Shown here: piece after piece, positions 1 to 64,000 of the stretch
Numbering within the stretch: the first letter of the stretch is position 1
Layout: every line of letters begins with the position of its first letter
From: Natrinema longum
GTDB lineage: Archaea > Halobacteriota > Halobacteria > Halobacteriales > Natrialbaceae
NCBI RefSeq assembly: GCF_017352095.1
Contig: NZ_CP071463.1
Location: 1,736,001 to 1,800,000 of the forward strand
DNA length: 64,000 bases
Direction of reading: 5' to 3'
The notes under the pieces: generated by a model
What the model was told of the DNA's origin: nothing
The model's database searches: none
What the model saw: the letters and a program-made list of their open reading frames with translations, nothing else
Position numbers and translations under genes: made by a program

Positions 1-266
1 TCTCCCGGTACCGCGAGTACGCCGCCGACCGCGGGGCTGCCGCCATCACCGGCAACCCCTCCGCGCTCGCCTCCGCGCTACTGAAGATCTCCGGGCGGAT
101 GGACAAGGTCCCAAAAGACGACATGCGCGAGGAGGCCGAGATGAACGCCTTCTTCATCATCCCGATCAAGTCCGGCATCGTCGGCCGGCTCTTCTCGACG
201 CATCCGCCGACCGAGCGCCGCGTCGAGCAGCTTCGGGACCTCGAGCGCGAAATGCAATCTTTCTAA
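1..266 (+). CDS. htpX: HtpX-like M48 zinc metalloprotease, C-terminal part (5' end outside window)
   Basis: Only the last 87 residues are present, read from base 3 to the TAA at 264-266. The segment E-Y-A-A-D-R-G-A-A followed by an Ala/Leu-rich helix is the part of M48/HtpX peptidases that carries the third zinc ligand (Glu of ExxxD), and the tail S-T-H-P-P-T-E-R-R-V-E-Q-L is the typical HtpX C-terminus. HtpX is a membrane-embedded quality-control protease facing the cytoplasm. The HExxH motif and membrane helices lie upstream of the window. The next gene, pspAB, starts 24 bp downstream on the same strand, so the two are probably co-transcribed, an arrangement I recall as common in haloarchaea. 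Confidence 0.9.
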   Translation, partial: SRYREYAADRGAAAITGNPSALASALLKISGRMDKVPKDDMREEAEMNAFFIIPIKSGIVGRLFSTHPPTERRVEQLRDLEREMQSF

Positions 267-290
267 GGAACTGGCTCCGTCACACGACCT

Positions 291-896
291 ATGGGACTAC
301 TCGACGGACTCCGCGCGATCCTCGGCTCGCGCGCCGAGGCCGACGCCGGACGCGACGCCGACCCCGACGACCTCTTCGGGATGAGCACCGCCTATCTCAC
401 GATGCAGGCCGATCTGGGCTACGAGTCGCTGGACGTCGGTGCGCTCTGTTTCTCCGGCGTCGACTCGACGGACTTCCGGGACGCCGTCGACGAGGTCGAG
501 GCGATCCTCGAGGCCGGACAGGAAGAGACCGGCACCGACTTCTCGGTCACGTCCGACGACCACGGCTATCACTGGGTGATTCTCGCGGACGACGACCCGG
601 AGGACCTGATCACGAGCATGCACTTCGCCGCGGACACCTTCATCGAGCACGGCTACGGCTCGCGGTTGCTCGCGGCCGTCTTCGCCTACGAAAACCGAGA
701 CGGGGAAGCCTACTGGATCTACTCCTTCCGGCGCGGACGCTTCTATCCGTTCGTTCCCCGGTCCGGGCGGGAACGGGACTCGAGCGCGGAGTTTACCCTC
801 GAGTCGGCGTTAGACGGCGAACTCGAGATCGAGCGAGAGAAGGAGTACTGGTATCCGCTCTGGCCCAGCGAGCGCGGGACCCATCCCTGGGAGTGA
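291..896 (+). CDS. pspAB: PspA-associated protein PspAB
   Basis: A 201-residue acidic protein starting M-G-L-L-D-G-L-R-A. It matches from memory the PspAB family, small cytosolic proteins encoded next to htpX and linked to the phage-shock (PspA/Vipp1) membrane-stress system. There is no signal peptide or membrane segment. The middle (about residues 60-150) has alternating strands and a conserved-looking stretch around W-I-Y-S-F-R-R-G-R-F-Y-P-F; the C-terminus ends in an aromatic Tyr/Trp-rich motif. It lies 24 bp behind htpX. The molecular activity is not known; the family call rests on overall sequence pattern and on context. Confidence 0.8.
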   Translation: MGLLDGLRAILGSRAEADAGRDADPDDLFGMSTAYLTMQADLGYESLDVGALCFSGVDSTDFRDAVDEVEAILEAGQEETGTDFSVTSDDHGYHWVILADDDPEDLITSMHFAADTFIEHGYGSRLLAAVFAYENRDGEAYWIYSFRRGRFYPFVPRSGRERDSSAEFTLESALDGELEIEREKEYWYPLWPSERGTHPWE

Positions 897-1213
897 ACGC
901 GGTGTTGGGGAGGCAGACGGCAGTAGCGGCGGCTGTCGCTTCGTGTTTCGGTCCTCCCCTCGCAGGTCTCTCCCAAACTGTGTAGGAGTCACCGGTATTG
1001 CAGTGGCACGCGTAACGAGAGGTACGCGGCAGGAAGCCACATCATCACAACTGCGCCATACACCAGTTGCCTCCCCCTTTTCCTGCCGCACCCGTTTCCG
1101 TAGTGGCGAGCCGCCGGCTCGAGCAGCGGCGGCTATCGACGCGAGAGCGGCGGAGGGACAGCGCGTCGCCGTCCCACCCACTGTTATAGCGATTCGGTCG
1201 GTACCCCTTCGCA
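897..1213. other. 317-bp intergenic gap
   Basis: No credible gene: the open frames here lack haloarchaeal acidic composition and overlap the following gene in another frame. An AT-richer TTATAG stretch about 25 bp before the next start (near 1185-1190) could serve as its TATA element. Nothing else recognised. Confidence 0.5.
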
Positions 1214-2419
1214 GTGACCGAGTGGAATCAGTACAAGGGAGATTCGCACAATTCGGGACTCCGGCGCGATCTCGAGGGACCGGTCCGCGTGGGCGAGGCG
1301 TGGACGGCCGACCTTGCCGGTGCGGTGGGGTCGCCGATACTCGATCGCGACACCGTCTACGTCGGCACGACTCGCGGGAACTGCTACGCCCTCGAGGCCG
1401 AGACCGGTCGCCGTCGATGGACCGTCGAGACCGCGGCGGCGACCGACGCGACGCCGATCCTCGCCCGCGAGCGACTGTTTCTCGGAGCGGGTGATGGAAC
1501 CGTCTACGCGCTCGATCCCGCCACCGGCGAGGAGCAGTGGCGCGCCGAGCTACCGGGCTCGCTCGAGTCCGCGCTCGCCCTCTCGGCGGGCCGACTCTAC
1601 GCCGGACATTCGGCCGGGCTATCCGCGCTCGAGGCCGAAACGGGAACGCAACTGTGGAACCACGAGACCGAATCGGCCGTCGTCGGCGCGCCGGCGGTCG
1701 CCGACGGGCGCGAGGGCGAGCAGCGCCGCTCGGCCCTGGATTGGGACCAGGAAGAGACATTCGAGTCGCTGGAGCCGTCCCAACTCGACGCGGACCGACG
1801 ACCGGATCCCGAGCACCGCTGGGGGGCGACTCAGGAACGCGTGTTCGCCGGAACCGCCGACGGGACGGTGCTGGCGCTCGAGGCCGAAACCGCCGAGGAG
1901 TGCTGGTCCGCGCCGGTCGGCGGTGCCGTCGCCGGCGGCCCGACGATCGCCGACGGCCGGGTCTACGTCGGCGACGATGGCGGCACGATGGTCGCGCTGG
2001 ACGCCGGGACCGGCGAGTCGTGGTTCACCTACGAGATTCAGGCGGGGTTTACCACGTCCGCGACCGTGCTCGCGGCCGCCGAGACGACGTTCATCGGTGC
2101 CGAGGACGGCTACCTCCACGTCACCGACACGACCGTCGGTCGACGCAAACTGCGCGGCTGGCTGTTCTCGCGGAAGGGTGTCGAACTCGACGGCCCGATC
2201 CGTTCCTGTCCCGTCGTCGCCGGTGACGTGCTCTGTGTCGGCGACGCGACCGGGTCGCTCTACGGCGTCGCCGTCGACGACCCCGAACCGCTCTGGCGGT
2301 TCGCGGCCGAGGACGCCATCGGCGGGACGCCCGCGATCGCGGCCGAACGGCTCTACGTCGGCAGCGACGGCGGGCGACTCTACTGCCTCGAGTGGGACGC
2401 CGACGAACAACTGCACTGA
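1214..2419 (+). CDS. PQQ-binding-like beta-propeller repeat protein
   Basis: 401 residues from a GTG start. The protein is a run of 7-8 repeats, each ending in a strand like V-Y-V-G-T-T-R-G-N-C-Y-A-L-E-A-E-T-G followed by W, the hallmark of PQQ/BamB-type beta-propellers (pyrrolo-quinoline-quinone repeat and outer-membrane assembly factor BamB families). No signal peptide, lipobox or catalytic Asp/Asn constellation of a quinoprotein dehydrogenase is visible, so it is more likely a cytosolic scaffold than an enzyme. A low-complexity acidic insertion around residues 160-200 interrupts the repeat pattern. The gene stands alone. A second propeller is encoded at 38649-39764, but that one is a lipoprotein. 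Function unknown. Confidence 0.8.
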   Translation: MTEWNQYKGDSHNSGLRRDLEGPVRVGEAWTADLAGAVGSPILDRDTVYVGTTRGNCYALEAETGRRRWTVETAAATDATPILARERLFLGAGDGTVYALDPATGEEQWRAELPGSLESALALSAGRLYAGHSAGLSALEAETGTQLWNHETESAVVGAPAVADGREGEQRRSALDWDQEETFESLEPSQLDADRRPDPEHRWGATQERVFAGTADGTVLALEAETAEECWSAPVGGAVAGGPTIADGRVYVGDDGGTMVALDAGTGESWFTYEIQAGFTTSATVLAAAETTFIGAEDGYLHVTDTTVGRRKLRGWLFSRKGVELDGPIRSCPVVAGDVLCVGDATGSLYGVAVDDPEPLWRFAAEDAIGGTPAIAAERLYVGSDGGRLYCLEWDADEQLH

Positions 2420-2536
2420 GACGCGGTCTCCGATTCCCCTTCCTCGACGCGCCTTCGCACTTCAATTCACCGCCTCCCCCTCGATCGACCCCGTCGCCCG
2501 CGGGCACTTTCACTTTCACTTCCCTGTTAACGAGGG

Positions 2537-2542
2537 TTTATG
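2537..2542 (+). promoter_or_regulatory. TATA element of radA
   Basis: TTTATG lies about 27 bp before the RadA start at 2567, the spacing expected for a leaderless haloarchaeal transcript. It supports the start at 2567 over the ATG at 2540, which would sit inside the TATA box. Confidence 0.6.
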
Positions 2543-2566
2543 GGGGGTCCGGCACAACGAGGGAGT

Positions 2567-3598
2567 ATGCCCGAATCAGATCTCGAGGAACTCCCCGGCG
2601 TCGGACCGGCAACCGCAGACAAACTCCACGATGCAGGCTTCGACTCCTATCAGAGCCTCGCCGTCGCCGCGCCATCGGAGCTATCGAACACGGCCGACGT
2701 CGGCGAGTCGACGGCCGCGGACATCGTTCGCGCCGCCCGGGGCGCTGCCGACATCGGCGGCTTCGAGACCGGCTCGACGGTACTGGAGCGACGAAACGAG
2801 ATCGGCAAGCTGAGCTGGCACATCGACGAGGTCGACGACCTGCTCGGCGGCGGGATCGAAACGCAGTCGATCACCGAAGTCTACGGCGAGTTCGGTGCCG
2901 GCAAGTCCCAGGTCACCCACCAGATGGCCGTCAACGTCCAGCTGCCACAGGAGGTCGGCGGCCTCCACGGCAGCGCCATCTTCGTGGACAGCGAGGATAC
3001 CTTCCGGCCCGAGCGGATCGACGACATGGTTCGGGGACTGCCCGACGAGGCCATCGACGCGACGCTCGAGGACCGCGAGATCGAGGGGTCGGCCGACGAC
3101 GAGGAGGCGGTCGATGCACTTGTCGAGGACGTCCTCGAGAAGATTCACGTCGCGAAGGCGTTCAACTCCAACCACCAGATGCTGCTCGCGGAGAAGGCCA
3201 AGGAACTCGCGGGCGAACACGAGGATTCGGAGTATCCCGTTCGGCTGCTCTGTGTCGACTCGCTGACCGCACACTTCCGCGCGGAGTACGTCGGCCGCGG
3301 CGAACTCGCGGATCGACAGCAGAAACTCAACAAGCACCTCCACGACCTCGACAAAGTCGGAAACCTCTACAACGCCGCTGTCATCGTCACGAATCAGGTC
3401 GCCTCGAACCCCGACTCCTACTTCGGCGACCCGACCCAGCCGATCGGTGGCAACATTCTGGGCCACAAGTCGACGTTCCGGATCTATCTGCGCAAGTCCA
3501 AAGGCGACAAGCGGATCGTCCGACTGGTCGACGCGCCGAACCTGGCCGACGGCGAGGCCGTCATGCGCGTGCAGGACGAAGGGCTGAAGCCCGAATAG
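2567..3598 (+). CDS. radA: DNA repair and recombination protein RadA
   Basis: 343 residues, archaeal RecA/Rad51 family recombinase that forms filaments on single-stranded DNA and drives strand exchange. An N-terminal helix-hairpin-helix domain (about residues 5-60, [12 protein letters not shown]) is followed by the ATPase core: Walker A G-E-F-G-A-G-K-S at 107-114, Walker B L-L-C-V-D-S near 227, and N-Q-V in the L2/ATP-cap region. There is no intein. The start is set by the TATA box 27 bp upstream and by the usual haloarchaeal N-terminus; a longer frame from 2540 adds nine residues without family support. A small inverted repeat (GAGCGG/CCGCTC, 3598-3611) follows the stop and may aid termination. 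Confidence 0.97.
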
Positions 3599-3867
3599 AG
3601 CGGTTCCGCTCGCTGCGGACTGCCGGATTCGGTTTCGCTATCGGTGCCGCATCTATACGAGGGAAGATCGCCCCGTCTACTGTCGCGATCCCCCGTGTCA
3701 CCACACGGGACCGCGACGATCGACGACGCCTGGGGTGTCGTCCACCGTCGATTCTACGGACTCCAGTCAGTCAGTACCGGCGCACCCACAGGGCGGGTCG
3801 CGGATGCGTCGGGACCCAGTGACAGCAGACCAGATCGCCACCGGCATCGCGGACCTGTTTCCCACAG

Positions 3868-4632
3868 TTACGACGGGCGTTCATCGCGTTGCGCGGCGGA
3901 GGCTGCCGCGTCCACGAGGCGCTGTCCCTCGAGTTTCGGGACGATCTCCCGGCTGTCGAACGCGAGGGTGTACTCGTAGAGGTCGGTTCGCTTGACCTGC
4001 GGTTTCTCCTCGTACTTTGGCCCCTTCCCGAACTGAACGACCTCGCGGTAGGTCTCGCGTTGTTCCTCGGTCGGGGGGACGCCGTGGAGGTGGCGGGCGA
4101 TATACAGCGCGCCGACGGTGTCCTCAGGCGAGGGTTTCCCGTTCGAGCCGGCGGCGACGAAATACGTTTCCCGATCGCTGTCCCGGAGGTGGTCCGCGAC
4201 GGCTTTGCCGTTCGTCAGACCGCCGACGTAGATCTCCACGTCGTCGCCGCCGGCCAGCCGGAGATCGGTGACGGCGTTTCCGCCGTTGGTCGACGTCATC
4301 GCCGTCGGTCGCCCGGCCACGTCGACGTCCTGAACGAAACTCGGCGAATTGAAGAAGTCGTACCCCGCTTCGCCCTCGTAGTTCGGGCCGGAGCCGCCAC
4401 CGATCTTCGCTCGCGGGTGCTCCTCTTTGAACGCCGGCTCCTTCCCCCGCTCTTCGGTGATGTAGACGTACTCCGCACCGTTGGCTAATAGCTCGGGAAC
4501 GGTCGTCGAAAACTGGGCGACGTCGATGACGACGTAATTTCCCGGTGCGGGATCGTCGGGGATCCTCACACGCGAGGGAACGATCGTCTCTAGCAGTTTG
4601 GATTCGAGTGGATCGTCGGTAACGACGCTCAT
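3868..4632 (-). CDS. comB: 2-phosphosulfolactate phosphatase family protein (ComB-like)
   Basis: 254 residues, ComB family. In methanogens ComB dephosphorylates 2-phosphosulfolactate in coenzyme M synthesis using Mg2+. Visible family features are the N-terminal V-V-I-D-V-A-Q-F-S-T-T segment, the S-T-N-G-G motif (about residues 114-118, canonical STNGT) and the A-A-G-S-N-G-K-P stretch later on. Haloarchaea make no coenzyme M, so the physiological substrate here is uncertain; sulfolactate or an unrelated phosphoester are guesses. A TATA-like C-C-T-A-T-T-A-T lies about 25 bp before the ATG on the minus strand (4652-4660). It is transcribed alone, divergent from radA's end. Confidence 0.85.
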   Translation of the reverse strand: MSVVTDDPLESKLLETIVPSRVRIPDDPAPGNYVVIDVAQFSTTVPELLANGAEYVYITEERGKEPAFKEEHPRAKIGGGSGPNYEGEAGYDFFNSPSFVQDVDVAGRPTAMTSTNGGNAVTDLRLAGGDDVEIYVGGLTNGKAVADHLRDSDRETYFVAAGSNGKPSPEDTVGALYIARHLHGVPPTEEQRETYREVVQFGKGPKYEEKPQVKRTDLYEYTLAFDSREIVPKLEGQRLVDAAASAAQRDERPS

Positions 4633-4793
4633 GTGCCCGTGTTCCCACCCGCGGATAATAGGCTAACTAAGAGCGATATGCAGCCGATTGGTCGCCTATA
4701 ATCGGCTATATATACGAGGCGACGTCCCGCTTGCGGAGTGCGGTCGCTCGACGTGTTTCCACGGTCGCTATCGAAAACTGGTTGGTTCGTGGC

Positions 4794-5603
4794 CTACAGG
4801 AGAAGTGCGATGGCGGCCACGACGGCCAGCGACCCGGCGAAGAACCCCACGTCGACCGGCCGGATCCGGAGGTCCGCCAGCTGGAGCTCCGCGCTCGCCT
4901 CGTCGTGGAGCGAGTGGGAGAACCCCCTGGTCTCCATCGCTTCGACGGTGACCCGGCTCCGTTTGGCGACGTTGAAGATCATCGGATAGAACGCTCGCAT
5001 CGAGAGTTTGAGCAGGTACGCGTAGTGTCGCCAGCGGAACCGTCCGGGCGAGTCCGGCGCGGCACTCCGCAATCGATACGAGTTGACGAGGTCGTGATAC
5101 TCCTCGAACAACACCGGGAGCATCCGGTAGCCGTAGGTGATGAGAAACGTAAACTGCCGTGGAACCCCGAGACTGCGCAGGCCGTGAGCGAGCGTCTTCG
5201 GCCCCATGCTCGAGAAGACGGCCAGACTCGAGACCGAGATGATCGTCAGCTTTAGCGTAAACGGGATCAGCGCTTGGACTGCCGCGACCGGATCGCCGGT
5301 GAAGGCGGTTACGACCGCGTAGGACGCGAGGGTCGAGGCGACGCTGAACGCCATCACGCCGACGAGAAAGACGCTCACCCGCGAGAGGACCGCGAGTATC
5401 GAGACGAACGCGAGCAGCCCCAGCAACACCCCGGTGTCGTAGAACAGCCAGGGGACGAACAAGAAGACGGCGTACCACAGGAGCAAGACCCGGGGATCGA
5501 GGCGGTGGAGGAACGAGCCCTCGTTTTCGTAGGCCGTCCGGAGCAGATCGGTCTTGATCGCGTCGACCGACGCCGCGTCCCGGAGCCCGTCGAGGTATCT
5601 CAT
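4794..5603 (-). CDS. ecfT: ECF transporter transmembrane subunit EcfT (CbiQ family)
   Basis: 269 residues with four to six hydrophobic segments (about 45-60, 65-90, 95-115, 130-150 and 245-265). CbiQ/EcfT proteins are the scaffold of energy-coupling-factor importers and couple the two ATPases to the substrate-binding S subunit. The two Ala-Arg-Gly-type coupling motifs appear in variant form: G-L-R-S-L-G-V-P-R after the third segment and V-E-A-M-E-T-R-G-F near 220-230. It is the third gene of a tightly packed minus-strand operon: its ATG overlaps the stop of the ATPase gene by 4 bp. Substrate not deducible. Confidence 0.88.
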   Translation of the reverse strand: MRYLDGLRDAASVDAIKTDLLRTAYENEGSFLHRLDPRVLLLWYAVFLFVPWLFYDTGVLLGLLAFVSILAVLSRVSVFLVGVMAFSVASTLASYAVVTAFTGDPVAAVQALIPFTLKLTIISVSSLAVFSSMGPKTLAHGLRSLGVPRQFTFLITYGYRMLPVLFEEYHDLVNSYRLRSAAPDSPGRFRWRHYAYLLKLSMRAFYPMIFNVAKRSRVTVEAMETRGFSHSLHDEASAELQLADLRIRPVDVGFFAGSLAVVAAIALLL

Positions 5604-7348
5604 CGCTCGTCCCCCCCGATCGACGCCGGCGACGGACCGTCGGCACGGACTCGGTCCGCGAACGCCTCGACGGTCAACGGTGCGGGATCGAGACCGAGTT
5701 CCGCGGCGAGACGGACGATCTGCGGCGGATGAAGGTTCGCCCGTTCGAGGACATCGGTGTCCGCGAAGACGTGCTCGGGAGCGCCGTCCGCGATGACGTC
5801 GCCGTCGTCAAGGACGACGATGCGGGTCGCCCACGCCGCCGCGAGCTCGAGGTCGTGCGTCGCGACGACCACCGTCTCGACGCGCGTTCCAGCCCGGTCG
5901 ATCGTCCGGCCGACCTCTTCACGACTCGCGAGGTCGAGACTGCCGGTCGGTTCGTCCAGCAGAATGATCGACGGATCGGTCGCCAGCCCGATCGCCAGCG
6001 AGGCACGCCGTTGCTGACCGACGCTGAGGAGTCGTCCGTCGCGGTCCTGTAGCGCACCGAGATCGAGGAAGTCGATCACGTCGTCGACGCGCTCCGCCCC
6101 GTCGGGATAGCCCCTGTCCTCGAGATAGTGGGCCACGTCGGCCCGCACCGAGTCGTCGATGAACATCTCCTCGGGGTTCTGGTGGACGTAGACGACATCG
6201 TCGGCGAGCCGTTCCGGGAGGACCGTCCCCGTGTCGACGCCGTCGACGGTTACGGTCCCCGTATCGGGCGTTTCGAGACCGGTAATCAACTGCAAGAGCG
6301 TCGACTTCCCGGCCCCGTTGCTCCCGACGAGGGCGATTCGATCGTCGGGATAGAGATCCAGCGACAGGTCGTCGAGGACCGTTCGCGTCCCGCTCCGGAG
6401 CGTCTGGTAGGTGTGGGAGACGCCGTCGAACGAGACCACGGGCTCGGATCGCCGGTCGGCCGGCGGCGCATCCGCGGCGGAGCCGTCGGTTCGAACCGCC
6501 GTCTCGGACGCGTGTTCCGCGAACCGAGTGATGCCATCGGTCAGCGTCACCGGAAGCGGATCGCCGTCGTCGAGGACGCGATCCGCGATCCGGGTCACCT
6601 GCGGCGGATGGACGTCCTGCGCTCGAAGGTCGTCGAGCCTGTTCAGCGCCTCGTCGACGGGGAGTTTCCAGCTGACGGCACCGTCGTCGACGAGAACCAC
6701 GTGATCGCAGTACTCCGCGATGAACTCCGTCTGGTGCTCGATCGTGACGATCGTCTTTCCCCGCTCCCGGTTGAGCCGGGCGAGGCGATCGTACGTCTCG
6801 CGGGCGTTGATCGGATCGAGCTGCGCGGCCGGCTCGTCAACGACGAGGATCTCGGGATCGAGCGAGAGCGCCGCAGCCAGCGCGACGAGGTGTTTCTGGC
6901 CGCCCGACAGCTCCCAGACGAACCGGTCCTCGAGCCCCTCGAGGTCGAGGGTTTCGAGCGTCCGGTAGACTCGCTCGCGATAGTCCTCGAGCCCGTAGTT
7001 CAGCGGGGCGAACGCAACCTCCTCGAACACCGTCGGACTGACGAGCTGGTTGTCGAATTCCTGAAACACGTAGCCAACGTGGCGGGACAGCTCCGACACC
7101 GAGCTCGTCTGCACGTCGAGATCGGCGACCGTCACCTGTCCGTCGATCTCGCCTTCGTAAAAGTGGGGAATGATCCCGTTGAACGACTTACACAGCGTCG
7201 TCTTGCCGGAGCCGTTCCCGCCGACGACCGCGACGAATTCGCCAGGGTCGATCTCCAGATCCGCGCCCGACAGGACGGCATCGTCGGTCCCCGGGTAGCG
7301 AAACGAGAGGTCGTCGACGACGATCCCAGCGTCGTGCGTTTCCGTCAT
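5600..7348 (-). CDS. ecfA: ECF transporter ATPase, two ABC domains in one chain (EcfA1-A2)
   Basis: 582 residues made of two complete ABC ATPase domains. Domain 1: Walker A G-G-N-G-S-G-K-T at 43-50, Q-loop F-Q-E-F, signature L-S-G-G-Q-K, Walker B L-V-V-D-E-P, switch His in I-E-H-Q. Domain 2 starts near residue 310: Walker A G-S-N-G-A-G-K-S, signature L-S-V-G-Q (Val replaces the usual Gly), Walker B I-L-L-D-E-P, switch His in A-T-H-D. One chain replaces the usual EcfA1/EcfA2 pair. Both ends overlap neighbouring genes by 4 bp, showing tight translational coupling with the S component upstream and EcfT downstream. Confidence 0.92.
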   Translation of the reverse strand: MTETHDAGIVVDDLSFRYPGTDDAVLSGADLEIDPGEFVAVVGGNGSGKTTLCKSFNGIIPHFYEGEIDGQVTVADLDVQTSSVSELSRHVGYVFQEFDNQLVSPTVFEEVAFAPLNYGLEDYRERVYRTLETLDLEGLEDRFVWELSGGQKHLVALAAALSLDPEILVVDEPAAQLDPINARETYDRLARLNRERGKTIVTIEHQTEFIAEYCDHVVLVDDGAVSWKLPVDEALNRLDDLRAQDVHPPQVTRIADRVLDDGDPLPVTLTDGITRFAEHASETAVRTDGSAADAPPADRRSEPVVSFDGVSHTYQTLRSGTRTVLDDLSLDLYPDDRIALVGSNGAGKSTLLQLITGLETPDTGTVTVDGVDTGTVLPERLADDVVYVHQNPEEMFIDDSVRADVAHYLEDRGYPDGAERVDDVIDFLDLGALQDRDGRLLSVGQQRRASLAIGLATDPSIILLDEPTGSLDLASREEVGRTIDRAGTRVETVVVATHDLELAAAWATRIVVLDDGDVIADGAPEHVFADTDVLERANLHPPQIVRLAAELGLDPAPLTVEAFADRVRADGPSPASIGGDER

Positions 7349-8205
7349 CGTTCTCGTGGGGACTTGCTCGCTCGGTACCAGACGATAGCCGCGACGGCCG
7401 CGGCGACGACGATGGGGACCGCGATGAAGGGCTGGCCGTACACGTCGAGGAATTCGGGCTCCCAGATCACGTTGATGGCCCCGCCGACTTCACTCGCAGC
7501 CTCGGCCACGAACGCAAGCGGGACGGCGATCAGCAGTGCCAGGAGCGCTTTGACCGAGACGCCGCCGGCCATCGACGCACCGCGCTCGCCCCGGAACGAC
7601 TCCATCCCCAGCAGCGGCTCGACCTTTCCGTGGAGCTTGGGATAGAGATACAGTGCGGGGAGCACGCCGAAGACGATCCCGGTGATCGCCATCTGCGTGA
7701 CGAAGTCGACCCCCTCGAGCACGAGGATGCTCTCGGGAAGGCCGGGGACCGCTTCGAGTTCCTCGACGCCGACGTAGATCTTTCCGATGTCGATCCACAT
7801 CGCGAAGAACTCCTCGAGAGCCTCCGCGAGGAACACGACCAGCGCCAGCTGCGTCGTATTCTCGGGATCCTGCAGGAGTTTCGCGGCGAAATAGTAACAG
7901 ACGGGGATCAGTAGCAATCCTTCCATCGCGCCCAGCCCGTCGAACTCGCCAAGCAGAATCTCGCCGAAGACGATCTCGCCGACGGGGACGGCCAGCGCCG
8001 CCCAGTAGGTCCGAAACAGGAGAACCAGCACGATCGGAATGAAGACGAACCCGCCGACCCCTAATTCGAGCGGTCCGAGCGTGAATTCCGGCAGGATCTC
8101 CGTGACGGCGTTTTGCAGTCCCGTGAGCGACATCACGAGTATGAACACCATCATGTCGTGTTTGCCCAACGTAAAACGACTCTCCGTAGCTGTCGATGTA
8201 CTCAT
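7345..8205 (-). CDS. ECF transporter substrate-binding S component (putative)
   Basis: 286 residues, first gene of the ECF operon. Six to seven hydrophobic helices are visible (about 17-35, 48-80, 92-110, 120-145, 165-190, 225-245, 262-280). S components are normally about 180-200 residues with six helices; this one has an extra C-terminal helix. It has no recognisable ligand signature such as those of BioY, ThiT or RibU, so the vitamin or metal carried is unknown. Assignment rests on operon position, 4-bp overlap with the ATPase, and topology. The divergent isomerase gene might act on the same compound, which is only a suggestion. Confidence 0.7.
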   Translation of the reverse strand: MSTSTATESRFTLGKHDMMVFILVMSLTGLQNAVTEILPEFTLGPLELGVGGFVFIPIVLVLLFRTYWAALAVPVGEIVFGEILLGEFDGLGAMEGLLLIPVCYYFAAKLLQDPENTTQLALVVFLAEALEEFFAMWIDIGKIYVGVEELEAVPGLPESILVLEGVDFVTQMAITGIVFGVLPALYLYPKLHGKVEPLLGMESFRGERGASMAGGVSVKALLALLIAVPLAFVAEAASEVGGAINVIWEPEFLDVYGQPFIAVPIVVAAAVAAIVWYRASKSPRER

Positions 8206-8240
8206 GTACGGGTCAGTGGTCCCCTGATTCGTATTTGTAA

Positions 8241-8248
8241 TCTTATAA
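8241..8248 (-). promoter_or_regulatory. TATA element of the ECF operon
   Basis: Read on the minus strand, AATTATAAGA lies about 40 bp before the S-component start at 8205, implying a short leader. It is the only AT-rich run in the right place. Confidence 0.5.
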
Positions 8249-8308
8249 TTGAGCTACATATCGGAACCGGCGGGAGGGCCCCGTTCAATAGATTGTACTA
8301 CCGACATG

Positions 8309-8326
8309 TGAGATATATATGTCTCA
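8309..8326. promoter_or_regulatory. Imperfect palindrome in the divergent ECF/isomerase promoter region
   Basis: TGAGATATATATGTCTCA: arms TGAGA and TCTCA match perfectly around an AT core (16 of 18 positions symmetric). It lies between the ECF operon and the divergent isomerase genes. An AT-rich dyad of this size is typical for a dimeric winged-helix regulator; which regulator is unknown. Confidence 0.45.
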
Positions 8327-8365
8327 TAGTTGATCTTACTTATCGGCGCGCGTCGCATTCGGACG

Positions 8366-8455
8366 ATGGACACAGCAGTTCGTCGCAAACGGAGCGTCGT
8401 GGAGTTGCGTACCGAAGCGGACCGGTTCGTCGGAGCGGGTGTTGCCGATGTCTGA
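8366..8455 (+). CDS. Possible 29-residue leader ORF overlapping the isomerase start
   Basis: ATG at 8366 to TGA at 8453-8455 encodes a short basic/acidic peptide beginning M-D-T-A-V-R-R-K-R. A TATA-like T-T-A-C-T-T-A-T-C lies at 8336-8344, about 26 bp upstream, the leaderless spacing, whereas the isomerase ATG at 8448 has no TATA at that distance. Its stop codon lies within the first codons of the isomerase gene (8-bp overlap), so ribosomes finishing here could restart there. It may be a real small protein, a translational-coupling leader, or chance. Confidence 0.4.
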   Translation: MDTAVRRKRSVVELRTEADRFVGAGVADV

Positions 8456-9218
8456 GTCGACCCCGCGGTTCGGCGCTGCGATGGACATCCGCTTCGAGAC
8501 GGACGTGGAGTCGTTCGTCGCCTTTCTGACCGACGCGGGATTGGAGCACGTCGAACTCCGCGCCGGCTATCTCGACGTCCGCGAGGACGGTCCCGATCCA
8601 CGGACACTCCGGACCGTGGCCGACGAGTACGACGTAACCTACTCCGTCCACGCCCCACACCTCGACGTTGCACCGGGGGCGATCAACGACCACGTCCGGT
8701 CGGGCGTCGTCGAGGCGACGACGGACGCGCTCGAGTTCGCCGCCGCCATCGACGCCGTCGGCGTCGTCCTCCACGGCGGTGGCGCACGGACACGGTACCC
8801 GACCCGCGTCCGCGAGTACGTCCGTTCTCAGGCCGTCGAGACGGTTCGAGCGTGTGCCCGCCGCGCCGCAGACGTGGATGTCCCGCTCTGTCTAGAGAAC
8901 CAGCGATGCAAGTCCGATGTCCGACGCTTCACCGCGACCCCGGACCGTCTCGCGTCCTTCCTCGAGGATGTCGGCGTCGGATCGGACGCGCTTCGAATTA
9001 CCCTCGACGTCGGCCACGCGAAGGCCAGCGACGTCGAGTACGAGCGATTCGTCGACCGCTTCGAGGACCGGATTCATCTCGTCCATCTCCACGACAACAA
9101 CGGAGAGACGGATGCACACGATCCACTTCCCTCGTTTCGGTCAGTCGCCGCCGACGTCGGCGCTCCGTACAACGTCCTCGAGATGAAGTCCCGTGCCGAC
9201 ATCGAGCGATCGCTCTAA
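8448..9218 (+). CDS. Sugar phosphate isomerase/epimerase family TIM-barrel protein
   Basis: 256 residues of the xylose-isomerase-like TIM-barrel (AP endonuclease family 2) superfamily. Recognisable elements are F-G-A-A-M-D-I-R-F at the first strand, V-H-A-P-H-L at the third, L-C-L-E-N-Q (metal-binding Glu), T-L-D-V-G-H-A (metal-binding Asp/His) and V-H-L-H-D-N-N-G near the C-terminus. Members isomerise or epimerise sugars or act on DNA; the specific substrate cannot be told. GTG at 8439 and ATG at 8481 are alternative starts; ATG 8448 is preferred because it gives the usual N-terminus and overlaps the upstream small ORF. Confidence 0.8.
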   Translation: MSESTPRFGAAMDIRFETDVESFVAFLTDAGLEHVELRAGYLDVREDGPDPRTLRTVADEYDVTYSVHAPHLDVAPGAINDHVRSGVVEATTDALEFAAAIDAVGVVLHGGGARTRYPTRVREYVRSQAVETVRACARRAADVDVPLCLENQRCKSDVRRFTATPDRLASFLEDVGVGSDALRITLDVGHAKASDVEYERFVDRFEDRIHLVHLHDNNGETDAHDPLPSFRSVAADVGAPYNVLEMKSRADIERSL

Positions 9219-9307
9219 GCTCTCACAGGTCGTGACTGTGCTCGACTCGGCGCTCCGCCCCCTCGAAAGGCGAGCAAACGGTGATCGCCCGATCGCAGAA
9301 AACCGCG

Positions 9308-9727
9308 TCAGTCCTCGGTCGTCGTCTTGTCCACGTCGAGTTCGCCCTGATAGATCTCCGCGCCGTCCTGGGCGACCTTCTCGGCGAGGACGGCACATTT
9401 GACTCGCATCGGCGAAATCTCGACGCCGAGCATCTCGATCACGTCGTCGCGATCCATCTCGTGGAGTTCTTCGATCGTTTTGCCGGCGAGTTCGCCCGAG
9501 AGCATGCTGGCGGAAGCCTGGCTGATCGCACAGCCGTCGCCCTGGAACGCGACCCGCTCGATCGTCTCCTCGTCGTCGGCGAGCTCGACGTCCATGCGAA
9601 TCTCGTCGCCACACATCGGGTTCTCGCCGATGTGCGTGAACGTAGGATCCTCGAGTTCCCCGTAGTTGCGGGGGTTCTTGTAGTGGTCGAGGATCTGCTG
9701 TCGGTACATATCGGAGCCCAGTCCCAT
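9308..9727 (-). CDS. sufU: Fe-S cluster assembly scaffold SufU/IscU family
   Basis: 139 residues, the SUF-type NifU N-terminal/IscU fold. It has the three conserved cysteines and the nearby Asp: N-P-x-C-G-D-E (C39, D41), G-D-G-C-A-I-S (C66) and V-K-C-A-V-L-A (C111). SufU accepts sulfur from SufS or scaffolds cluster assembly, with zinc at the cysteine site. There is no TM segment. The start at 9727 gives the typical Y-R-Q-Q-I-L-D-H-Y-K-N-P-R N-terminal motif just after the initiator region. It appears monocistronic. A NifU C-terminal-domain protein is encoded separately at 48271. Confidence 0.93.
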   Translation of the reverse strand: MGLGSDMYRQQILDHYKNPRNYGELEDPTFTHIGENPMCGDEIRMDVELADDEETIERVAFQGDGCAISQASASMLSGELAGKTIEELHEMDRDDVIEMLGVEISPMRVKCAVLAEKVAQDGAEIYQGELDVDKTTTED

Positions 9728-9917
9728 TATTGGATACGGATAAGCCAGTGAGTTGTAAAAGGGTTCCGGGGGGTAAACGGGCAGTCAGGTCCCGCTTCGA
9801 TTGGTTCGGGGTCGCTTCGTCGCCGTCGACCATCGAGTAACCGGGAGACACCGGCGGCTGGCGAGCCTGGCTTCGTGAGAACAGTCCGTGTCGGCGAACG
9901 GTTGAAAGCCGGTGCCG

Positions 9918-10166
9918 CTACGCTGAACCCTGGTCGACGGGCGGATTCAGGTAGCAGGCGTCGACGACGGCGAACGCGCCGACGACTCCCGCGATCAGCA
10001 GCGTCTGCACCACCGACAGTCCCAGCATGGTCGCGGTGACCAGCGCAACCGCGAACGCGAGCGGGATGATCCCCAACAGGAGATCGTACCGCGTCACCGC
10101 GGTGAGAACGTCGACCAGGGCCTCGAACGGATTTTCGCCGGGATGGCCGATCGGTTTCTCGTACAT
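9918..10166 (-). CDS. Small membrane protein, two helices, unknown function
   Basis: 82 residues. Two hydrophobic segments (about 30-48 and 52-72) separated by a short turn, with a soluble 25-residue N-terminus and a Y-L-N-P-P tail. I do not recognise the family. Codon use (G/C at third positions) fits the neighbours. Upstream on the minus strand there is an AT-rich stretch with two small dyads (10205-10218 and 10233-10245) in the gap to the HD-domain gene. Nothing links it to the SufU gene downstream. Confidence 0.6.
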   Translation of the reverse strand: MYEKPIGHPGENPFEALVDVLTAVTRYDLLLGIIPLAFAVALVTATMLGLSVVQTLLIAGVVGAFAVVDACYLNPPVDQGSA

Positions 10167-10265
10167 ACGCTCTCACCTCGGCAGCCACGATAGGACCGTG
10201 AGAAGGAAAAATCTTTCCACAGTTTGTTATTTATTCACAGTGAATCGCGGGAGCGCCGGGCTCCG

Positions 10266-10898
10266 TTACGACTCGCCCGAGAGTTCCCCGTCGAATCGGT
10301 CGAGATACTGCCGAACGAAGGCCGCCCGATCGACGGCGAGGTCGCGACCGGGATCGGTGTACATCCGTTCTGGCAGGTCGAGAATCTTCTTGTGGAAGTG
10401 GTTGTACTGCGTCGCGCCGGCGTCGGTGTCGTCCGCCTCGATCGACCGGGTGGGATCGTGGATCGGCTCGTCGATCTCGCCGCCATACGTGAACACGCGA
10501 GCGATTCTGACCGCTCCGAGCGCGTCGAGGTTGTCGGCGTCGGAGACGAGTTTCGCCTCGAGCGTCGCGGGTTCGGTGGCGGTCGAGTACCGGTGTGCGC
10601 GGATACAGTGCTGGACGCGTTCGACCGTCTCCGTCGCCGCACCGAGATCCCGCAGGATCCGGCCGCCCTCCCGGGCACCCCAGCTCGCATGATCGTCGAT
10701 CTTCCCGCGATCTTCCCGGGTGCGGCCGATATCGTGGAGGGCAACGGCGAGTCGGACGACTCGTTCGTCGGTCGATTCCGGATGTCTATCGACGAGCGTC
10801 TCGGCGAGCGTTTCGACCCGCTGGACGTGGTGCCAGTCGTGGGCCGGCGATGCGTCATCGAAGTAGGGACGAGCACGGTCGCGAACTGCCTCGAGCAT
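10266..10898 (-). CDS. HD-domain phosphohydrolase
   Basis: 210 residues starting M-L-E-A-V-R-D-R-A-R-P-Y. The metal-binding HD signature is complete: D-W-H-H-V-Q-R-V (first His), A-L-H-D-I-G-R (HD pair, about residues 57-58), and a later S-D-A-D-N-L-D-A-L-G (Asp). This is the YpgQ/YedJ-like subfamily of small HD phosphohydrolases, often nucleotide pyrophosphatases; exact substrate unknown. The reading frame stays open 96 bp upstream, but those residues lack family similarity and are basic, so the ATG at 10898 is chosen. Confidence 0.8.
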   Translation of the reverse strand: MLEAVRDRARPYFDDASPAHDWHHVQRVETLAETLVDRHPESTDERVVRLAVALHDIGRTREDRGKIDDHASWGAREGGRILRDLGAATETVERVQHCIRAHRYSTATEPATLEAKLVSDADNLDALGAVRIARVFTYGGEIDEPIHDPTRSIEADDTDAGATQYNHFHKKILDLPERMYTDPGRDLAVDRAAFVRQYLDRFDGELSGES

Positions 10899-10990
10899 TG
10901 TCGGTCGTGTCCCACGGCTCGGATATAAGCGCGCCGTCCGATGCCGAGTCGAGCCGATCCAGTGCGCCCCGACCGAAATCGGGTGGGCAG

Positions 10991-11443
10991 TCACTGGGAT
11001 TCTCGCTGGACGATCGTGATCCAGAACGCCTCGATCGACTGGACGAACTCGACGAACTCTTTCGGTTCGACCGGCTTGCGCATGTACGTGTCCACCTCGA
11101 GGCCGTGGGATTGGACGATCCGTTCGCCCGCGTCGGAACTCGTGAGCACCACGACCGGAATCCCGTCCAGCGATGGTTCGTTTTTCAGCTCCGAGAGGAC
11201 GTCGACCCCGCTTTTGCCGGGCAACTGCGGCTCGAGGAGGACGATATCCGGACGCGGTTCGTTCGCGAACTCGTTTCGCTGGTGGACGAAATCGAGCGCC
11301 GATTCCCCATCGGAGACGACGTGAATCGTGTTCAACAGCTTCGCATCCGTAAAATTCTCCTCGAAGAGCCGACTGTCGCCGGGGTTAGGTTCGACCAGCA
11401 GGATGTCGATCGGCTCGTCCAATCGTTCGTCTTCGGTCCCCAT
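10991..11443 (-). CDS. Stand-alone receiver-domain protein with altered phosphorylation site
   Basis: 150 residues, a single CheY-like receiver of the haloarchaeal RcpA-like type (I-L-L-V-E-x-N-P-G-D). The conserved T101 (L-T-S-S) and K123 (R-K-P) are present, but the phosphoacceptor Asp is Glu (E71 in L-L-E-P-Q-L-P-G) and the acidic pair is E18-P19 instead of E/D-D. It probably cannot be phosphorylated normally and could mimic the phosphorylated state or act as a pseudo-receiver. There is no output domain. A TATA-like G-T-T-T-T-A-T-C lies about 25-30 bp upstream (11466-11475), indicating a leaderless transcript. Confidence 0.85.
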   Translation of the reverse strand: MGTEDERLDEPIDILLVEPNPGDSRLFEENFTDAKLLNTIHVVSDGESALDFVHQRNEFANEPRPDIVLLEPQLPGKSGVDVLSELKNEPSLDGIPVVVLTSSDAGERIVQSHGLEVDTYMRKPVEPKEFVEFVQSIEAFWITIVQRESQ

Positions 11444-11670
11444 TTATGACGAGTATCAGGTGTGGCGATAAAACGTCGATGTCAGCCGTAGTGGACTCTC
11501 TCCGTCCCCGACTGCTTTCCGAGAACGATCGCCGCCGGGGGGTACCGGTCCGGGTCGGCTGGCCGCGGCCACGCTCGAAACGGGGCGGGTCCGCGGACGT
11601 CGCGACCGGCAATCCGACCCGTGGGTCGTGGAACGGGTCGCTTAACTCCGTGAGATCCCAAACGGGGCCA

Positions 11671-12795
11671 ATGAGTGAGTCGCGTGCGTTCTGTCCCCGG
11701 TGTGGGGACCCCGTCCCCGAGCGATCGGCGAGCGACGCGAACGATCCGTTGCGCCCCGGCGCGGAGGTCGAACTCTGTGATTCCTGTTACTTCGAGGATT
11801 TCGACTTCGTCGACGCGCCCGATCGGATCGACGTTCGCGTCTGTGCCCGGTGTGGCGCGGTCTACCGGGGGAACCGGTGGGTCGACGTCGGTGCGGAGGA
11901 CTACACCGACATCGCCATCGAGGAGGTCAGCGAGTCGCTGGGCGTCCACGTCGACGTCGAGGACGTCGCCTGGCAGATCGATCCCGAACAGGTCGACCAG
12001 AACACGATCCGGATGCACTGTTTCTTCACGGGCGTCGTCCGCGGGACTCCCGTCGAGGAACAGGTGACGGTCCCGGTCAAGATCGCCCGCCAGACCTGTA
12101 CTCGGTGCGGGCGGATCGCCGGCGACTACTACGCCAGCATCGTCCAGATCCGCGCCGAGGATCGAACGCCGACCACGGAAGAAACCGAGCGAGCGAAAGA
12201 GATCGCGAATCGGATCGTGGCGGACATGGAAGCCACGGGCGACCGCAACGCCTTCGTCACCGAAGTCGGCGAAACCGACGACGGCCTGAACATCAAGGTC
12301 TCGACCAACAAGATCGGCAAGAAGATCTCGAACAAGATGATCGAGGAGTTCGGGGGGACCGTCAACGACGCCGAAACACTCGTCACGGAGGACGAGGACG
12401 GCAACGAGGTCTATCGGGTCACCTTCGCCGTTCGCCTGCCGCCGTACACGCCCGGCGACGTGATCGACCTCGCCGACGACGACGGCGGCCCCGTCCTCGT
12501 TCGCAGCGCCCGCGGTAACCTCAAAGGGGTCCGCGTGACGACCGGGGAACGCTACGAGGCGAGCTACGAGGAGGGCAACTCGCCCGAGGCGCGGAAACTG
12601 GGCAACCTCGAGGACGCGACCGAGGCGACGGTCGTCACCGTCGAGGACGAAAACGCCGTGCAGCTACTCGACCCCGAGACGTTCCGCGCGAAGACCGTCT
12701 CGCGGCCGGACTACTTCGACCCCGAGGCCGAGACCGTGCCCGTCCTGAAGAGCCGCGCCGGAGTGCACGTCTTGCCCGACGAGAGCGATGACTGA
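11671..12795 (+). CDS. nmd3: 60S ribosomal export protein NMD3 homologue
   Basis: 374 residues, archaeal NMD3, a factor that binds the large ribosomal subunit. Four zinc-knuckle CxxC pairs are in the N-terminal region: C-P-R-C, C-D-S-C, C-A-R-C and C-T-R-C, consistent with two treble-clef/zinc-ribbon units. The central part (about residues 180-260) holds the conserved K-I-G-K-K-I-S-N-K-M motif. The start at 11671 places the first CxxC at residue 8; an upstream open frame to 11446 is unrelated and basic. The gene overlaps the following Taw2 gene by 8 bp, implying co-translation of two RNA-related factors. Confidence 0.92.
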   Translation: MSESRAFCPRCGDPVPERSASDANDPLRPGAEVELCDSCYFEDFDFVDAPDRIDVRVCARCGAVYRGNRWVDVGAEDYTDIAIEEVSESLGVHVDVEDVAWQIDPEQVDQNTIRMHCFFTGVVRGTPVEEQVTVPVKIARQTCTRCGRIAGDYYASIVQIRAEDRTPTTEETERAKEIANRIVADMEATGDRNAFVTEVGETDDGLNIKVSTNKIGKKISNKMIEEFGGTVNDAETLVTEDEDGNEVYRVTFAVRLPPYTPGDVIDLADDDGGPVLVRSARGNLKGVRVTTGERYEASYEEGNSPEARKLGNLEDATEATVVTVEDENAVQLLDPETFRAKTVSRPDYFDPEAETVPVLKSRAGVHVLPDESDD

Positions 12796-14008
12796 CGAGG
12801 ACAGCGACGACCAGCCGGGGGACGGGGAGTCCGACGACCTCGAGCGGGCGGTCGAGGACGTCCTCGAACCGGCGACGGCGGACGCGCCCCTCGCGGTGCT
12901 CGTCGCCAAATCACGCGCGGAGACGGCGATCGAGTCGCTGCGTGCCGAGGGCGTCTACGACGACTCGCGGCGCGTCCGCGAGGCCCAGGGCTCACGGGGA
13001 GCGAATCCCGCGGACGGGTCGAAGGCCCGCGAGGACGGACCGGAACGGGTCGCGCTCCCGGTCACCGAGCCGCCGAGCGAGACGGCGGTCTCCGAGGTCG
13101 TCAAACAACTCGAGCCCGAGCCCCGAAGCCCGGATCTCGAGGACCTGCTTGCCGAGCGGGGCTGGAGCGACGCGGACCTCGAGTCGGCACCCGGCTCGTG
13201 GGCGGTGATCGGGTCGGTGATCCTCGTGACGGTGCCCGCGGGCTGTCCCGACGAGGCGGAACTGGGTGAGGCCCTGCTCGAACTCCACGGCGAGGCCAAC
13301 AGCGTGCTGGCCGACGAGGGGATCGCCAACGACGGGGCCGCCGGGACCTACCGCGAGCCCCGCACCCGACTGCTCGCCGGAGAGAGCGATACGGAGACGA
13401 TCCACACCGAGCACGGAACCCGATACGGCCTCGATCCCGCGAAAGTGATGTTCTCGGCCGGCAACCAGGCCGAGCGCGCCCGAATGGGAACGCTCGGGAG
13501 CGCCGACGAGCGCGTGTTCGACATGTTCGCCGGCATCGGCTACTTCACCCTGCCGCTGGCCCGGGCCGGTGCACACGTGACGGCGACGGAGATCAACCCG
13601 ACCGCGTTTCGGTATCTGCTCGAGAACGCCGTGCTCAACGACGTCGGCGACCGCGTCGACGCCTACATGACCGACTGTCGCGACCTCGCGAGCGAACTCG
13701 ACGCCGATCGAGTCGTCATGGGGTATTACGGCAGTTCGGACGGCGACACCGGCGACGAGGGGGCACACGGAACGCGAGCCGACGAAGCACACGAATACCT
13801 CCCGGACGCCCTCGCAGCGCTCGTCCCCGGCGGCGTCGTCCACTACCACGAGGCGACCCCGGAAGCGCAGCTGTGGGACCGGCCCCTCGAGCGACTCGAG
13901 TCGGCGGCCCACGCGGCCGGACGCGACCTCGAGGTCCTCGAGAAGCGGCGGGTGAAAAGCCACAGTGCGGGCGTCGCACACGTCGTGGTCGATGCGCGGT
14001 TCGGGTAA
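12788..14008 (+). CDS. taw2: tRNA(Phe) wyosine aminocarboxypropyltransferase Taw2 / Trm5-like SAM enzyme
   Basis: 406 residues. The C-terminal half is a Rossmann SAM-binding fold with motif I F-D-M-F-A-G-I-G-Y-F-T-L-P and motif II A-T-E-I-N-P-T-A-F-R-Y-L-L-E-N. Where Trm5 guanine-37 methyltransferases have N-L-P, this protein has V-V-M-G-Y-Y, which favours Taw2 (transfer of aminocarboxypropyl from SAM to imidazoguanine-37 of tRNA-Phe, wyosine pathway). An acidic, low-complexity insertion (about 315-330) and a long N-terminal extension are halophilic features. The start ATG overlaps the end of nmd3 by 8 bp. Confidence 0.8.
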   Translation: MTDEDSDDQPGDGESDDLERAVEDVLEPATADAPLAVLVAKSRAETAIESLRAEGVYDDSRRVREAQGSRGANPADGSKAREDGPERVALPVTEPPSETAVSEVVKQLEPEPRSPDLEDLLAERGWSDADLESAPGSWAVIGSVILVTVPAGCPDEAELGEALLELHGEANSVLADEGIANDGAAGTYREPRTRLLAGESDTETIHTEHGTRYGLDPAKVMFSAGNQAERARMGTLGSADERVFDMFAGIGYFTLPLARAGAHVTATEINPTAFRYLLENAVLNDVGDRVDAYMTDCRDLASELDADRVVMGYYGSSDGDTGDEGAHGTRADEAHEYLPDALAALVPGGVVHYHEATPEAQLWDRPLERLESAAHAAGRDLEVLEKRRVKSHSAGVAHVVVDARFG

Positions 14009-14085
14009 GACGCCCCGTCGCGACGCGATCGCGTCCCGAAGCCGGTGTCGTGGCATTGATACTCGCGGAGCAACTCCCGTCGTGT

Positions 14086-14172
14086 ATGAACAGAAGTCAG
14101 ATCATCGCTATCGTCTTCGCCTTCCTCATGGTGTCCTCGATGGTCGCCTGGGGTGCGACGGCGATCTTCTAG
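14086..14172 (+). CDS. 28-residue single-helix membrane peptide
   Basis: ATG 14086 to TAG 14170-14172 encodes M-N-R-S-Q-I-I-A-I-V-F-A-F-L-M-V followed by S-S-M-V-A-W-G-A-T-A-I-F: three polar residues, then one continuous hydrophobic helix. I recall similar tiny proteins in other haloarchaea, but cannot check. It lies 77 bp behind taw2 and converges on the helicase gene, 12 bp apart. A random frame would seldom give such a clean hydrophobic segment with a basic N-terminus, so a real small membrane protein is likely. Confidence 0.6.
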   Translation: MNRSQIIAIVFAFLMVSSMVAWGATAIF

Positions 14173-14184
14173 TAGCGGACCGTC

Positions 14185-16059
14185 TCACCCGTCCGTGTCC
14201 CAGACGTCCGCGAGCGGACTCGAGCGGGAGGATCGCCCGGACCGGCTCGATCGCGACGACGAACGGTCGGTCCGCCGGCCATCGTCGGCACCCGTCTCGC
14301 TGGCTCGGCCCTGACGCGACGCCGTTCCGGACCCGGAACTGGCCCGGTGACTGGTCCCCGACGCACCGAGTGCGGCTCGGGGCTCGAACGACGGCAGGTC
14401 CGGCCGTTCCATCCGGTCGACCTGTGCTGCGAACCAGTCGGGCATGTCAGTCCGGGCGCGCTCGAAACAATCCACCAGACTCGAGTCCGCCAGATACGTC
14501 GCTCCGTAGTCGTCGGGGGCGCGGACGACCCGCCCGCAGGCCTGCATGACGGTCCGGAGCGTGGTCCGGTAGTACCAGGCCCACTGTCCCTCCTCGAGAC
14601 GGTGGGCCACCCGCGAGTCGCCGGTGTTGAGAAACGGCGCTTTACAGAGCACTTGCCAGCGACAGAGGTCGCCTTTGAGGTCCAGGGCTTCCTCCATCTT
14701 CACCGAGAGGAAGACGTCGGGGTCGTCGGCGGCCTTCCAGGCCTCGAGTGCGGCGTCGCGGCCGTCGCGGTCGTGCGTTCGGATCCGATCGCCGACGCCG
14801 AAGTCGGTCAGGAGGTCGGCCAGCCGGTCCTGAATGTCGTAGGAGTGGGCGTGTATCAGCCCCTTCTCGTCGGGGTGGTGTTGCATCAGCCGGACGATCG
14901 TCCGGGCGATCTTCGGCGTCGTTTCGTCGCGCTCCTCGTAGGTCATCTTCCCCTGCGTAACGTCGTACAGCGGCCGGTTCTCGACGGGGAAGGTGTGATC
15001 GACGTCGACCAAGGCGACGCTGTCGGGTTCGAGCCCGACCTGCCGGCAGAACGCCTCCTTGTTGAGGATCGTCGCCGAGAGGAGCGCGAACTTGTTACCA
15101 CGGTCCCAGACGGTGTGCTGGAGGTACTTCTCGGGGTTCATCGGTTTGATCGTCAGCGGACCGCCCTGGGGGTCGTCGCCGTCGTCTCCAGTGCCGCCGG
15201 CATCGCGGGACCGCGGCTCGGACTGATCGACCAGCCACGTCGTCGGGCTCCCCGGGTCGCGGTAATCGGAGACGAACCACTCGAGTTCCCCGATGAGTTC
15301 CTGTAAGCGGTCGCGTTCGCGCACGTCGGCGGGAGAGAGCGAGTCCTGTGCGAGCAGATCGTCCTTGCGGCGCGTACACGTCTGTGCGAGGCTCTCGGCG
15401 TAGCGTACGGCCCGCTCGACGCCGTCCACCTCGGGAACGCGAAGGTCGTCCCAGAACGGCACGGTTCGCGGGCCGAGTTGAATGGTCGCGTACATCTCGG
15501 CCCACTCGGCGAGGCCGTGGGCCTCGTCGACGACCACGACGTCGCGTTTGCGGAAGACCTCGCTGCCGGCGGTCTGCATGAAGTACGCGAGCGTCATCGC
15601 CGCGATTTCCCGGTTCGAGGCGATCGCCCGATCGGAGAAGTACGGACACCGGTGTTTGACCGAGCAGTCGTACCCCCGCTCTCGCACGCAGGGGGCCTGA
15701 TTGACCGGCGTCTCGCGTTCATCGGGCAGGATGCAGGTGTAGTTGGACTTCCCCCGGATGACGTTGAGGTCGGCCAGCAGGTCGTCGGCCGCCACGTCGT
15801 CCAGCTGGGAGACCTGCGGCGTCGTATAGTACGCCCCCGTCGCGTCGCTGGGATCGCCCGCATCGGCGCGGCGAGCACAGCCCGCGATGGCCCTGGCCAG
15901 CAGGGACTTGCCACTGCCCGTCGGCGCACGCACGAGCACGACGTCGTTGCCGGCCGCGAACGCGTCGCGAACGTCACGGAGGGCCTGCTGTTGGGTCCCG
16001 CGATAGCTCGGCGCGGGGAACTCCTCGAAGATCCGCTCGAGATTCACCGTTCGACTCAC
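14185..16059 (-). CDS. ATP-dependent DNA helicase, Rad3/XPD/DinG family with Fe-S cluster
   Basis: 624 residues, superfamily-2 5'-3' helicase. Walker A A-P-T-G-S-G-K-S at 45-52, four Fe-S cysteines C109, C124, C132 and C138, DEAH box at 178-181, S-A-T-I in motif III, and the C-terminal Q-A-C-G-R-V-V-R motif VI. The cysteine spacing (14, 7 and 5 residues between) matches the Fe-S domain that acts as the strand-separating wedge. The last about 80 residues are Ser/Arg-rich and low in complexity, unusual for a halophile and probably disordered. The gene is monocistronic, convergent with the small membrane peptide. Confidence 0.9.
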   Translation of the reverse strand: MSRTVNLERIFEEFPAPSYRGTQQQALRDVRDAFAAGNDVVLVRAPTGSGKSLLARAIAGCARRADAGDPSDATGAYYTTPQVSQLDDVAADDLLADLNVIRGKSNYTCILPDERETPVNQAPCVRERGYDCSVKHRCPYFSDRAIASNREIAAMTLAYFMQTAGSEVFRKRDVVVVDEAHGLAEWAEMYATIQLGPRTVPFWDDLRVPEVDGVERAVRYAESLAQTCTRRKDDLLAQDSLSPADVRERDRLQELIGELEWFVSDYRDPGSPTTWLVDQSEPRSRDAGGTGDDGDDPQGGPLTIKPMNPEKYLQHTVWDRGNKFALLSATILNKEAFCRQVGLEPDSVALVDVDHTFPVENRPLYDVTQGKMTYEERDETTPKIARTIVRLMQHHPDEKGLIHAHSYDIQDRLADLLTDFGVGDRIRTHDRDGRDAALEAWKAADDPDVFLSVKMEEALDLKGDLCRWQVLCKAPFLNTGDSRVAHRLEEGQWAWYYRTTLRTVMQACGRVVRAPDDYGATYLADSSLVDCFERARTDMPDWFAAQVDRMERPDLPSFEPRAALGASGTSHRASSGSGTASRQGRASETGADDGRRTDRSSSRSSRSGRSSRSSPLADVWDTDG

Positions 16060-16398
16060 GGCGCGGCCGCATCCTAAACCCTGCGGACCATCGCGCCCGC
16101 TGCAACTCGACGGTGCCGCGTCCCCTCGTTTCGGGGGCGAAACCGGCGGCTACCGATCGGTATCGACATCCTATCGGGGTCGACGGGTAGGTAGTCGACT
16201 GATTACAAAGACGAACCTCGCCGTCGAACCGACCGAGGAAGGGTCGCTCAGCGGCAGAGCACCGTGGTTCCATCCGGTTCCGCGGCGGCATTTCGCCTCG
16301 TGGCGTTCGAATCCCACCCCTTCCGCTCAGACGGTCTCCTGTCCGTCAGTGCCGATGGGACCGGGACCGCCCTGCGGTCCCAGGGAGAGCAAACCGTC
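16060..16398. other. 339-bp intergenic gap with tRNA-like and hairpin sequences
   Basis: No protein gene. It holds a tRNA-like sequence (16237-16324) followed by a 7-bp hairpin (16363-16381, stem GGGACCG/CGGTCCC, loop CCCTG). A weak TATA-like A-T-T-A-C-A-A-A at 16202-16209 lies about 30 bp before the tRNA-like element. Confidence 0.5.
16237..16324 (+). pseudogene. tRNA-like sequence, probably a degenerate tRNA gene
   Basis: 88 nt. A 7-bp acceptor stem pairs perfectly (GGAAGGG with CCCTTCC), U8 follows, the D arm is canonical (stem GCTC/GAGC, loop AGCGGCA), and the T loop reads TTCGAAT. However, the T stem pairs only if one C is bulged (GTGG-c-G with C-CCAC), and no regular 5-bp/7-nt anticodon arm can be drawn; the 40-nt middle instead forms other hairpins (for example GGCG/CGCC). 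No CCA is encoded. A decayed tRNA, a tRNA with an unusual intron, or a tRNA-derived RNA are all possible. Confidence 0.5.
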
Positions 16399-16653
16399 TC
16401 ACTCGGTGCGCTGCGTACCAACCCGTGAGGTCTCCTCGTCGACCTGCTCCAACCGCTCGATGTCTTCGGCGGTCGGGTAGTCGGGAACCACCTCGAGACA
16501 CGGGTAACACAGCAGGTGGGAGGTTCCGTCCTCGAGTTCCAGGGTGATCCCGGTCCCGACGGTGCCGGCGTCGGTACCGAACGACCAGAGGTTGGCGATC
16601 CCGCCGGAAACCGTGACCGTTCGGCCACAGCCGTCACAGGAGGCTTTGGACAT
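16399..16653 (-). CDS. Small zinc-finger protein, haloarchaeal family (likely DUF7561)
   Basis: 84 residues beginning M-S-K-A-S-C-D-G-C-G-R-T-V-T-V. Two CxxC pairs, C-D-G-C at 6-9 and C-Y-P-C near 56-59, suggest one zinc site on a small beta-rich domain with I-A-N-L-W-S-F-G between. The family name is from memory. The open frame continues upstream but those residues are encoded opposite the YkgJ gene's promoter, so ATG 16653 is used. It is divergent from the YkgJ gene, 94 bp apart. Function unknown. Confidence 0.75.
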   Translation of the reverse strand: MSKASCDGCGRTVTVSGGIANLWSFGTDAGTVGTGITLELEDGTSHLLCYPCLEVVPDYPTAEDIERLEQVDEETSRVGTQRTE

Positions 16654-16747
16654 ATGCGGGAGTGGGTGCCCGACGGTCAAAGTCGTTCTCCCGGTGTGGT
16701 GGCTCGTTCCGCGTGGCCCTTCGACGGCCAGTGCCCGCACAGCGGTT

Positions 16748-17761
16748 ATGTCGGATCGTGTCATACTGACGAACATGAAGGTGCACTGCGAGGGCTGTGC
16801 GGGGTGTTGCATGGACTGGCAGTCACTGATCGCGGACGACGCGGCGTCGATCGCTACTCGAGACGCCGACGGCGGGGACGGCCACGAAACCGACCGCCGG
16901 CGGTCGCACGACCCGTTCGTCCGGCGAGAGGGAGGCCAGGGGGCTTCCCGGAAGCCGCTCGACGACGACCGAACCTTCGTCCCGCTGACCCGCGAGGAGG
17001 TGCGGGCGTTCCTCGAGGCGGGACTGGCCGACGCGCTGACGCCGCGGTTCTGGCACGCCCGCGATACGAGCGAAGGCGTCGAAATCGACGGCTACACCGT
17101 CGCTGCCATCGCGGACCGACCGGCGTTTTTCGTGGGCCTCCGGAAGCCGCCGAAACCCATCGCTCCGTTCGGCCGCGAGGAACCGACGTGGCTGCCGACC
17201 TGCGTCTTTCTCGATCCGACGACGTTGCAGTGTCGGATCCACGAGGGCGACCTGTACCCCGACGAGTGTCGCGCGTATCCGGAACACAACCTCGCACTCG
17301 AGCAGGAGACCGAATGCGAACGCGTCGAGTCGGCGTTCGGTGGCGACCGCCTGCTCGAGGCAGGTCACGACGATCCCGACGGCCTGTTGCTCGGCTCGCA
17401 GGCGATCGGCGCGAAACTCTTCTGTCATCCGCGACCGGGCGATCTGGACGGGATCGTCGACCGGGCCGCGACCGGCACGCTCACGCGACGGGATCGCGCC
17501 GAGACGATCGCGATCGCCGTTGCCTCGAGTCCCGGAACGCTGGCGATCTCCGACCACCACTACGAGTGGGGGAGAGAACGGGCACTCGAGGGAGCCGACG
17601 ACGTGACGACCGAACGCGAGTCGTGGGTCGGGCCGGCGATCCGCGAGTGGTATCGACGCCATCGGGAGGCCGACGGGGCCGTCCCCTCGCCGACCGTCGC
17701 CGATGCCGTCGAAACGGATCGGGGTGCACCCGAAACGCCGGGCTGGGACGCCCTCGAGTGA
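16748..17761 (+). CDS. YkgJ family cysteine cluster protein
   Basis: 337 residues. The N-terminal C-E-G-C-A-G-C-C (about residues 15-22) and the later C-R-I-H-E-G-D-L-Y-P-D-E-C-R-A-Y-P define the YkgJ/UPF0153 cysteine cluster, thought to bind zinc or an Fe-S cluster. Bacterial members are about 120-200 residues; here an acidic insertion and a C-terminal region of about 150 residues extend the family. An internal ATG at 16775 is an alternative start nine codons later. Cytosolic; biochemical role unknown. Confidence 0.8.
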   Translation: MSDRVILTNMKVHCEGCAGCCMDWQSLIADDAASIATRDADGGDGHETDRRRSHDPFVRREGGQGASRKPLDDDRTFVPLTREEVRAFLEAGLADALTPRFWHARDTSEGVEIDGYTVAAIADRPAFFVGLRKPPKPIAPFGREEPTWLPTCVFLDPTTLQCRIHEGDLYPDECRAYPEHNLALEQETECERVESAFGGDRLLEAGHDDPDGLLLGSQAIGAKLFCHPRPGDLDGIVDRAATGTLTRRDRAETIAIAVASSPGTLAISDHHYEWGRERALEGADDVTTERESWVGPAIREWYRRHREADGAVPSPTVADAVETDRGAPETPGWDALE

Positions 17762-17822
17762 CGGCACCGATCGACCCCTCGATCCGGCTGACTGTTAAGA
17801 TCGTTCGACCCGAACGGACGGT

Positions 17823-18770
17823 ATGCGCGTACTCGTAACGGGAGCAACGGGATTCGTGGGGGGTCGACTCGTGACGGACCTCCACACGGAGACGGCCCAC
17901 GACGTGACGGTCCTCGTCAGAGACGCCGACAGCTACGAGGCACCGGACGACGTCACCGTCGTCGAAGGGGACGTCCTCGAGCCGGGGAGCTTCGAGGACG
18001 GACTGGCGGACGTCGACGTCGCTTACTATCTGATCCACGCGATGGGCGCAAGCGGGGACTTCGCCGAGCGGGATCGGCGGGGGGCGCGGAACTTCGAACG
18101 GGCCGCGAGCGACGCGGGCCTCGAGCGGGTGATCTATCTGAGCGGGCTCGGCAGCGATGGCGACTCCCTCTCGAGTCATCTCGCCTCCCGCCGGGAGGTC
18201 GAATCGATACTCCGGGAGGGAACCGCCGACGTGACCGTCCTCAGAGCCGCGATCATCATCGGCGACGGCAGCGCGAGCTTTCGGTTGGTGCGCCAGCTCG
18301 CGACGCGGCTTCCGGTGATGATAACGCCACAGTGGGTCGACACCGACTGCCAGCCGATCGCGATCGACGACGTAGTCACGTACTGTCTGGCGGTCCTCGA
18401 GCGGCCGGAGACGGCCGGCGAGACCTACGAGATCGGTGGGCCCGACGTCATTACGTACCGGGAGATGTTGCTCGAGACCGGCGAGATCATCACCGGCCGT
18501 CGACCGCTCATCCTCCCCGTCCCGGTCCTGAGCCCGCGGCTTTCGGCACACTGGGTCGGACTCGTCACCGACGTCCCGAACCGGCTCGCCTATCCGCTGA
18601 TCGACGGGGTCCGCAATCGCGTCGTCGTCACGGACGATCGACTCCAGCGCCTCGTCGATATCGAGCCGACGCCGTTCGACGTGGCGGTCCGGCGAGCCCT
18701 CGGTCTCGAGGCCGACTCCGAGTCCGATCGTGCCGAACCGGCGACGCCGTCGGACCGAGGCGGCGAATGA
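17823..18770 (+). CDS. NAD(P)-binding atypical SDR protein (YbjT/NmrA-like)
   Basis: 315 residues. The N-terminal Rossmann glycine motif V-T-G-A-T-G-F-V-G-G is at 6-15, followed by D-V-A-Y-Y-L-I-H and V-I-Y-L-S-G-L-G; the catalytic Tyr-x3-Lys of classical SDRs is missing, as in atypical SDRs such as YbjT and the NDUFA9-related proteins. The C-terminal half has the substrate-side segment E-I-G-G-P-D-V-I-T-Y. It may bind a dinucleotide without acting as a standard dehydrogenase. The stop overlaps the ATG of the next gene (ATGA), so the two are translationally coupled. Confidence 0.85.
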   Translation: MRVLVTGATGFVGGRLVTDLHTETAHDVTVLVRDADSYEAPDDVTVVEGDVLEPGSFEDGLADVDVAYYLIHAMGASGDFAERDRRGARNFERAASDAGLERVIYLSGLGSDGDSLSSHLASRREVESILREGTADVTVLRAAIIIGDGSASFRLVRQLATRLPVMITPQWVDTDCQPIAIDDVVTYCLAVLERPETAGETYEIGGPDVITYREMLLETGEIITGRRPLILPVPVLSPRLSAHWVGLVTDVPNRLAYPLIDGVRNRVVVTDDRLQRLVDIEPTPFDVAVRRALGLEADSESDRAEPATPSDRGGE

Positions 18771-19501
18771 CCCAGTCGCCGGAGTACGGCGAAACGTGGG
18801 TCTACGAGAGTCTCCTCGGGACGGTCCCGGGACTGAACGTTTCGGGACGGACGGCGATCGGCGTCCAGTTCCTCGGTTTCGAGGGCGCGATCCTCGCCGT
18901 CGCAGCCGTCTACGACCTCTGGGCTGCGGTCGTCCCCGGAACGGTCGCCGTCGTGGTCGCGACGGTCGGAAGCTGGCTCATGCTCCGGTTCAGCCGGGGC
19001 GTTCGCGACCTCCCGACGCCCGACGGCTATCGGAAGTTGCTCTTCGGCTCGAGTATCGACGTCGTCCTCGGCGTGCTGGCGTTCGTGACGCTCGTCACCT
19101 ACCTGTTCGTGATCGATCCGCGGGGAAGCGACCCCGGACAGTCACTGCTGATGGAACTGTTCGGAGCCGAGCCCCCGGCACTCGCGGTCGGACTCGCGTT
19201 GCTCGTGCTCTGGGACGTCGTCTATCGGATCGGAACCTGCTGGTGGGCGAGCGTCGTCGGACTGTGGCGGTCGATCGTCTACCAGTTCGATCCGGGACCG
19301 ACGCGACAGTACCGGCGTATCGACGCGATAAACATCGGCTTCGCGGCAGTACAGCTCCTCCTGGTACCGTTAGTGATCGATCACGCCGCGTTGCTCGTCG
19401 CACTCGGGGGCCACGCCGCCGCGGTTCTGGTCGTTGCGACGCTCTCGATCGGGGTTCAGGGACGACGAGTGAAAACGTCAGAAGTCGTCGATCGCCGTTA
19501 A
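18767..19501 (+). CDS. Haloarchaeal membrane protein (likely DUF7530)
   Basis: 244 residues with five to six hydrophobic segments (about 38-55, 58-75, 95-115, 135-155, 185-205, 210-228). The N-terminus Y-G-E-T-W-V-Y-E-S-L-L-G is soluble and a W-D-V-V-Y-R-I-G-T-C-W-W-A-S motif lies between helices 4 and 5. The family name is from memory; function unknown. ATG overlaps the stop of the SDR gene by 4 bp, so a joint role with it at the membrane is plausible. The 3' end overlaps the convergent DUF5786 gene by 4 bp. Confidence 0.8.
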   Translation: MTQSPEYGETWVYESLLGTVPGLNVSGRTAIGVQFLGFEGAILAVAAVYDLWAAVVPGTVAVVVATVGSWLMLRFSRGVRDLPTPDGYRKLLFGSSIDVVLGVLAFVTLVTYLFVIDPRGSDPGQSLLMELFGAEPPALAVGLALLVLWDVVYRIGTCWWASVVGLWRSIVYQFDPGPTRQYRRIDAINIGFAAVQLLLVPLVIDHAALLVALGGHAAAVLVVATLSIGVQGRRVKTSEVVDRR

Positions 19502-19671
19502 TTCGACTTGATCTGCTCGAATTTGTCGAGAAGTTCCTCCGCAGAATCGCCCGAATCGTACTCGACTTCGCCGTGGTAGATCGTCCGCTCGTCGTCGAAG
19601 TCGGCGTCAACCCTCGAGGCCTGTTTTTCGCGGCGCTCGTGTTCGTCTTCGTCATAGGCACCCATTGACAT
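19498..19671 (-). CDS. DUF5786 family small acidic protein
   Basis: 57 residues, M-S-M-G-A-Y-D-E-D-E-H-E-R-R-E-K-Q-A-S, extremely charged, ending in an amphipathic helix E-E-L-L-D-K-F-E-Q-I-K-S. It fits from memory the haloarchaeal DUF5786 family. Start choice: ATG 19671 gives the usual N-terminus; ATGs at 19665 and 19686 also exist in frame. It converges on the DUF7530-like gene with a 4-bp overlap. No known function. Confidence 0.8.
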   Translation of the reverse strand: MSMGAYDEDEHERREKQASRVDADFDDERTIYHGEVEYDSGDSAEELLDKFEQIKSN

Positions 19672-19829
19672 GGTAGCTATAGACATGGTACGGCGGTGCC
19701 AGTAATTAATGTAACGGTCGATCACACACACTGGGTGCGACCCCGGCAATCGACGACCGAACGAACGGAACCGAACTCGGAGCCCCCGGCAGCGAACGAT
19801 ATATGCCCCCCCATCTCGTAGAGACGATC

Positions 19830-20837
19830 GTGGCACGGCCGCTTCGCTTTCGGTACTCGCCCCAGTCCTGGAGCGACGGGCGAGTACGACACGATATTCT
19901 CCAGCCGCTTCAGTCTAATATCGGTGCCCAAGCCGTCACACCGTGGTTCAAGATCGGCGGCGACTGGGAGGCCCATCGCTTCGAGATGCAAAACGGCGAT
20001 ATTGCCCTCTTTGCGCGCACCGACTCGGACGCCTACTGGATGGGCAACACCGAAACGCCGTCCGCACTGTGGAAGACCGACAAGTTCGGGTGGCAAACGG
20101 TCCCCCACCACGTCTCGCGGTGGGCCAAACGGGAACTGATGGCGACGCTCCACGAGGAAGACCCCTGGCTCGCCGATTATCCACATCTCTCGTGGTTCTT
20201 CCTGCCCGTGTTCATGTCGAAAGACGGGCGGGAGTCGACCCGGGCGTTCTTCCGCGAGCACGCCGCCGGCTTTCCCGACGCCGGTCGCCGGGAAACGACC
20301 CGTTTCTTCGAGGAGTTCCTGGCGACCGGCGTTTTAGACGACTACCGCCACGTTATGTCGGGCAAACTCGGGACCAGCGATCACGTCGACCGCGTCCGAA
20401 TGAGCGCCGCGATGGCCGAGTTCATCGCCGCGAAGATCCTCACGGACGCGGGCTACGACGTCGTCCCGGAGATCGAAGTGACCACCGGTCACTCGCTGGA
20501 CTTCCGGGCCGAAACCGGGAGTACCAACGCTCTCGTCGAAGTCACGCGGCCACAACCTCCGGGAAATCGCGCCGCGTCCGGCCCCGTCGCCGCCGTCCGC
20601 GACACCGCCGAGACCAAGACCAACGGCCAACTGGCCGAACACGGCGGCGGTGCCGTCCTGTTCGTCGACTGTTCGAGTTTCCGAGACGACTCCTGGGCGG
20701 CCGTCCGCGGCGAACAACCCGACGTGCGCCACCGCCCCGCCGTCGTCTATCGCACCCGACCGAACGGCCACGTCGAGGGCTACCGGAAGGGACGAGTCCC
20801 ACTCGAGTTGGCCGATGCGATGACGTTTCTGGACTGA
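19830..20837 (+). CDS. DUF5784 family protein with a PD-(D/E)XK-like C-terminal region
   Basis: 335 residues starting M-A-R-P-L-R-F-R-Y-S-P-Q-S-W-S-D. GTG 19830 is chosen over ATG 19803 because a TATA element (gatatatg, 19797-19804) lies 27-30 bp before it and would overlap the earlier ATG. The C-terminal part (about residues 195-260) reads E-I-E-V-T-T-G-H-S-L-D-F-R-A, then A-L-V-E-V-T-R: a Glu, an Asp after a hydrophobic strand, and an E-x-T on the next strand, resembling the nuclease core of PD-(D/E)XK enzymes. That resemblance is my inference; the family is uncharacterised. Confidence 0.75.
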   Translation: MARPLRFRYSPQSWSDGRVRHDILQPLQSNIGAQAVTPWFKIGGDWEAHRFEMQNGDIALFARTDSDAYWMGNTETPSALWKTDKFGWQTVPHHVSRWAKRELMATLHEEDPWLADYPHLSWFFLPVFMSKDGRESTRAFFREHAAGFPDAGRRETTRFFEEFLATGVLDDYRHVMSGKLGTSDHVDRVRMSAAMAEFIAAKILTDAGYDVVPEIEVTTGHSLDFRAETGSTNALVEVTRPQPPGNRAASGPVAAVRDTAETKTNGQLAEHGGGAVLFVDCSSFRDDSWAAVRGEQPDVRHRPAVVYRTRPNGHVEGYRKGRVPLELADAMTFLD

Positions 20838-20938
20838 CTCTCGAGGAACGCGGCGGCGGGCAACGTCTTGTTTCGGGACGCTATCAGCTGCTGCAACGGT
20901 GTGTGAACTATTTGTAGTATGGTATGGTCAGCCTACGC

Positions 20939-22003
20939 ATGCGCGCAGCAGTTCTCGAGGAACACGGCGAACCGCTCTCGATCGACGATGTCGACGCACC
21001 CGAGCCGACACCGAACGGTGCGGTCGTCGACGTCGAAGCCTGTGGCGTCTGCCGGAGCGACTGGCACGGCTGGCAGGGCGACTGGGGGTGGCTCGGTCTG
21101 GAGACCCAGCCGGGTCAGATTCTCGGCCACGAGCCCGCCGGACGCGTCGTCGCCGTCGGTGAGGAAGTAGAAGGGATTGCCGAGGGCGATCACGTCGCAG
21201 TACCGTTCAACCTCGGCGACGGGGTCTGCCCGCAGTGCCGGCGGGGCCACTCGAACACCTGCGAGAACGTGATGCCGCTGGGATTCATCGAGGAGGTACA
21301 GGGTGCCTTCGCCGAGCAACTCCACGTCCCCGTCGCCGATCACAACCTCGTGAAACTCCCCGACGGCGTCTCGTCGGTCGACATGGCCGGACTCGGCTGT
21401 CGCTTCATGACGTCGTTTCACGCGCTGGCCCATCGCGCTGACGTCGGTGCTGGCGACTGGGTGGCGATCCACGGCTGCGGGGGCGTCGGCCTCTCGGCGG
21501 TCCACATCGCCGACGCGCTGGGAGGCAACGTCGTCGCGGTCGATCTGAAAGACGAAAAACTCGAGAAGGCCGAAGAGCTCGGTGCCGTCGAGACGGTCAA
21601 CGCCGAGGAGATCGACGACGTTCCCGGCGAGGTCCAGGCGATCACGAACGGTGGGGCCGGCATCGCGATGGACGCGCTCGGGATCGAAACCACCAGTCAG
21701 AACTCCGTGCTGAGCCTCGGCACCCGCGGCCAGCACATCCAGGTCGGGCTCACGACCCAGGACGAACAGGGGATGGTCCACCTGCCGACCGACGCGATGG
21801 TCATGCAAGAGATCGAGTTCATCGGCTCGCTGGGAATGCCCCCGACCCGCTACGACGAGATCTTCCGCATGGTCGCGACCGGCAAACTCGAGCCCGAAGC
21901 CGTCGTCTCGGAGACGATCGGCCTCGAGGACGTCAGCGACAAACTCGAGGCGATGACCGACTTCGAGACGGTCGGCATTCCGGTCATCGACACGTTCAAC
22001 TGA
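20939..22003 (+). CDS. adh: Zinc-dependent alcohol dehydrogenase family protein
   Basis: 354 residues, medium-chain dehydrogenase/reductase. Catalytic zinc ligands: Cys in C-G-V-C-R-S-D-W-H, His/Glu in G-H-E-P-A-G, and C in G-L-G-C-R-F-M. The structural-zinc lobe has only three cysteines (V-C-P-Q-C-R-R-G-H-S-N-T-C) where the family usually has four, so this site may be absent or use another ligand. The NAD(P) Rossmann motif G-C-G-G-V-G-L is near residue 180, followed by an Asp (V-A-V-D), which favours NAD over NADP. Several in-frame ATGs exist; 20939 gives the normal M-R-A-A-V-L start. A long hairpin array follows the stop directly. Confidence 0.85.
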   Translation: MRAAVLEEHGEPLSIDDVDAPEPTPNGAVVDVEACGVCRSDWHGWQGDWGWLGLETQPGQILGHEPAGRVVAVGEEVEGIAEGDHVAVPFNLGDGVCPQCRRGHSNTCENVMPLGFIEEVQGAFAEQLHVPVADHNLVKLPDGVSSVDMAGLGCRFMTSFHALAHRADVGAGDWVAIHGCGGVGLSAVHIADALGGNVVAVDLKDEKLEKAEELGAVETVNAEEIDDVPGEVQAITNGGAGIAMDALGIETTSQNSVLSLGTRGQHIQVGLTTQDEQGMVHLPTDAMVMQEIEFIGSLGMPPTRYDEIFRMVATGKLEPEAVVSETIGLEDVSDKLEAMTDFETVGIPVIDTFN

Positions 22004-22378
22004 ATTTTGCTCTGTCGTTCGAGAGAGTTCCGCTCTCTCGTGACTGAGCGAATCGAAGCTAAGCGGGAGCGAAGCTCCCGCGAGGTCAGCGGGATGGATA
22101 TCCCGCCAGAATTCGCGAGGTCGTCGGCGCTTCGCGCCGACTGATCGAGGGACCGGAGGTCCCTCGTTGTCCGCGAAACCTTCGGTTTCGCTTGATGACG
22201 AAAGGCGCGGAGCGCCTTTCGAACCACGGGCGCGGCGAAGCCGCGCCCTCGGCAAAATTTAGTATAAAAGCACCGGAAGACGCTTCGCGTCTTCCGAGCT
22301 CTCGTTCACTTCGTTCACGAGAACACTCCTCCTTCTCGCTCGCGCTGCTCGCTCACATCAGTCGTCGGCCCGCTCGCT
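22004..22378 (+). repeat. Hairpin array A: chain of perfect hairpins with 3-nt loops
   Basis: Directly behind the adh stop begins ATTTTGCTCTG, then a chain of perfect hairpins, stem-loop-stem: 22063-22081 (8-3-8, loop GAA), 22123-22141 (8-3-8, TTC), 22146-22166 (9-3-9, GGA), 22173-22191 (8-3-8, TTC), 22199-22221 (10-3-10, GGA), 22228-22248 (9-3-9, GAA) and 22275-22295 (9-3-9, TTC); 22089-22106 is 7-4-7 and 22020-22040 is 8 bp with a wobble. GCAAAAT at 22252-22258 mirrors the opening ATTTTGC. There is no coding potential. A related array lies in inverted orientation at 52030-52387. Confidence 0.85.
22266..22378 (+). repeat. 113-bp core shared by hairpin arrays A and B
   Basis: Runs from AAAAGCACC to CCGCTCGCT and includes the 22275-22295 hairpin and the direct repeat GTTCAC-TTC-GTTCAC. 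It matches the reverse complement of 52112-52224 at 109 of 113 positions; three of the four differences are the hairpin loop (TTC here, GAA there), the fourth a C/T change. Confidence 0.9.
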
Positions 22379-22479
22379 CCCTGACTCGCGGCGCTTCGCG
22401 TCGCGCATCCGGTTGCTCGCGGATGCCAGCGGTGACGCCCCCTCCTGTGGTCGAGTGCAAGTAGTTGTACCGAGCGCGA

Positions 22480-22612
22480 GCGGTGCGAGGGCTGAGCGAA
22501 GCGAAGCCCTCGGAAAAGCGAACGGGGAGGGACGACCCGTGAGCGAAGCGACGCGCTCGGCCTTTTTTAATCGAATTTTTTTGCTCGAGCGGTCGGCCGG
22601 AGGCCGACCCGA
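22480..22612 (-). repeat. Hairpin block A2 behind the DUF5789-like gene
   Basis: On the minus strand this follows the stop of the gene at 22631-22918. It contains a perfect 8-3-8 hairpin (22591-22609, GGTCGGCC/GGCCGACC, loop GGA) and a longer one with 8-bp stems (CGAGGGCT/AGCCCTCG, about 22487-22514), plus T/A runs at 22563-22568, 22576-22582 and 22617-22622 that could terminate both converging transcripts. It shares style, not sequence, with array A. Confidence 0.6.
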
Positions 22613-22630
22613 GAGTAAAAAACTTCGTTC

Positions 22631-22918
22631 CTAGAAGGAAACCGCGTCGGGCGAGTAGGGACTGCCGACCGGGGTCGGGTCGCGGTCGCTGTAGCCGACG
22701 CGGCCGATGGCCTTGTCGCTGACGGCGGAGTAGACGGCAAAGCGTGCGTCTTCTGCGGTTTCGAAGGTTTCGGACTCGAGGCGGGCGAGTACATCGCCGA
22801 CCGTCTCGGACCCGTTGGGGAGTTCGAGGGTACGGTCCCCGTGGTCGTCGATCAGTTCCTCGGTCGTGGCGGGGTACTCGTAGTCGTCGATGACGTCGCC
22901 GGTGCCGTTGAGCAGCAT
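22631..22918 (-). CDS. Small haloarchaeal protein, DUF5789/DUF2795-like
   Basis: 95 residues: M-L-L-N-G-T-G-D-V-I-D-D-Y-E-Y-P-A-T-T-E, then a conserved-looking E-L-P-N-G-S-E-T-V-G-D-V-L and V-Y-S-A-V-S-D-K-A-I-G-R-V-G-Y-S-D-R-D-P. This resembles from memory a small haloarchaeal family with a winged-helix-like fold; the family label is uncertain. Start 22918 is chosen because a GGAGG lies about 10 nt upstream and a TATA-like T-T-T-A-T-A-A-T-T about 35 bp upstream; the frame continues 12 codons further without support. Function unknown. Confidence 0.7.
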   Translation of the reverse strand: MLLNGTGDVIDDYEYPATTEELIDDHGDRTLELPNGSETVGDVLARLESETFETAEDARFAVYSAVSDKAIGRVGYSDRDPTPVGSPYSPDAVSF

Positions 22919-22969
22919 TACACCTGGTCCTCCGTGAACGATAATTATAAACATTGTCCATCTATGTTT

Positions 22970-22993
22970 CCTAGTAGCACTGGATACCTAGTA
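22970..22993. repeat. Short direct repeat upstream of the PHP gene
   Basis: CCTAGTA occurs at 22970-22976 and 22987-22993, 17 bp apart, followed by CCTAAT and an ATATAA element near 22998-23005, in the AT-rich gap before the PHP gene. It may be a binding site for a regulator; very short, so chance is possible. Confidence 0.3.
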
Positions 22994-23068
22994 CACCTAA
23001 TATAACCCTAGAGACGCCGAAACGCGGACGGAGAAACGCCTTTAGGAGCGGGACGGTTCGGGTATCGT

Positions 23069-23875
23069 ATGCCTTATGCGGACTTGCACGTCCATACGAC
23101 GCGGTCGGACGGGAGCCTCGAACTCGAGGCGGTGCCCGAGGCCGCACGTCGCGACGGCGTCGCGGTCGTCGCAGTGACGGATCACGACCGGCTACAGCCC
23201 TTCGACGGTCCGGTCGTCGAGCGCGAGGGGCTGACCATCATCCACGGGCTCGAGCTCCGCGTCGAGATCGACAGCGACGAGGCGAGCGGTGGGCGGGGAG
23301 CCGACGGCAGCCAGCGGATCGATCTGTTGGGCTACGGGGTCGAGCCGAGCGCGGAACTCGAGTCGATTCTCGAGGGGATTCAGGCGAACCGCATCGAGCG
23401 CGGCCGGGCGATCGTCGACTGCGTCGAATCGCGGCTCGGGATCGATCTCGACGTGTCGATCGATGCCGGGTTCGGGCGTCCCCACATCGCGCGAGCGATC
23501 GACGCGCACCCCGAAGCTGAGTACGACTATCAGGGCGCGTTCGACCACCTCATCGGCTCCGGCTGCCCGTGTTACGTGCCACGGGAGGTGCCGTCGTTCG
23601 AGCGCGGACGGGCGGCCCTCGCCGAGTCGTGTCGGCTCGTCTCCCTGGCCCATCCGCTCCGCTATCCCGATCCCGAACGCGCGCTCGCGGCGGCGGCCGA
23701 ACTCGACGCGGTGGAACTCCAGTACCCCTACGAACGCGACGTCGACCGGGCCCCCGTCGAACGCGCGATCGAACGCCACGGCCTGCTCGCGACCGGCGGC
23801 AGCGACGCTCACGAGGACCAGCTCGGGATCGAAGGGCTCTCCCGGAGGGACTACGAACGCCTCGAGTTGGCCTGA
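23069..23875 (+). CDS. PHP-domain metal-dependent phosphoesterase
   Basis: 268 residues of the PHP (polymerase and histidinol phosphatase) superfamily. Metal ligands are visible in order: D-L-H-V-H-T near the N-terminus, A-V-T-D-H-D near residue 38, H-G-L-E-L (Glu), R-P-H-I-A-R, S-L-A-H-P-L-R-Y, and G-G-S-D-A-H near the C-terminus. The YciV/TrpH-type subfamily hydrolyses 3',5'-nucleoside bisphosphates or acts as a 5'-3' RNA/DNA exonuclease; which applies is unknown. An insertion of acidic and Gly residues around 70-80 is not in bacterial members. A second PHP protein at 44226 is a different subfamily. Confidence 0.88.
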   Translation: MPYADLHVHTTRSDGSLELEAVPEAARRDGVAVVAVTDHDRLQPFDGPVVEREGLTIIHGLELRVEIDSDEASGGRGADGSQRIDLLGYGVEPSAELESILEGIQANRIERGRAIVDCVESRLGIDLDVSIDAGFGRPHIARAIDAHPEAEYDYQGAFDHLIGSGCPCYVPREVPSFERGRAALAESCRLVSLAHPLRYPDPERALAAAAELDAVELQYPYERDVDRAPVERAIERHGLLATGGSDAHEDQLGIEGLSRRDYERLELA

Positions 23876-24020
23876 CGGGTGCTGAGCCGCGGCGTCTTCC
23901 CGGCCACGGTCGTTTCTGGAGGTCGTCCGGCAACCAGCCGACCCACGAGATGATGGCTGAGTGATCTGAATCCTGGCCGCTAGCGGAGGGTTCAATGCAT
24001 CGTGGTCCCAACGGAGGGGT

Positions 24021-24185
24021 ATGAACTGCCACTATTGTGACCGCGAGGCCGCCTTCGCGGCGGAGTCCGACGGGCTCAAAGTTGGCCTCTGCGAGGAGCA
24101 CTTCCGCGAGCGCCTCCAGGAGCTCGCCGAAGCCGACGGGCTCGAGAGCCTGAAGGAGAAAGTCGACGTGGACCGCGCCGAATAA
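24021..24185 (+). CDS. DUF6757-type 54-residue zinc-finger-like protein
   Basis: ATG 24021 to TAA 24183-24185: M-N-C-H-Y-C-D-R-E-A-A-F-A, then V-G-L-C-E-E-H-F-R-E-R. C3/C6 and C27 plus H30 can bind one zinc, and the rest is a charged helix. Composition and codon use are typical of haloarchaeal genes. I associate it from memory with DUF6757. It converges on the ferredoxin gene 17 bp away. Function unknown. Confidence 0.75.
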   Translation: MNCHYCDREAAFAAESDGLKVGLCEEHFRERLQELAEADGLESLKEKVDVDRAE

Positions 24186-24202
24186 GACCGCGCGCCGCCC
24201 TT

Positions 24203-24839
<637 letters not shown>

Positions 24840-26447
24840 ATGTCATTCGAGACGGAATCGCGACCGAGGGCGTTCGCCGAGACGAACCTCTCCGCTGGAC
24901 GCCTCGAGACGCTTGCCGACCGCGTCGAGACCGACGGCACCGACACGATCGACGTTCGAGCGCCGGCGACCGATACCAGGATCGGATCGATTCCCGACTG
25001 CACCGAAGCCGACGTGGAGCGGGCCATCGACCGTGCCCGAACGGCTCAGCCGTCGTGGGCCGACACGCCGGTCGACGAGCGCGGCGAAATCCTCGATCGG
25101 TTCGGCGACCTCGTGCTCGCACACCGCGAGGAACTGCTCGACCTCCTGCAACTCGAGACGGGGAAATCACGCCGCCACGCCGTCGAGGAAGTCGTCGACG
25201 TCGCGGTGACGAGTTCGTACTACGCCGAACACGGCGCTGTGGCGCTCGCCGAGGAGCGGCGACAGGGCGTGTTCCCGCTGGCGACGACCGCCCGCGTGAC
25301 GTACGAGCCCGTCGGTGTCGTGGGCGCGATCTCGCCGTGGAACTACCCGCTCACGCTCTCGGTGACCGACCTCCTCCCGGCGCTGGTCGCCGGCAACGCC
25401 GCCGTGCTCAAACCCGACGACAAGACGCCCTACACCGCACTCGCGCTCGCGGAGTTGCTCGAGCGCGCCGGCCTTCCCGACGGCTGCGTCGAGGTCGTCA
25501 CCGGTCAGGGACCGGTCGTCGGCCCGGCGCTGATCGATCGGGTCGACTACGTCTCGTTTACCGGGAGCACCGAGACGGGCAGACTCGTCGCCGAACAGGC
25601 TGGTCGAAACCTGATCGATTGCTCCCTCGAACTCGGCGGGAAGAACCCGCTGGTGGTCCTCGACGACGCCGACGTCGAAACGGCCGCCCGCGGTGCCGTC
25701 CAGGCTTGTTTCACGAACGCCGGCCAGTTGTGTCTCGCCGCCGAACGAATCTACGTCGCCGAGTCGATACGCGACGCGTTCCTCGACGCGTTCGTCGCGG
25801 CGACGGAGCGGCTTTCGCTGGGCACCGGCTTCGATTTCGAGGCCGACGTCGGGTCGCTGATCGACGGCGATCAACTCGAGCGCGTCGAGACCCACGTCGA
25901 CGACGCGCGAGAACGGGGCGCGTCGGTACGGACGGGCGGTACCCACCGGCCGGACGTCGGGCCGTTCTATTACGAGCCGACGATCCTGACGGACCTCGAC
26001 CCGGATGCGACGGCCGCCTGCGAGGAGACGTTCGGTCCGGTCGTCGCCGTCGAATCGGTTCCCGACGTCGGGACGGCGATCGAGCGGGCGAACGACTCCG
26101 AGTACGGCCTGAACGCGAGCGTCTGGACGGGCAACCGGGAGCGCGGCGTCGCCGTCGCACGCGAAATCGACTGTGGGACCGTCTGCGTCAACGACGCGTA
26201 CATCTCCGGCTGGGCGGCCGTCGATGCGCCGATGGGCGGGTTCGGCGACTCCGGACTCGGCCGCCGACACGGTCCGGAGGGTATCGAGCGCTATCTCGAG
26301 TCCCGGACGGTCGCGACCTCCCGAATCGGACCGCTCGACGCCCCGCCGGGCGTACCGACGTCGTGGTACGCCCGCGGGATGTTCACGCTGACGCGGCTCC
26401 AGCGGCGGCTGCCGACGGTCTCGGACATCAAGGGCCGACTTCGATAG
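24840..26447 (+). CDS. NAD(P)-dependent aldehyde dehydrogenase (succinate-semialdehyde type)
   Basis: 535 residues, ALDH superfamily. The catalytic Cys lies in N-A-G-Q-L-C-L-A-A-E-R-I-Y and the general base Glu in L-E-L-G-G-K-N-P; the nucleotide motif F-T-G-S-T-E-T-G and the N-P-W-N-Y-P-L-T-like S-P-W-N-Y-P segment are intact. The C-terminus is about 40 residues longer than usual (ends L-Q-R-R-L-P-T-V-S-D-I-K-G-R). Succinate-semialdehyde dehydrogenase is the best family match, but substrate assignment within ALDHs is weak. The frame is open far upstream; ATG 24840 begins the conserved region. It is followed by hemB 63 bp later. Confidence 0.85.
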   Translation: MSFETESRPRAFAETNLSAGRLETLADRVETDGTDTIDVRAPATDTRIGSIPDCTEADVERAIDRARTAQPSWADTPVDERGEILDRFGDLVLAHREELLDLLQLETGKSRRHAVEEVVDVAVTSSYYAEHGAVALAEERRQGVFPLATTARVTYEPVGVVGAISPWNYPLTLSVTDLLPALVAGNAAVLKPDDKTPYTALALAELLERAGLPDGCVEVVTGQGPVVGPALIDRVDYVSFTGSTETGRLVAEQAGRNLIDCSLELGGKNPLVVLDDADVETAARGAVQACFTNAGQLCLAAERIYVAESIRDAFLDAFVAATERLSLGTGFDFEADVGSLIDGDQLERVETHVDDARERGASVRTGGTHRPDVGPFYYEPTILTDLDPDATAACEETFGPVVAVESVPDVGTAIERANDSEYGLNASVWTGNRERGVAVAREIDCGTVCVNDAYISGWAAVDAPMGGFGDSGLGRRHGPEGIERYLESRTVATSRIGPLDAPPGVPTSWYARGMFTLTRLQRRLPTVSDIKGRLR

Positions 26448-26510
26448 CGACCCTGGAACCGACGATCCCGCGAGCGAGGTGCTTTTGCGGCTCCCGGCGA
26501 ATGCACCGGT

Positions 26511-27524
26511 ATGGATCTCACCCACCGGCCCCGACGGCTTCGACAGGACCGGGTTCGCGGCCTCGTCAGCGAGACGAGCCTCGAGCCAGCCGATCTCATC
26601 GCACCGGTGTTCGTCGACGCCACGACCGACGAGCGCACGCCGATCGAGTCGATGCCCGGTCACGATCGAGTGCCGATCGACGAAGCGGTCGCCCGCGTCG
26701 AGGAGATCCTCGAGACGGGCGTCGAGGCGGTCATGCTCTTCGGAATTCCGGAATCGAAAGATTCCGAAGGCACCCGCGCCTGGGCCGAAGACGGCGTCGT
26801 TCAGGAGGCACTCCGCCGGATCAGCGCCGAGACCGACGCCTACGTCATCACGGACGTCTGCCTCTGTGAGTACACCGACCACGGCCACTGCGGCCCGCTC
26901 GAGGAAGAACTGCGCGGCGAGGACAGGATCGCTGCGGACGGGCCAGCCTGCGAGCCGACGACGACCGTCGACAACGACGCGACGCTCGCGGCACTCGAGA
27001 AGATCAGTACCTCGCACGCTCGTGCGGGTGCGGACATGGTCGCGCCGAGCGGGATGATGGACGGCATGGTCGGAGTCATCCGATCGGCGCTGGACGACGC
27101 GGGCTTCGAACACGTGCCGATCATGAGCTACGCGGCGAAATACGAGAGCGCGTTCTACGGCCCCTTCCGGGACGCCGCCGACGGCGCGCCCTCGTTCGGT
27201 AACCGCCGGCACTACCAGATGGATCCCGCGAATTCGCGAGAGGCCATGCGCGAGGTTCGTCTCGACGCCGAACAGGGCGCGGACGTGATGATGGTCAAAC
27301 CCGCCCTGGCGTATCTCGACGTCATCAGCAACGTCCGCCGAGAGTTCGATCATCCCGTCGCCGCCTACAACGTCTCCGGAGAGTACGCGATGCTCCACGC
27401 CGCCGCCGAGAAGGGGTGGCTGGAGTTAGCCGACGTCGCCCTCGAGTCGCTGCTGTCGATCAAGCGAGCAGGTGCGGATCTCATCGTGACGTACTTCGCC
27501 GAAGACGTTGCACAGCGGCTGTAG
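26511..27524 (+). CDS. hemB: Delta-aminolevulinic acid dehydratase (porphobilinogen synthase)
   Basis: 337 residues. It condenses two 5-aminolevulinate molecules to porphobilinogen. The catalytic zinc motif C-L-C-E-Y-T-D-H-G-H-C is present, as are both active-site lysines in S-Y-A-A-K-Y-E-S and M-V-K-P-A-L-A-Y. This is the zinc-dependent form. It opens the tetrapyrrole region: hemL, hemC, the uroporphyrinogen-III methyltransferase and hemD follow within 11 kb on the same strand, but unrelated genes lie between, so hemB has its own transcript. Confidence 0.97.
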   Translation: MDLTHRPRRLRQDRVRGLVSETSLEPADLIAPVFVDATTDERTPIESMPGHDRVPIDEAVARVEEILETGVEAVMLFGIPESKDSEGTRAWAEDGVVQEALRRISAETDAYVITDVCLCEYTDHGHCGPLEEELRGEDRIAADGPACEPTTTVDNDATLAALEKISTSHARAGADMVAPSGMMDGMVGVIRSALDDAGFEHVPIMSYAAKYESAFYGPFRDAADGAPSFGNRRHYQMDPANSREAMREVRLDAEQGADVMMVKPALAYLDVISNVRREFDHPVAAYNVSGEYAMLHAAAEKGWLELADVALESLLSIKRAGADLIVTYFAEDVAQRL

Positions 27525-27936
27525 CGACGACACCGACCGCTGCCGGTTCCCTCGTAGGAACCACCGGATCGAAACCGACCACTTTCTGCCGCTGGGAACG
27601 GTCGATTAGACGAACGTCAATATCGTCCCCGACCCGCGTGACGGGGTGGCAAGATCTGCCGCGCGCGAGCGCAGTCGCGCCGAGACGGCCCGTTCAGGCG
27701 ACGACTCGAGGGGAAACTGATCGATTCCGAGCCGTTCGACACTCGCTCCTGGTTGACAAACGGGTAAAATATAACCGTCGTTCGAAAAAGACGTGATTTT
27801 CAACGCCCTTATACACATTAAACCTGCTTTAGCATTGGACGGACCGACCTATTACAGCCATATTTTACTCGTTTGTCAACGCTAATCCTTAAATGCAACA
27901 AGGACAATCGACTCGAACGTGATTAGGAGGACGAAC
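27525..27936. other. 412-bp regulatory gap between hemB and the amt leader
   Basis: No protein gene seen. The 3' half is AT-rich, unlike the surroundings, and holds a long inverted repeat (27752-27772 and 27860-27880) and a C-T-T-A-A-A-T TATA-like element at 27888-27894, about 45 bp before the leader ORF start. Confidence 0.6.
27752..27880. promoter_or_regulatory. 21-bp inverted repeat pair upstream of the ammonium transporter
   Basis: The left arm (27752-27772) begins GTTGACAAACG and ends AAAATAT; the right arm (27860-27880) begins ATATTTTAC and ends TTTGTCAAC. They match in inverted orientation at 20 of 21 positions, 87 bp apart. The right arm ends just before the TATA element of the amt leader. 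Candidate paired operators for nitrogen control; no target-site duplication or transposase supports a mobile element. Confidence 0.6.
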
Positions 27937-28017
27937 ATGAACGATATTGCACTGGAAAAAGACGATCGTTTGGTTGATGAGAGCAGCAGTATGTGGAACG
28001 GGGAGGTGAGCGCCTGA
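27937..28017 (+). CDS. 26-residue leader ORF coupled to the ammonium transporter
   Basis: ATG 27937 to TGA 28015-28017 encodes a polar peptide, [20 protein letters not shown] followed by six more residues. It has a strong Shine-Dalgarno AGGAGG at 27925-27930, and its stop overlaps the amt start as TGATG. Another GGAGGTGA (28002-28009) within its 3' end precedes the amt ATG. The layout fits a leader peptide controlling amt translation; there is no similarity I recognise. Confidence 0.55.
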
Positions 28018-29675
28018 TGGACCCGACGCTCCTGCAGGCCGACACCGAGATGATGATCGAGGCGATCAACAACACGTGGATCCTGGTCGTCACGTTCCTC
28101 ATCTTCTTCATGCACGCCGGCTTCGCCATGCTCGAGGCGGGGCAGGTACGCTCGAAGAACGTGGCGAACCAGTTGACGAAGAACCTGTTGACCTGGAGCG
28201 TCGGCGTGACGGTGTTCTTCCTCATCGGCATCGGCATCGAGGGAGTCGTCGCCGGCGGTGGGTTCGAACCGGCGTTTATGGGTGACCCGAGCAGCTGGAT
28301 CGGCTGGTTGTACGGCGCGGTCTTCGCCATGACGGCGGCGACCATCGTTTCGGGAGCCGTTGCCGGCCGCGCGAAGCTTCGCGCGTACGTCACCTACACG
28401 TTCCTGCTGGCTGCGGTCATCTACCCGGTCGTCACCGGACTCACCTGGGCAGGTGGACTCCTCTCGTACAACGGCGTCCTGTTCGATGACTTCGCCGGCG
28501 GGATGATCGTCCACGGCATGGGCGGCATCGCCGGACTCACTGCCGCCTGGATGCTCGGACCGCGCCTCGACCGCTACAACGAGGACGGGTCCGCGAACGT
28601 CATCCCCGGTCACTCGCTGACGTTTGCCGTCCTCGGAACGCTCATTCTGGCGTTTGGCTGGTACGGCTTCAACGTCGGTACCTCGGCGATCTTCAGTGAC
28701 GGTGCGTTCGTCGGCGATCAGCTCGGTCGCGTCGCCATGACCACGACGGTCGCGATGGCCTGCGGTGCGATGGGCGCTGGGCTCGTCGCGTGGCTCAAGA
28801 CCGGGAAAGTCGACACGCTGTACGTCGCGAACGGCCTGCTGGCCGGCCTCGTCGGTATCACCGCGATTCCGCACGCATCCACCTGGTGGGGCGCGTTCCT
28901 CGTCGGCGGCCTCGCCGGTGCACAGCTCCCGATCGTCTTCGGGCTCGTCGAGAACTACCTGAAGATCGACGACGTCTGTGCGGTTTTCCCCGTCCACGGG
29001 TCGGCCGGGGTCCTCGGGACGCTACTGCTCCCGATCGTGGCCTCGCCCGAATACATGAGCGGGGTTAGCGGAACTCGCGTGGACGTGTTCGTCGCTCAGG
29101 TCATCGGCGTCGTCGTCATCGCCGCCTGGACGATCGGTGCGACCGCCGTCGTCTGGGGAGCGCTCAAGGCGATCGGACAGGCCCGCGTCACGCCGGAACA
29201 CGAACGCGACGGCCTCGACGTCTCCGAACACGGCGTCGACACCTACCCCGAGTTCGGGAAGCCAGACGTCGCCACCGACGGTGGCAGCACCGACGAGATC
29301 ATTCGTACCGACGGCGGTAAACCGAACGACGGCGAGATCAAGATGGTCACCGCGATCGTCCGTCCCGACCGCCTCGGTGCGATCAAGCAGTCGCTGGCCG
29401 AAGCCGGCGCGCCGTCGCTGACCGTCACCAACGTCTCCGGTCGCGGCTCCCAGCCCGCGAAAAAGGGACAGTGGCGCGGCGAGGAGTACACGGTCGATCT
29501 CCACCAGAAGGTCAAAATCGAGTGCGTCGTCGCGGACATCCCGGCCCAGGAGGTCGTCGACGCGATCCGCGAGGGTGCCGAAACCGGCGAACCCGGCGAC
29601 GGCAAGATCTTCGTCATGCCCGTCGAGGGCGCGACGCAGATCCGCACCGGCAAAACCGGTCCCGACGCCGTCTAA
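28017..29675 (+). CDS. amt: Ammonium transporter with fused C-terminal PII (GlnK) domain
   Basis: 552 residues. Residues 1-400 are an Amt/Rh channel with about eleven helices; the conserved [10 protein letters not shown] (first pore His) and [11 protein letters not shown] (second pore His) are intact. After a charged linker (400-438), residues about 440-552 are a full PII protein: [10 protein letters not shown] start, T-loop with Tyr (R-G-E-E-Y-T-V-D), B-loop G-D-G-K-I-F-V and C-loop Q-I-R-T-G-K. Normally GlnK is a separate trimer that plugs the Amt pore; here transporter and regulator are one chain. The frame is continuous. Confidence 0.93.
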
Positions 29676-30029
29676 GCTCGGCCCACGCGGTCGACCGACG
29701 CGGTCCACCGGCCGACGGACCGCGGTGTTGAGCTAACTCACGCGACCCGCGTTCGCGATCGGCCTCTGACACTCCGCAGTTCGACGCCCGAATCGGGCGT
29801 CTCGTCGGCTGTGGCCCGTTGGTTCGCGGCCGACGCCCAGTGCAGTTCGCTACGGTTTCGATCGGATACCGCTCGCTGGGTTCCACGTGTTTCGTCGCCG
29901 TTCTCCGCATCTCGTGTTCGGTACAGACGGGACTGAGAGCACGCTCGAGACGCACACGTTCGGCTGCTGCGGTGCGGTTCGGAGTCGAACCTCGGTACTA
30001 CTTTGCCGTCCGAATTCGAAGTGACGGGT
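29676..30029. other. 354-bp gap after amt with two hairpins
   Basis: Inverted repeats at 29699-29724 (8-bp stems, 10-nt loop) and 29783-29801 (perfect 8-3-8, loop AAT) follow the amt gene and could end its transcript. No gene seen. A weak TATA-like T-A-C-T-A-C-T-T-T near 29994-30003 lies about 30 bp before hemL. Confidence 0.5.
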
Positions 30030-31427
30030 ATGACCGAGGACAACTCACAGGAGCTGTACGACCGGGCGCTGTCGGTGATGCCCGGCGGCGTCAACTCCGC
30101 AGTTCGCGCGGCGATCGAGCCCTATCCGTTCTTCGTCCGCAAGGGCGAGGGTGGCCACGTCATCGACGCGGACGGGAATCGCTACATCGACTGGGTCATG
30201 GGCCTTGGCCCGCTGTTGTTGGGCCACGACCTGCCCGAACCGGTGCAGGCCAGCATCCAGCAGAAAGCCAGCGAAGGGCCGATGTACGGCACGCCCACGC
30301 CGGTCGAAGTCGATCTCGCCGAGTTCGTCGTCCGCCACGTTCCCAGCGTCGAGAAGATCCGGTTCGTCAACTCCGGTACCGAGGCGACGGTCTCGGCCGT
30401 CCGGCTCGCACGCGGCTACACCGGCCGGAACAAGGTCGTCGTCATGCAGGGTGGCTACCACGGTGCACAGGAGTCGACGCTGGTCGAGGGCGACGCCGAG
30501 AACCCCCGACCGTCCTCGGCCGGCATCCCGCAGTCGTTCGCCGAACACACCCTCCCCGTGCCGTTCAACGACGAGGACGCGATTCGCGAGGTGTTCGACG
30601 AACACGGCGACGACATCGCGGCCGTCCTCACCGAACCCATTCTGGGCAACTACGGCATCGTCTACCCCGAAGACGGCTACCACGAGTTCCTCCGGGAGAT
30701 CACCGACGAGCACGGCTCCCTGCTGATCTTCGACGAAGTGATCACCGGCTTCCGCGTCGGCGGGCTGGGCTGTGCCCAAAGCGAGTTCGGCGTCACCCCC
30801 GATCTGACGACCTTCGGAAAGATCATCGGTGGGGGCTTCCCCGTCGGCGCGATCGGCGGTCGCGCCGAAATCGTCGAGCACTTCACGCCCTCCGGCGACG
30901 TCTTCCAGGCCGGGACCTTCTCGGGCCACCCCGTCACGATGGCCGCCGGCCTCGAGACCCTGCAGTTCGCCGCCGCAAACGACGTCTACGACCACGTCAA
31001 CGGACTCGGCGAGCGACTCCGAAGCGGGCTGACGGATATCCTCGCCGATCAGGCCCCCAGCTACACCGTCACCGGCACCGACAGCATGTTCAAAGTGATC
31101 TTCACTCGAGAGGGGCCAAGCGGCGTGCAACGCACGCCGGAAGACGCGAGCGGTGACGACCGCGAGCAGGGCCCGGACTCCCTCGAGGAACAGTGCGAGG
31201 CCGGCTGCCGGCAGAACGCGACCTGTCCGCGCTACGACTACTGTCCGAAAAACGCCGCCGACGTCAAAAACGCCGAGACCGAACGCTGGCGGCGCATCTT
31301 CTGGGGGCGGATGAAGGATCAGGACGTCTTCCTCTCACAGAACCAGTTCGAGTGTCAGTTCGTCAGCTACGGCCACACCGAGGAAGACGTCGAGAAGACG
31401 CTCGAGGCGTACAAGGAAGCGCTGTAG
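30030..31427 (+). CDS. hemL: Glutamate-1-semialdehyde 2,1-aminomutase with a four-cysteine insertion
   Basis: 465 residues. A class-III PLP aminotransferase making 5-aminolevulinate from glutamate-1-semialdehyde. N-terminal P-G-G-V-N-S-A-V-R, the N-S-G-T-E-A phosphate motif, the D-E-V-I-T-G-F-R cofactor Asp and the Schiff-base Lys in T-F-G-K-I-I-G-G-G (about 264) are all present. Unlike bacterial HemL, a 45-50-residue acidic insertion near the C-terminus holds C389, C393, C399 and C405 (C-x3-C-x5-C-x5-C), likely a metal or Fe-S site. ATG 30030 is used; a TTG nine codons upstream is unlikely. Confidence 0.95.
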
Positions 31428-31457
31428 TCGAGGCGTGGCTGCCCCTGGAAGGGGACC

Positions 31458-32642
31458 TCACTCCGACGCGAGCGCTACCCTCGGGCGCTCGTCGGATGAC
31501 CCGTCGTCCCGTCCGAGGGAGGCTACCGGGAGGTCGATGACGAAACGGCTGCCATCGGGGCCGGTTTCGGCGAGTTCGACGGTCCCGTCGTAGCGGGCGA
31601 CCAGTTGGTCGACCAGGTAGAGCCCCAGTCCGTGGGTGCTTCCACGGCTTTCGACGCGGTCGAAGAGGGAGTCGATCTCCGACTCGGGGATTCCGGAGCC
31701 GTTGTCCGCGATTTCGAAGCGGACGGTATCGGGCCCGGGCTCTACCGTGACCGTGATGCGTGGCGTCACCGCGTCGTTGTGCTCGACCGCGTTCGAGAGC
31801 AGGTTGCCGAATACGCGGGGGAGCAAGTCGTCAGCGAGAACGAAGACGTCCGGCGGAATCGACGTCACCACCTCGACCCCGTCCCGTTCGTTCTCCAGGT
31901 TGCGAAGCTCGGCGGCCAGCACTCGCGTGGCGTTTACCGGCTCGAGTCGGGGCGTCCCGTCCCTGGTCTGGAGGAGCACGCGGACGTCGTCGATCACCGT
32001 CGACATGTCCTCCGAGTGGTCGATGACGATTTCGAGCCACTCCCGACTGCAGTCGTCCAGCGTCGACTCCTCTTCGAGTACCTGCGATGCGTAGCCGTTG
32101 ATGACCGTCGCGGTGTTCAACACCTCGTGGCGGAGGATCCCGTTGAGATAGTCGAGGTAATCCCGTTGCTCCTCGAGGTGTTCCGTCCGGAGCGCAGCGC
32201 GTTCGGCGGTCAGGGCGCGCTCGATGGCACGCCCTTCGAGACAGCCGATGAGCAATCCGATTCCGGCACCGAAGGCGACGGCCCACCGAATCCACGACGC
32301 AGCGATGGTCCAGGATTCGACCGGCATAGTGACGATCAACACGAGATTGATGAACAGAAAGGCCGCCAACCCGCCGAGACACCACCCCGCGATACGCGGA
32401 TACCGGGAGGTCGAGAGCGCGGACGAACGGAGCCAATAGCCGGCGTACGCGATTCCGACGAGAAAGGGAACGGTAGTGACGGCCCCTGCCAGAAACGACG
32501 CTTTGTCGACGGATCGCGGATCGGCCGAGAACACCAGAACGATTTCGCAGAGTAAAACGAACGCCAGCCCCGTTCCGAATCCGAGTAAGTACCGTGGAAT
32601 CCGGTTTTTCGAGAGGAGACTGGTGTTCTCGAGCCATCGCAT
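31458..32642 (-). CDS. Membrane sensor histidine kinase
   Basis: 394 residues. Four transmembrane helices in the first 135 residues (about 17-38, 48-68, 85-105, 115-133), a short coiled stretch, then the HisKA box with phosphorylatable H172 (I-L-R-H-E-V-L-N) and a HATPase domain: N-box N-L-L-S-N-A-V-E-H-N, G1 D-N-G-S-G-I, G2 G-L-G-L-Y-L-V. There is no large external sensor domain, so the input is probably membrane-borne. No response regulator adjoins it; convergent with hemL (30 bp apart). Confidence 0.88.
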   Translation of the reverse strand: MRWLENTSLLSKNRIPRYLLGFGTGLAFVLLCEIVLVFSADPRSVDKASFLAGAVTTVPFLVGIAYAGYWLRSSALSTSRYPRIAGWCLGGLAAFLFINLVLIVTMPVESWTIAASWIRWAVAFGAGIGLLIGCLEGRAIERALTAERAALRTEHLEEQRDYLDYLNGILRHEVLNTATVINGYASQVLEEESTLDDCSREWLEIVIDHSEDMSTVIDDVRVLLQTRDGTPRLEPVNATRVLAAELRNLENERDGVEVVTSIPPDVFVLADDLLPRVFGNLLSNAVEHNDAVTPRITVTVEPGPDTVRFEIADNGSGIPESEIDSLFDRVESRGSTHGLGLYLVDQLVARYDGTVELAETGPDGSRFVIDLPVASLGRDDGSSDERPRVALASE

Positions 32643-32741
32643 ACCTGGTAACTCCGTTCGAATCGGTTAGCGTTTCTGGCCACTGCGTCCGAGCCGTTCC
32701 GTCGCGGGTCGTTCGCAGCGTCGAGAAACGCGGACAGGGAA

Positions 32742-35060
32742 TCAGTCGTCGTCGCTGACCGGGTCGACGACGTCGCGGTCGCCGAAGATCCGGTCGGCGA
32801 TGACGTGACCGCTCGTTTCGCCGGCAGTCGCCTTTCGCTGGAAGAGCAACTTCGCGGCGACGTCCCAGGCGAACAGGACTGCCCCGAGGATCAACAGCGT
32901 ATCACCGGGCATGCGGAGCCAGAACAGCGTCTGGATCAGCCCGCCGCTGTAGAACTCGAGGCTGCGAGCCGCGGCGTACCCCTGCGTGAACGCGGTCTCG
33001 AGCTGGAGGAAGCCGATGGGGAGCAGTGAGAGGAAGATCATCAGCGCCAGCCCGAGGTTACAACACCAGAACGACCAGCGCAGCCGCCGGCTGGTCCACC
33101 GCTCGGTGCGGGTGGTGAGCCGGAGGATGTAGACGGCCATCCCCATCGCGAGCAGGCCGAAGGCACCGAACATCGCGCCGTGGGCGTGGGCGACGGTGAG
33201 GTAGGTGCCAGTCTGGTAGTAGCTGATCAGCGGGAGGTTGATGAAGAAGCCGATCACGCCGGCCCCGAAGAAGTTCCAGACGCTCGAGGCGACGATGAAG
33301 TAGAAGGCCATCCGGTAGGGGAAGTCCGTGCCCGCGGTGTCCATCGCGCGGTACTGGCCCAGCGCCTCGTAGAGGATAAAGAGGAGCGGGATGAACTCGA
33401 GCGTCGAGAAGACGCTCCCGATCGGGAGCCAGGCCTCGGGGAGGCCGACCCACCAGTAGTGGTGGGAGACGCCGATGATGCCACTGCCCATGACGAGGGC
33501 GGCCTGGAAGATGACGGCCTTCTCGGCGGATTTCTTCGAGAGGAGGTTCATCGAGACGAGGGTCAGCGCGATGACGACGACGATGAAGAACTCGAAGACG
33601 CCCTCGACCCACATGTGGACGACCCACCAGCGCCAGAACTCGGTCGTCACGATGTTGGTCTGGGGCGTGTAGAGGAAGCCCGCGATGAACAACAGCCCGA
33701 TCGAACCGCCCGCGTAGACGATCATGTGGGCGAGCCCGTAGCGGGGCTCGCGGTCGAGCAACGGTTTGAATCCGCGGGCCACGAGGGCGGTCCAGCCGAG
33801 GAAGCCGGCCAGCAGGCCGAACTGCCAGACGCGACCGATCTCGAGGTATTCCAGCCCTTCGTTGCCCAGCAGCCACCAGAGCTGATCGCCGAAGACGTTG
33901 TTGATGCCGAGCCAGATGCCGGCCAGCCCGCCGACCGCGACGACGAGCAACGCACCGACGAGGACCTTCACGTAGCGTGCCTGTTTCGGCGGTTCGCGGC
34001 CGGTCAGCAGCGGGGCGAGGAACAGGCCCGCGCCGAGCCACATCGTGGCGATCCAGAGCACGCCGAGATCGACGTGCCAGGTCCGGGCGATCGACCAGGG
34101 AAGCCACTGGAGGATGTCGAACCCGATGAGTTCGCTGAGGCCGAAGAAGCCGTCCCGTTCGACGTAGTAGTGTGCCAGCAGGCCGCCGAGGAACGTCTGG
34201 GCGGCAAAGAGGAGCGCACCGATGAGGACGAATCGAGTGCTCAACAGCTGGCTCGGCGTCAGCTCGATCTCGTTCGGGTGGGGGATCGAGACGCCGTCGG
34301 CTTCGGGCTCGGGGAGGTCGACGCTCTGGTAGAGCCAGATCGCCGCCCCCGCACCGGCGACGAGCAACACCATCGCGATGACGCTCCAGGTCATCACCGG
34401 ACCGCCGGCCGCGTTGCCCGCGGCGGGCGAGTACGGCCAGTCGTTGGTGAACGACGCCTCCGAGTCCGGGCGATCGGTGTGGGAGATCCAGGCGGTCCAC
34501 AGCGCGAAGTCGGCGAACTCCTCGGCCTCCTCGGCGCTTGGCACCTGCCCCTCGGGGATCCCGCGCTCGCGGTCGCCCTCGTGGTAGCGTTCGACGTACT
34601 CCTCGCGGACCTGCTGGTGAGCGTAGACCTCCGCAGCGGAGTACTCGACCCGTTCGGGTTCGTACCGACTCGACTGGAGTTCGGTGCGAACTTGCTGGTC
34701 GACCCCGGCCTGAGCCGAGGCGTCGAGGGCTGTGTACGCCTCGCCGTGGCGCTCTTGGGCGTAGTACTCGCGCATGTGCTCGGTCTTCAACTCGAGCGCG
34801 TTGGCGGTGTAGTCGGTGTCGTAGTAACTGCCGTGGCCCAGAATCGAGCCCTGATTCATCAGGCCGTTCTCCTGGAACACCGTCTTCCCGGACTGGACGT
34901 CGTCGCTCGTCGCGACGGTGTCGCCGTCCGGCCCGACGATCGTGTCGGGAATCTCCGGTTCGTTCGCGTACGACAGCCACGCCCCGCCACCCATGACGAC
35001 GAGGTTGAGGACGAAAATCGCCGCGAGGAACGTGGCGAGTTGTTTCCTGGATAGTTGCAT
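32742..35060 (-). CDS. norZ: Quinol-dependent nitric oxide reductase (qNOR, NorZ-type)
   Basis: 772 residues: an N-terminal helix, a 190-residue extracytoplasmic domain without CxxCH (as in qNOR, which takes electrons from quinol instead of cytochrome c), then about 13 helices of the haem-copper oxidase fold. Haem and FeB ligands are in R-T-W-H-V-D, V-V-H-M-W-V-E-G-V-F-E-F-F (with the Glu ligands), V-S-H-H-Y-W-W and V-A-H-A-H-G-A-M-F-G. It reduces 2 NO to N2O at the membrane. Start 35060 is chosen over an open frame to 35093. The upstream promoter carries a CGAAC/GTTCG dyad. Confidence 0.95.
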   Translation of the reverse strand: MQLSRKQLATFLAAIFVLNLVVMGGGAWLSYANEPEIPDTIVGPDGDTVATSDDVQSGKTVFQENGLMNQGSILGHGSYYDTDYTANALELKTEHMREYYAQERHGEAYTALDASAQAGVDQQVRTELQSSRYEPERVEYSAAEVYAHQQVREEYVERYHEGDRERGIPEGQVPSAEEAEEFADFALWTAWISHTDRPDSEASFTNDWPYSPAAGNAAGGPVMTWSVIAMVLLVAGAGAAIWLYQSVDLPEPEADGVSIPHPNEIELTPSQLLSTRFVLIGALLFAAQTFLGGLLAHYYVERDGFFGLSELIGFDILQWLPWSIARTWHVDLGVLWIATMWLGAGLFLAPLLTGREPPKQARYVKVLVGALLVVAVGGLAGIWLGINNVFGDQLWWLLGNEGLEYLEIGRVWQFGLLAGFLGWTALVARGFKPLLDREPRYGLAHMIVYAGGSIGLLFIAGFLYTPQTNIVTTEFWRWWVVHMWVEGVFEFFIVVVIALTLVSMNLLSKKSAEKAVIFQAALVMGSGIIGVSHHYWWVGLPEAWLPIGSVFSTLEFIPLLFILYEALGQYRAMDTAGTDFPYRMAFYFIVASSVWNFFGAGVIGFFINLPLISYYQTGTYLTVAHAHGAMFGAFGLLAMGMAVYILRLTTRTERWTSRRLRWSFWCCNLGLALMIFLSLLPIGFLQLETAFTQGYAAARSLEFYSGGLIQTLFWLRMPGDTLLILGAVLFAWDVAAKLLFQRKATAGETSGHVIADRIFGDRDVVDPVSDDD

Positions 35061-35110
35061 GACAGCCCCCACTCGAACGGAAGGCCCCGTCAAACGTCGG
35101 ACGTATTCCT

Positions 35111-35140
35111 ACGATATGGAAAAGTGAGCGAACACGTTCG
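35111..35140 (-). promoter_or_regulatory. NO-reductase promoter: TATA element and CGAAC-type dyad
   Basis: On the minus strand CGAACGTGTTCG (35129-35140, arms CGAAC and GTTCG) stands just upstream of a TATA-like C-C-A-T-A-T-C-G-T (35111-35119). The dyad closely resembles the CGAAC-N2-GTTCG motif that I recall from haloarchaeal denitrification promoters controlled by the oxygen/nitrate regulator NarO. Confidence 0.55.
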
Positions 35141-35276
35141 TGGAAACGGTTAGTCGAAGAACACTCGTAGGAACGGGGGACCGTCCGTGGCCGTCGGGGT
35201 GTCCGCCGACACGTTTCACGGAGCGGGAGTGGCCGTCCGATCCCCGGTCGCTACCGACTGATCCGCTCGGGCGCGC

Positions 35277-35642
35277 TCAATCGGCTGCCGTAACGATCGC
35301 GTCCTGATAGCTCGCGATCTCCTCGAGGACCGCCTCGCGATCGTCCTCGCCGACGTCGAATTCCGCGAGCGCGTCGTCGAGGTGGGTCGCGATGGCCTGA
35401 AAGTCCGCCGGCGTAATGCCCATGTCCGCGTGGACGGCTTCCATCTCCCCGCCGGCGTACTCGACGGGGCCACCGGTGACCGAACTGATGAACTGGGCCT
35501 GATGTGCGCGCTGTTTCTGCATGTCGACGTCGTCGAAGTAGCCTGCGACCTGTTCGTCCGCCATGATGCGATCGTAGAACTCGTCGACGACCGCCGTGAT
35601 CGCGTCTTCGCCACCGAGTCGTGCGTAGAGAGTGTCCGCCAT
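35277..35642 (-). CDS. Group I truncated haemoglobin
   Basis: 121 residues, 2-on-2 globin: L-Y-A-R-L-G-G-E-D-A-I at the A/B helices, F-Y-D-R-I-M-A-D helix B, F-F-type segment G-Y-F-D-D-V-D-M, K-Q-R-A-H-Q-A-Q-F at the E helix, G-G-P-V-E-Y-A-G, and the proximal His in V-H-A-D-M-G-I. Such globins often detoxify NO as dioxygenases or sense gases. It is transcribed toward and 216 bp upstream of the NO reductase on the same strand, suggesting a shared NO role. ATG 35642 has a TATA box 28 bp upstream. Confidence 0.92.
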   Translation of the reverse strand: MADTLYARLGGEDAITAVVDEFYDRIMADEQVAGYFDDVDMQKQRAHQAQFISSVTGGPVEYAGGEMEAVHADMGITPADFQAIATHLDDALAEFDVGEDDREAVLEEIASYQDAIVTAAD

Positions 35643-35666
35643 TCGGTCGGATCTATCCGACTCAAG

Positions 35667-35675
35667 TAATATAAG
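35667..35675 (-). promoter_or_regulatory. TATA element of the truncated haemoglobin gene
   Basis: CTTATATTA read on the minus strand, about 28 bp before ATG 35642, fixing a leaderless start. A short palindrome, TTTTGCAAAA (35692-35701), lies just upstream and might be an operator. Confidence 0.6.
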
Positions 35676-35857
35676 TAGCATCCCGAATCCGTTTTGCAAA
35701 AATATTGTGTGTGAACATCAAGCAGACTCCTCGTCGGACTCGATCCGATCCGCCCCCGAAACGGGTTCGTGACAGCCCAACACGATGTCGGCGGCTCACG
35801 CGTCGCTCGCGTCGGACAAGCGTGCGCTTTTCATACTCGAGGGTCCGACTGGTGGCT

Positions 35858-36997
35858 ATGAGAACGCGCGGGACGCTGCGACTGGCGACGAGGGGGTCCA
35901 CACTCGCCCGGCGACAGGCCTCACTGGTAGCGGAGGCCCTGGAGGAACGCCGGTACGAGGTCGAACTCGTCACCGTGGAGACGACGGGGGACCAGATCAG
36001 AGACGAGTTGATCCACCGACTCGGGAAGACCGGCGCGTTCGTCCGCGAACTGGACGAGCGCGTCCTCGAGGGGGACCTCGACGGCGCGATCCACTCGATG
36101 AAGGACATGCCGACCGAACAGCCCGCGGAACTCGTGACCGCCGCCGTTCCCGAGCGGGGCCGGCCGGGCGACGTCCTGGTCACGCCCGACGGCGCGACGC
36201 TCGAGGAGTTGCCCTCGGGTGCGACCGTCGGCACCTCGAGTCTCCGCCGGCGCGCGCAACTGCTGTCCGAGCGGCCGGACCTCACCGTCGAGCCCCTGCG
36301 CGGGAACGTCGATACGCGCATCGAGAAGTTGCTCGCCCCCGCGATGCAGGAAGAACACCAGGAGCGGACGGAAGCCGACAAGGAGCGCAAGGGGAACACT
36401 GGCAACGACGACTTCGAGCCCGAGTACGACCGCAGCGTCGACGACTGGTTCGACGACCTCTCGGAACTCGAGAAGGGCGCGCTCGGCCGCGAGGTCGAGA
36501 CCGAGTACGACGCGATCGTGCTGGCGGGCGCGGGTCTCGAGCGCAGCGGGCTCGCCCACTACGTCGACTATCAGGAGCTCCCGACGTCGACGTTCGTTCC
36601 CGCCCCGGGACAGGGAGCGCTCGCGGTGACCGCGCCCGACGGGGAGACGGCCCGCGACATTCAGACGCACATCGATCACCCGCGGAGCCGCGTCGAGACG
36701 ACCGTCGAACGGACCGTGCTCGCGGAACTGGGCGGGGGCTGTATCGCTCCGGTCGGGATTTACGCGGTCGTCCAGGGCGAGTACGTCCACACGAACGTGA
36801 GCGTCTTCGACCGCGACGGCGAGGAGTCGGTCACGGGCAGTCGGGATCTGCCGGTCGAGACGCACGCGGAAGCGGCCCGCGAGTTCGCGCGCGATCTCGC
36901 GGACCGCGGTGCCGACGCGCTGATCCAGGCGGCCCGCAAGGACGCCGACGGGGACGCGGACGACGTCTCCGAGGAAAATATACCCGAGGGGAAGTAG
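35858..36997 (+). CDS. hemC: Porphobilinogen deaminase (hydroxymethylbilane synthase)
   Basis: 379 residues. It polymerises four porphobilinogens to hydroxymethylbilane. N-terminal L-A-T-R-G-S-T-L-A-R-R-Q-A, Asp-containing H-S-M-K-D-M-P-T, R-G-N-V-D-T-R, and the dipyrromethane-cofactor Cys in G-G-G-C-I-A-P-V-G (C295). An acidic 45-residue insertion (about 165-210) is a halophilic addition. TATA-like G-C-T-T-T-T-C-A-T lies about 25-30 bp before ATG 35858. It heads a hemC - methyltransferase - hemD operon with gaps of 14 and 3 bp. Confidence 0.97.
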   Translation: MRTRGTLRLATRGSTLARRQASLVAEALEERRYEVELVTVETTGDQIRDELIHRLGKTGAFVRELDERVLEGDLDGAIHSMKDMPTEQPAELVTAAVPERGRPGDVLVTPDGATLEELPSGATVGTSSLRRRAQLLSERPDLTVEPLRGNVDTRIEKLLAPAMQEEHQERTEADKERKGNTGNDDFEPEYDRSVDDWFDDLSELEKGALGREVETEYDAIVLAGAGLERSGLAHYVDYQELPTSTFVPAPGQGALAVTAPDGETARDIQTHIDHPRSRVETTVERTVLAELGGGCIAPVGIYAVVQGEYVHTNVSVFDRDGEESVTGSRDLPVETHAEAAREFARDLADRGADALIQAARKDADGDADDVSEENIPEGK

Positions 36998-37011
36998 CTA
37001 GCGAGTAACGA

Positions 37012-37818
37012 ATGTCAGTATCCGATACCGACGCCGAACCCGGTACCGTCTACCTCGTCGGCAGCGGCCCCGGCGATCCCGACCTCCTGACGGTCAAGGC
37101 GAAACGGCTGCTCGAGGCCGCGGACGTCGTCCTCCACGACAAGCTTCCCGGTCCCGAGATCATCGAGACCCTCCCCGAGGACCGCCGCGAGGACGTCGGC
37201 AAGCGCGCCGGCGGCGAGCGCACGCCCCAGTCGGAGATCAACGAGCGGCTGGTCGAACTCGCCCGTGAGGGGAACGCCGTCGTCCGGCTCAAGGGCGGGG
37301 ACTCCTTCGTATTCGGTCGCGGCGGCGAGGAAGCGGAGTACCTCGCGGCTCACGAGGTTCCGTTCGAGGTCGTCCCAGCGGTCACGTCGGCGATCGCCGC
37401 ACCCGCGGTGGCCGGGATTCCGGTCACGCACCGCGATCACGCCTCCTCGGTTTCCTTCGTGACGGGCCACGAGGACCCCACGAAGGAAGAATCGGCGGTC
37501 GACTGGGACGCCCTGGCCGCGACCGGCGGCACCATCGTCGTCCTGATGGGGGTCGGTCGACTGCCGGACTACACGAAAGCGCTGCTCGAGGCCGGGATGG
37601 CTCCCGAGACGCCGGTCGCGCTGGTCGAGCGAGGTACCTGGCCCGGCCAGCAGGTCGCGACGGGAACCCTCGAGACCATCGTCAACGCCCGCGACGAGGT
37701 GGGGATCGACCCCCCGGCAGTGACGGTGATCGGCGACGTGGCGGGGACCCGCGAGTCGGTCGTCGAATTCCTCCAGAACGAGTACGGCACGGCCGACGAG
37801 GACGAACGCGAGGGATAA
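37012..37818 (+). CDS. cobA: Uroporphyrinogen-III C-methyltransferase (SUMT)
   Basis: 268 residues. Tetrapyrrole methylase fold: V-G-S-G-P-G-D-P-D-L-L-T near the N-terminus, V-V-R-L-K-G-G-D-S-F-V-F-G-R-G-G-E-E, and G-I-P-V-T-H-R-D-H-A. It adds two methyl groups from SAM to uroporphyrinogen III giving precorrin-2, the branch to siroheme and cobalamin and, in archaea, to haem by the siroheme route. It lies 14 bp behind hemC and 3 bp before hemD. Confidence 0.95.
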   Translation: MSVSDTDAEPGTVYLVGSGPGDPDLLTVKAKRLLEAADVVLHDKLPGPEIIETLPEDRREDVGKRAGGERTPQSEINERLVELAREGNAVVRLKGGDSFVFGRGGEEAEYLAAHEVPFEVVPAVTSAIAAPAVAGIPVTHRDHASSVSFVTGHEDPTKEESAVDWDALAATGGTIVVLMGVGRLPDYTKALLEAGMAPETPVALVERGTWPGQQVATGTLETIVNARDEVGIDPPAVTVIGDVAGTRESVVEFLQNEYGTADEDEREG

Positions 37819-37821
37819 GCG

Positions 37822-38565
37822 ATGAGCGACACCCCCACAGTGGCCGTCTTCCGCCCCGACGACGACCGCCTCGAGCGAGCCGTCGACGTACTCGAGCGTC
37901 TCGGAGCCCAGCCGGTCCCCGACCCGATGCTCGCGGTCGAAGCGACCGGGACGATCCCTCGAACCGACGCCGACTACGTCGTCTTCACCAGCAAGACCGG
38001 TGCGGAACTCGTCTCCGAGGCGGGCTGGGAGCCGGGCGACGAGATCGTCTGTGCGATCGGCCCGGCGACGGCCGACGCGCTCCGCGAGGAGGGGTACGCG
38101 GTCGACCTCGTCCCCAACGAGTTCACCTCGAGCGGGCTCGTCGCGGCCGTAGAGAGCCGGGTCGACGGCGCACGCGTCGAGGTCGCCCGGAGCGATCACG
38201 GCAGCCCGGTGTTGCTCGAGGGCCTCGAGGAAGCGGGCGCGTACGTCCACGAGACGATCCTGTATCGGCTCGTTCGCCCCGAGGAGAGCGGCCGGTCGGC
38301 CGAACTGGCCGCCGAAGGCGGGCTCGACGCCGCCTGTTTCACCTCGTCGCTGACCGTCGAGCACTTCCTCGAAGCCGCCGCCCAAGGAGGGATCCGCGAG
38401 GACGCACTCAATGGGCTCGCGGACGCGACCGTCGGCGCGATCGGCGAGCCGACGGCCGAGACTGCCGCATCGCTCGGAATCGACGTCGACGTGGTGCCCG
38501 AGGAAGCCACGTTCGATGCACTCGCTCACGAGACGGTCGCGGCGATCCCGGGTCAGAGCGGGTAA
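37822..38565 (+). CDS. hemD: Uroporphyrinogen-III synthase
   Basis: 247 residues. Low-conservation HemD fold of two Rossmann-like domains; typical segments are V-V-F-T-S-K-T-G at about 53-60, V-C-A-I-G-P-A-T-A-D-A-L, and the C-terminal A-C-F-T-S-S-L-T-V-E-H-F. It closes and isomerises hydroxymethylbilane. The assignment is helped by operon position after hemC and cobA; three genes make a complete porphobilinogen-to-precorrin-2 cassette. Confidence 0.92.
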   Translation: MSDTPTVAVFRPDDDRLERAVDVLERLGAQPVPDPMLAVEATGTIPRTDADYVVFTSKTGAELVSEAGWEPGDEIVCAIGPATADALREEGYAVDLVPNEFTSSGLVAAVESRVDGARVEVARSDHGSPVLLEGLEEAGAYVHETILYRLVRPEESGRSAELAAEGGLDAACFTSSLTVEHFLEAAAQGGIREDALNGLADATVGAIGEPTAETAASLGIDVDVVPEEATFDALAHETVAAIPGQSG

Positions 38566-38648
38566 CCAACCCTCACGGGGCCACCCGACCCGGGAAAAAT
38601 CGTCGATCGAGAAGGTTTTATTTACTGCCGACGGATCGGTCGGCATTC

Positions 38649-39764
38649 GTGACCGGTCGTCGTACCGTCCTCGGCACGATCGTCATCGGTTTGAGCGGCG
38701 CGGCCGGGTGTCTCGGCACTACCGGCGACGACGACGGCGAACGACTGGAACCCGAACGGGAGCTGTGGTCGTTCGAAACCGGTGGTCGACTCCCAACGAC
38801 TCCCGCCGTTGCGAACGGCCGTGTCCACGTCGGCAGCCTCGATCGGCACGTCTACGCGCTCGAGACGGCGCAGGGCACGGAACGGTGGCGATTCGAGACC
38901 GGGGACGAAGTCTGGTCCGCACCGACGATCGACGGCGACACCCTGTACGTCGGCGGCGTCGACCACCGTGTGTACGCGATCGGGCCCGACGGGAACCAGC
39001 GGTGGACAGTCGAGACGAGTGGCGGGATCTACGCGCCGCCGACGACCGCGAGCGACCGCGTCTACGTCGGGAGCAACGACGGCAGGCTGTACGCCATCTC
39101 GAGTGCCACCGACGAGGTCGAGTGGACGGTCGAAATCGGCGGGAAAGTGAAATCGAAACTGGCGACGGTCGAGGGTCGGGGGTACGTCGGAAGCACCGAC
39201 GGCATGCTCTCCGCGCTCGATCTCCGCGATGGGGCGAGACAGTGGCGTGTCGGAACCGACGAGCGGGTTCTGAGCCGGCCGGCGGTCCACGACGACCGCG
39301 TCGTGTTCGGCTCGACGGACGGGCGATGTTACGCGGTCGACCGGCGAAACGGCGACGAACGCTGGCGGTACGAGACCGACGGGGGCATCGCCTCCTCGCC
39401 GGCGGTTCGCAACGGCACCGTCTACTTCGGCAACTGGCGGATGCGCGTCCACGCGGTCGACGTCGAAACCGGCGAGCGGCGGTGGCGAACGACGCTCCGC
39501 GGCCGGATCAACGGCTCCCCGACCCTCGCCGACGGCGTGCTCTACGTCGGTGACGCCGCCGGTATCGTCCACGCGCTCGATCCGGAGACGGGCGAGGCCC
39601 ACTGGCGGTTCGAAACCGACAACGCCGTCATCGCTGCACCGGCCGTCGTCGACGAGCGACAACCGGAATCGGCACCGCCACGACTCGCGCATCGACCACC
39701 GCGACTCACGCCTCGAGCAGTCGGAACGCGAGCAGGGCGGGCAGTGCGAATCCGAACGCGTTGA
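38649..39764 (+). CDS. PQQ-like beta-propeller lipoprotein with irregular C-terminus
   Basis: 371 residues from GTG 38649. The N-terminus G-R-R-T-V-L-G-T then G-A-A-G-C is a Tat-type signal with lipobox Cys21, so the protein is anchored outside. Seven to eight propeller repeats follow, each V-Y-V-G-x-x-D-x-x-x-Y-A-L. The last blade breaks after A-A-P-A-V-V-D; the final 40 residues are Arg/Pro-rich, unlike any blade, and run 59 bp into the convergent YndJ gene. A lost end or frameshift is likely. It may scaffold an extracytoplasmic complex; ligand unknown. Confidence 0.8.
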   Translation: MTGRRTVLGTIVIGLSGAAGCLGTTGDDDGERLEPERELWSFETGGRLPTTPAVANGRVHVGSLDRHVYALETAQGTERWRFETGDEVWSAPTIDGDTLYVGGVDHRVYAIGPDGNQRWTVETSGGIYAPPTTASDRVYVGSNDGRLYAISSATDEVEWTVEIGGKVKSKLATVEGRGYVGSTDGMLSALDLRDGARQWRVGTDERVLSRPAVHDDRVVFGSTDGRCYAVDRRNGDERWRYETDGGIASSPAVRNGTVYFGNWRMRVHAVDVETGERRWRTTLRGRINGSPTLADGVLYVGDAAGIVHALDPETGEAHWRFETDNAVIAAPAVVDERQPESAPPRLAHRPPRLTPRAVGTRAGRAVRIRTR

Positions 39765-40725
39765 CGCTCCCGTGCCAGCGGATCATCTCGGGAATCGTGA
39801 CGAGCACCGCCGTCCCGGGAAGCGAAGCGTACGCGAAGGCGAGTGCCAGCGCCATCGTCCAGCACAGCGATAGCGCGGCGACGGCGAGCAACAGTCCCGG
39901 GAGTCGCGCCACCGTGGGGACGACATCACGCAGCGTTCGCAGGGCGAACCCCACCACGCCGGCGGTGAAGGCGACGACGGCGACGACCTCGATCAGGGGG
40001 GAGAACGTGATTCCGATCGCGATCAGGAGGATGCCGGCGACGACGACGACCGTCGTTCCGGCCGTCGCTCGTCCCGCGACCGTCGCCGGGAACCGCCCGT
40101 CCGCTCCCGCCAGATGTCGCCCCGTCAGGCCGACGACGAGCGGCAACGCGAACCCGGCGTAGTGGAAGTGGACCCCCGTCAGGAGGACGATGATCGGGGC
40201 GAACCGGAGGCTGACGCCCGCGGCGTGCAAGCAGAGAAACGCGGCGGCGACCGGCACGTACAGCAGACCGGCGTCGATCGCGAGGTCGGGCAGCGGACCG
40301 CCGCCGCGGTCGACGAGGCGGCCGAGTCCACACAGCGCGATTGTGCCGGTGACGCCGAGCCACGGGACGGTGAGTGCGACCGCGGCGAGCGACCCCTGTG
40401 GCGCGGTGAGGGCGACGACGAGCGCCAGGGCGGCCGGAAACTGTCCGACGGCGGCACCCCGATAGGGTGCACTCGGGGGAGTCGCGTCTCGAGGCGACTC
40501 GAGGACGCCGAGTCCGAGGGGAACGAGGACGAGCGCGGCGAGCCCCACGTACAGCGCCGGCGGGGAAAGGGAGAGCACGCCGCCGGCCGTGCCGGCGACG
40601 ACTCCCAGCCAGACGACGCCGCCCGCTGCCGCACTCAGATCGGTCACGCGCCGACCGGCGACGCCGGGAAGGTGACTCCCCGGTGGGCCGCCGGCTCGAG
40701 GGGTCGCCGGCTCGAGGTCGGTCAC
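39706..40725 (-). CDS. yndJ: YndJ family membrane protein
   Basis: 339 residues with nine to ten helices. The family signatures H-F-H-Y-A-G-F-A-L-P (about 195-204) and W-H-G-S-V-N-A-F-G-F-A-L-P near the C-terminus are clear. Function unknown. It is the last gene of a minus-strand operon: its ATG overlaps the stop of the DUF4166 gene by 4 bp, and in Bacillus YndJ and DUF4166 are fused, which supports a joint role. Confidence 0.88.
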   Translation of the reverse strand: MTDLEPATPRAGGPPGSHLPGVAGRRVTDLSAAAGGVVWLGVVAGTAGGVLSLSPPALYVGLAALVLVPLGLGVLESPRDATPPSAPYRGAAVGQFPAALALVVALTAPQGSLAAVALTVPWLGVTGTIALCGLGRLVDRGGGPLPDLAIDAGLLYVPVAAAFLCLHAAGVSLRFAPIIVLLTGVHFHYAGFALPLVVGLTGRHLAGADGRFPATVAGRATAGTTVVVVAGILLIAIGITFSPLIEVVAVVAFTAGVVGFALRTLRDVVPTVARLPGLLLAVAALSLCWTMALALAFAYASLPGTAVLVTIPEMIRWHGSVNAFGFALPALLAFRLLEA

Positions 40726-41399
40726 GCGGTCTCACCCGGCAGGGCGATACCGCCGAGAGCCGGTCGCGCCGTCGCGTCGCCGTCGGACGGTCGGAGCTCG
40801 TTTTCGAACGCACCGTCGTACCCGAAGACCCTCCCGAGGAGCGGATTCGTGATCGACGCCGCGACGCGAAAGCGGTCGGCCTCGTCGTCGTACCAGTCAC
40901 GGAGACGGCCATCGACCGACAGCGGGGACGGCAGCGCGAGGTACCGACCCCCAATCCGAAGCCACTGGGTACCGATCGAGAGCGCCAGCGCCCCGTCTTC
41001 GGCATCGACGTGAACGTCGGCGGCGACGTGTCCGCGGTGGCCGAACAGGTCGGTGAGACACCCTCGAGCGGGGTTCCACCGTAGGGTATCCACGAACGTC
41101 CGCGGCGGCGACGTCTCGAAGCGTCGACGGAGGGTGAGCGCCTCGTTGCCGTCGCAGTCGACGAACGGCTCCGTGACGATCGTAAACGGGACGTCGGTCC
41201 CGCCTTCGGGAAAGAGAAAGTCGTCGAGCGTCCCGAGCCAGAGCGCCGGCACCGCGAGGGGGTGTCGAGCGAGGTCGGTCATCCGTCCGACACCCACCGC
41301 TTCGTGTCCCTCGCCGGCCGTGAGACCGTATCGCTCCCGGACGCGGGGATGAAGCGTCCGCCACGCCGGTCCGACCTCGCGCTCGAATAGTCCGGTCAT
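40722..41399 (-). CDS. DUF4166 domain protein
   Basis: 225 residues, soluble. W-R-T-L-H-P-R-V-R-E-R-Y near the start, R-R-R-F, R-D-T-L-R-W-type F-V-D-T-L-R-W and a W-L-R-I-G-G-R-Y segment match DUF4166. Its function is unknown; in Bacillus it is the C-terminal domain of YndJ. It starts 3 bp after the NAD epimerase gene and overlaps yndJ by 4 bp, a three-gene translationally coupled set. Confidence 0.82.
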   Translation of the reverse strand: MTGLFEREVGPAWRTLHPRVRERYGLTAGEGHEAVGVGRMTDLARHPLAVPALWLGTLDDFLFPEGGTDVPFTIVTEPFVDCDGNEALTLRRRFETSPPRTFVDTLRWNPARGCLTDLFGHRGHVAADVHVDAEDGALALSIGTQWLRIGGRYLALPSPLSVDGRLRDWYDDEADRFRVAASITNPLLGRVFGYDGAFENELRPSDGDATARPALGGIALPGETA

Positions 41400-41402
41400 G
41401 GG

Positions 41403-42275
41403 TCAGTCGCCGTCTGTCGCCAGGTACGTCGACAGCGTTTGGAGCGACTCCGGGTCAGCGCCAAACGCCGTGACGTCGTTGTCCGCCGTGGTGTTGTCCA
41501 CCTCGAGCACGCGGTACTGGTCGCGACCGAACGGGATCCAGGGGAGCGGATCGATCACCGTCGCCAGGACGGCTGCCAGCGCCATCGGAATCGGAACGAC
41601 GACGCCGCCGCCCCGTATCAGCGTGACCGTCTCCGCGAGCGTGAGCCGTTCGGGACCGCCGATCTCGTAGCAGTTCCCGACGTGGCGATCGTCCTCGAGT
41701 CCGTCCGCGAGCATCGGCGCGAGGTCCTCGACCCAGACCGGCTGGAGCCGGGTCCGGCCGCCGCCCGGGAGCGGGGTGAGCAGCGGCGGGACCGTCCGTT
41801 CGACGAACGGAACGAATGCACAGCCGTCGCCGAACACGACCGACGGCCGGTAGATGACCCACTCGAGGTCGGCGTCGCGAACGACGCGCTCGGCCCGTCG
41901 CTTCGCCCGAAAGTAGGCCGTCTCGACGCCCGATTCGACGCCCAGGCCGCTCAACTGGACGAATCGATCGACCCCGGCCCGCTCGCTGGCCGCCACGAGG
42001 TGCCGGGTGCCGTCGAAGTGAACCGCCTCGTGACTCCGTCCTCGCGGCTGCACGTGCGAGGGCAGCGCCACGAGGTTCACGACCGCGTCGTGTCCGTCGA
42101 CGATCGACTCGAGGTCGGGATCGGTCACGTCGGCGGCGACGGTCTCGACGGCGGCTGGAAGGCCGTCCGCGTCGGGCGTTCGCGACGCCGCGGTGACCCT
42201 GTGCCCGCGATCGACTAAGACGGGACACAGCGCCCGGCCGACGAACCCGGTGCCGCCAGCGACCAGAATCTCCAT
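41403..42275 (-). CDS. NAD(P)-binding protein, complex I NDUFA9-like atypical SDR
   Basis: 290 residues. N-terminal V-A-G-G-T-G-F-V-G-R Rossmann motif at 5-14, D-A-V-V-N-L-V-A, Y-R-P-S-V-V-F-G-D-G, P-V-W-V-E-D-L-A and Y-E-I-G-G-P-E, all typical of the NDUFA9 subgroup of atypical SDRs. No Y-x3-K catalytic pair in classical spacing, although Y-F-R-A-K could serve. First gene of the SDR-DUF4166-YndJ operon, an association that hints at membrane lipid or quinone chemistry but proves nothing. Confidence 0.87.
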   Translation of the reverse strand: MEILVAGGTGFVGRALCPVLVDRGHRVTAASRTPDADGLPAAVETVAADVTDPDLESIVDGHDAVVNLVALPSHVQPRGRSHEAVHFDGTRHLVAASERAGVDRFVQLSGLGVESGVETAYFRAKRRAERVVRDADLEWVIYRPSVVFGDGCAFVPFVERTVPPLLTPLPGGGRTRLQPVWVEDLAPMLADGLEDDRHVGNCYEIGGPERLTLAETVTLIRGGGVVVPIPMALAAVLATVIDPLPWIPFGRDQYRVLEVDNTTADNDVTAFGADPESLQTLSTYLATDGD

Positions 42276-42384
42276 ACCGATGCTCTCTGTCGCTATCTCT
42301 TAGCTTTACTGACTGGTTTGGCGGGTCGGACGGGGACCGTCCGTCGAAAGCGGTAGCACTCGTTCCGATCCGCGTGACCGCACC

Positions 42385-42389
42385 TTTAT
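42385..42389 (+). promoter_or_regulatory. TATA element of the RecJ-like gene
   Basis: TTTAT sits 27-31 bp before ATG 42416 and supports this start over GTG 42374, which lies upstream of it. Confidence 0.6.
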
Positions 42390-42415
42390 CCCCGAAGCCG
42401 CCCCAGGATTCCTCG

Positions 42416-43900
42416 ATGGCAGGGCCGGTTCCCGAACTCGAGGATCGTGCGGTAGCGTGCGCCGAGCGGCTGTGCGAGGCCGATCGCGTGCTGCTCGCCT
42501 CACACATCGACGCCGACGGACTCACGAGCGCCGCGATCGCCGCGCAAGCCCTCGAACGAGCCGGGATCCCCTTCGAGACGGTCTTCGAGAAGCAACTCGA
42601 CGAGGAGGCGATCGCCGCGATTGCGGCGACCGCCTACGAGACCGTTCTCTTTACCGACTTCGGGAGCGGCCAACTCGACAGCATCGGCGACTACGAGGAC
42701 GCGGGCGAGTTCACGCCCGTCATCGCCGACCACCACCAGCCCGCCGACCGGGACACCGAGTTCCACCTCAACCCGCTTCTGGTTGGCATCAACGGCGCGT
42801 CCGAACTCTCGGGTGCCGGCGCGAGTTACGTCCTCGCGCGGGCGCTGGCCGACGTGTCCGACACCGATCCGGAGCCGTCGGTTGCGGCCGACGGAGGGAC
42901 CGCCACCGCGTCGGGGGCCGCGAACGCCCGCGCCGACAACCGCGATCTCGCCGCCCTCGCCGTCGTCGGGGCCGTCGGCGACATGCAGGCCGCCGGCGGC
43001 GAACTCCACGGCGCGAACGAGGGGATCGTCGAGGAGGGCGTCGCGGCCGGCGTCCTCGAAACGGGCAAGGACCTCGCGCTCTATGGCAAACAGACCCGGC
43101 CGCTCCCCAAACTCCTCGAGTACGCCACCGACGTCCACATCCCCGGCATCTCGAACGACGAGAACGGCGCGCTCCGATTCCTCGACGGACTCGACCTCGA
43201 GTTGAAACGCGACGGGGAGTGGCGGCGCTGGGCCGGACTGACGAACGACGAGAAACAGACGGTCGCCAGCGCGCTCGTCCGACGGGCCGTCTCGAGTGGC
43301 GTTCCCGCGACGAAGATCGACGGACTCGTGAGTACGGCCTACGTCCTCAGCGAGGAACCCGTCGGCACCGAACTCCGGGACGCGAGCGAGTTCTCGACCC
43401 TGTTGAACGCGACCGCCCGCTACGAGCGGGCCGACGTCGGGCTGGGCGTCTGTCTCGGCGATCGGGACGGCGCGCTCGAGCGCGCGCGACAGCTCCTGCG
43501 CGAACACCGGCGCAACCTCTCGAACGGCATCGACCTCGTGACTCGAGCGGGAACGACCCAAGAAGAGCACGTGCAGTGGTTCCACGCGAGCGACGAGATC
43601 CGCGAAACCATCGTCGGTATCGTCGCGGGAATGGCGATGGGCAACGACGGGATCAGCCGCTCGAAACCCATCATCGCCTTCGCCGAAAAGAACGACGAGG
43701 AGGTCAAGGTCTCCGCGCGGGGCACCCACTCGCTCGTCCGGCAGGGCCTCGACCTCTCGACCGTGATGAGCGACGCCTCCCAGGCCGTCGGCGGCGACGG
43801 CGGCGGCCACGACGTCGCAGCGGGGGCGACGGTTCCGAACGGTAGCGAAGAAGCGTTCGTCGAGCACGCCGACGACATCGTCGGCGAGCAACTATCCTGA
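42416..43900 (+). CDS. recJ: RecJ-like single-strand-specific DHH exonuclease
   Basis: 494 residues, DHH phosphoesterase. Motif I S-H-I-D-A-D-G-L-T-S-A, motif II T-D-F-G-S-G, motif III V-I-A-D-H-H-Q-P, motif IV V-G-A-V-G-D-M, and the C-terminal DHHA1 G-G-G-H-D-V-A-A-G-A motif. It resembles archaeal RecJ/GAN proteins linked to the replisome (CMG). It degrades single-stranded DNA or RNA 5' to 3'. An acidic, repeat-rich insertion (about residues 155-180) is halophilic. Single gene, followed by a strong palindrome. Confidence 0.92.
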   Translation: MAGPVPELEDRAVACAERLCEADRVLLASHIDADGLTSAAIAAQALERAGIPFETVFEKQLDEEAIAAIAATAYETVLFTDFGSGQLDSIGDYEDAGEFTPVIADHHQPADRDTEFHLNPLLVGINGASELSGAGASYVLARALADVSDTDPEPSVAADGGTATASGAANARADNRDLAALAVVGAVGDMQAAGGELHGANEGIVEEGVAAGVLETGKDLALYGKQTRPLPKLLEYATDVHIPGISNDENGALRFLDGLDLELKRDGEWRRWAGLTNDEKQTVASALVRRAVSSGVPATKIDGLVSTAYVLSEEPVGTELRDASEFSTLLNATARYERADVGLGVCLGDRDGALERARQLLREHRRNLSNGIDLVTRAGTTQEEHVQWFHASDEIRETIVGIVAGMAMGNDGISRSKPIIAFAEKNDEEVKVSARGTHSLVRQGLDLSTVMSDASQAVGGDGGGHDVAAGATVPNGSEEAFVEHADDIVGEQLS

Positions 43901-44225
43901 CGACGGAGACGACCGCTCACTATCGCTCGGCGATCGATGAACCGACGTGCGGTGGCGCGCGCTGAGTCAGCGGTTCGCCGATCGGCGAACCGCGACTCGA
44001 CGGTCGCGCGAGGGACGAACGAGCACAGCGAGTGAGTCGGTTGGGGAGGGCGTGGCGACGTCTCCGTTCTACGATAGCAGCACGCTCGCCGTCGGAGTCG
44101 GAATCACCCGCAGTCGCGGGTCTGAGTCGGAACCACCCGCGCTCGAGACGCCCGGACTGCGGAGTCCCTCCGAGCGACGTGGGCAAAGCGACCGACGCAC
44201 ATCGACTCGAGCCAGTGGGCCGGAA
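43901..44225. other. 325-bp gap behind recJ
   Basis: Convergent gene ends (recJ, PHP). It holds the palindrome at 43970-43993 and two near-repeats of GAGTCGGAA-CACCCGC (about 44091-44145). No gene recognised. Confidence 0.5.
43970..43993. terminator. Perfect 24-bp palindrome, probable terminator or stable hairpin
   Basis: Starts GCGGTTCGCC, centre GATC, ends GGCGAACCGC. It lies 70 bp behind the recJ stop between converging genes. With a 4-nt loop it would form a 10-bp hairpin in either transcript. Confidence 0.5.
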
Positions 44226-44981
44226 TCAGGTCGATCGATCCATCGAGGCCGGCACCGTCGGCAGGAGCGGCGCACGGGAGGTGAACATGTAGGCCGTCTT
44301 CCGCACCGCACCCTTTCCGTACTGCACCGCGCTCTTGCGGATCGGCGTTCGCTTGCCGCGGATCTGGGTTCGGCCCTCGAGGATCGCCTCGACGAGGTCC
44401 GCGCCGTCGATGTCGGCTTTCGTCGGGTTCGCCGTGTCGGGCGTCACGAGGACCTCGGTGTAGGCCTTGCCGACGTTGGGCAGGTAGTGTGCGTCGCTGG
44501 CTCCGATCTGGGGGTACTCCCGTCGCCGAGCGAACGTGCGAGCGCGCCGATTGCGGTAGCCGGTAAAGACCATCGAGTTGTAGGTCTCGATCGCGTCGGC
44601 GTCGTCGATGTAGCGTTTTCGAACCCCGTGACGACTGCGCTGGAACGGGTGTGGAACGATCGCCACGCCGCCCAGTTCGCGGACGATCTCGACGGTCTCC
44701 ATGAACGGCTGGCCGGGGTCGGGCCGCTTTTCGACCCCGATCGCCAGCAGGTGACCGTGTCGCGTCGAAACCTCGACGCCCGGGATACCGACGAGTCCGT
44801 ACTCCGGGGCGAGGTCGGCGGCCCGACGGGACTCGTCGATCTCGTCGTGGTCGGTGACGACCACCCCATCGAGGCCGATGTCGGCGGCGTGCTCGAGGAT
44901 GAGTTCGATCGGTTCGTGCCCATCGTAGGAGTCGTCGGAATGGACGTGAAAGTCGATTGCAAACGGGATCTGAGTGGTCAT
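44226..44981 (-). CDS. PHP-domain metal-dependent hydrolase
   Basis: 251 residues. Motifs in order: D-F-H-V-H-S, V-V-T-D-H-D-E-I, G-V-E-V-S-T, H-G-H-L-L-A, V-P-H-P-F-Q-R, E-T-Y-N-S, and A-S-D-A-H-Y-L near 175. The fold binds two or three metals and hydrolyses phosphoesters. The C-terminal 45 residues (basic, V-Q-Y-G-K-G-A-V-R-K-T) are not part of the domain. Substrate unknown. It has only distant motif similarity to the PHP protein at 23069. Confidence 0.88.
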   Translation of the reverse strand: MTTQIPFAIDFHVHSDDSYDGHEPIELILEHAADIGLDGVVVTDHDEIDESRRAADLAPEYGLVGIPGVEVSTRHGHLLAIGVEKRPDPGQPFMETVEIVRELGGVAIVPHPFQRSRHGVRKRYIDDADAIETYNSMVFTGYRNRRARTFARRREYPQIGASDAHYLPNVGKAYTEVLVTPDTANPTKADIDGADLVEAILEGRTQIRGKRTPIRKSAVQYGKGAVRKTAYMFTSRAPLLPTVPASMDRST

Positions 44982-45304
44982 GGAATCCAGGGAACGGGGA
45001 CAGTGGGCGCTACCGCCAATAACTCGTTGTCGCGCATAAACACTGTGCTACCGGCCGCCAACGACGGATCGGAGCGGGTTTGATATAGCACTATGAGATT
45101 TATCTCTGGGTCGGTTGCGGATCCAACGCAGGATATCACGGACGCCGCCGTCCTCGTGCCAGCGAGCCGGTGGGGCCACCAAAACGTCGTATCCGGGGCC
45201 GCTGCTCCGCCGAACCGGGCGTCGAGGCGACCATCGGAGTCGGAGCACGGCAGACAATTGCGACAGGAGATCGGGACGAAGGCCAACCGAGGGGCAGACG
45301 GTAA

Positions 45305-45354
45305 TTAGGTTCGCCTAAAATTCGATGGGTTTATGACTTTTTAGGTTCGCCTAA
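45305..45354 (+). promoter_or_regulatory. Two DtxR/IdeR-like operators flanking a TATA element
   Basis: TTAGGTTCGCCTAA occurs exactly twice, at 45305-45318 and 45341-45354, 36 bp apart. The arms TTAGG/CCTAA are the half-sites of DtxR/IdeR-family iron boxes. Between them TTTATGA (45330-45336) fits a TATA box; binding of both sites would cover it. Transcription would begin about 45360 and reach the gene at 45477. Confidence 0.65.
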
Positions 45355-45465
45355 AGAGTGGACGATCGGTCCTACAGCGGGCGGACGAGCCGATAGACGG
45401 GAGCGTGGCCGTCGGCGACGCTTCCCACGTCCGCGTGAGCCCCGCGGGACTGAGACTACTCCACT

Positions 45466-45470
45466 GGAGG
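45466..45470 (+). promoter_or_regulatory. Shine-Dalgarno site of the gene at 45477
   Basis: GGAGG six bases before ATG 45477 decides this start over GTG 45405, which has no ribosome binding site. Confidence 0.65.
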
Positions 45471-45476
45471 AACCCC

Positions 45477-46406
45477 ATGGTCGGAACCACACTTCGAGAG
45501 ATCCGCCATCACATCGAACGGCTGGCAAGCAACGACGGAGAGTACTACGTGGTCTGTGCTCGCTCCGGTGAACGGCCGGTACCGGTCGCCGGCCAGCGAT
45601 TCGCGACCCGGACGGACGCAGCAGACGCCGCACACGCAACCGAACAGTACCGTGCCGCACTCAGACGATACGATCCACAGTTGCCGTTCTACGATCCGGT
45701 CGTCTGTCAGGAACGATCCACGAACGCAGCCGGCGGGGCGGAGACGAGCGCTGCCGCCGATTCGGATCGGCCGATCGCGGAACCGACGGGACAGCCGTCG
45801 GCCTCTCGAGATCGACAGCGCGGGACCGACACACCGCTGATCAGTTTCTGCCACGACGTCTCGGGAGCGGTCTTCGAGTCGCTCTCGGCCCGCGACCACG
45901 AGGCAGCCGAGCGAGCCATCATGGACGCGTATCTGGCCGCCGCCGAAGCGACGACCGACCGGAACACGCTCTGTCTGGTGTTGCTCGAGACGATGGCAAC
46001 GGAACTCGAGACACACCTGACTGCGGCGGAGCGAACACGGCTGTTGGGGGCGGCAGCAGCGAACCTCTCGCCGGTCGAGTCGGCGGTGGATCCGGTTTCG
46101 GAGAGTCTCGCATTTCTGGATTCGCTGTCGTTGATACGGGAGTACGGCATTGCACACGATTCGGTCGGGACGACCGGCGGGGGTCGCTGGACCGTCTCCC
46201 TGCGGGGGTACGCTATCGAGTGTAACGAGCGGCGGTTCCCGACGCTACCGATCGGGATCGACATCCTGCGCCGATCGCCAGCCCCAACGGACCGGCTGAG
46301 CGTGACCGATGTCACCGCCCTCGGAGACGGCGACTGGCAGTTCGTCCTGACGAGCGACGCGGAGCCGACGGGCGGGCTCGTCTGTACACAGGAGGGACAG
46401 CCATGA
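45477..46406 (+). CDS. Uncharacterised haloarchaeal protein (DUF7551/DUF7552-like), iron-box operon gene 1
   Basis: 309 residues. Two parts: residues 1-80 (E-I-R-H-H-I-E, Y-Y-V-V-C-A-R-S-G-E-R-P-V-P-V-A-G, then Y-R-A-A-L-R-R-Y-D-P-Q-L-P) and, after a low-complexity linker, residues 120-300 (F-C-H-D-V-S-G-A-V-F-E, L-E-T-M-A-T-E-L-E). From memory these resemble domains catalogued as DUF7552 and DUF7551. No membrane segment or catalytic motif. Placed behind two iron-box-like operators and overlapping the next gene by 4 bp, it may belong to an iron- or manganese-responsive operon. Confidence 0.7.
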   Translation: MVGTTLREIRHHIERLASNDGEYYVVCARSGERPVPVAGQRFATRTDAADAAHATEQYRAALRRYDPQLPFYDPVVCQERSTNAAGGAETSAAADSDRPIAEPTGQPSASRDRQRGTDTPLISFCHDVSGAVFESLSARDHEAAERAIMDAYLAAAEATTDRNTLCLVLLETMATELETHLTAAERTRLLGAAAANLSPVESAVDPVSESLAFLDSLSLIREYGIAHDSVGTTGGGRWTVSLRGYAIECNERRFPTLPIGIDILRRSPAPTDRLSVTDVTALGDGDWQFVLTSDAEPTGGLVCTQEGQP

Positions 46407-47206
46407 CCGGATCGACTGCGGTCCACCGCGCACTCGAGTGTCTCCAGGCGGAACAGGACGCGGTTGCGGATCGAGGCGACGCCTTCGAGACGTTCAAGCG
46501 GCGCGTACAGGAGGTGCCAGCGGAGAGTCCCATCGGAGGGCACCGACAGCGGCCGACCGGATCGACGCCGACAGCGATGGCGACACCGGTCCAGTCCCAG
46601 CGATCCACCCCGTCCGGGGAGCGGTGTATCACCGTTCGAGCCGCGTTCGAAGAAACGGTCCGCCCCCACAGTATCGCCGACCGTGCGGACGACGAGTCGC
46701 TCGTCGAGACGATCGCAGCGGAGTTGACCGAGGACATCGCCGTCGCCCTCACGACGGAAACCGGCTGGACCCCAGCGCTCAAAACGGCCGTCCTCGAGGA
46801 GGTAACGACCAGACAGCGGGAGGTGGAGCTGCTGGAGGAAACCCTTCGAAGCGAACGGGCCACGCTCGAAGGGGCGATCGAGGACATCGACGACATCCTC
46901 GGCTGGCTGCGGTCGACCACCGCGGGATCCCTCCTACAGTGTGACTTCGAGACACTGCGGGCGAAACACGAACAACTCGAGGCGTATCGGGAGCGACTCG
47001 ACGCACTCACTACGGAGCGGCAAGCCCAGTTTACCGAATCAACAAACCGATACGGCCGAGGCGGAACCCGACATCGAACGCTGATCCCGGCTATTTATTC
47101 CGACCTCGACGTACAGTACCCGGTGCTCTCGAGCGCGACCCGGCTGTACGGGATCTGTAGCGACTGTCAGCGGACGGTTCGTACACACCTGACCCGGCGC
47201 GTGTGA
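46403..47206 (+). CDS. Uncharacterised coiled-coil protein (DUF7260-like), iron-box operon gene 2
   Basis: 267 residues. The N-terminal 60 residues and the Q-R-E-V-E-L-L-E-E-T-L-R-S-E-R-A region (about 130-160) are strongly helical with heptad spacing, as is R-A-K-H-E-Q-L-E-A-Y-R-E-R-L-D near 195. The C-terminal I-Y-S-D-L-D-V-Q-Y-P-V-L then C-S-D-C (about 250-256) could bind metal with a partner. From memory it resembles DUF7260 proteins. The ATG overlaps gene 1 by 4 bp, so the two are co-translated. Confidence 0.65.
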   Translation: MTGSTAVHRALECLQAEQDAVADRGDAFETFKRRVQEVPAESPIGGHRQRPTGSTPTAMATPVQSQRSTPSGERCITVRAAFEETVRPHSIADRADDESLVETIAAELTEDIAVALTTETGWTPALKTAVLEEVTTRQREVELLEETLRSERATLEGAIEDIDDILGWLRSTTAGSLLQCDFETLRAKHEQLEAYRERLDALTTERQAQFTESTNRYGRGGTRHRTLIPAIYSDLDVQYPVLSSATRLYGICSDCQRTVRTHLTRRV

Positions 47207-47302
47207 CCGTCGCCTCGCGTTGACGTGACGTGAGGAGCCGCGCCGCGTTTTCGAGGACGAGGCTGCCGCCGGTAGCCGACCCGTAAACGGATCCCAGCCG
47301 AC

Positions 47303-47701
47303 TCACTCCAGTGTATCGGAGTCGCCGCTCGGAACGAGATCCGAGAGCGAAACGTTCTCGAGTACCTCCCCGAGTTTGAGGGGGCCATCGGTCGCCGAGA
47401 CCGTGTCGTGGACGCGATGCATACACTCGAGCAACCCGTCGATGGCGGCCCGCTGGGTGGAAACGTGGCCGATCGGCTCGGTAATCGATCGATCCGAGAA
47501 GAAGTAGCGGTAGCGAAGCTCCCAGCACTGACAGAGACCGAGTCCTGGATGGGAACAGTCGGCGGCGATACACTCCATAATCAATTCGATCGGTGGCTGC
47601 CTATATCGGTACACGAATCGATCGTTACAGTTCTCTGCAAGCCCCCATCTCGGCGGCAATGCTTCCCGCGGGATGGGACCCTGATCTGCGATCATGTACA
47701 T
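47303..47701 (-). CDS. Cysteine-containing haloarchaeal protein of unknown function
   Basis: 132 residues from ATG 47701 (M-Y-M-I-A-D-Q-G-P-I-P-R-E-A-L-P-P-R-W). Five cysteines cluster in the middle (N-C-N-D-R-F, M-E-C-I-A-A-D-C-S-H, L-C-Q-C-W-E), with V-L-E-N-V-S-L-S-D-L near the end. I do not recognise the family, but composition is non-random. It converges on the iron-box operon, 96 bp from it. A TATA-like C-C-T-A-T-A-T-A lies at 47753-47760. ATG 47695 is an alternative start. Confidence 0.6.
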   Translation of the reverse strand: MYMIADQGPIPREALPPRWGLAENCNDRFVYRYRQPPIELIMECIAADCSHPGLGLCQCWELRYRYFFSDRSITEPIGHVSTQRAAIDGLLECMHRVHDTVSATDGPLKLGEVLENVSLSDLVPSGDSDTLE

Positions 47702-47871
47702 CGGTATCGCCAACAGCGGGGGTGTCGGTTCCGCTTGCAAGCGCGGGCACCTATATAGGCATCCCCTACAACGTTAGATGTTTGATGGATATCGGGGGTC
47801 GGATCCGGACGTGGGCCCGACGGAGGAGGACGATCGTCTGACTTTTGTCCCCGCTACCGTTGGACTAGCGT

Positions 47872-48189
47872 ATGGCTAACTTCGATCCCGAGAAGTTCGA
47901 GGACAAGTACGCCAACTACTTCCCCGAACTCCAGCAGGCGTACAAGAACGCGTTCAACCGGATGAACGACCGCTACGACTCCCAGCTCGTCCACGCGATC
48001 GACCAGCAGGTCCTGAACGAGAGCGAGCCCTTCTACGAGGGCGACGGCGAGTTCCGCATCGAGCTCCCCGACGATCCGTACGGTCGGCTCTCGGGCGTGC
48101 TCGTCGACGAAGACCGGTTCGAGGAAATCCTGGAGACCCACATCGAGGAGATCGAAACCGAACTACAGCGCGTGTTCGGGTTCCAGTGA
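47872..48189 (+). CDS. DUF5783 family protein
   Basis: 105 residues, highly acidic: F-D-P-E-K-F-E-D-K-Y-A-N-Y-F-P-E-L-Q and Y-D-S-Q-L-V-H-A-I-D-Q-Q-V-L, then I-E-L-P-D-D-P-Y. Matches from memory DUF5783, a haloarchaeal family without known role. Mostly helical. It is followed 81 bp later by the nifU gene on the same strand. Confidence 0.8.
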   Translation: MANFDPEKFEDKYANYFPELQQAYKNAFNRMNDRYDSQLVHAIDQQVLNESEPFYEGDGEFRIELPDDPYGRLSGVLVDEDRFEEILETHIEEIETELQRVFGFQ

Positions 48190-48270
48190 GTCGATCGCTC
48201 ACGCCCCGGTAGTCGGCAGTCGAACATGGAGGACGGAAGGTTTAGGGGGGCTGATACCCAAGGGATTTCT

Positions 48271-48636
48271 ATGAGCACCGAGACCCAGAACGACGGGGAC
48301 GACCTCGAGGAACGCGTGACGAACTTCCTGCGACGGAACTTCCCACAGATTCAGATGCACGGCGGCAGCGCGGCGATTCAGGACATCGATCGCGAGAGCG
48401 GCGAAGTCAGTATCGCCCTCGGTGGGGCCTGCAGTGGCTGTGGGATCTCGCCGATGACGATTCAGGCGATCAAGAGCCGAATGGTCAAGGAGATCCCCGA
48501 GATCGAGACGGTCAACGCCTCGACCGGCATGGACGGCGGCGAAGAAGAGATGGGCGGCATGAGTCCCTCCTTCCCCGGCGAAACCGTCGACGACGACGGC
48601 AGCGAAGCCAACGAAGGGCCTGAAGCACCGTTCTAA
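48271..48636 (+). CDS. nifU: NifU C-terminal-domain Fe-S protein
   Basis: 121 residues. The NifU-like domain covers about residues 12-85 with the cluster-binding C54-S-G-C57 in L-G-G-A-C-S-G-C-G. It is an Fe-S cluster scaffold or carrier. The last 35 residues are acidic and disordered with several Met-Gly repeats, unusual but common in haloarchaea. The start gives the family's E-E-R-V-x-x-F-L-R-R N-terminus. Confidence 0.92.
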   Translation: MSTETQNDGDDLEERVTNFLRRNFPQIQMHGGSAAIQDIDRESGEVSIALGGACSGCGISPMTIQAIKSRMVKEIPEIETVNASTGMDGGEEEMGGMSPSFPGETVDDDGSEANEGPEAPF

Positions 48637-48758
48637 CCCGTCGTTCGTCGCGTAAACGCCGATCTGGCGTCTTTGCTTTTCCCCAGTAGCCGCGTCGTTC
48701 GCCGTCAGTGGAGGATCGAACCATCGGCCGGGGGACCGTGCGATAGCTGGACGCCCGT

Positions 48759-49664
48759 TCACCGCAGGCCGCGACCGCGTTCCCAGGTCCTGATCAACGC
48801 GGTGAGTGTCCGATTCGTCGGGACCTCGAGTCCCGCCTCGAGTGCGCGATCGACGACGTAGCCATTGATCGCGTCGATTTCGGTTCGCCGTTCAGCCAGC
48901 ACGTCCTGGTGCATCGAAGACGTGTTCGCAGCCGTCGCTTCGGCAACGGCTTCTACCGCCGCCAGCGCCTCGCGGTTCGAGAGGGAAACGGGACCGGCTC
49001 GGGCGACCCGTGCCGTTTCGCGGGTGGCAGCACGCGCGAGGTCGTTCGCCGGGTCCTCAAGGACGGCACCGTTTTCGGTCGCGGTCAGGGCCGTCACCGC
49101 GTTGATGCCCGCGTTAACAGCGAGTTTCTCCCACAGCCGACGCGGCATGTCGTCGGCGACGGTCGTCTCGAGGCCGGCAGCCACGATGGCCTCACCGACG
49201 CGATCAGCGACGGCCGACGAACCGCCGTCTCGAGGACCGAGGACGATCTCCCCCACGCCAGTACGCTCGACGACGCCCGGAGCCTGCAGGATCGCGCCGT
49301 AGGTCGCCGTTCCCGCGAGCACCGGCACCTCGAGTCGCGCCGCGAGCGTCCCTTCGTTTCCCATGCCGTTCTGGAGGGAGAGAACCGCGTCGAACGACCC
49401 CGTCGCGAGGGCATCGGCGGCTGCCGGGGTGTCGAAGGACTTGACCGTGACGATGGCGAGATCCGCCTCGAGACCCGTGCCGTCGGTCGTCGCCGCCGGA
49501 AACACGCTCGATGGGCGGTCCGCCACGCCCTCGAGTCGCAGTCCCGACTCGCGGACGGCGCTGGCGTGAGCCTCGCGAGCGACGAGCGTGACGTCGTGCT
49601 CGCGTGCGAGCAGGCCACCGACGAGACTGCCGAGGCTGCCGGCACCGAAGACGACTATCTCCAT
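48759..49664 (-). CDS. panE: Ketopantoate reductase (2-dehydropantoate 2-reductase)
   Basis: 301 residues. Rossmann motif G-A-G-S-L-G-S-L at 7-14, V-K-S-F-D-T (catalytic Lys of the family), N-G-M-G-N-E, L-W-E-K-L-A-V-N-A-G-I-N and a late S-S-M-H-Q-D. NADPH-dependent reduction of ketopantoate to pantoate, for coenzyme A synthesis. Standard length. It is alone, with no pantoate kinase or phosphopantothenate synthetase gene next to it. Confidence 0.93.
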   Translation of the reverse strand: MEIVVFGAGSLGSLVGGLLAREHDVTLVAREAHASAVRESGLRLEGVADRPSSVFPAATTDGTGLEADLAIVTVKSFDTPAAADALATGSFDAVLSLQNGMGNEGTLAARLEVPVLAGTATYGAILQAPGVVERTGVGEIVLGPRDGGSSAVADRVGEAIVAAGLETTVADDMPRRLWEKLAVNAGINAVTALTATENGAVLEDPANDLARAATRETARVARAGPVSLSNREALAAVEAVAEATAANTSSMHQDVLAERRTEIDAINGYVVDRALEAGLEVPTNRTLTALIRTWERGRGLR

Positions 49665-49840
49665 GACTGCACTTTCCGACGGCTGCCACTACAGTACCCC
49701 GGTTCGCCACGAGTACAGTATCGAGTAGTACCCTGGCACCCCGAGCGACGGAACCACGAGCGCTCGAGGGCCGCCCTCGCGGTCCCAGCAGCGACCGCGA
49801 CGGTGCCGGTCGGGGTGGGAAGAGGAGGCTGTCCCCGGAC

Positions 49841-50134
49841 TCAATCCACAGTCCAGTAGTACAGGTCCTCCCTGTCGGCACCACAGGAGGGGCAAGTGTT
49901 CGGAATGGCACGGTCGAGTCGGCCCATCTCCCCACACACCCAGCAGCGCCACATCAGTTCGGCTTCCCCGAACGCCTGGCCCGATCGGACGTGCTCGATA
50001 CTCATTCCTTCGATTCCATCCCGGAGCGTGATAGAGAGCCCGTGCTCGTCGACGCCACGAATTCGGCCGATTTTCGTCCCATCCTCGGTGTCGACCGGCG
50101 TTCCAAATCCCAGTTGTTGCTGTTCTTTGGCCAT
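49841..50134 (-). CDS. Rubredoxin-like zinc-ribbon protein, paralogue 1 (DUF7130-like)
   Basis: 97 residues. An N-terminal beta-domain (G-R-I-R-G-V-D-E-H-G-L, PRC-barrel-like) and a C-terminal zinc ribbon C-W-V-C-G-E-M and C-P-S-C-G-A-D-R-E-D, ending Y-Y-W-T-V-D. Rubredoxin-like CxxC pairs would bind Fe or Zn. Start at 50134; upstream residues are outside the family. It is clearly paralogous to the gene at 50241, lying 106 bp before it in the direction of transcription. Role unknown; from memory a DUF7130 family. Confidence 0.75.
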   Translation of the reverse strand: MAKEQQQLGFGTPVDTEDGTKIGRIRGVDEHGLSITLRDGIEGMSIEHVRSGQAFGEAELMWRCWVCGEMGRLDRAIPNTCPSCGADREDLYYWTVD

Positions 50135-50240
50135 GAGAACCACCGACTCGAACCCCCGCTGTGACGAGTGATAAATCCTCAAGTGCTATATAGAATGAAT
50201 AGACCTCGCCAGCGATCGCGTGCTCACTGTCGGCACCGAT

Positions 50241-50579
50241 TCAGTCTTCGGTCCAGTACATCAGATCCTCCCGCTCGGTGCCGCAGTTCGGGCACTCGTC
50301 GGGAAGTCCCTTATCGATCGCATCCATCTCACCACACTCCATACAGCGCCACATGAGGTGGGCTTCGCCGAACTCGTGGCCCGAGCGGGCGTGTTCGACG
50401 CTCATCGCCTCGGCACCCTCACGGGTAGTGACGAAGAACCCGCTCTGTTCGAAGCCACGGACACGGCCGAGTTCGTTGCCGTCCTCGTCGTAGACCGTCT
50501 GCCCGAAATTGAGCTTTTCCACCTCCTCGATGGCCTCCTCGTCGCCTTCTTTCGCCGGTGTCTCACCAGTTTTGACCAT
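50241..50579 (-). CDS. Rubredoxin-like zinc-ribbon protein, paralogue 2 (DUF7130-like)
   Basis: 112 residues, same layout as its neighbour: G-R-V-R-G-F-E-Q-S-G-F, V-E-H-A-R-S-G, then C-M-E-C-G-E-M and C-P-N-C-G-T-E-R-E-D, ending M-Y-W-T-E-D. It has an added acidic 15-residue N-terminus. The pair is probably a tandem duplication. A PRC-like domain joined to a metal site suggests a redox or nucleic-acid-associated adaptor, but this is unproven. Confidence 0.75.
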   Translation of the reverse strand: MVKTGETPAKEGDEEAIEEVEKLNFGQTVYDEDGNELGRVRGFEQSGFFVTTREGAEAMSVEHARSGHEFGEAHLMWRCMECGEMDAIDKGLPDECPNCGTEREDLMYWTED

Positions 50580-50856
50580 AGCCGAATCACACCGGCGACG
50601 GCGATAAAGACACAGCACGCATTGTGCAAGAGGCCGGCGAGGGATTCGTGAACGGGAACCGTACCACCTCGAACCGAGGAAATACCGTACTGTCCCGGTG
50701 TATTCCGTCGTTTCGTTTTCCCAGCCGCGTCGGTCCGGAGCCGCGACTCCCGGTGGACTTGCCAGTCGATCGGGTGACAGCGAGCAGCGTTTCGTCTGTT
50801 AAGAAGGCACACGGTAATAGAAAACAATATACGCCTGCCGAATAGAGACACGCACC
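50580..50856. other. 277-bp gap; TATA element of the next small ORF
   Basis: No gene seen. A-A-T-A-T-A-C at 50826-50832 lies 25-31 bp before ATG 50857. The remainder is ordinary intergenic sequence. Confidence 0.45.
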
Positions 50857-51030
50857 ATGATAGTCTGTCACACCCATGGATCGGCATCCAGTGCCAACAC
50901 GGCACACGGTCTCGAGCCAGAGGGGTCAGCGGCGGGGCCGATCGCCGGGGCCGGAACGAAACCCAGCGAAGTCGGCCGGCCGGGACCGATGGGAGTGGAT
51001 CGCCCCACCGAGACCGTGGTCCGATCATGA
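50857..51030 (+). CDS. Possible 57-residue ORF coupled to the hydrolase gene
   Basis: ATG 50857 to TGA 51028-51030. Sequence starts M-I-V-C-H-T-H-G-S-A-S-S-A-N-T and is rich in Gly, Pro and Ser without strong acidity. Its TATA box is at leaderless spacing, and its stop overlaps the hydrolase ATG (ATGA), which suggests that transcription and translation begin here. Codon bias is weaker than in neighbouring genes, so it may be a leader rather than a functional protein. Confidence 0.45.
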   Translation: MIVCHTHGSASSANTAHGLEPEGSAAGPIAGAGTKPSEVGRPGPMGVDRPTETVVRS

Positions 51031-51938
51031 GCGGGACCGGTGTCGCCACCATCGACGACTGCCGGATCGCCTACCGGCGGGCGGGGACGGACGGCCCGCC
51101 GGTCGTCCTCTGTCACGGCGCGGGGATCGACGACGCGACCGTCTCGTGGCGACACACGATCACCGCCCTCGCGGACGACTACCGCGTGTACGCGATCGAC
51201 TGGCCCGAATACGGGAACAGCACGGGAGACGTTGCACACACCCTCGAGTCGTACGTCGACGTCCTCGAGGGGTTCCTCGAGACGCTCCCGTTCGAGCGGG
51301 TCTCGCTGGCCGGCATTTCGATGGGCGGCGGCGTCGCACTCGGGTACACGCTCGCAAACCCCGACCGGGTCGACCGACTGGCCCTCGTCGACAGCTACGG
51401 GCTCGGAGAGCGACTCCCCAGTGCCCTCCAGTGGAAGGTCCTGTCGCAGGTCCCCGGGATGACCCAGTTCGGGAAAATCGCCGCCGGTTCCTCGACGCGG
51501 AGCGTTCGAATGGTCCTCGACAACCTCGTCGCGGACGCCGATTCGTTGCCCGACCGCTTCGTCGACGACGCCCGGCGAAAACTGATGGAACCGGGCTCGA
51601 TCCGGGCGTTCGAGGCGTTCCAGAACAACGAACTGTCGTTTAGCGGTCGCGTCGCGACGAACTTCGTCGACGACCTCGAGTCGCTGTCCGTTCCGACCCT
51701 GCTCGTCCACGGCACGGAGGACCCGCTCGTCCCCGTCGAATGGTCGAAACGAGCAGCAAAACGCATTCCGGACGCCGAACTGGACCTGATCGAAGATTGT
51801 GGCCACTGGACGCCTCGAGAGCGCCCCGACCGATTCAACGAGAGTCTCCGGGAGTGGCTGCCGGACCCGCAGTATTCCCCGGAGCCGGAGTATACCAAGG
51901 CAGGGATGCCCGGCGTGACCCGCGTCAGCAGCGATTGA
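51027..51938 (+). CDS. Alpha/beta-hydrolase fold protein
   Basis: 303 residues. Oxyanion segment V-L-C-H-G-A-G-I-D-D, nucleophile elbow G-I-S-M-G-G-G (Ser near 97), acid in L-V-H-G-T-E-D-P-L-V and the catalytic His in E-D-C-G-H-W-T-P. A broad family of esterases, lipases and haloalkane-type hydrolases; the substrate is not evident. There is no signal peptide. The gene starts inside a possible 57-codon ORF (ATGA overlap). A hairpin array starts about 90 bp after its stop, but that array belongs to the opposite gene. Confidence 0.85.
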   Translation: MSGTGVATIDDCRIAYRRAGTDGPPVVLCHGAGIDDATVSWRHTITALADDYRVYAIDWPEYGNSTGDVAHTLESYVDVLEGFLETLPFERVSLAGISMGGGVALGYTLANPDRVDRLALVDSYGLGERLPSALQWKVLSQVPGMTQFGKIAAGSSTRSVRMVLDNLVADADSLPDRFVDDARRKLMEPGSIRAFEAFQNNELSFSGRVATNFVDDLESLSVPTLLVHGTEDPLVPVEWSKRAAKRIPDAELDLIEDCGHWTPRERPDRFNESLREWLPDPQYSPEPEYTKAGMPGVTRVSSD

Positions 51939-52029
51939 ATCTCTCCGCTCTCGTCTCAGTTTCTACTCGGCCGAGAGCACGGCTCGAGCAACGCGAGAGC
52001 CGTGTGACCCGGGGAAGGGCAGGCCCTTG
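51939..52029. other. Intergenic segment between hydrolase and hairpin array B
   Basis: A hairpin with stem CACGGCTC/GAGCCGTG (about 51978-52004) may end the hydrolase transcript. Nothing else recognised. Confidence 0.4.
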
Positions 52030-52387
52030 CCAGGTATCGACCGCGAGCGAAGCCGTGCGCGGCGCTACGCGCCGCGAGAAGTCGAACGGCCGAAGGCCGT
52101 GCGACCGGCTGAGCGAGCGGGCCGACGACTGATGTGAGCGAGCAGCGCGAGCGAGAAGGAGGAGTGTTCTCGTGAACGAAGTGAACGAGAACTCGGAAGA
52201 CGCTTCGCGTCTTCCGGTGCTTTTGATCGAAACTGAGCGGGATCGAAGATCCCGCGAGGTCGGCGGCGCGAAGCGCCGCCTGCTCGAGGGACCTCCGGTC
52301 CCTCGCTGTCCAAAAGAGCGCTACGCGCTCTTTTGAAGATTTTGCCGAGCGCGGTCGCATCGCGACCGCACGCAGAGCAAAATTTCG
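52030..52387 (-). repeat. Hairpin array B, inverted relative of array A, behind the PolD gene
   Basis: On the minus strand it follows the polD2 stop at once, with ATTTTGCTCTG four bases after the TAA. Perfect hairpins (plus-strand coordinates): 52058-52076 (8-3-8, loop TAC), 52086-52100 (6-3-6, GAA), 52201-region core hairpin (9-3-9), 52237-52255 (8-3-8, GAA), 52262-52280 (8-3-8, GAA), 52285-52305 (9-3-9, TCC), 52311-52335 (11-3-11, TAC), 52351-52369 (8-3-8, ATC). Most stems differ in sequence from those of array A while pairing stays perfect; the 52285-52305 hairpin is shared with 22146-22166. Confidence 0.85.
52112..52224 (-). repeat. 113-bp core, second copy
   Basis: Reverse complement matches 22266-22378 at 109 of 113 positions. 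The hairpin loop reads GAA instead of TTC in the same orientation, that is, inverted; one further C/T difference. Confidence 0.9.
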
Positions 52388-55300
52388 TTACATGAAATCC
52401 TCGATCCCGCTTTGCTTGTTCTTGTCGTTTTCGAAGATACTCTCGAGGGAGCGCTCGAGGACTTCCAAGCGTTGTTTCGTGTAATCGCGGCAGTCGTACT
52501 CCTCGGCGACCTGGATGGCCGTCTGCATGTACTTGTTCACGGACCCTTTGTGGACGGTCAGATTGACTCGCCCGCCGCATTCCCGACAGTCGCCGGTCAG
52601 GGGCATCCGGCGGAACTTCTCGCCGCAGTCGAGACAGCGGGTCTCCTGTCGGGAGAACGCCCGGAGGTTCCCGATGAGGTCCGGCAGGAAGTGATACTCG
52701 ATGACTCGCTCGGCGACGTCGGTCTCGTCGACCGCCTCGAGCTTGCGCGAGAGCTCGAGCTGGGCGTCCATCTTGTCCATCATCGACCCCAGCGTCTTGT
52801 ACGCCGAGAGGTCGGGGCCCATCGCGATGTCGGTGGTGTCGTGGGTGTGGTCGAAGCCGGTGTACTCGAGGTCGGTGCCGAGGTTCTCTTCGGCGATTTC
52901 GACGTCGACGTCCTCGGGATCGGCCTGCTCGCGGGTCGCGAGGTAGAACTCGCGGGGATACTGCGAGACGACGTCCATATTGTGGGCCTCGTCGTCGATC
53001 TCGGAGGGATCGATCCGGGAGGACATCACCAGCGGTGCGTCCATCTTCCCGCCGCGCTGGTCCGGCAGGAACGTCTTGCTGAAGTTGAGCAAGCCGTCGA
53101 GGAGGAGCATGACGCAGTCCTCGTCGCCGTCGCACTGACCGACGTACAGATCGTTGGCAACCAGTGTATTCGTCTCCTCGACAGTGAGACAGTAGGTGTA
53201 TTCGATGTCACTCTCGACGATTTCGACGGAAACGACTTCGTCGAGCCACGTATCGCCGCCGTCAGCGAAAAGGCGCTGCGAGCGGAGTTCGGTCGTCTCG
53301 AGGACGTTGGTGATCGTCTCCTGTTTCCGTTCAAGATGGAACCCGATACGTTCAGCGAACCGAGCGGCGTTCTCGGACGTGATCTTGAGAATCCACGATC
53401 CGAATTCGGGGACTAGTTCGTCGTCACCGTAGAACTCAGCAACGGCTCCGGTGGACGGACGCCGCCTTTCGCGATAGGTTTTCGCTGCGATACCGAAACG
53501 TTTCAACGCAGCAACGAGGTCAGTGGCGAGTTCGTCACTGATCGTGTGTGCTCGAACCTCGATTCGTTCGCTCGACGTACTCCCGTCTCCGCTGAAGTAC
53601 GCGGCCAAGAACGCGCGCAGCTGGGAGCGAGAGCTATCGAGAACGGAATCCGGAATCCGCTTCGTTTCCGCGGTCGCACCGAGGTCGAGCACGTCGGCGA
53701 ACAGCGCTGAGACGAGACGGCTCGAGACGGTTACCTTCCACTCGTTCTCTTCGAACGCGTCGATCGAGAGTGCGTCGGTGAACGCATCGATGATGTCGTC
53801 TCGAGCCGCTCTGTCGGGCGTACAGATCGTCGTCTGATAGAACGATCCGCCTTCACGACGAGTGAAACCTTCGGAAGCGTAGTATCCGAGCAGCGTCGCG
53901 ACGGAATCGTCGATCTCGAACTGTCGTTCGACGGCTGCGGTGTCGCGTTTCATCCCGAGGGTAACGTCGTCCGGAATGCGGTCACGTAGTTCCGCAGCGT
54001 CGAAGAAAGCGAGAAGCGGACCGACTGGAACACTGTCTCGGCTGACCCAGTTGTAGACCGTCGACTGAGAAACTTCCAGTCGTTCCGCAACGGGTTTGAG
54101 ATACGCCTGATTCGGCGTTGCGTCGTCGAGTAAATCCTTGATTTGTTCGGAGCCCAGCCCGCGGATAACGAGCGAGTCGTTCGGAATGGCATCCGCCTCG
54201 AGAAACGCTTTCAGTAGATCGATCGATTTCGTCGTCCCCTCGAAGTCGATCGATTTCGGACTCGGGAGTTCGTCGCCAGCCGAAAGTTCGCGAGCGTCGA
54301 CGGACTCCAAGCCTGTCGGCGTCCATCGACGGAACGTGTGATCCTGAGTTACGGTTAGCGTTCGACCACTCCGTGTTTCGACCCGAACGAGATGATCGGG
54401 GGCCGGATGTTTCGAAACGGTTTCAACGGACCGTTCGACGGGCGTTCCATCGGCAGTGACTGATGGGACGCTGAGTCCGTCGACGTCCTGAACGAGCGTT
54501 CCGAAATCGTCTTCTTCGGGATCAGTCAAGCGCTCTTCGACGATCGTTTCGATCGATTCGTAACCCCATTCACCGTTGTGGTTCTGGGACCAGAGTTTCG
54601 TCTCTGGATGGAAGCAGTTCCGTCGTTTAGCCGCATGAAAGTACGGATGAGCGTACCCAACCGCGGCGCTCGTGAAACCAATCACTCTCCCGACAGTTGC
54701 GGCAGAGGTGTGGGGTGCCATCCCGAAGACGAGTTCGCCGACCAGGTCCTGGCGGTCCTCGAACTCATAAAAGGACTCGAGCCCGTAGTACTGCTCCAAG
54801 AGGTCGTCGATGAAGTCGGCCGTCTGGAGCATGTGCTCGGCCGCACCGTCGGAGAGGACGATGTCCTGGACTTTGAGTTCGACCAGCTGGTCCTCGTGGG
54901 TCAGCGGTTCGCCGTGGATATCCTCCTCGTAGCCCAGCGCCTGGATCTGGCCGACGTCGACGTCGAGTTCGCTGGCCCGGACCGAGGTCACGGGGAGGTC
55001 GGTCATGTCGTAGCGGACGGTGCCGTCCTTGAACGCGGAGACGTCGTGTTTGGCCCGCAGGATTCCCTTCTCGATGGGTTCGGGGACCTTGTTCTGCGAG
55101 GACAGCCCCTTGACGCCCTTGAGGATCTCGAAGGCGTTCTCGCGTTCGCCGACCGACTCGAGGGCGCTGCGGAACTCGTCGTTGACGTCGATCTCGCGGG
55201 TCTCGACGCAGGTGCCCTCGCGCTCGCAGTGGTCGCACTCGACGCGGCCGGCCTCGTCGGGCTCGAGCCGCTGGTCGCAGTCGGGACAGCGGTAGTCCGG

Positions 55301-57517
55301 CGTGGTGCGGTCGTCGCAGTCCGGACAGCGGTTCTTGAACGTCTCGGTGCCGCAGCTGTCACAGCGCTGGCGGCCGACCTCGAGTTCGACGACGCCGGGG
55401 GTGTCGGACATCGTCTCGGCGTGTTTGGCGGCGTCGGCGACGTTGCGCTGCGTGCCGCCGGCTTCGCCGATCGGGAACAGCGTGTGGACCGCCGGGCTCA
55501 GATCGCGGCTCTCCGATTTCTCCGGCCGGCCCATGCGGTTGCCGATCCGCGTCGGCGCGCGCTCGCGGACCCGGAACGGCGCGACCTCGGTGACCGCCTC
55601 GATGGCGTTGTCGCCTTCGGTCTCGTGACCCCACGTGCGGGCGCGCTCGGAGAGGTCGCCGTCGCTCCAGGTGCGCTCGAGTTCGATTTCGGGACGCTGG
55701 TCGGGCTCGAGCGCCGCGCCGTCGGCGACGGCCTGCCGGGGCTCGCAGCCGACCGAGCGGACGAACGGCCGCCAGTCGTCGATCTCGATGCGGTCGTCGT
55801 CGGGACGCTGGCGGTGTTCGATGACGATCGTCTCGAGGGCGTCGGCGACGGCGTCGTCGGACGCGAGGACGAGGATGCTGTCGTCCCCGTTCCCGTTCAC
55901 GCTGCCGTCGCCGTCGCGTTCGACCCGGCCCTCGGCGACCGCCGCCGCGAGGTCGCAGAAGGCGTCGACGGAGAGATCGTGCCAGAGGTAGGTATACTCG
56001 GGATGGAGGGGGGCGTCGTACTCGACGGCCCACTCGACGGCCTCCTCGGGGTCGGGGAACTCGAGGTCGATCCGGGGGTCGTCCTCGAGGGCTTGTACGT
56101 CCACGCCGGCGGCCTCGAGATCCTGCACCCACCACTCGTAGGTGTAGGAGGCGGGCGCGAGCGGGTGGTTGTTCTCGACGAACTCGCCGTAGTTGACCAG
56201 GTACTCGCCGAGATCGAGGATCGCCTCGACGCCGTTTCTGATCTCGAGGGCGTCCTCGGGGTCGTCGATCCGGCGGACGTCGCCGTTTGCCAGTTTGACC
56301 GTCGGCCCCTCGATGGAGTCGACGGGGACGACGCCGGCGGCCTTGCCGGGGCGTTCGGTCTTGATCTGGGTGCCGGTCGCGAGGAAGTCGTCGACCAGGT
56401 GCATCGCGGCGGGGTGGACGCCGGCGGTCGCGAAGCCGTGATTGCGTGCGCGACCGTAGCGCAGCCGAAAGCCACCGTGGGCACAGGGATGGGAGAAGAC
56501 CGGCCGGCCGGCGATCAGGTCCCGGAGGAACTTCTCGGAGGTGTCGACGCGGGGCGGTCCCTCGGATTCGTCAGTGGCGGAGTCGTCGTCGGCCTCCGCA
56601 TCGGCGTCGCTCTCGGCCGCCTCTGCCTCGTCAGCGTCGCCATCGGATCCGTCGTCGCCGGTCTCCCCCTCGTCGTCGGAGTAGTTGCCGTCGATGAGGT
56701 CCTGGAGCCACGGCCAGTCGACCTCGTCCAGGTTCCGGGTGTAGCGCTGGATCTTCGGGGCCTTCAGCGCGATCCCCTCCCCGAGGACGAGACACATCCC
56801 GCCGCGGGCGCTGTTGGTGTCGACCCGCTCCAAGTCACGGAAGCCCGAGACCTCCTCGTCGCCGGTGGCCTCCCCGTCCAACATGATCGGGAGGTGTTTG
56901 GCGATGAATTTCGCCTCCTTGGCTTTCGGCGTGTACTGGAGGCCGGTCTCCTTGTCGTAGAGGGCGATCTCCTCGGCGTAGCGTTCGACCTCCTCACCGC
57001 GGGCGTTGTACTGTTCGATCCCGACGAGCGCGCGCGTGTAGTCGGCCACGAGTACGGAGAGGGCCTGTGCGGTCCCGCCGGCCGAGCGGATCGGGCCGGC
57101 ATAATAGACGTTGACGAACTCCGTCCCGTCGTCGTTCTCGAGGATCTCGACCTTGTCGATCCCCTCGATGGGTGCGGCGACGACGCCCTCGGTCAGCAGG
57201 GCGACCGCCGTGCGGACGGCACCTTCGACCTTGCCCGCTTTCGTCTCGTAGTCGCCGACGCGCCCCTCGGCGAAGTCCTCCGCGAGTTCGAGGGCCGCCT
57301 CTTCCCTGCTCATCTGGCCTTCGAGTTCGCGGACCCGCTCGGCGACGCCGTCGATCCCCAGAATGTTCTCGACGCGGTCGGCCATGTCCTTGGCGACCGG
57401 AATCTCGACCGCCGGTTTGGGATCCCCACCCCGTGCTTTGGCCCGTTGGGCGACGTCGAAGGCCTCGTCGAGTTGCGCCTCGAGCCCCTCGAAGTACTGT
57501 TCGTCTTCCGGGCGCAT
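52388..57517 (-). CDS. polD2: DNA polymerase D large subunit (DP2) with an intein
   Basis: 1709 residues; 1215 after removal of a 494-residue intein (968-1461). DP2 is the catalytic subunit of the archaeal replicative polymerase PolD. Visible: N-terminal DP2 domain, V-N-V-Y-Y-A-G-P-I-R-S-A-G-G-T-A-Q-A, an acidic insertion (about 280-325), zinc-finger cluster (about 720-760: C-D-S-C, C-P-D-C, C-P-D-C, C-D-H-C), the catalytic stretch H-A-A-K-R-R-N then, after the intein, C-D-G-D-E-D-C, the C-terminal C-L-D-C/C-R-E-C zinc site, and a final Q-S-G-I-E-D-F-M that fits a PCNA-binding PIP box. The next minus-strand gene upstream is the PPC protein, 1 bp away. Confidence 0.96.
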   Translation of the reverse strand: MRPEDEQYFEGLEAQLDEAFDVAQRAKARGGDPKPAVEIPVAKDMADRVENILGIDGVAERVRELEGQMSREEAALELAEDFAEGRVGDYETKAGKVEGAVRTAVALLTEGVVAAPIEGIDKVEILENDDGTEFVNVYYAGPIRSAGGTAQALSVLVADYTRALVGIEQYNARGEEVERYAEEIALYDKETGLQYTPKAKEAKFIAKHLPIMLDGEATGDEEVSGFRDLERVDTNSARGGMCLVLGEGIALKAPKIQRYTRNLDEVDWPWLQDLIDGNYSDDEGETGDDGSDGDADEAEAAESDADAEADDDSATDESEGPPRVDTSEKFLRDLIAGRPVFSHPCAHGGFRLRYGRARNHGFATAGVHPAAMHLVDDFLATGTQIKTERPGKAAGVVPVDSIEGPTVKLANGDVRRIDDPEDALEIRNGVEAILDLGEYLVNYGEFVENNHPLAPASYTYEWWVQDLEAAGVDVQALEDDPRIDLEFPDPEEAVEWAVEYDAPLHPEYTYLWHDLSVDAFCDLAAAVAEGRVERDGDGSVNGNGDDSILVLASDDAVADALETIVIEHRQRPDDDRIEIDDWRPFVRSVGCEPRQAVADGAALEPDQRPEIELERTWSDGDLSERARTWGHETEGDNAIEAVTEVAPFRVRERAPTRIGNRMGRPEKSESRDLSPAVHTLFPIGEAGGTQRNVADAAKHAETMSDTPGVVELEVGRQRCDSCGTETFKNRCPDCDDRTTPDYRCPDCDQRLEPDEAGRVECDHCEREGTCVETREIDVNDEFRSALESVGERENAFEILKGVKGLSSQNKVPEPIEKGILRAKHDVSAFKDGTVRYDMTDLPVTSVRASELDVDVGQIQALGYEEDIHGEPLTHEDQLVELKVQDIVLSDGAAEHMLQTADFIDDLLEQYYGLESFYEFEDRQDLVGELVFGMAPHTSAATVGRVIGFTSAAVGYAHPYFHAAKRRNCFHPETKLWSQNHNGEWGYESIETIVEERLTDPEEDDFGTLVQDVDGLSVPSVTADGTPVERSVETVSKHPAPDHLVRVETRSGRTLTVTQDHTFRRWTPTGLESVDARELSAGDELPSPKSIDFEGTTKSIDLLKAFLEADAIPNDSLVIRGLGSEQIKDLLDDATPNQAYLKPVAERLEVSQSTVYNWVSRDSVPVGPLLAFFDAAELRDRIPDDVTLGMKRDTAAVERQFEIDDSVATLLGYYASEGFTRREGGSFYQTTICTPDRAARDDIIDAFTDALSIDAFEENEWKVTVSSRLVSALFADVLDLGATAETKRIPDSVLDSSRSQLRAFLAAYFSGDGSTSSERIEVRAHTISDELATDLVAALKRFGIAAKTYRERRRPSTGAVAEFYGDDELVPEFGSWILKITSENAARFAERIGFHLERKQETITNVLETTELRSQRLFADGGDTWLDEVVSVEIVESDIEYTYCLTVEETNTLVANDLYVGQCDGDEDCVMLLLDGLLNFSKTFLPDQRGGKMDAPLVMSSRIDPSEIDDEAHNMDVVSQYPREFYLATREQADPEDVDVEIAEENLGTDLEYTGFDHTHDTTDIAMGPDLSAYKTLGSMMDKMDAQLELSRKLEAVDETDVAERVIEYHFLPDLIGNLRAFSRQETRCLDCGEKFRRMPLTGDCRECGGRVNLTVHKGSVNKYMQTAIQVAEEYDCRDYTKQRLEVLERSLESIFENDKNKQSGIEDFM
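53135..54616 (-). other. Intein in PolD large subunit, LAGLIDADG endonuclease type, ending in Gln
   Basis: 494 codons inserted at K-R-R-N/C-D-G-D-E-D, the known pol-c site. It begins C-F-H-P-E-T-K-L-W (block A), has T-V-T-Q-D-H-T-F (block B), two LAGLIDADG-like helices L-L-G-Y-Y-A-S-E-G and L-R-A-F-L-A-A-Y-F-S-G-D-G, an extra helix-turn-helix (R-L-E-V-S-Q-S-T-V-Y-N-W, about 179-190), and ends L-Y-V-G-Q before Cys+1. The last residue is Gln, not Asn, and the penultimate His is Gly, as reported for the Pyrococcus abyssi PolII intein. Confidence 0.92.
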
Positions 57518-57518
57518 G

Positions 57519-57983
57519 TTAGAGCCAGAGATCCAGTTCGGTGGTCTCGTCGTACTCGCGCTCGAGGGGGTCCTCGAAAACGCGCATGTGGACCTCGCCC
57601 GCCCAGACCGTCGCCGCGTTCAGGTGGCCCGCGTAGGCGGTTCCCTCCTCGTCCGAGAGGACCGCGTGGGTATGGGCGAAGCGGTCCCACTGGCGAGACT
57701 CCGTCTCGCTGTCCTCCGAGTGTGACTCGGAGACCTCGAGCCGCGAAACGTTGCCGACGCAGCTGGCGACCTCGAGTGGCTCGTCGAACTCGATCGGATA
57801 GTACTCGCAGGCCTCCTGATCGTAGAACCAGCATTCGGCGTCCTGAACCGCGCCGAGGGCGGTAAACCATGCGGCGTCGGCCTCGACCGCGTCCGCGAGC
57901 GACTCGATCTCGGCTCGCCAGTCCGCACCGGTCTCGAGGCGGGCGACGTACTCACCCGTGGTTTCGACGGCTCGATAGTTCAT
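57519..57983 (-). CDS. PPC/DUF296 domain DNA-binding protein
   Basis: 154 residues. The PPC fold (plant and prokaryote conserved) is marked by W-F-T-A-L-G-A-V-Q-D-A at about 39-49, H-T-H-A-V-L-S-D with metal-like histidines (about 103-110), Y-A-G-H-L and V-W-A-G-E-V-H. In plants it occurs in AT-hook proteins; in archaea such proteins form trimers with unknown ligand. Its stop is 1 bp from the polD2 start, so the two are co-transcribed, with PPC first. Confidence 0.87.
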   Translation of the reverse strand: MNYRAVETTGEYVARLETGADWRAEIESLADAVEADAAWFTALGAVQDAECWFYDQEACEYYPIEFDEPLEVASCVGNVSRLEVSESHSEDSETESRQWDRFAHTHAVLSDEEGTAYAGHLNAATVWAGEVHMRVFEDPLEREYDETTELDLWL

Positions 57984-58423
57984 ACTACGCTACTGTGTCG
58001 GCCGGCAGAAAAAGCCCTGCGGTCGGTTGCGGCGACGGCTCGTCCTCCGGCGGTGAGTGGCCGTATAGCGATCGGAGCCACCGAAACGATTGACACGCGG
58101 ATCGCAACGTTGTCGTGCGGTTAGGTAGGCAGTGACGGTCACCGGCTCCGATACGTCGGTGGCGAAACCGAACGGGGCGACGTTCGAACGCGTGACCGTC
58201 GAGCGTCTTCCGATGCGGGAGCCGGCCAAATCAGTCACTGAGGGGCAGGCCGATCGATAGGTACCGATTACCAGCCAGATCTCTCCATCAATGGGCAAAA
58301 GCCGAGTCGAGAGGACAAGTATGGTCGGCAAACGCTTTTTTCGACATCTTCGAATCGATATAGGCATCATAATTCAGTATATACCAAAAGCTATAATACC
58401 TACCATCAAGCATTTGTCATGGT
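57984..58423. other. 440-bp promoter region of the peptide-transport operon and PPC-polD2
   Basis: No credible gene. The right end (58310 onward) is strikingly AT-rich. CTATAATAC at 58391-58399 is about 28 bp before the binding-protein ATG at 58424, a TATA box for a leaderless message. A GGTTAGGTAGGC near 58116 is too incomplete to call an iron box. Confidence 0.55.
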
Positions 58424-60007
58424 ATGCCACGAAGCGCGGATGACATTACCAGACGACGACTACTCGCTTCAGGAGCGGCCGTCTCCGCGGCGGCGATCGC
58501 AGGGTGTATCGGTGGGTCCGGAAACGGCGACGGAGAAACGTTCCACTTTACGCAGGAACAGGCCAGAGAGGAGAACTTCGACCCGGTAATTTCGAACGAC
58601 GCCTACAGCTTTCAGGTAATTCAGCACGTCTTCGACGGGCTCTACGAGTTCGACGACAAACTCACTCTCCAGCCAAACCTCGCGACGGGCGAGCCGACCG
58701 TTGAGCGCGATGGGACGCGATACATCTTCGAGATCGAAGAAGCAGCCGAGTTCCACAACGGCGACGACGTGACCGCCGAAGACGTCGCTCACTCTTTTAC
58801 TGCACCCGTCGAGGAAGAGACCGAGAACGCCTCCGAGTACGACATGATCGAGAGCGCCGAGGTCATCGACGACTACCAGCTGCAGGTCGACCTCGGGGAA
58901 GATCCGTACGGCCCGTTCGAACTACAGACGATGGGCGTGACGGTCGTTCCGAAGAGCGTCCGAACGGACGACCGCGACGAATTTAACACGAACCCAATCG
59001 GTTCCGGTCCGTACGAGTTCGTCGAACTCCAGGAGAACGAGTACGTCGAGATCCAGCGATACGACGACTACTGGGGCGACCTCGATCCGAACCTCGAGCG
59101 AGTCCGCTTCGAGGCGCACGAGGATCCGGCGGGTCGGGTCTCCGACATTCGGGCATCGAACACCGATGTCATCGCGGGCATTCCCAACGACGACTGGGAC
59201 GTCCTCGAGAGCGAGGACGGCGTCAATCTCCACTCGGCGGAGAGTCCGACGTTCATGTACATGGCGTTTAATTGTAACGAGGGGCCGACGACGAACCCCG
59301 AGGTGCGACGGGCCATCGCCCACTCGTTCTCGATGTCCGACTTCATCGAGTCCAACGGGGCGAACGTGAACTCCCCGATGTACAGCCCGATTCCGCCGGT
59401 CGTCAACGATGTCTGGGAGTTCCCGGAGGACGAGTATCAGGACATGCTGCCGGAGTACGATCCCGATCAGGCACAGTCGCTGCTCGACGAACACGCACCG
59501 GACGACTTCACGCCGACGATCATCACGCCGGAGGGGATCCGCGCCCAGTTGGCCGAACGGATCGCCACCCGGCTGGACGAGATCGGCTACGGGGCCGATG
59601 TCCAGGTCCTCGACTTCGCGACGCTGGTCGATACGTACACGACCGGGAACGCCGACGACTACCAGATGTACCTGCTGGGCTGGACCGGCGGTCCCGATCC
59701 GGACTTCTACCTCTACTCGCTCTTCCACGAGAGCCAGGAGGAACTCAATCAGGGGCACTTCTACGAGGGCAGCGACGGTTTCCACGAAGCAATCGCCGAC
59801 GCGCGGAACTCGGCCGACCAGGAGGAACGCTACGACCTCTACGAGCCCATCATTCGGGAGATCGTCGAGGAACTGCCCGCGTTACCCGCGTTCACTCAGG
59901 ACAACACGATGGCATCCCGCGACTACGTTCAGGATCTTCAGGCTCACCCGGAGGTGACGAGGAACCCGACTCTCGTCGCGGACTACACGAACGTATCCGT
60001 GGAGTGA
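58424..60007 (+). CDS. dppA: ABC transporter substrate-binding lipoprotein, peptide type (SBP family 5)
   Basis: 527 residues. Tat lipoprotein signal: T-R-R-R-L-L-A-S (residues 9-16) and lipobox A-G-C with Cys28, so the protein is anchored on the outside. Family-5 features: F-D-P-V-I-S-N-D-A-Y-S-F-Q-V, F-H-N-G-D-D-V-T-A-E-D-V, N-P-I-G-S-G-P-Y, M-A-F-N-C-N. Binds di/oligopeptides or, in related proteins, nickel, sugars or glutathione; ligand unknown. First gene of a five-gene importer operon with DppB, C, D and F. Confidence 0.92.
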   Translation: MPRSADDITRRRLLASGAAVSAAAIAGCIGGSGNGDGETFHFTQEQAREENFDPVISNDAYSFQVIQHVFDGLYEFDDKLTLQPNLATGEPTVERDGTRYIFEIEEAAEFHNGDDVTAEDVAHSFTAPVEEETENASEYDMIESAEVIDDYQLQVDLGEDPYGPFELQTMGVTVVPKSVRTDDRDEFNTNPIGSGPYEFVELQENEYVEIQRYDDYWGDLDPNLERVRFEAHEDPAGRVSDIRASNTDVIAGIPNDDWDVLESEDGVNLHSAESPTFMYMAFNCNEGPTTNPEVRRAIAHSFSMSDFIESNGANVNSPMYSPIPPVVNDVWEFPEDEYQDMLPEYDPDQAQSLLDEHAPDDFTPTIITPEGIRAQLAERIATRLDEIGYGADVQVLDFATLVDTYTTGNADDYQMYLLGWTGGPDPDFYLYSLFHESQEELNQGHFYEGSDGFHEAIADARNSADQEERYDLYEPIIREIVEELPALPAFTQDNTMASRDYVQDLQAHPEVTRNPTLVADYTNVSVE

Positions 60008-60124
60008 AATCGACGGAATCAGTGTGACACGGAGTCGGCGAGGAAAGAACGTCGCCGCCGACTCGGTTACAGTGACGGTGAATTAGTACGATATCGACGA
60101 GAGAACAGACGGACTCGCGGATCA

Positions 60125-61126
60125 ATGAAACTACTCAAATACACTGTATACAGACTCTTGCAGGCGATCCCCGTCCTGATCGGGATCTCCGTCATCACGT
60201 TCCTGCTCGCGAACCTGGGCCCGGGCGATCCGGTCAGCCTCATGCTTCAGGGACAGGAACACAGCGAAGAGCTAGTCAGATCAATCGAGCGGCGATACGG
60301 ACTCGACAGGCCGTTACACGAACGGTACGTGACGTACATGGCAGGTCTACTGGAGGGAGACCTCGGACAGAGTATCCACTACCAGCGGCCGGTCTCCGCC
60401 CTGATGATGGATCGACTCGGGCCGACGCTCCTGCTCGTCCTATCGGCGTACGCGTTCGCGCTGGTGACGGCGATCCCACTCGGGGTCGTGGCTGCCAATC
60501 GACGCAACGAACCGACCGATCACGCCTCGCGAATCACCGCGCTCGTCGGCGTCAGCACCCCGTCGTTCTGGATCGGGATCGTCCTGATCCTCATCTTCGC
60601 GGTCAAACTCGGCTGGTTGCCCTCGAGCGGGCTGTACTACCCGTGGCGACCGCCCAGTTCCTATCCAGGGATCGATAGCCATCTCGAGTTATACTACGAG
60701 ACGGCCAGACACCTGCTGTTGCCGATGATCGCGCTGGGGACGTTGCAGATGGCGACGATCATGCGCGTCGAGCGCACGCAGATGATCGAGTCGCTCCAGG
60801 GCGAGTACGTCAAACTGGCCCGCGCCTACGGCGTTCCCGAGCGGACGATTCTTCGGAAGCACGCGTTCAACGTCGCTCAGCTGCCGATAATAACCATCGT
60901 TGGCCTCAATCTGTCAACGGCGATTGGGGGCGCGGTGCTGACCGAGACGGTGTTCAATATCAACGGAATGGGACAACTGTTCATCGAAGCGATTAAACAG
61001 AACGACTACCAGCTCGTGATGGGTATCACGATGATGCTCGGCTTTCTGTTCGTGGTCGGCGTCATCATTACCGACATCTCGTATGCATACGTCGATCCAC
61101 GAGTTACCTACGGTGAGAGGGACTAA
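60125..61126 (+). CDS. dppB: ABC transporter permease, DppB type
   Basis: 333 residues with six transmembrane helices (about 10-30, 100-125, 135-160, 190-215, 250-275, 295-318). The N-terminal L-K-Y-T-V-Y-R-L-L-Q-A-I-P-V-L and the EAA loop Y-V-K-L-A-R-A-Y-G-V-P-E-R are typical of DppB/OppB. Inner permease half of the importer; 117 bp behind dppA and 2 bp before dppC. Confidence 0.93.
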   Translation: MKLLKYTVYRLLQAIPVLIGISVITFLLANLGPGDPVSLMLQGQEHSEELVRSIERRYGLDRPLHERYVTYMAGLLEGDLGQSIHYQRPVSALMMDRLGPTLLLVLSAYAFALVTAIPLGVVAANRRNEPTDHASRITALVGVSTPSFWIGIVLILIFAVKLGWLPSSGLYYPWRPPSSYPGIDSHLELYYETARHLLLPMIALGTLQMATIMRVERTQMIESLQGEYVKLARAYGVPERTILRKHAFNVAQLPIITIVGLNLSTAIGGAVLTETVFNINGMGQLFIEAIKQNDYQLVMGITMMLGFLFVVGVIITDISYAYVDPRVTYGERD

Positions 61127-61128
61127 AC

Positions 61129-62160
61129 ATGGCAGTCGGTGAATCTCAACTCGACAGCGGCACTGAATCGGCGGCGAACGAAGGCGAGATAGAGGCCCGC
61201 GTCGGCTGGCGCTACACTCTCGCACGGGTCAAACAAGATGCGACGGCCCGCTGGGGATTGTACGTCGTGGCGTTCGTACTCTTCGTCGCGTTCTACGCCC
61301 TGATCGACAGCCATCTCTCTCTGCTCACGTTCGGGCTCCTGTCAGATTTCGCGTTCGCGCGGCTACTGCCCTTCTTCGATCACCCCACGTACATTCCGCC
61401 ACCGGGTGAGGGGACCCAACACATGCCGCCGTACTTCCCGCTGGCCGAGCAGTCGTGGAACCCGCTGCCAGCCGGCGGCACGCTCGAGCACCCGCTGGGG
61501 ACCGACCACACCGGGCGGGACTACTTTACCAGGATCGTCTACGGGACGCAGGTATCGGTGTTCGTCGGGCTCATCTCGACGTTCGTCGGCCTCTCCGGCG
61601 GGACGATCATCGGTGCCGTCGCCGGTTACTACGGCGGCAAGACCGACGATATACTGATGCGGGTCGTCGAGACGATTTACTCGATTCCGCCGCTGATCCT
61701 CATCATCGTCTTCACCGTCTTCGTCGGCGGTGCGAACATCTGGTATGCGGTACTGGGTGTCGGGATCACGTTCGTGCCGGTCTTCGCCCGTATCATCCGC
61801 AGTCGCGTCCTGAGCATCCGCGAGATGGACTACATCGAGGCGGCGCGGGCAGCCGGCGTGAAAGACCGTAACATCATCGCCCGACACGTCATTCCGAACA
61901 GTTTCGCGCCGGTGTTGGTGTACGCGACGCTGCAGATCGGCGTGACGATCCTCATCGTCGCCGGGCTTTCCTTCCTCGGCTACGGCGCACAGCCGCCGAC
62001 CCCCGACTGGGGCCAGATGCTCAACATTTCGCATGGCTACATGCACTCGAACCTCTGGCTTTCGATCTGGCCAGGACTGGCGATCATGATCACCATCATG
62101 GGCTTCAACCTGCTGGGTGACGGCCTGCAAGACGCCCTCGATCCACGGATTGACGACTAA
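61129..62160 (+). CDS. dppC: ABC transporter permease, DppC type
   Basis: 343 residues. The N-terminal segment is soluble and charged, then a helix at about 40-65, a loop of about 80 residues, and the five-helix permease core; L-G-T-D-H-T-G-R-D-Y-F-T-R before the core and the EAA loop Y-I-E-A-A-R-A-A-G-V-K-D-R mark DppC/OppC. The external loop after the first helix is longer than in bacteria (H-P-T-Y-I-P-P-P). It pairs with DppB. Confidence 0.93.
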   Translation: MAVGESQLDSGTESAANEGEIEARVGWRYTLARVKQDATARWGLYVVAFVLFVAFYALIDSHLSLLTFGLLSDFAFARLLPFFDHPTYIPPPGEGTQHMPPYFPLAEQSWNPLPAGGTLEHPLGTDHTGRDYFTRIVYGTQVSVFVGLISTFVGLSGGTIIGAVAGYYGGKTDDILMRVVETIYSIPPLILIIVFTVFVGGANIWYAVLGVGITFVPVFARIIRSRVLSIREMDYIEAARAAGVKDRNIIARHVIPNSFAPVLVYATLQIGVTILIVAGLSFLGYGAQPPTPDWGQMLNISHGYMHSNLWLSIWPGLAIMITIMGFNLLGDGLQDALDPRIDD

Positions 62161-62162
62161 CA

Positions 62163-63329
62163 ATGAGTTCCGAACCACTACTCCGCGTCGAGAACCTCAA
62201 GACGCAGTTCTTCACGGAAGCCGGTACAGTACGCGCCGTCGACGGCATCTCGTTCGACGTCTACGAGGGCGAGATCGTCGGCCTCGTCGGCGAGAGCGGT
62301 GCGGGCAAATCGGTCGCCTCGATGAGCATCATGGGGCTCGTCGAGAATCCCGGCGAGATCGTCGCCGGCGAAATAACCTACAAGGGGGAGACCCTCTTCG
62401 GCCTCGAGGAGGGGCCGGACGGCGAACTCCGCGAGCGCGAGGACGCCCTCTCAAGCGAGGAGATCCGAACCCGGATCCGGGGCAACGAGATCGCGGTGAT
62501 CTTCCAGGATCCGATGGAGTCGCTCAACCCCGTCTTCACGGTGGGCGGACAGCTCCGGGAGTTCATCGAACTCAACCGGGGGCTCCCGGAGGACGAAGCC
62601 CGCGCGGAGGCGATCGACATGCTCCGGGAGGTGGGCATTCCCGATCCGGAGCAACGCTACGAGGAGTACCCCCACCAGTTCTCCGGCGGGATGCGCCAGC
62701 GCGTGCTCATCGCGATGGCGCTGGCCTGCGAACCCAGTCTCATCATCGCCGACGAGCCGACGACGGCCTTGGACGTCACCGTCGAGGGCCAGATACTCGA
62801 TCTCGTCGACGACCTCCAGGAAAAGTACGGAACGAGTTTCATCTGGGTCACCCACGATCTGGGCGTCGTCGCCGAGATCTGCGATCGGGTGAACGTCATG
62901 TATCTCGGCGAGATCGTCGAGCAAGCGCCGGTGGACGAACTGTTCTACGATACGAAACACCCCTACACCGATGCCCTGCTCGATTCGATCCCTCGGCCCG
63001 ACCGGACCGTCACGGAACTCGAGGCGATCGAGGGCGTAATGCCCGAGGCGATCGACCCGCCCTCTGGCTGTCGGTTCCACCCGCGCTGTCCCGACGCGCG
63101 GGAAGTGTGCAAACGGGTTCATCCCGACGCGAAGACGGTCGCCGACGCCGACGGCGAGCCCCATCGGGCGGCCTGCGTGAAACACGACACCTTCGACGTC
63201 GACTACGAGGGGAGCTCGCCCCTCAAGGGACGTGTCGAGACCGCGGACAGCGGACGGACCGCCGACGCCGGATCCGAACTCGCGGCGAACCCCGCCGGCG
63301 ACGAGAGCGGAGGTGAGGGCCGTGAGTAG
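62163..63329 (+). CDS. dppD: ABC transporter ATP-binding protein, DppD type
   Basis: 388 residues. Walker A G-E-S-G-A-G-K-S at about 44-51, Q-loop F-Q-D-P-M, signature F-S-G-G-M-R-Q-R, Walker B I-I-A-D-E-P, H-loop V-T-H-D. The family's C-terminal oligopeptide domain has a cysteine set, G-C-R-F-H-P-R-C-P and R-A-A-C-V, which in related proteins binds an Fe-S cluster. The tail after 340 is acidic and disordered. It overlaps dppF by 8 bp. Confidence 0.93.
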
Positions 63330-64000
63330 TGACATCCGGATGGACGAGAAGAGCGGCTACGAATCGGAAGAAGCGCTGCTCGAACTCGACGGCGTCAGGA
63401 AATACTTCTCACAAGAGTCGGGGCTGTTGGCGGGCGTGCAGTTCGAGCCGAGCCAGTTCCCGCCGGTCAGCGTCGACCGCGAGACGGTGAAGGCGGTCGA
63501 CGACGTCTCCCTCGAGATTCAGCCCGGCGAGACGCTGGGTCTCGTCGGCGAGTCCGGCTGTGGCAAGAGCACGCTCGGGCGAACGATCCTGCGCCTGCTC
63601 GAGCCCACGGACGGAGATATCTACTTCAAGGGGGAGAACCTGGCCGATCTGGGCGGCGAGGAGCTTCGGCAGACGCGCTCGGACATGCAGATGATCTTCC
63701 AGGACCCACAGTCCTCGCTCGATCCCCGAATGAAGGTCGGCCAGATCATCGAGGAGCCGATGCGGGCCCACGACATGCTCGACGACGAGGGGCGACGTGC
63801 CCGGGCGAAAGAGCTCCTCGAGAAGGTCGGCCTCGACCCGCGTCACTACAACCGGTATCCCCACGCCTTCTCCGGCGGTCAGCGCCAGCGGATCAACCTC
63901 GCGCGGGCGCTGTCGGTCGACCCCGACTTCGTCGTCTGTGACGAGCCCGTCTCGGCGCTGGACGTCTCCATTCAGGCGCAGGTGTTGAACACGATGGAGA
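63322..64000 (+). CDS. dppF: ABC transporter ATP-binding protein, DppF type (3' end outside window)
   Basis: 226 codons visible from GTG 63322; an ATG six codons later (63340) is a possible alternative. Walker [10 protein letters not shown]-loop F-Q-D-P-Q, signature F-S-G-G-Q-R-Q-R, and Walker B V-V-C-D-E-P (Cys in place of the usual Leu/Ala). The insertion [15 protein letters not shown] (about 34-50) between the first strand and Walker A is common in DppF. The window ends shortly after the Walker B motif. Confidence 0.9.

Follow-up and report, generated by a model that had tools for sequence, protein, structure and literature searches.

Two exact DtxR-type iron boxes precede a two-gene haloarchaeal operon that probably belongs to the siderophore-iron uptake regulon

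The DNA analysed here, called the window below, is a stretch of 64,000 nucleotides from Natrinema longum (contig NZ_CP071463.1, positions 1,736,001 to 1,800,000). Two exact copies of the 14-mer TTAGGTTCGCCTAA, an upstream iron box at 45305..45318 and a downstream iron box at 45341..45354 (neither assigned to a strand), lie 36 bp apart from start to start (45305 to 45341) and bracket a TATA-like element, TTTATGA (45330..45336, + strand), just as an earlier sequence-only reading had described. They are exact copies of the palindrome TTAGGNNNNCCTAA at the operon promoter, and the downstream one (full 16-mer TTTAGGTTCGCCTAAA) falls between the TATA-like element and the predicted transcription start. 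The element, recognized from its sequence, fits the haloarchaeal TATA motif TTWT given in PMC4983044, and the predicted promoter overlaps the site. The same order of TATA, box and start is kept in orthologues, and an AT-rich element lies ahead of the last box in most of those of gene 1. With up to three mismatches, the 14-mer has five matches in the 64-kb window against 1.67 expected, the two exact ones being both at this promoter; in the whole host genome the exact 14-mer occurs at these two places only.

Downstream of the boxes, gene 1 (45477..46406, + strand, 309 aa) is preceded by a Shine-Dalgarno-like GGAGG (45466..45470, + strand), in a stretch conserved in several relatives of the same genus, and is followed by gene 2 (46403..47206, + strand, 267 aa), whose start overlaps the gene 1 stop in an ATGA, making a two-gene operon plausible. 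Gene 1 encodes a DUF7552 domain (residues 5-79, E 2.2e-35; 121.2 bits against a Pfam gathering cut-off of 27) and a DUF7551 domain (residues 121-305, E 1.3e-61; 208.3 against 52.6), and gene 2 a DUF7260 protein (E 1.6e-71; 241 against 27). The two-gene operon that the sequence-only reading had placed at 45477 and 46403 thus consists of real genes, with Pfam scores far over the cut-offs. The gene 1 product shares 95% identity with a protein of Natrinema ejinorense, and neither protein of the operon matches NCBIfam. AlphaFold2 produced a confident model for gene 1 (mean pLDDT 86.9) and an all-helical one for gene 2 (mean pLDDT 83.5). No function emerged from fold or sequence-profile searches: the best Foldseek hits of gene 1 against the PDB were unrelated MHC and BcsD chains (E 0.057), gene 2 gave helical-bundle noise only, and sequence profiles found no match in the PDB.

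Cysteine and histidine residues are conserved in both proteins. In gene 1, C27 is kept in 81, C125 in 87, H126 in 85 and C166 in 82 of 88 aligned sequences, 8 of the 96 gene 1 sequences (L126, L132, L134, L138, L142, L158, L163 and L175) being omitted from this alignment. In gene 2, H189 and H262 are kept in 21/21 sequences and C252 and C255 in 20/21 each, and C75 is conserved as well; this alignment omits the tblastn matches adjoining gene 1 in L083, L084, L088, L148 and L155. The pattern suggests a metal or redox role for both proteins.

In the 3.59-Mb host genome, the generalized motif TTAGGN4CCTAA occurs at 22 sites against one for the reversed pattern used as a control. Allowing one mismatch gave 36 sites against 42 for the control, so the exact form alone is informative. 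According to home-made gene calls and operon walks, 20 of the 22 sites are intergenic, and a 21st is so on inspection; this is site 2620404, where the called ORF is spurious and the motif falls in the gap separating two genes on the opposite strand. The remaining site, 2626963, lies in the 3'-terminal part of an ORF, with the next start 14 nt further on. The motif is therefore uncommon outside promoters, a point on which the sequence-only reading depended. Most host sites have a TATA-like stretch before the box and an ATG a few nucleotides after it, and exact box pairs spaced 34-36 bp apart number four in the genome. Among the genes that directly follow a site are those for five Peripla_BP_2 binding proteins of the siderophore type, for two FecCD permeases, for an ABC ATPase carrying a TOBE domain, for an SBP_bac_8 protein and for a DtxR-family regulator, so that the same box does stand before iron-uptake genes of the host. 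A ferritin-like (Dps) gene near site 3206058 was not counted as a target because it is oriented towards the site and ends before reaching it. An IucA/IucC siderophore synthesis gene was not found in the host genome, which, given its several siderophore-type binding proteins, may mean that the organism lives on the siderophores of others.

Across the order, DUF7551 exceeds the cut-off in 89 of 195 genomes. Among 96 gene 1 loci (95 fetched regions plus that of the window), 64 have the box no more than 350 nt ahead of gene 1 (63 with a slightly different start rule); in 23 it stands at the head of the run of same-strand genes upstream, and the applied rule found none upstream in 9. The 64 loci with a near box represent 20/28 genera and 6/8 families; the fractions are 18/18, 19/21, 15/18 and 3/3 in families f1, f17, f12 and f7, and 6/19, 3/13, 0/3 and 0/1 in f4, f5, f6 and f10. 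In f4 to f6, a siderophore-binding gene often precedes gene 1, and the box is found in the promoter of that gene. A double box is found in 18 of the 96 loci, including the window, with a spacing of 36 in 14 loci, 35 in three and 34 in one. A second set of 80 named loci, which shares many contigs with the first and is not an independent sample, gave a box within 400 nt in 51, at the head of the gene run in 11 and none in 18.

A palindrome of 14 bp with four free positions can arise fortuitously, and the reversed pattern indeed occurs 268 times in the 195 genomes, so the boxes might be a chance or structural repeat unrelated to regulation. The true motif occurs 2188 times in the same genomes, and the box precedes gene 1 in 64/96 loci whose proteins are mostly only 33-45% identical, against none in any upstream region of 200 dinucleotide-shuffled sets. 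Moreover, the bases just outside the searched motif, a T before and an A after, are invariant in 64/64 loci, and the spacing of double boxes is nearly fixed. This explanation is hardly credible and can be considered refuted for practical purposes. The DNA itself shows the boxes with their geometry and conservation as well as the regulon, and regulation of the operon by an iron-type box is well supported by sequence comparison.

Several gene 1 paralogues followed by an FAD oxidoreductase gene have no exact box (L141, L156 and, in Haloferax, L323, L331, L337 and L342). They possibly lie outside the regulon or carry a decayed site, and part of the gene 1 family may therefore be outside it.

Both the operator and the regulon are of a known kind. 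Work by the Schmid group on Idr, SirR and TroR is said to concern the DtxR-type iron regulon of haloarchaea. The present sites resemble that regulon, whose operator precedes fhu-type uptake genes in Hfx. according to PMC11349517, where the FerR regulon signal of Leyn and Rodionov (2015) is cited. They also resemble the actinobacterial IdeR/DtxR box, as described in PMC8464063 and PMC10317159: IdeR/DtxR proteins recognize TTAGG/CCTAA arms, and the 14-bp consensus half-site TTAGGNNNNCCTAA binds one dimer of S. erythraea IdeR (one dimer per site, PMC8464063). Whereas the classical actinobacterial box is 19 bp long (TTAGGTTAGSCTAACCTAA) and takes two dimers, the operon has two separate 14-bp sites at a distance of 36 bp, one on each side of an archaeal TATA element; the classical form with overlapping dimer sites is absent here, the bases after the two sites being AATTC and AGAGT.

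PF01325 scores over the cut-off at four places in the host genome, three of which are plausible DtxR-family proteins. The closest solved chain to the three-domain one is 5zr4 (E 2.3e-40), IdeR (1fx7) scoring E 1.7e-27, and a second is shorter. The third (L027 4993-5523, genome 681992-682522) has a box in its own promoter region, which suggests autoregulation; that box, too, is followed by a short frame with an ATG start.

With three candidates, the signal might be manganese or several metals, sensed by a SirR/TroR-like DtxR protein, and the operon might serve general metal balance, especially as SloR, ScaR and MntR, like IdeR, are among the solved structures closest to the three-domain protein. 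The examined uptake targets, however, comprise siderophore-type binding proteins, FecCD permeases and other ABC genes, with no zinc- or manganese-type transporter among them, and a manganese or multi-metal signal is accordingly improbable. The sequence-only reading had left open whether the operon is repressed by iron or by manganese. Repression by such a metal is supported, since the box is shared with iron-uptake genes and kept before diverged orthologues; iron is favoured as the metal because the shared uptake targets are siderophore-type (Peripla_BP_2, FecCD) or other ABC genes, and manganese is the less likely part of that proposal.

Who the repressor is, which way control runs and, most of all, what the proteins do are matters of inference. 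A host repressor of the DtxR family, activated by metal, would use both TTAGGN4CCTAA sites as its operators. Under iron-replete conditions, repressor dimers would occupy both sites and block promoter assembly; because the TATA element has one site on its upstream side and the second between itself and the presumed start, a repressor bound there should obstruct TBP/TFB or the polymerase. Under iron starvation the promoter would be freed and the gene 1 and gene 2 proteins made. Since the same site precedes gene 1 relatives and iron-uptake genes of the host, both proteins very probably belong to the iron-starvation response, where they would act as accessory proteins of siderophore-type iron uptake. 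They are probably cytosolic and possibly handle the imported ferric complex, or iron, through their conserved Cys and His residues.

The gene neighbourhoods bear on this role. Among the 96 loci, the clusters found near gene 1 include Peripla_BP_2 proteins (29 loci, identified through one representative by Pfam), FAD/NAD(P) oxidoreductases (17), ABC ATPases (14, labelled from the sequence start and the place beside FecCD) and FecCD permeases (8). A ferritin/Dps cluster occurs near gene 1 in 11 loci, always on the opposite strand. Gene 1 lies within runs of siderophore-uptake genes in several families of the order; in other families its neighbours are unrelated to iron (phosphopantothenate synthetase, ThiN), and the box still stands directly before gene 1. 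Siderophore synthesis was considered as a partner and is a weak candidate, DUF7551 being present in 35/61 genomes with IucA/IucC and in 54/134 others.

DUF7260 is widespread (over the cut-off in 37/59 genomes) and its link to the box is confined to one branch. Among 40 paralogue loci outside the first set, with the remaining weaker or partial DUF7260 matches left out, those scoring above 230 bits against the gene 2 profile have a box in the fetched region in 9/9 cases, and those below 133 bits in 0/31. The box lies within 400 nt upstream in 3/40 loci and further up in the rest of the nine. A C-terminal CQRxVRxHL-like motif is found in most loci of the >230-bit group and is absent from the <133-bit group. 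The notion that DUF7260 as a whole is an iron family is ruled out by this distribution, and it is gene 2, as a member of the iron-linked branch, to which the accessory role is assigned.

It is conceivable, though rather unlikely, that the operon is iron-regulated and its proteins do not handle iron at all, acting instead in general stress, in the envelope or in regulation. No fold or family gives them an iron function, and other box targets of the host also lack an obvious iron role: a DUF5059-plastocyanin fusion (L026 4080-6548), a DUF7090 gene (L030 5001-5579), a cupin (L036 6689-7060) and an RGP-like glycan protein (L034 13788-14948). Against this stand the siderophore-uptake runs that enclose gene 1 in several families, the conserved Cys/His residues of both proteins and the higher frequency of gene 1 in box-rich genomes, the median being 15 boxes per genome with DUF7551 and 6 without it when kinship and completeness are ignored. 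On balance, we consider it highly likely that the operon is repressed by iron, belongs to the known DtxR-type regulon of haloarchaea and encodes accessory proteins of siderophore-iron uptake.

A fold resemblance, and that only, was seen between DUF7551 and H-NOX/TRAPP-like proteins. VIA-align superposed the DUF7551 model (approximately residues 122-296) on whole H-NOX domains over ~140-160 residues, with Z scores of 5.1-6.5 (below 8) and an rmsd of 4.5-5.5. Gene 1 has no Pfam HNOB match at E 0.001, and kinship with H-NOX found no support in a profile comparison (hhalign), which gave a probability of 0.2% against archaeal HNOB (17 sequences from 11 genomes). The host genome has two HNOB (H-NOX) domain genes of its own (C1:2757882-2758349 and C1:1940201-1940677), as do other members of the genus. 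A speculative and on present evidence doubtful proposal is that DUF7551 is a haloarchaeal iron-starvation protein of diverged H-NOX/TRAPP-like fold that might use the conserved C125-H126 and C166 to bind iron, haem or a ferric siderophore in the cytosol; partnered by the CxxC-bearing DUF7260 protein, it would form a new iron-release or iron-sensing module for imported siderophores, without known bacterial counterpart.

DUF7260, DUF7551 and DUF7552 are unnamed in the literature searched, the regulon tables published by Leyn and Rodionov (2015) and the iron papers of the Schmid group lying outside that scope, and an earlier listing of DUF7551 or DUF7260 genes as hypothetical regulon members is possible. 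Through the operator, iron starvation is linked to three uncharacterised haloarchaeal families: DUF7551, DUF7552 and, within DUF7260, a single definable branch. To our knowledge, the fate of siderophore iron inside haloarchaeal cells is poorly worked out. As widely conserved proteins, the products of the two genes offer concrete candidates for its intracellular handling, and the prediction is testable in Haloferax, which is genetically tractable.

In addition, the leader contains a possible 12-codon mini-ORF (VDDRSYSGRTSR, 45358..45396, + strand) at the predicted 5' end of the transcript, which starts with GTG, ends 80 nt short of gene 1 and is weakly supported within the genus. Leaderless transcripts make up 72% of the protein-coding transcripts of Hfx. 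volcanii (PMC4983044), and this fits the box-ATG spacing in many orthologues. Among loci L081-L175 and L029, with related loci all kept and unthinned, an ATG or GTG follows the box by 0-9 nt in 33 of the 42 where box and gene 1 are separated by more than 9 nt (shuffled mean 10.3, maximum 18), and in 25 of these 33 no more than ~15 nt separate the mini-ORF stop from the start of gene 1 (shuffled mean 10.4, maximum 16), compared with 29 of 73 for other starts in the leaders. The short leader ORF is thus probably a leaderless, translationally coupled mini-ORF.

Follow-up and report, generated by a model that had tools for sequence, protein, structure and literature searches.

What is the hairpin array that lies behind two unrelated genes of one haloarchaeal chromosome, and what keeps it there? 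In a 64,000-nucleotide window of Natrinema longum (positions 1,736,001 to 1,800,000 of a 3.59-Mb, single-contig chromosome), array A follows adh on the plus strand and array B follows polD2 on the minus strand (Table 1). The initial annotation held that the array travels independently of its genes and inserts at, or is retained at, stop codons. The placement it described was confirmed: array A abuts the adh TGA (stop 22001-22003), and array B starts at the base right after the polD2 TAA (stop 52388-52390). The shared core was likewise upheld, at 114 bp: inverted repeat I1 pairs the two copies at 96% identity (E about 1e-48 within the chromosome, which rules out a chance origin). The four mismatches comprise one substitution and a 3-nt loop flip (TTC in A, GAA in B); with the array B hairpin flipped in the comparison, only one difference remains across 114 nt.

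Outside the core, the similarity is looser than first described. The parts follow the same order only loosely, since the extra hairpins of array A are enclosed by helix 1, with ATTTTGCTCTG on one side and the pairing CTCGGCAAAAT on the other, whereas those of array B come after a closed helix 1 and form an inserted module that is shorter or missing in relatives. Array B had also been ended too early, at 52030; a conserved fourth module (GCCTGCCC..CTCTCGGCC) extends it to about 51969. When folded, the two arrays are far more stable than shuffled controls (z = −6.6 and −7.3). Each occupies a convergent gap (adh and a DUF5789 gene for A; polD2 and an alpha-beta hydrolase gene for B), so these two copies alone cannot assign the element to a gene; the wider survey below does. 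Facing array A, a variant element with TTTTTT and AAAAAAGG (also AAAAAAGGCCGAGCG) recurs in relatives and is matched weakly by our family model R1, described below (22565-22627, minus strand, 16.8 bits, E = 0.004). polD2 itself reads as 1,709 amino acids with an intein-like insert (CFHPETKLW..VVANDLYVGQC); its frame is about 1,240 codons long in most members of the genus and about 1,750 also in genomes G001, G014, and G026, so the insert comes and goes.

Table 1. Positions of the two arrays, their parts, and neighboring genes (window numbering)
Feature	Position	Strand	Basis
adh, zinc-type alcohol dehydrogenase, host gene of array A	20924-22003	+	
Array A, element behind adh; multi-hairpin module nested in helix 1	22004-22440 (end approximate)	+	
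Core of array A	22266-22379	+	
Second element, facing array A, directly behind the DUF5789 gene TAG	22520-22630	−	R1 match; same variant in relatives
DUF5789 gene, host of facing element; ends with TAG	22631-22954	−	
Array B, complete stop-anchored element behind polD2	51969-52387 (51969, far end, approximate)	−	Sequence; R1 matches; genus comparison
Array B, fourth module GCCTGCCCTTCCCCGGGTC-[stem]-CTCTCGGCC	51969-52024	−	48 family copies compared
Array B, variable hairpin module, closed by GCTCGCGG	52041-52110	−	Sequence
Array B, 114-bp core common to array A	52111-52224	−	
Core part: conserved 26-mer CACATCAGTCGTCGGCCCGCTCGCTC	52111-52136	−	
Core part: CACTCCTCC		−	
Core part: flipped hairpin	52194-52216	−	
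Array B, four perfect hairpins as an optional insert from helix 1 to TTCGATCAAAAGCAC	52232-52338	−	
The four perfect hairpins of the inserted module	52311-52335, 52285-52305, 52262-52280, 52237-52255	−	
Array B, helix 1: CGAAATTTTGC..GCAAAAT, inner stem GCGGTCGC-GAT-GCGACCGC	52339-52387	−	Sequence; family covariation of helix 1
polD2, DNA polymerase D large subunit, host gene of array B	52388-57517	−	In-frame insert read as intein

Arrays A and B proved to be two members of a family spread over the Halobacteriales. Of the 29 genomes of the genus, 28 contain the core, and a 26-base piece of it matched 47 loci in named genomes, every one from a genus placed in the Natrialbaceae (Natrinema, Haloterrigena, Natronorubrum, Natronococcus, Natronolimnohabitans, Natronoglomus, Halovivax, Halobiforma, and Halopiger). 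From 24 of these 47 loci we built R1, a covariance model whose E values are rough and for which part of the training set was reused in testing; loci outside the family Natrialbaceae were not in training. R1 matched array B at 52111-52230 (51 bits) and 52337-52385 (32.9 bits). Across this chromosome it matched 19 places at E below 0.005, among them second matches on one element, opposite-strand shadows, and fragments; we put the copy number at about 20. Across the order, R1 matched at least 93 of 146 sampled genomes and at least 34 of 56 genera, and in 120 genomes sampled from the phylum all matches, among the candidates scored, fell within the order. In all counts given here, paralogous and related copies are nonindependent observations. 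The element matched no Rfam family at gathering score and nothing in the phage collection searched, and plasmids yielded only short partial matches on six replicons (Natrinema, Haloterrigena, Natronorubrum, and Halomontanus). Open-access papers on haloarchaeal intergenic palindromes contained no description of it that we could find. This is a multi-hairpin, directional element of haloarchaea that is absent from Rfam and, as far as those papers go, undescribed.

Comparison of the copies gave a common anatomy. After the stop codon and 0 to 6 nt comes helix 1 (CGAAATTTTGC..GCAAAATTTCG or covarying versions) around a variable inner stem, then ATNAAAAGCACTCCTCCTTC, a variable segment that is often a hairpin, CACATCAGTCGTCGGCCCGCTCGCTC, a small hairpin, and GCTCGCGG; the 3′ part is often GCCTGCCCTCCCCCGRGTC-[stem]-CTCCCGGCC. 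The linkers (ATNAAAAGCACTCCTCC.., GTCGTCGGCCCGCTCGCTC, and GCCTGCCCTCCCCC..) are conserved, and in the stems the pairing is conserved and the sequence is not: 48 copies of the fourth module carry 32 different stem arms, nearly all Watson-Crick paired. Further hairpin modules enter at fixed joints, which gives A and B their array-like appearance. The 5′ arm of helix 1 holds a T4 to T6 tract, and nearly all aligned copies have T3 to T6 within about 12 nt of the stop, a feature of archaeal T-tract ends, compared with only about 0.16 T4 tracts per gene in the first 24 nt elsewhere. Several variants were observed. A second subclass (loci L117, L115, L124, and L153) has AAAAGCCTGCGTCACC instead of AAAAGCACTCCTCC behind helix 1; beyond CAAAAGCACTC, the tbsP copy of this genome (L185) ends in another hairpin type (CCGACCTTTTTCCGCTCGGG..) that looks like a module swap; and two loci behind a KH gene (L217 and L218) carry a different, duplicated hairpin repeat (GGTCCAGCTTTTTGGCGGGCC..GGCCCGCGAAAAAGGTGGG), perhaps a sister element type.

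We examined the position of the element relative to genes, using our own calls from a simple codon-usage caller without annotation. Among 44 loci with two flanking genes, drawn from the 47 Natrialbaceae loci, 42 had the element on the strand of the upstream gene reading into it (26 in convergent and 16 in tandem gaps), against an expectation of about 0.47 under random intergenic placement (P about 5e-12). Of 71 full-length copies, 66 had a same-strand gene end nearby and 64 started between −2 and +6 nt from its stop; elsewhere in the order, beyond the Natrialbaceae, 17 of 22 started within −3 to +4 nt. Retention at the stop codons of unrelated genes, in sense orientation, as initially proposed, is thus what the family displays, and the other copies are random in neither orientation nor position. 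Apart from the known elements, stop-anchored inverted repeats in general were only weakly above shuffles (61 versus 27 of 275 genes, an excess made up mostly of those elements), so not every gene has such a repeat. Two elements face each other, one per gene, in 11 of 40 convergent gaps, and array A too has a facing partner. Between a KH gene and an apparent rps12 (L214, L215, and L304 to L313), two facing elements bracket the intergenic region, and the second abuts the promoter region of rps12.

By Pfam matches, the host genes are mostly housekeeping genes. They include polD2, thermosome, L10e, S19e, PAN ATPase, gyrB (gyrase B), topA (topoisomerase I), and RadA, as well as SUI1, EF1-beta, KH/NusA-like, SAM synthetase, ETF, TrkH, TbsP, and Lrp-like genes. 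The link to stop codons, although it holds for most copies, is not essential. In Natrinema versiforme, an element (L110, 2335-2778, minus strand) lies directly 3′ of the SRP (7S) RNA gene, about 10 nt behind it (Archaea_SRP, 189 bits), and the same arrangement was seen at L246, L250, and L251; most Natrialbaceae SRP genes are without it. Since the element follows SRP RNA as well as coding genes, it marks the ends of transcription units rather than translation stops as such. At 30 RNase P RNA loci, no element was seen directly behind the gene; of two matches, one lay on the other side and one was unplaced. Three exceptional copies abut a divergent, promoter-like region rather than a gene end. 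An association of exceptional copies with tRNA genes was considered and none was found; one exception was the SRP RNA.

The stems preserve a record of how they change. Across 24 elements, 20 of 30 pairs had two-sided, compensatory changes, and the covariation score was 0.246, compared with 0.070 for shuffles and 0.02 to 0.04 for slid structures. Such changes are those of a conserved structured element, be it RNA or single-stranded DNA. At variable pairs, G-U was scarce and A-C no less frequent (9 and 21, respectively), and predicted helix 1 folds contained 86 G-U pairs on the sense strand versus 29 on the antisense strand; these counts do not clearly indicate selection at the RNA level. Double changes in the stems include many transversion types, and among loops of 3 nt, 45 have the form GNA or TNC, with both orientations represented. 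Stem changes nearly free of wobble pairs, together with flipped loops, suggest arm copying at the DNA level: one arm would be recopied from the other by template switching, leaving the arms complementary and the loop inverted, a process that few G-U pairs, transversions, and loops in both orientations would fit. Helix 1 also holds a conserved C.C mismatch, so at that position selection would override arm copying.

Sites were also compared among relatives. The polD2 site is occupied in 24 of 29 genomes of the genus and the adh site in 15 of 22; at tbsP, a full or a degraded element survives in roughly two thirds of the 30 Natrialbaceae genomes read, and behind the NusA-like KH gene the element is present in 12 of 13 genomes of one genus and was not found in the other genera looked at. 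Element sites are old yet show turnover. One close loss resembles a deletion between short direct repeats, and orthologous sites otherwise gave partial or deleted forms, with no clean insertion or precise insertion footprint among them. Independent travel therefore stands only in part: losses and lineage-specific gains occur, but occupancy across most of the genus, and at tbsP across the family, does not bear out insertion as first read, and A and B are not fresh insertions. In this genome (G000), the polD2 and adh cores are 0.94 alike, compared with 0.71 and 0.68 for their best orthologs, which argues for recent exchange between the sites; copies within one genome, such as A and B, may swap sequence. 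The near identity of A and B is better explained by ectopic conversion between old sites than by fresh insertion. In G025 (L076), the whole adh-DUF5789 intergenic block is inverted, and recombination between its two facing elements is a plausible cause; the position rule survives, since the element then comes immediately after the opposite gene's stop.

We consider it probable, from these sequence patterns, that the element functions in 3′-end formation (termination plus a stable end). It would define the 3′ ends of transcripts: the T tract, helix 1, and the pyrimidine-rich linkers would be where RNA polymerase halts or the transcript is cut, so that a hairpin caps the end, and later hairpin modules could catch read-through. 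This reading is favored by the orientation, stop proximity, SRP RNA copies, covariation, housekeeping hosts, facing pairs, the G025 inversion, and the A/B identity. In Haloferax, T stretches are known terminators (T5C is 95% efficient), and 503 TTS have hairpins upstream (PMC7237163). The element shares with these a T tract and hairpin behind haloarchaeal genes; the Haloferax terminators (PMC7237163), however, are without long conserved modular sequence, whereas the T tract of the element lies in the 5′ arm of a helix at the stop. What follows the hairpin on the sense strand is ATCAAAAGC, with no T run, and helix 1 is followed by ATNAAAAGC; with the T run in the 5′ arm rather than directly behind a hairpin, this is not a classical intrinsic terminator. 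A plain terminator would also fit poorly with an element carried by only about 20 genes of the chromosome, though all genes need 3′ ends, and with 200 nt of conserved sequence that a terminator does not need. The lineage-specific turnover, the few copies that lie at a divergent promoter and not at a gene end, and the G-U counts, with their lack of a clear sign of RNA-level selection, weigh against 3′-end formation itself.

Many of the same data bear on a semimobile, REP/BIME-like repeat, retained only at 3′ ends, where it does no harm, with a secondary function or none. The element's many paralogs, its mosaic of modules on conserved linkers, its gains and losses in particular lineages, and the exchange of sequence between copies would all suit it; we nevertheless regard it as unlikely, because harmless insertion predicts scattered distances and both orientations, in place of the fixed ones seen, and because hosts and sites persist across genera, the palindromes have no common sequence, and no precise insertion footprint was found. 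Quite improbable, in our judgment, is a regulatory or stability RNA in the 3′ untranslated region (UTR), with polymerase reading through and a protein or ribosome binding unpaired, pyrimidine-rich segments. Its strengths are the conserved unpaired linkers, in which CUCCUCC resembles the 16S anti-Shine-Dalgarno end, a sense strand unstructured between hairpins, an antisense fold that is more stable in all 71 copies, and a median 3′ UTR in Haloferax of 97 nt (PMC7237163), which would take in helix 1. The hosts, however, show no bias toward one pathway, and the element also follows the untranslated SRP RNA. A freely travelling insertion element, newly arrived at polD2 and adh here, would account for A and B being more alike than their orthologs, and we hold it to be very improbable: occupancy across most of the genus already contradicts it, and the exact A/B match stops inside longer, different elements at both sites. 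Almost no credence is left for a compositional artifact; at 65% GC, short hairpins are frequent by chance, but covariation relative to slid controls, clusters of hairpins with 3-nt loops, and the fixed distance from the stop already contradict it.

Known repeats offer partial likenesses. The REP/BIME elements of enterobacteria are found mostly 3′ of genes, in many extragenic copies whose palindromic units form mosaics held together by linkers. The Halobacteriales element is likewise a linker-joined mosaic of multicopy extragenic palindromes; unlike REP/BIME, its stems vary and covary so that only the linkers are conserved, its orientation and stop distance are fixed, and the family spans an order. 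Small inversions between perfect arms are found in plastid hairpin loops downstream of genes, and the loop flips reported here are similar, occurring in a repeated, modular archaeal family. The PATE, SMR, and MITE repeats of Haloquadratum are noncoding and haloarchaeal as well, and carry palindromes or terminal inverted repeats (PMC3119063). Insertions of those can be strain specific and are often into other mobile elements (PMC3119063), whereas the present element, rather than occupying many positions in either orientation, is fixed to gene ends in one orientation across genera. Bacterial hairpin-cluster terminators also place several hairpins behind a stop codon; the abstract on them mentions neither conserved linkers nor family-wide modules (PMC8355165).

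As a tentative and still doubtful synthesis, the family may be an order-wide, dedicated 3′-boundary element for mostly housekeeping units (coding and, in some genomes, SRP RNA), (i) with exchangeable hairpin cassettes set on conserved joints, (ii) with arms that would evolve by arm copying and loop flipping without wobble intermediates, and (iii) with facing pairs that perhaps insulate neighbors. Its stems are a natural record of palindromes being rewritten, apparently at the DNA level, with arms that change together and loops that invert. How transcripts end at key archaeal genes is still being worked out, and here a defined, testable object lies 3′ of polD2, ribosomal, chaperonin, proteasome, and gyrase genes and, in some genomes, of the SRP RNA.
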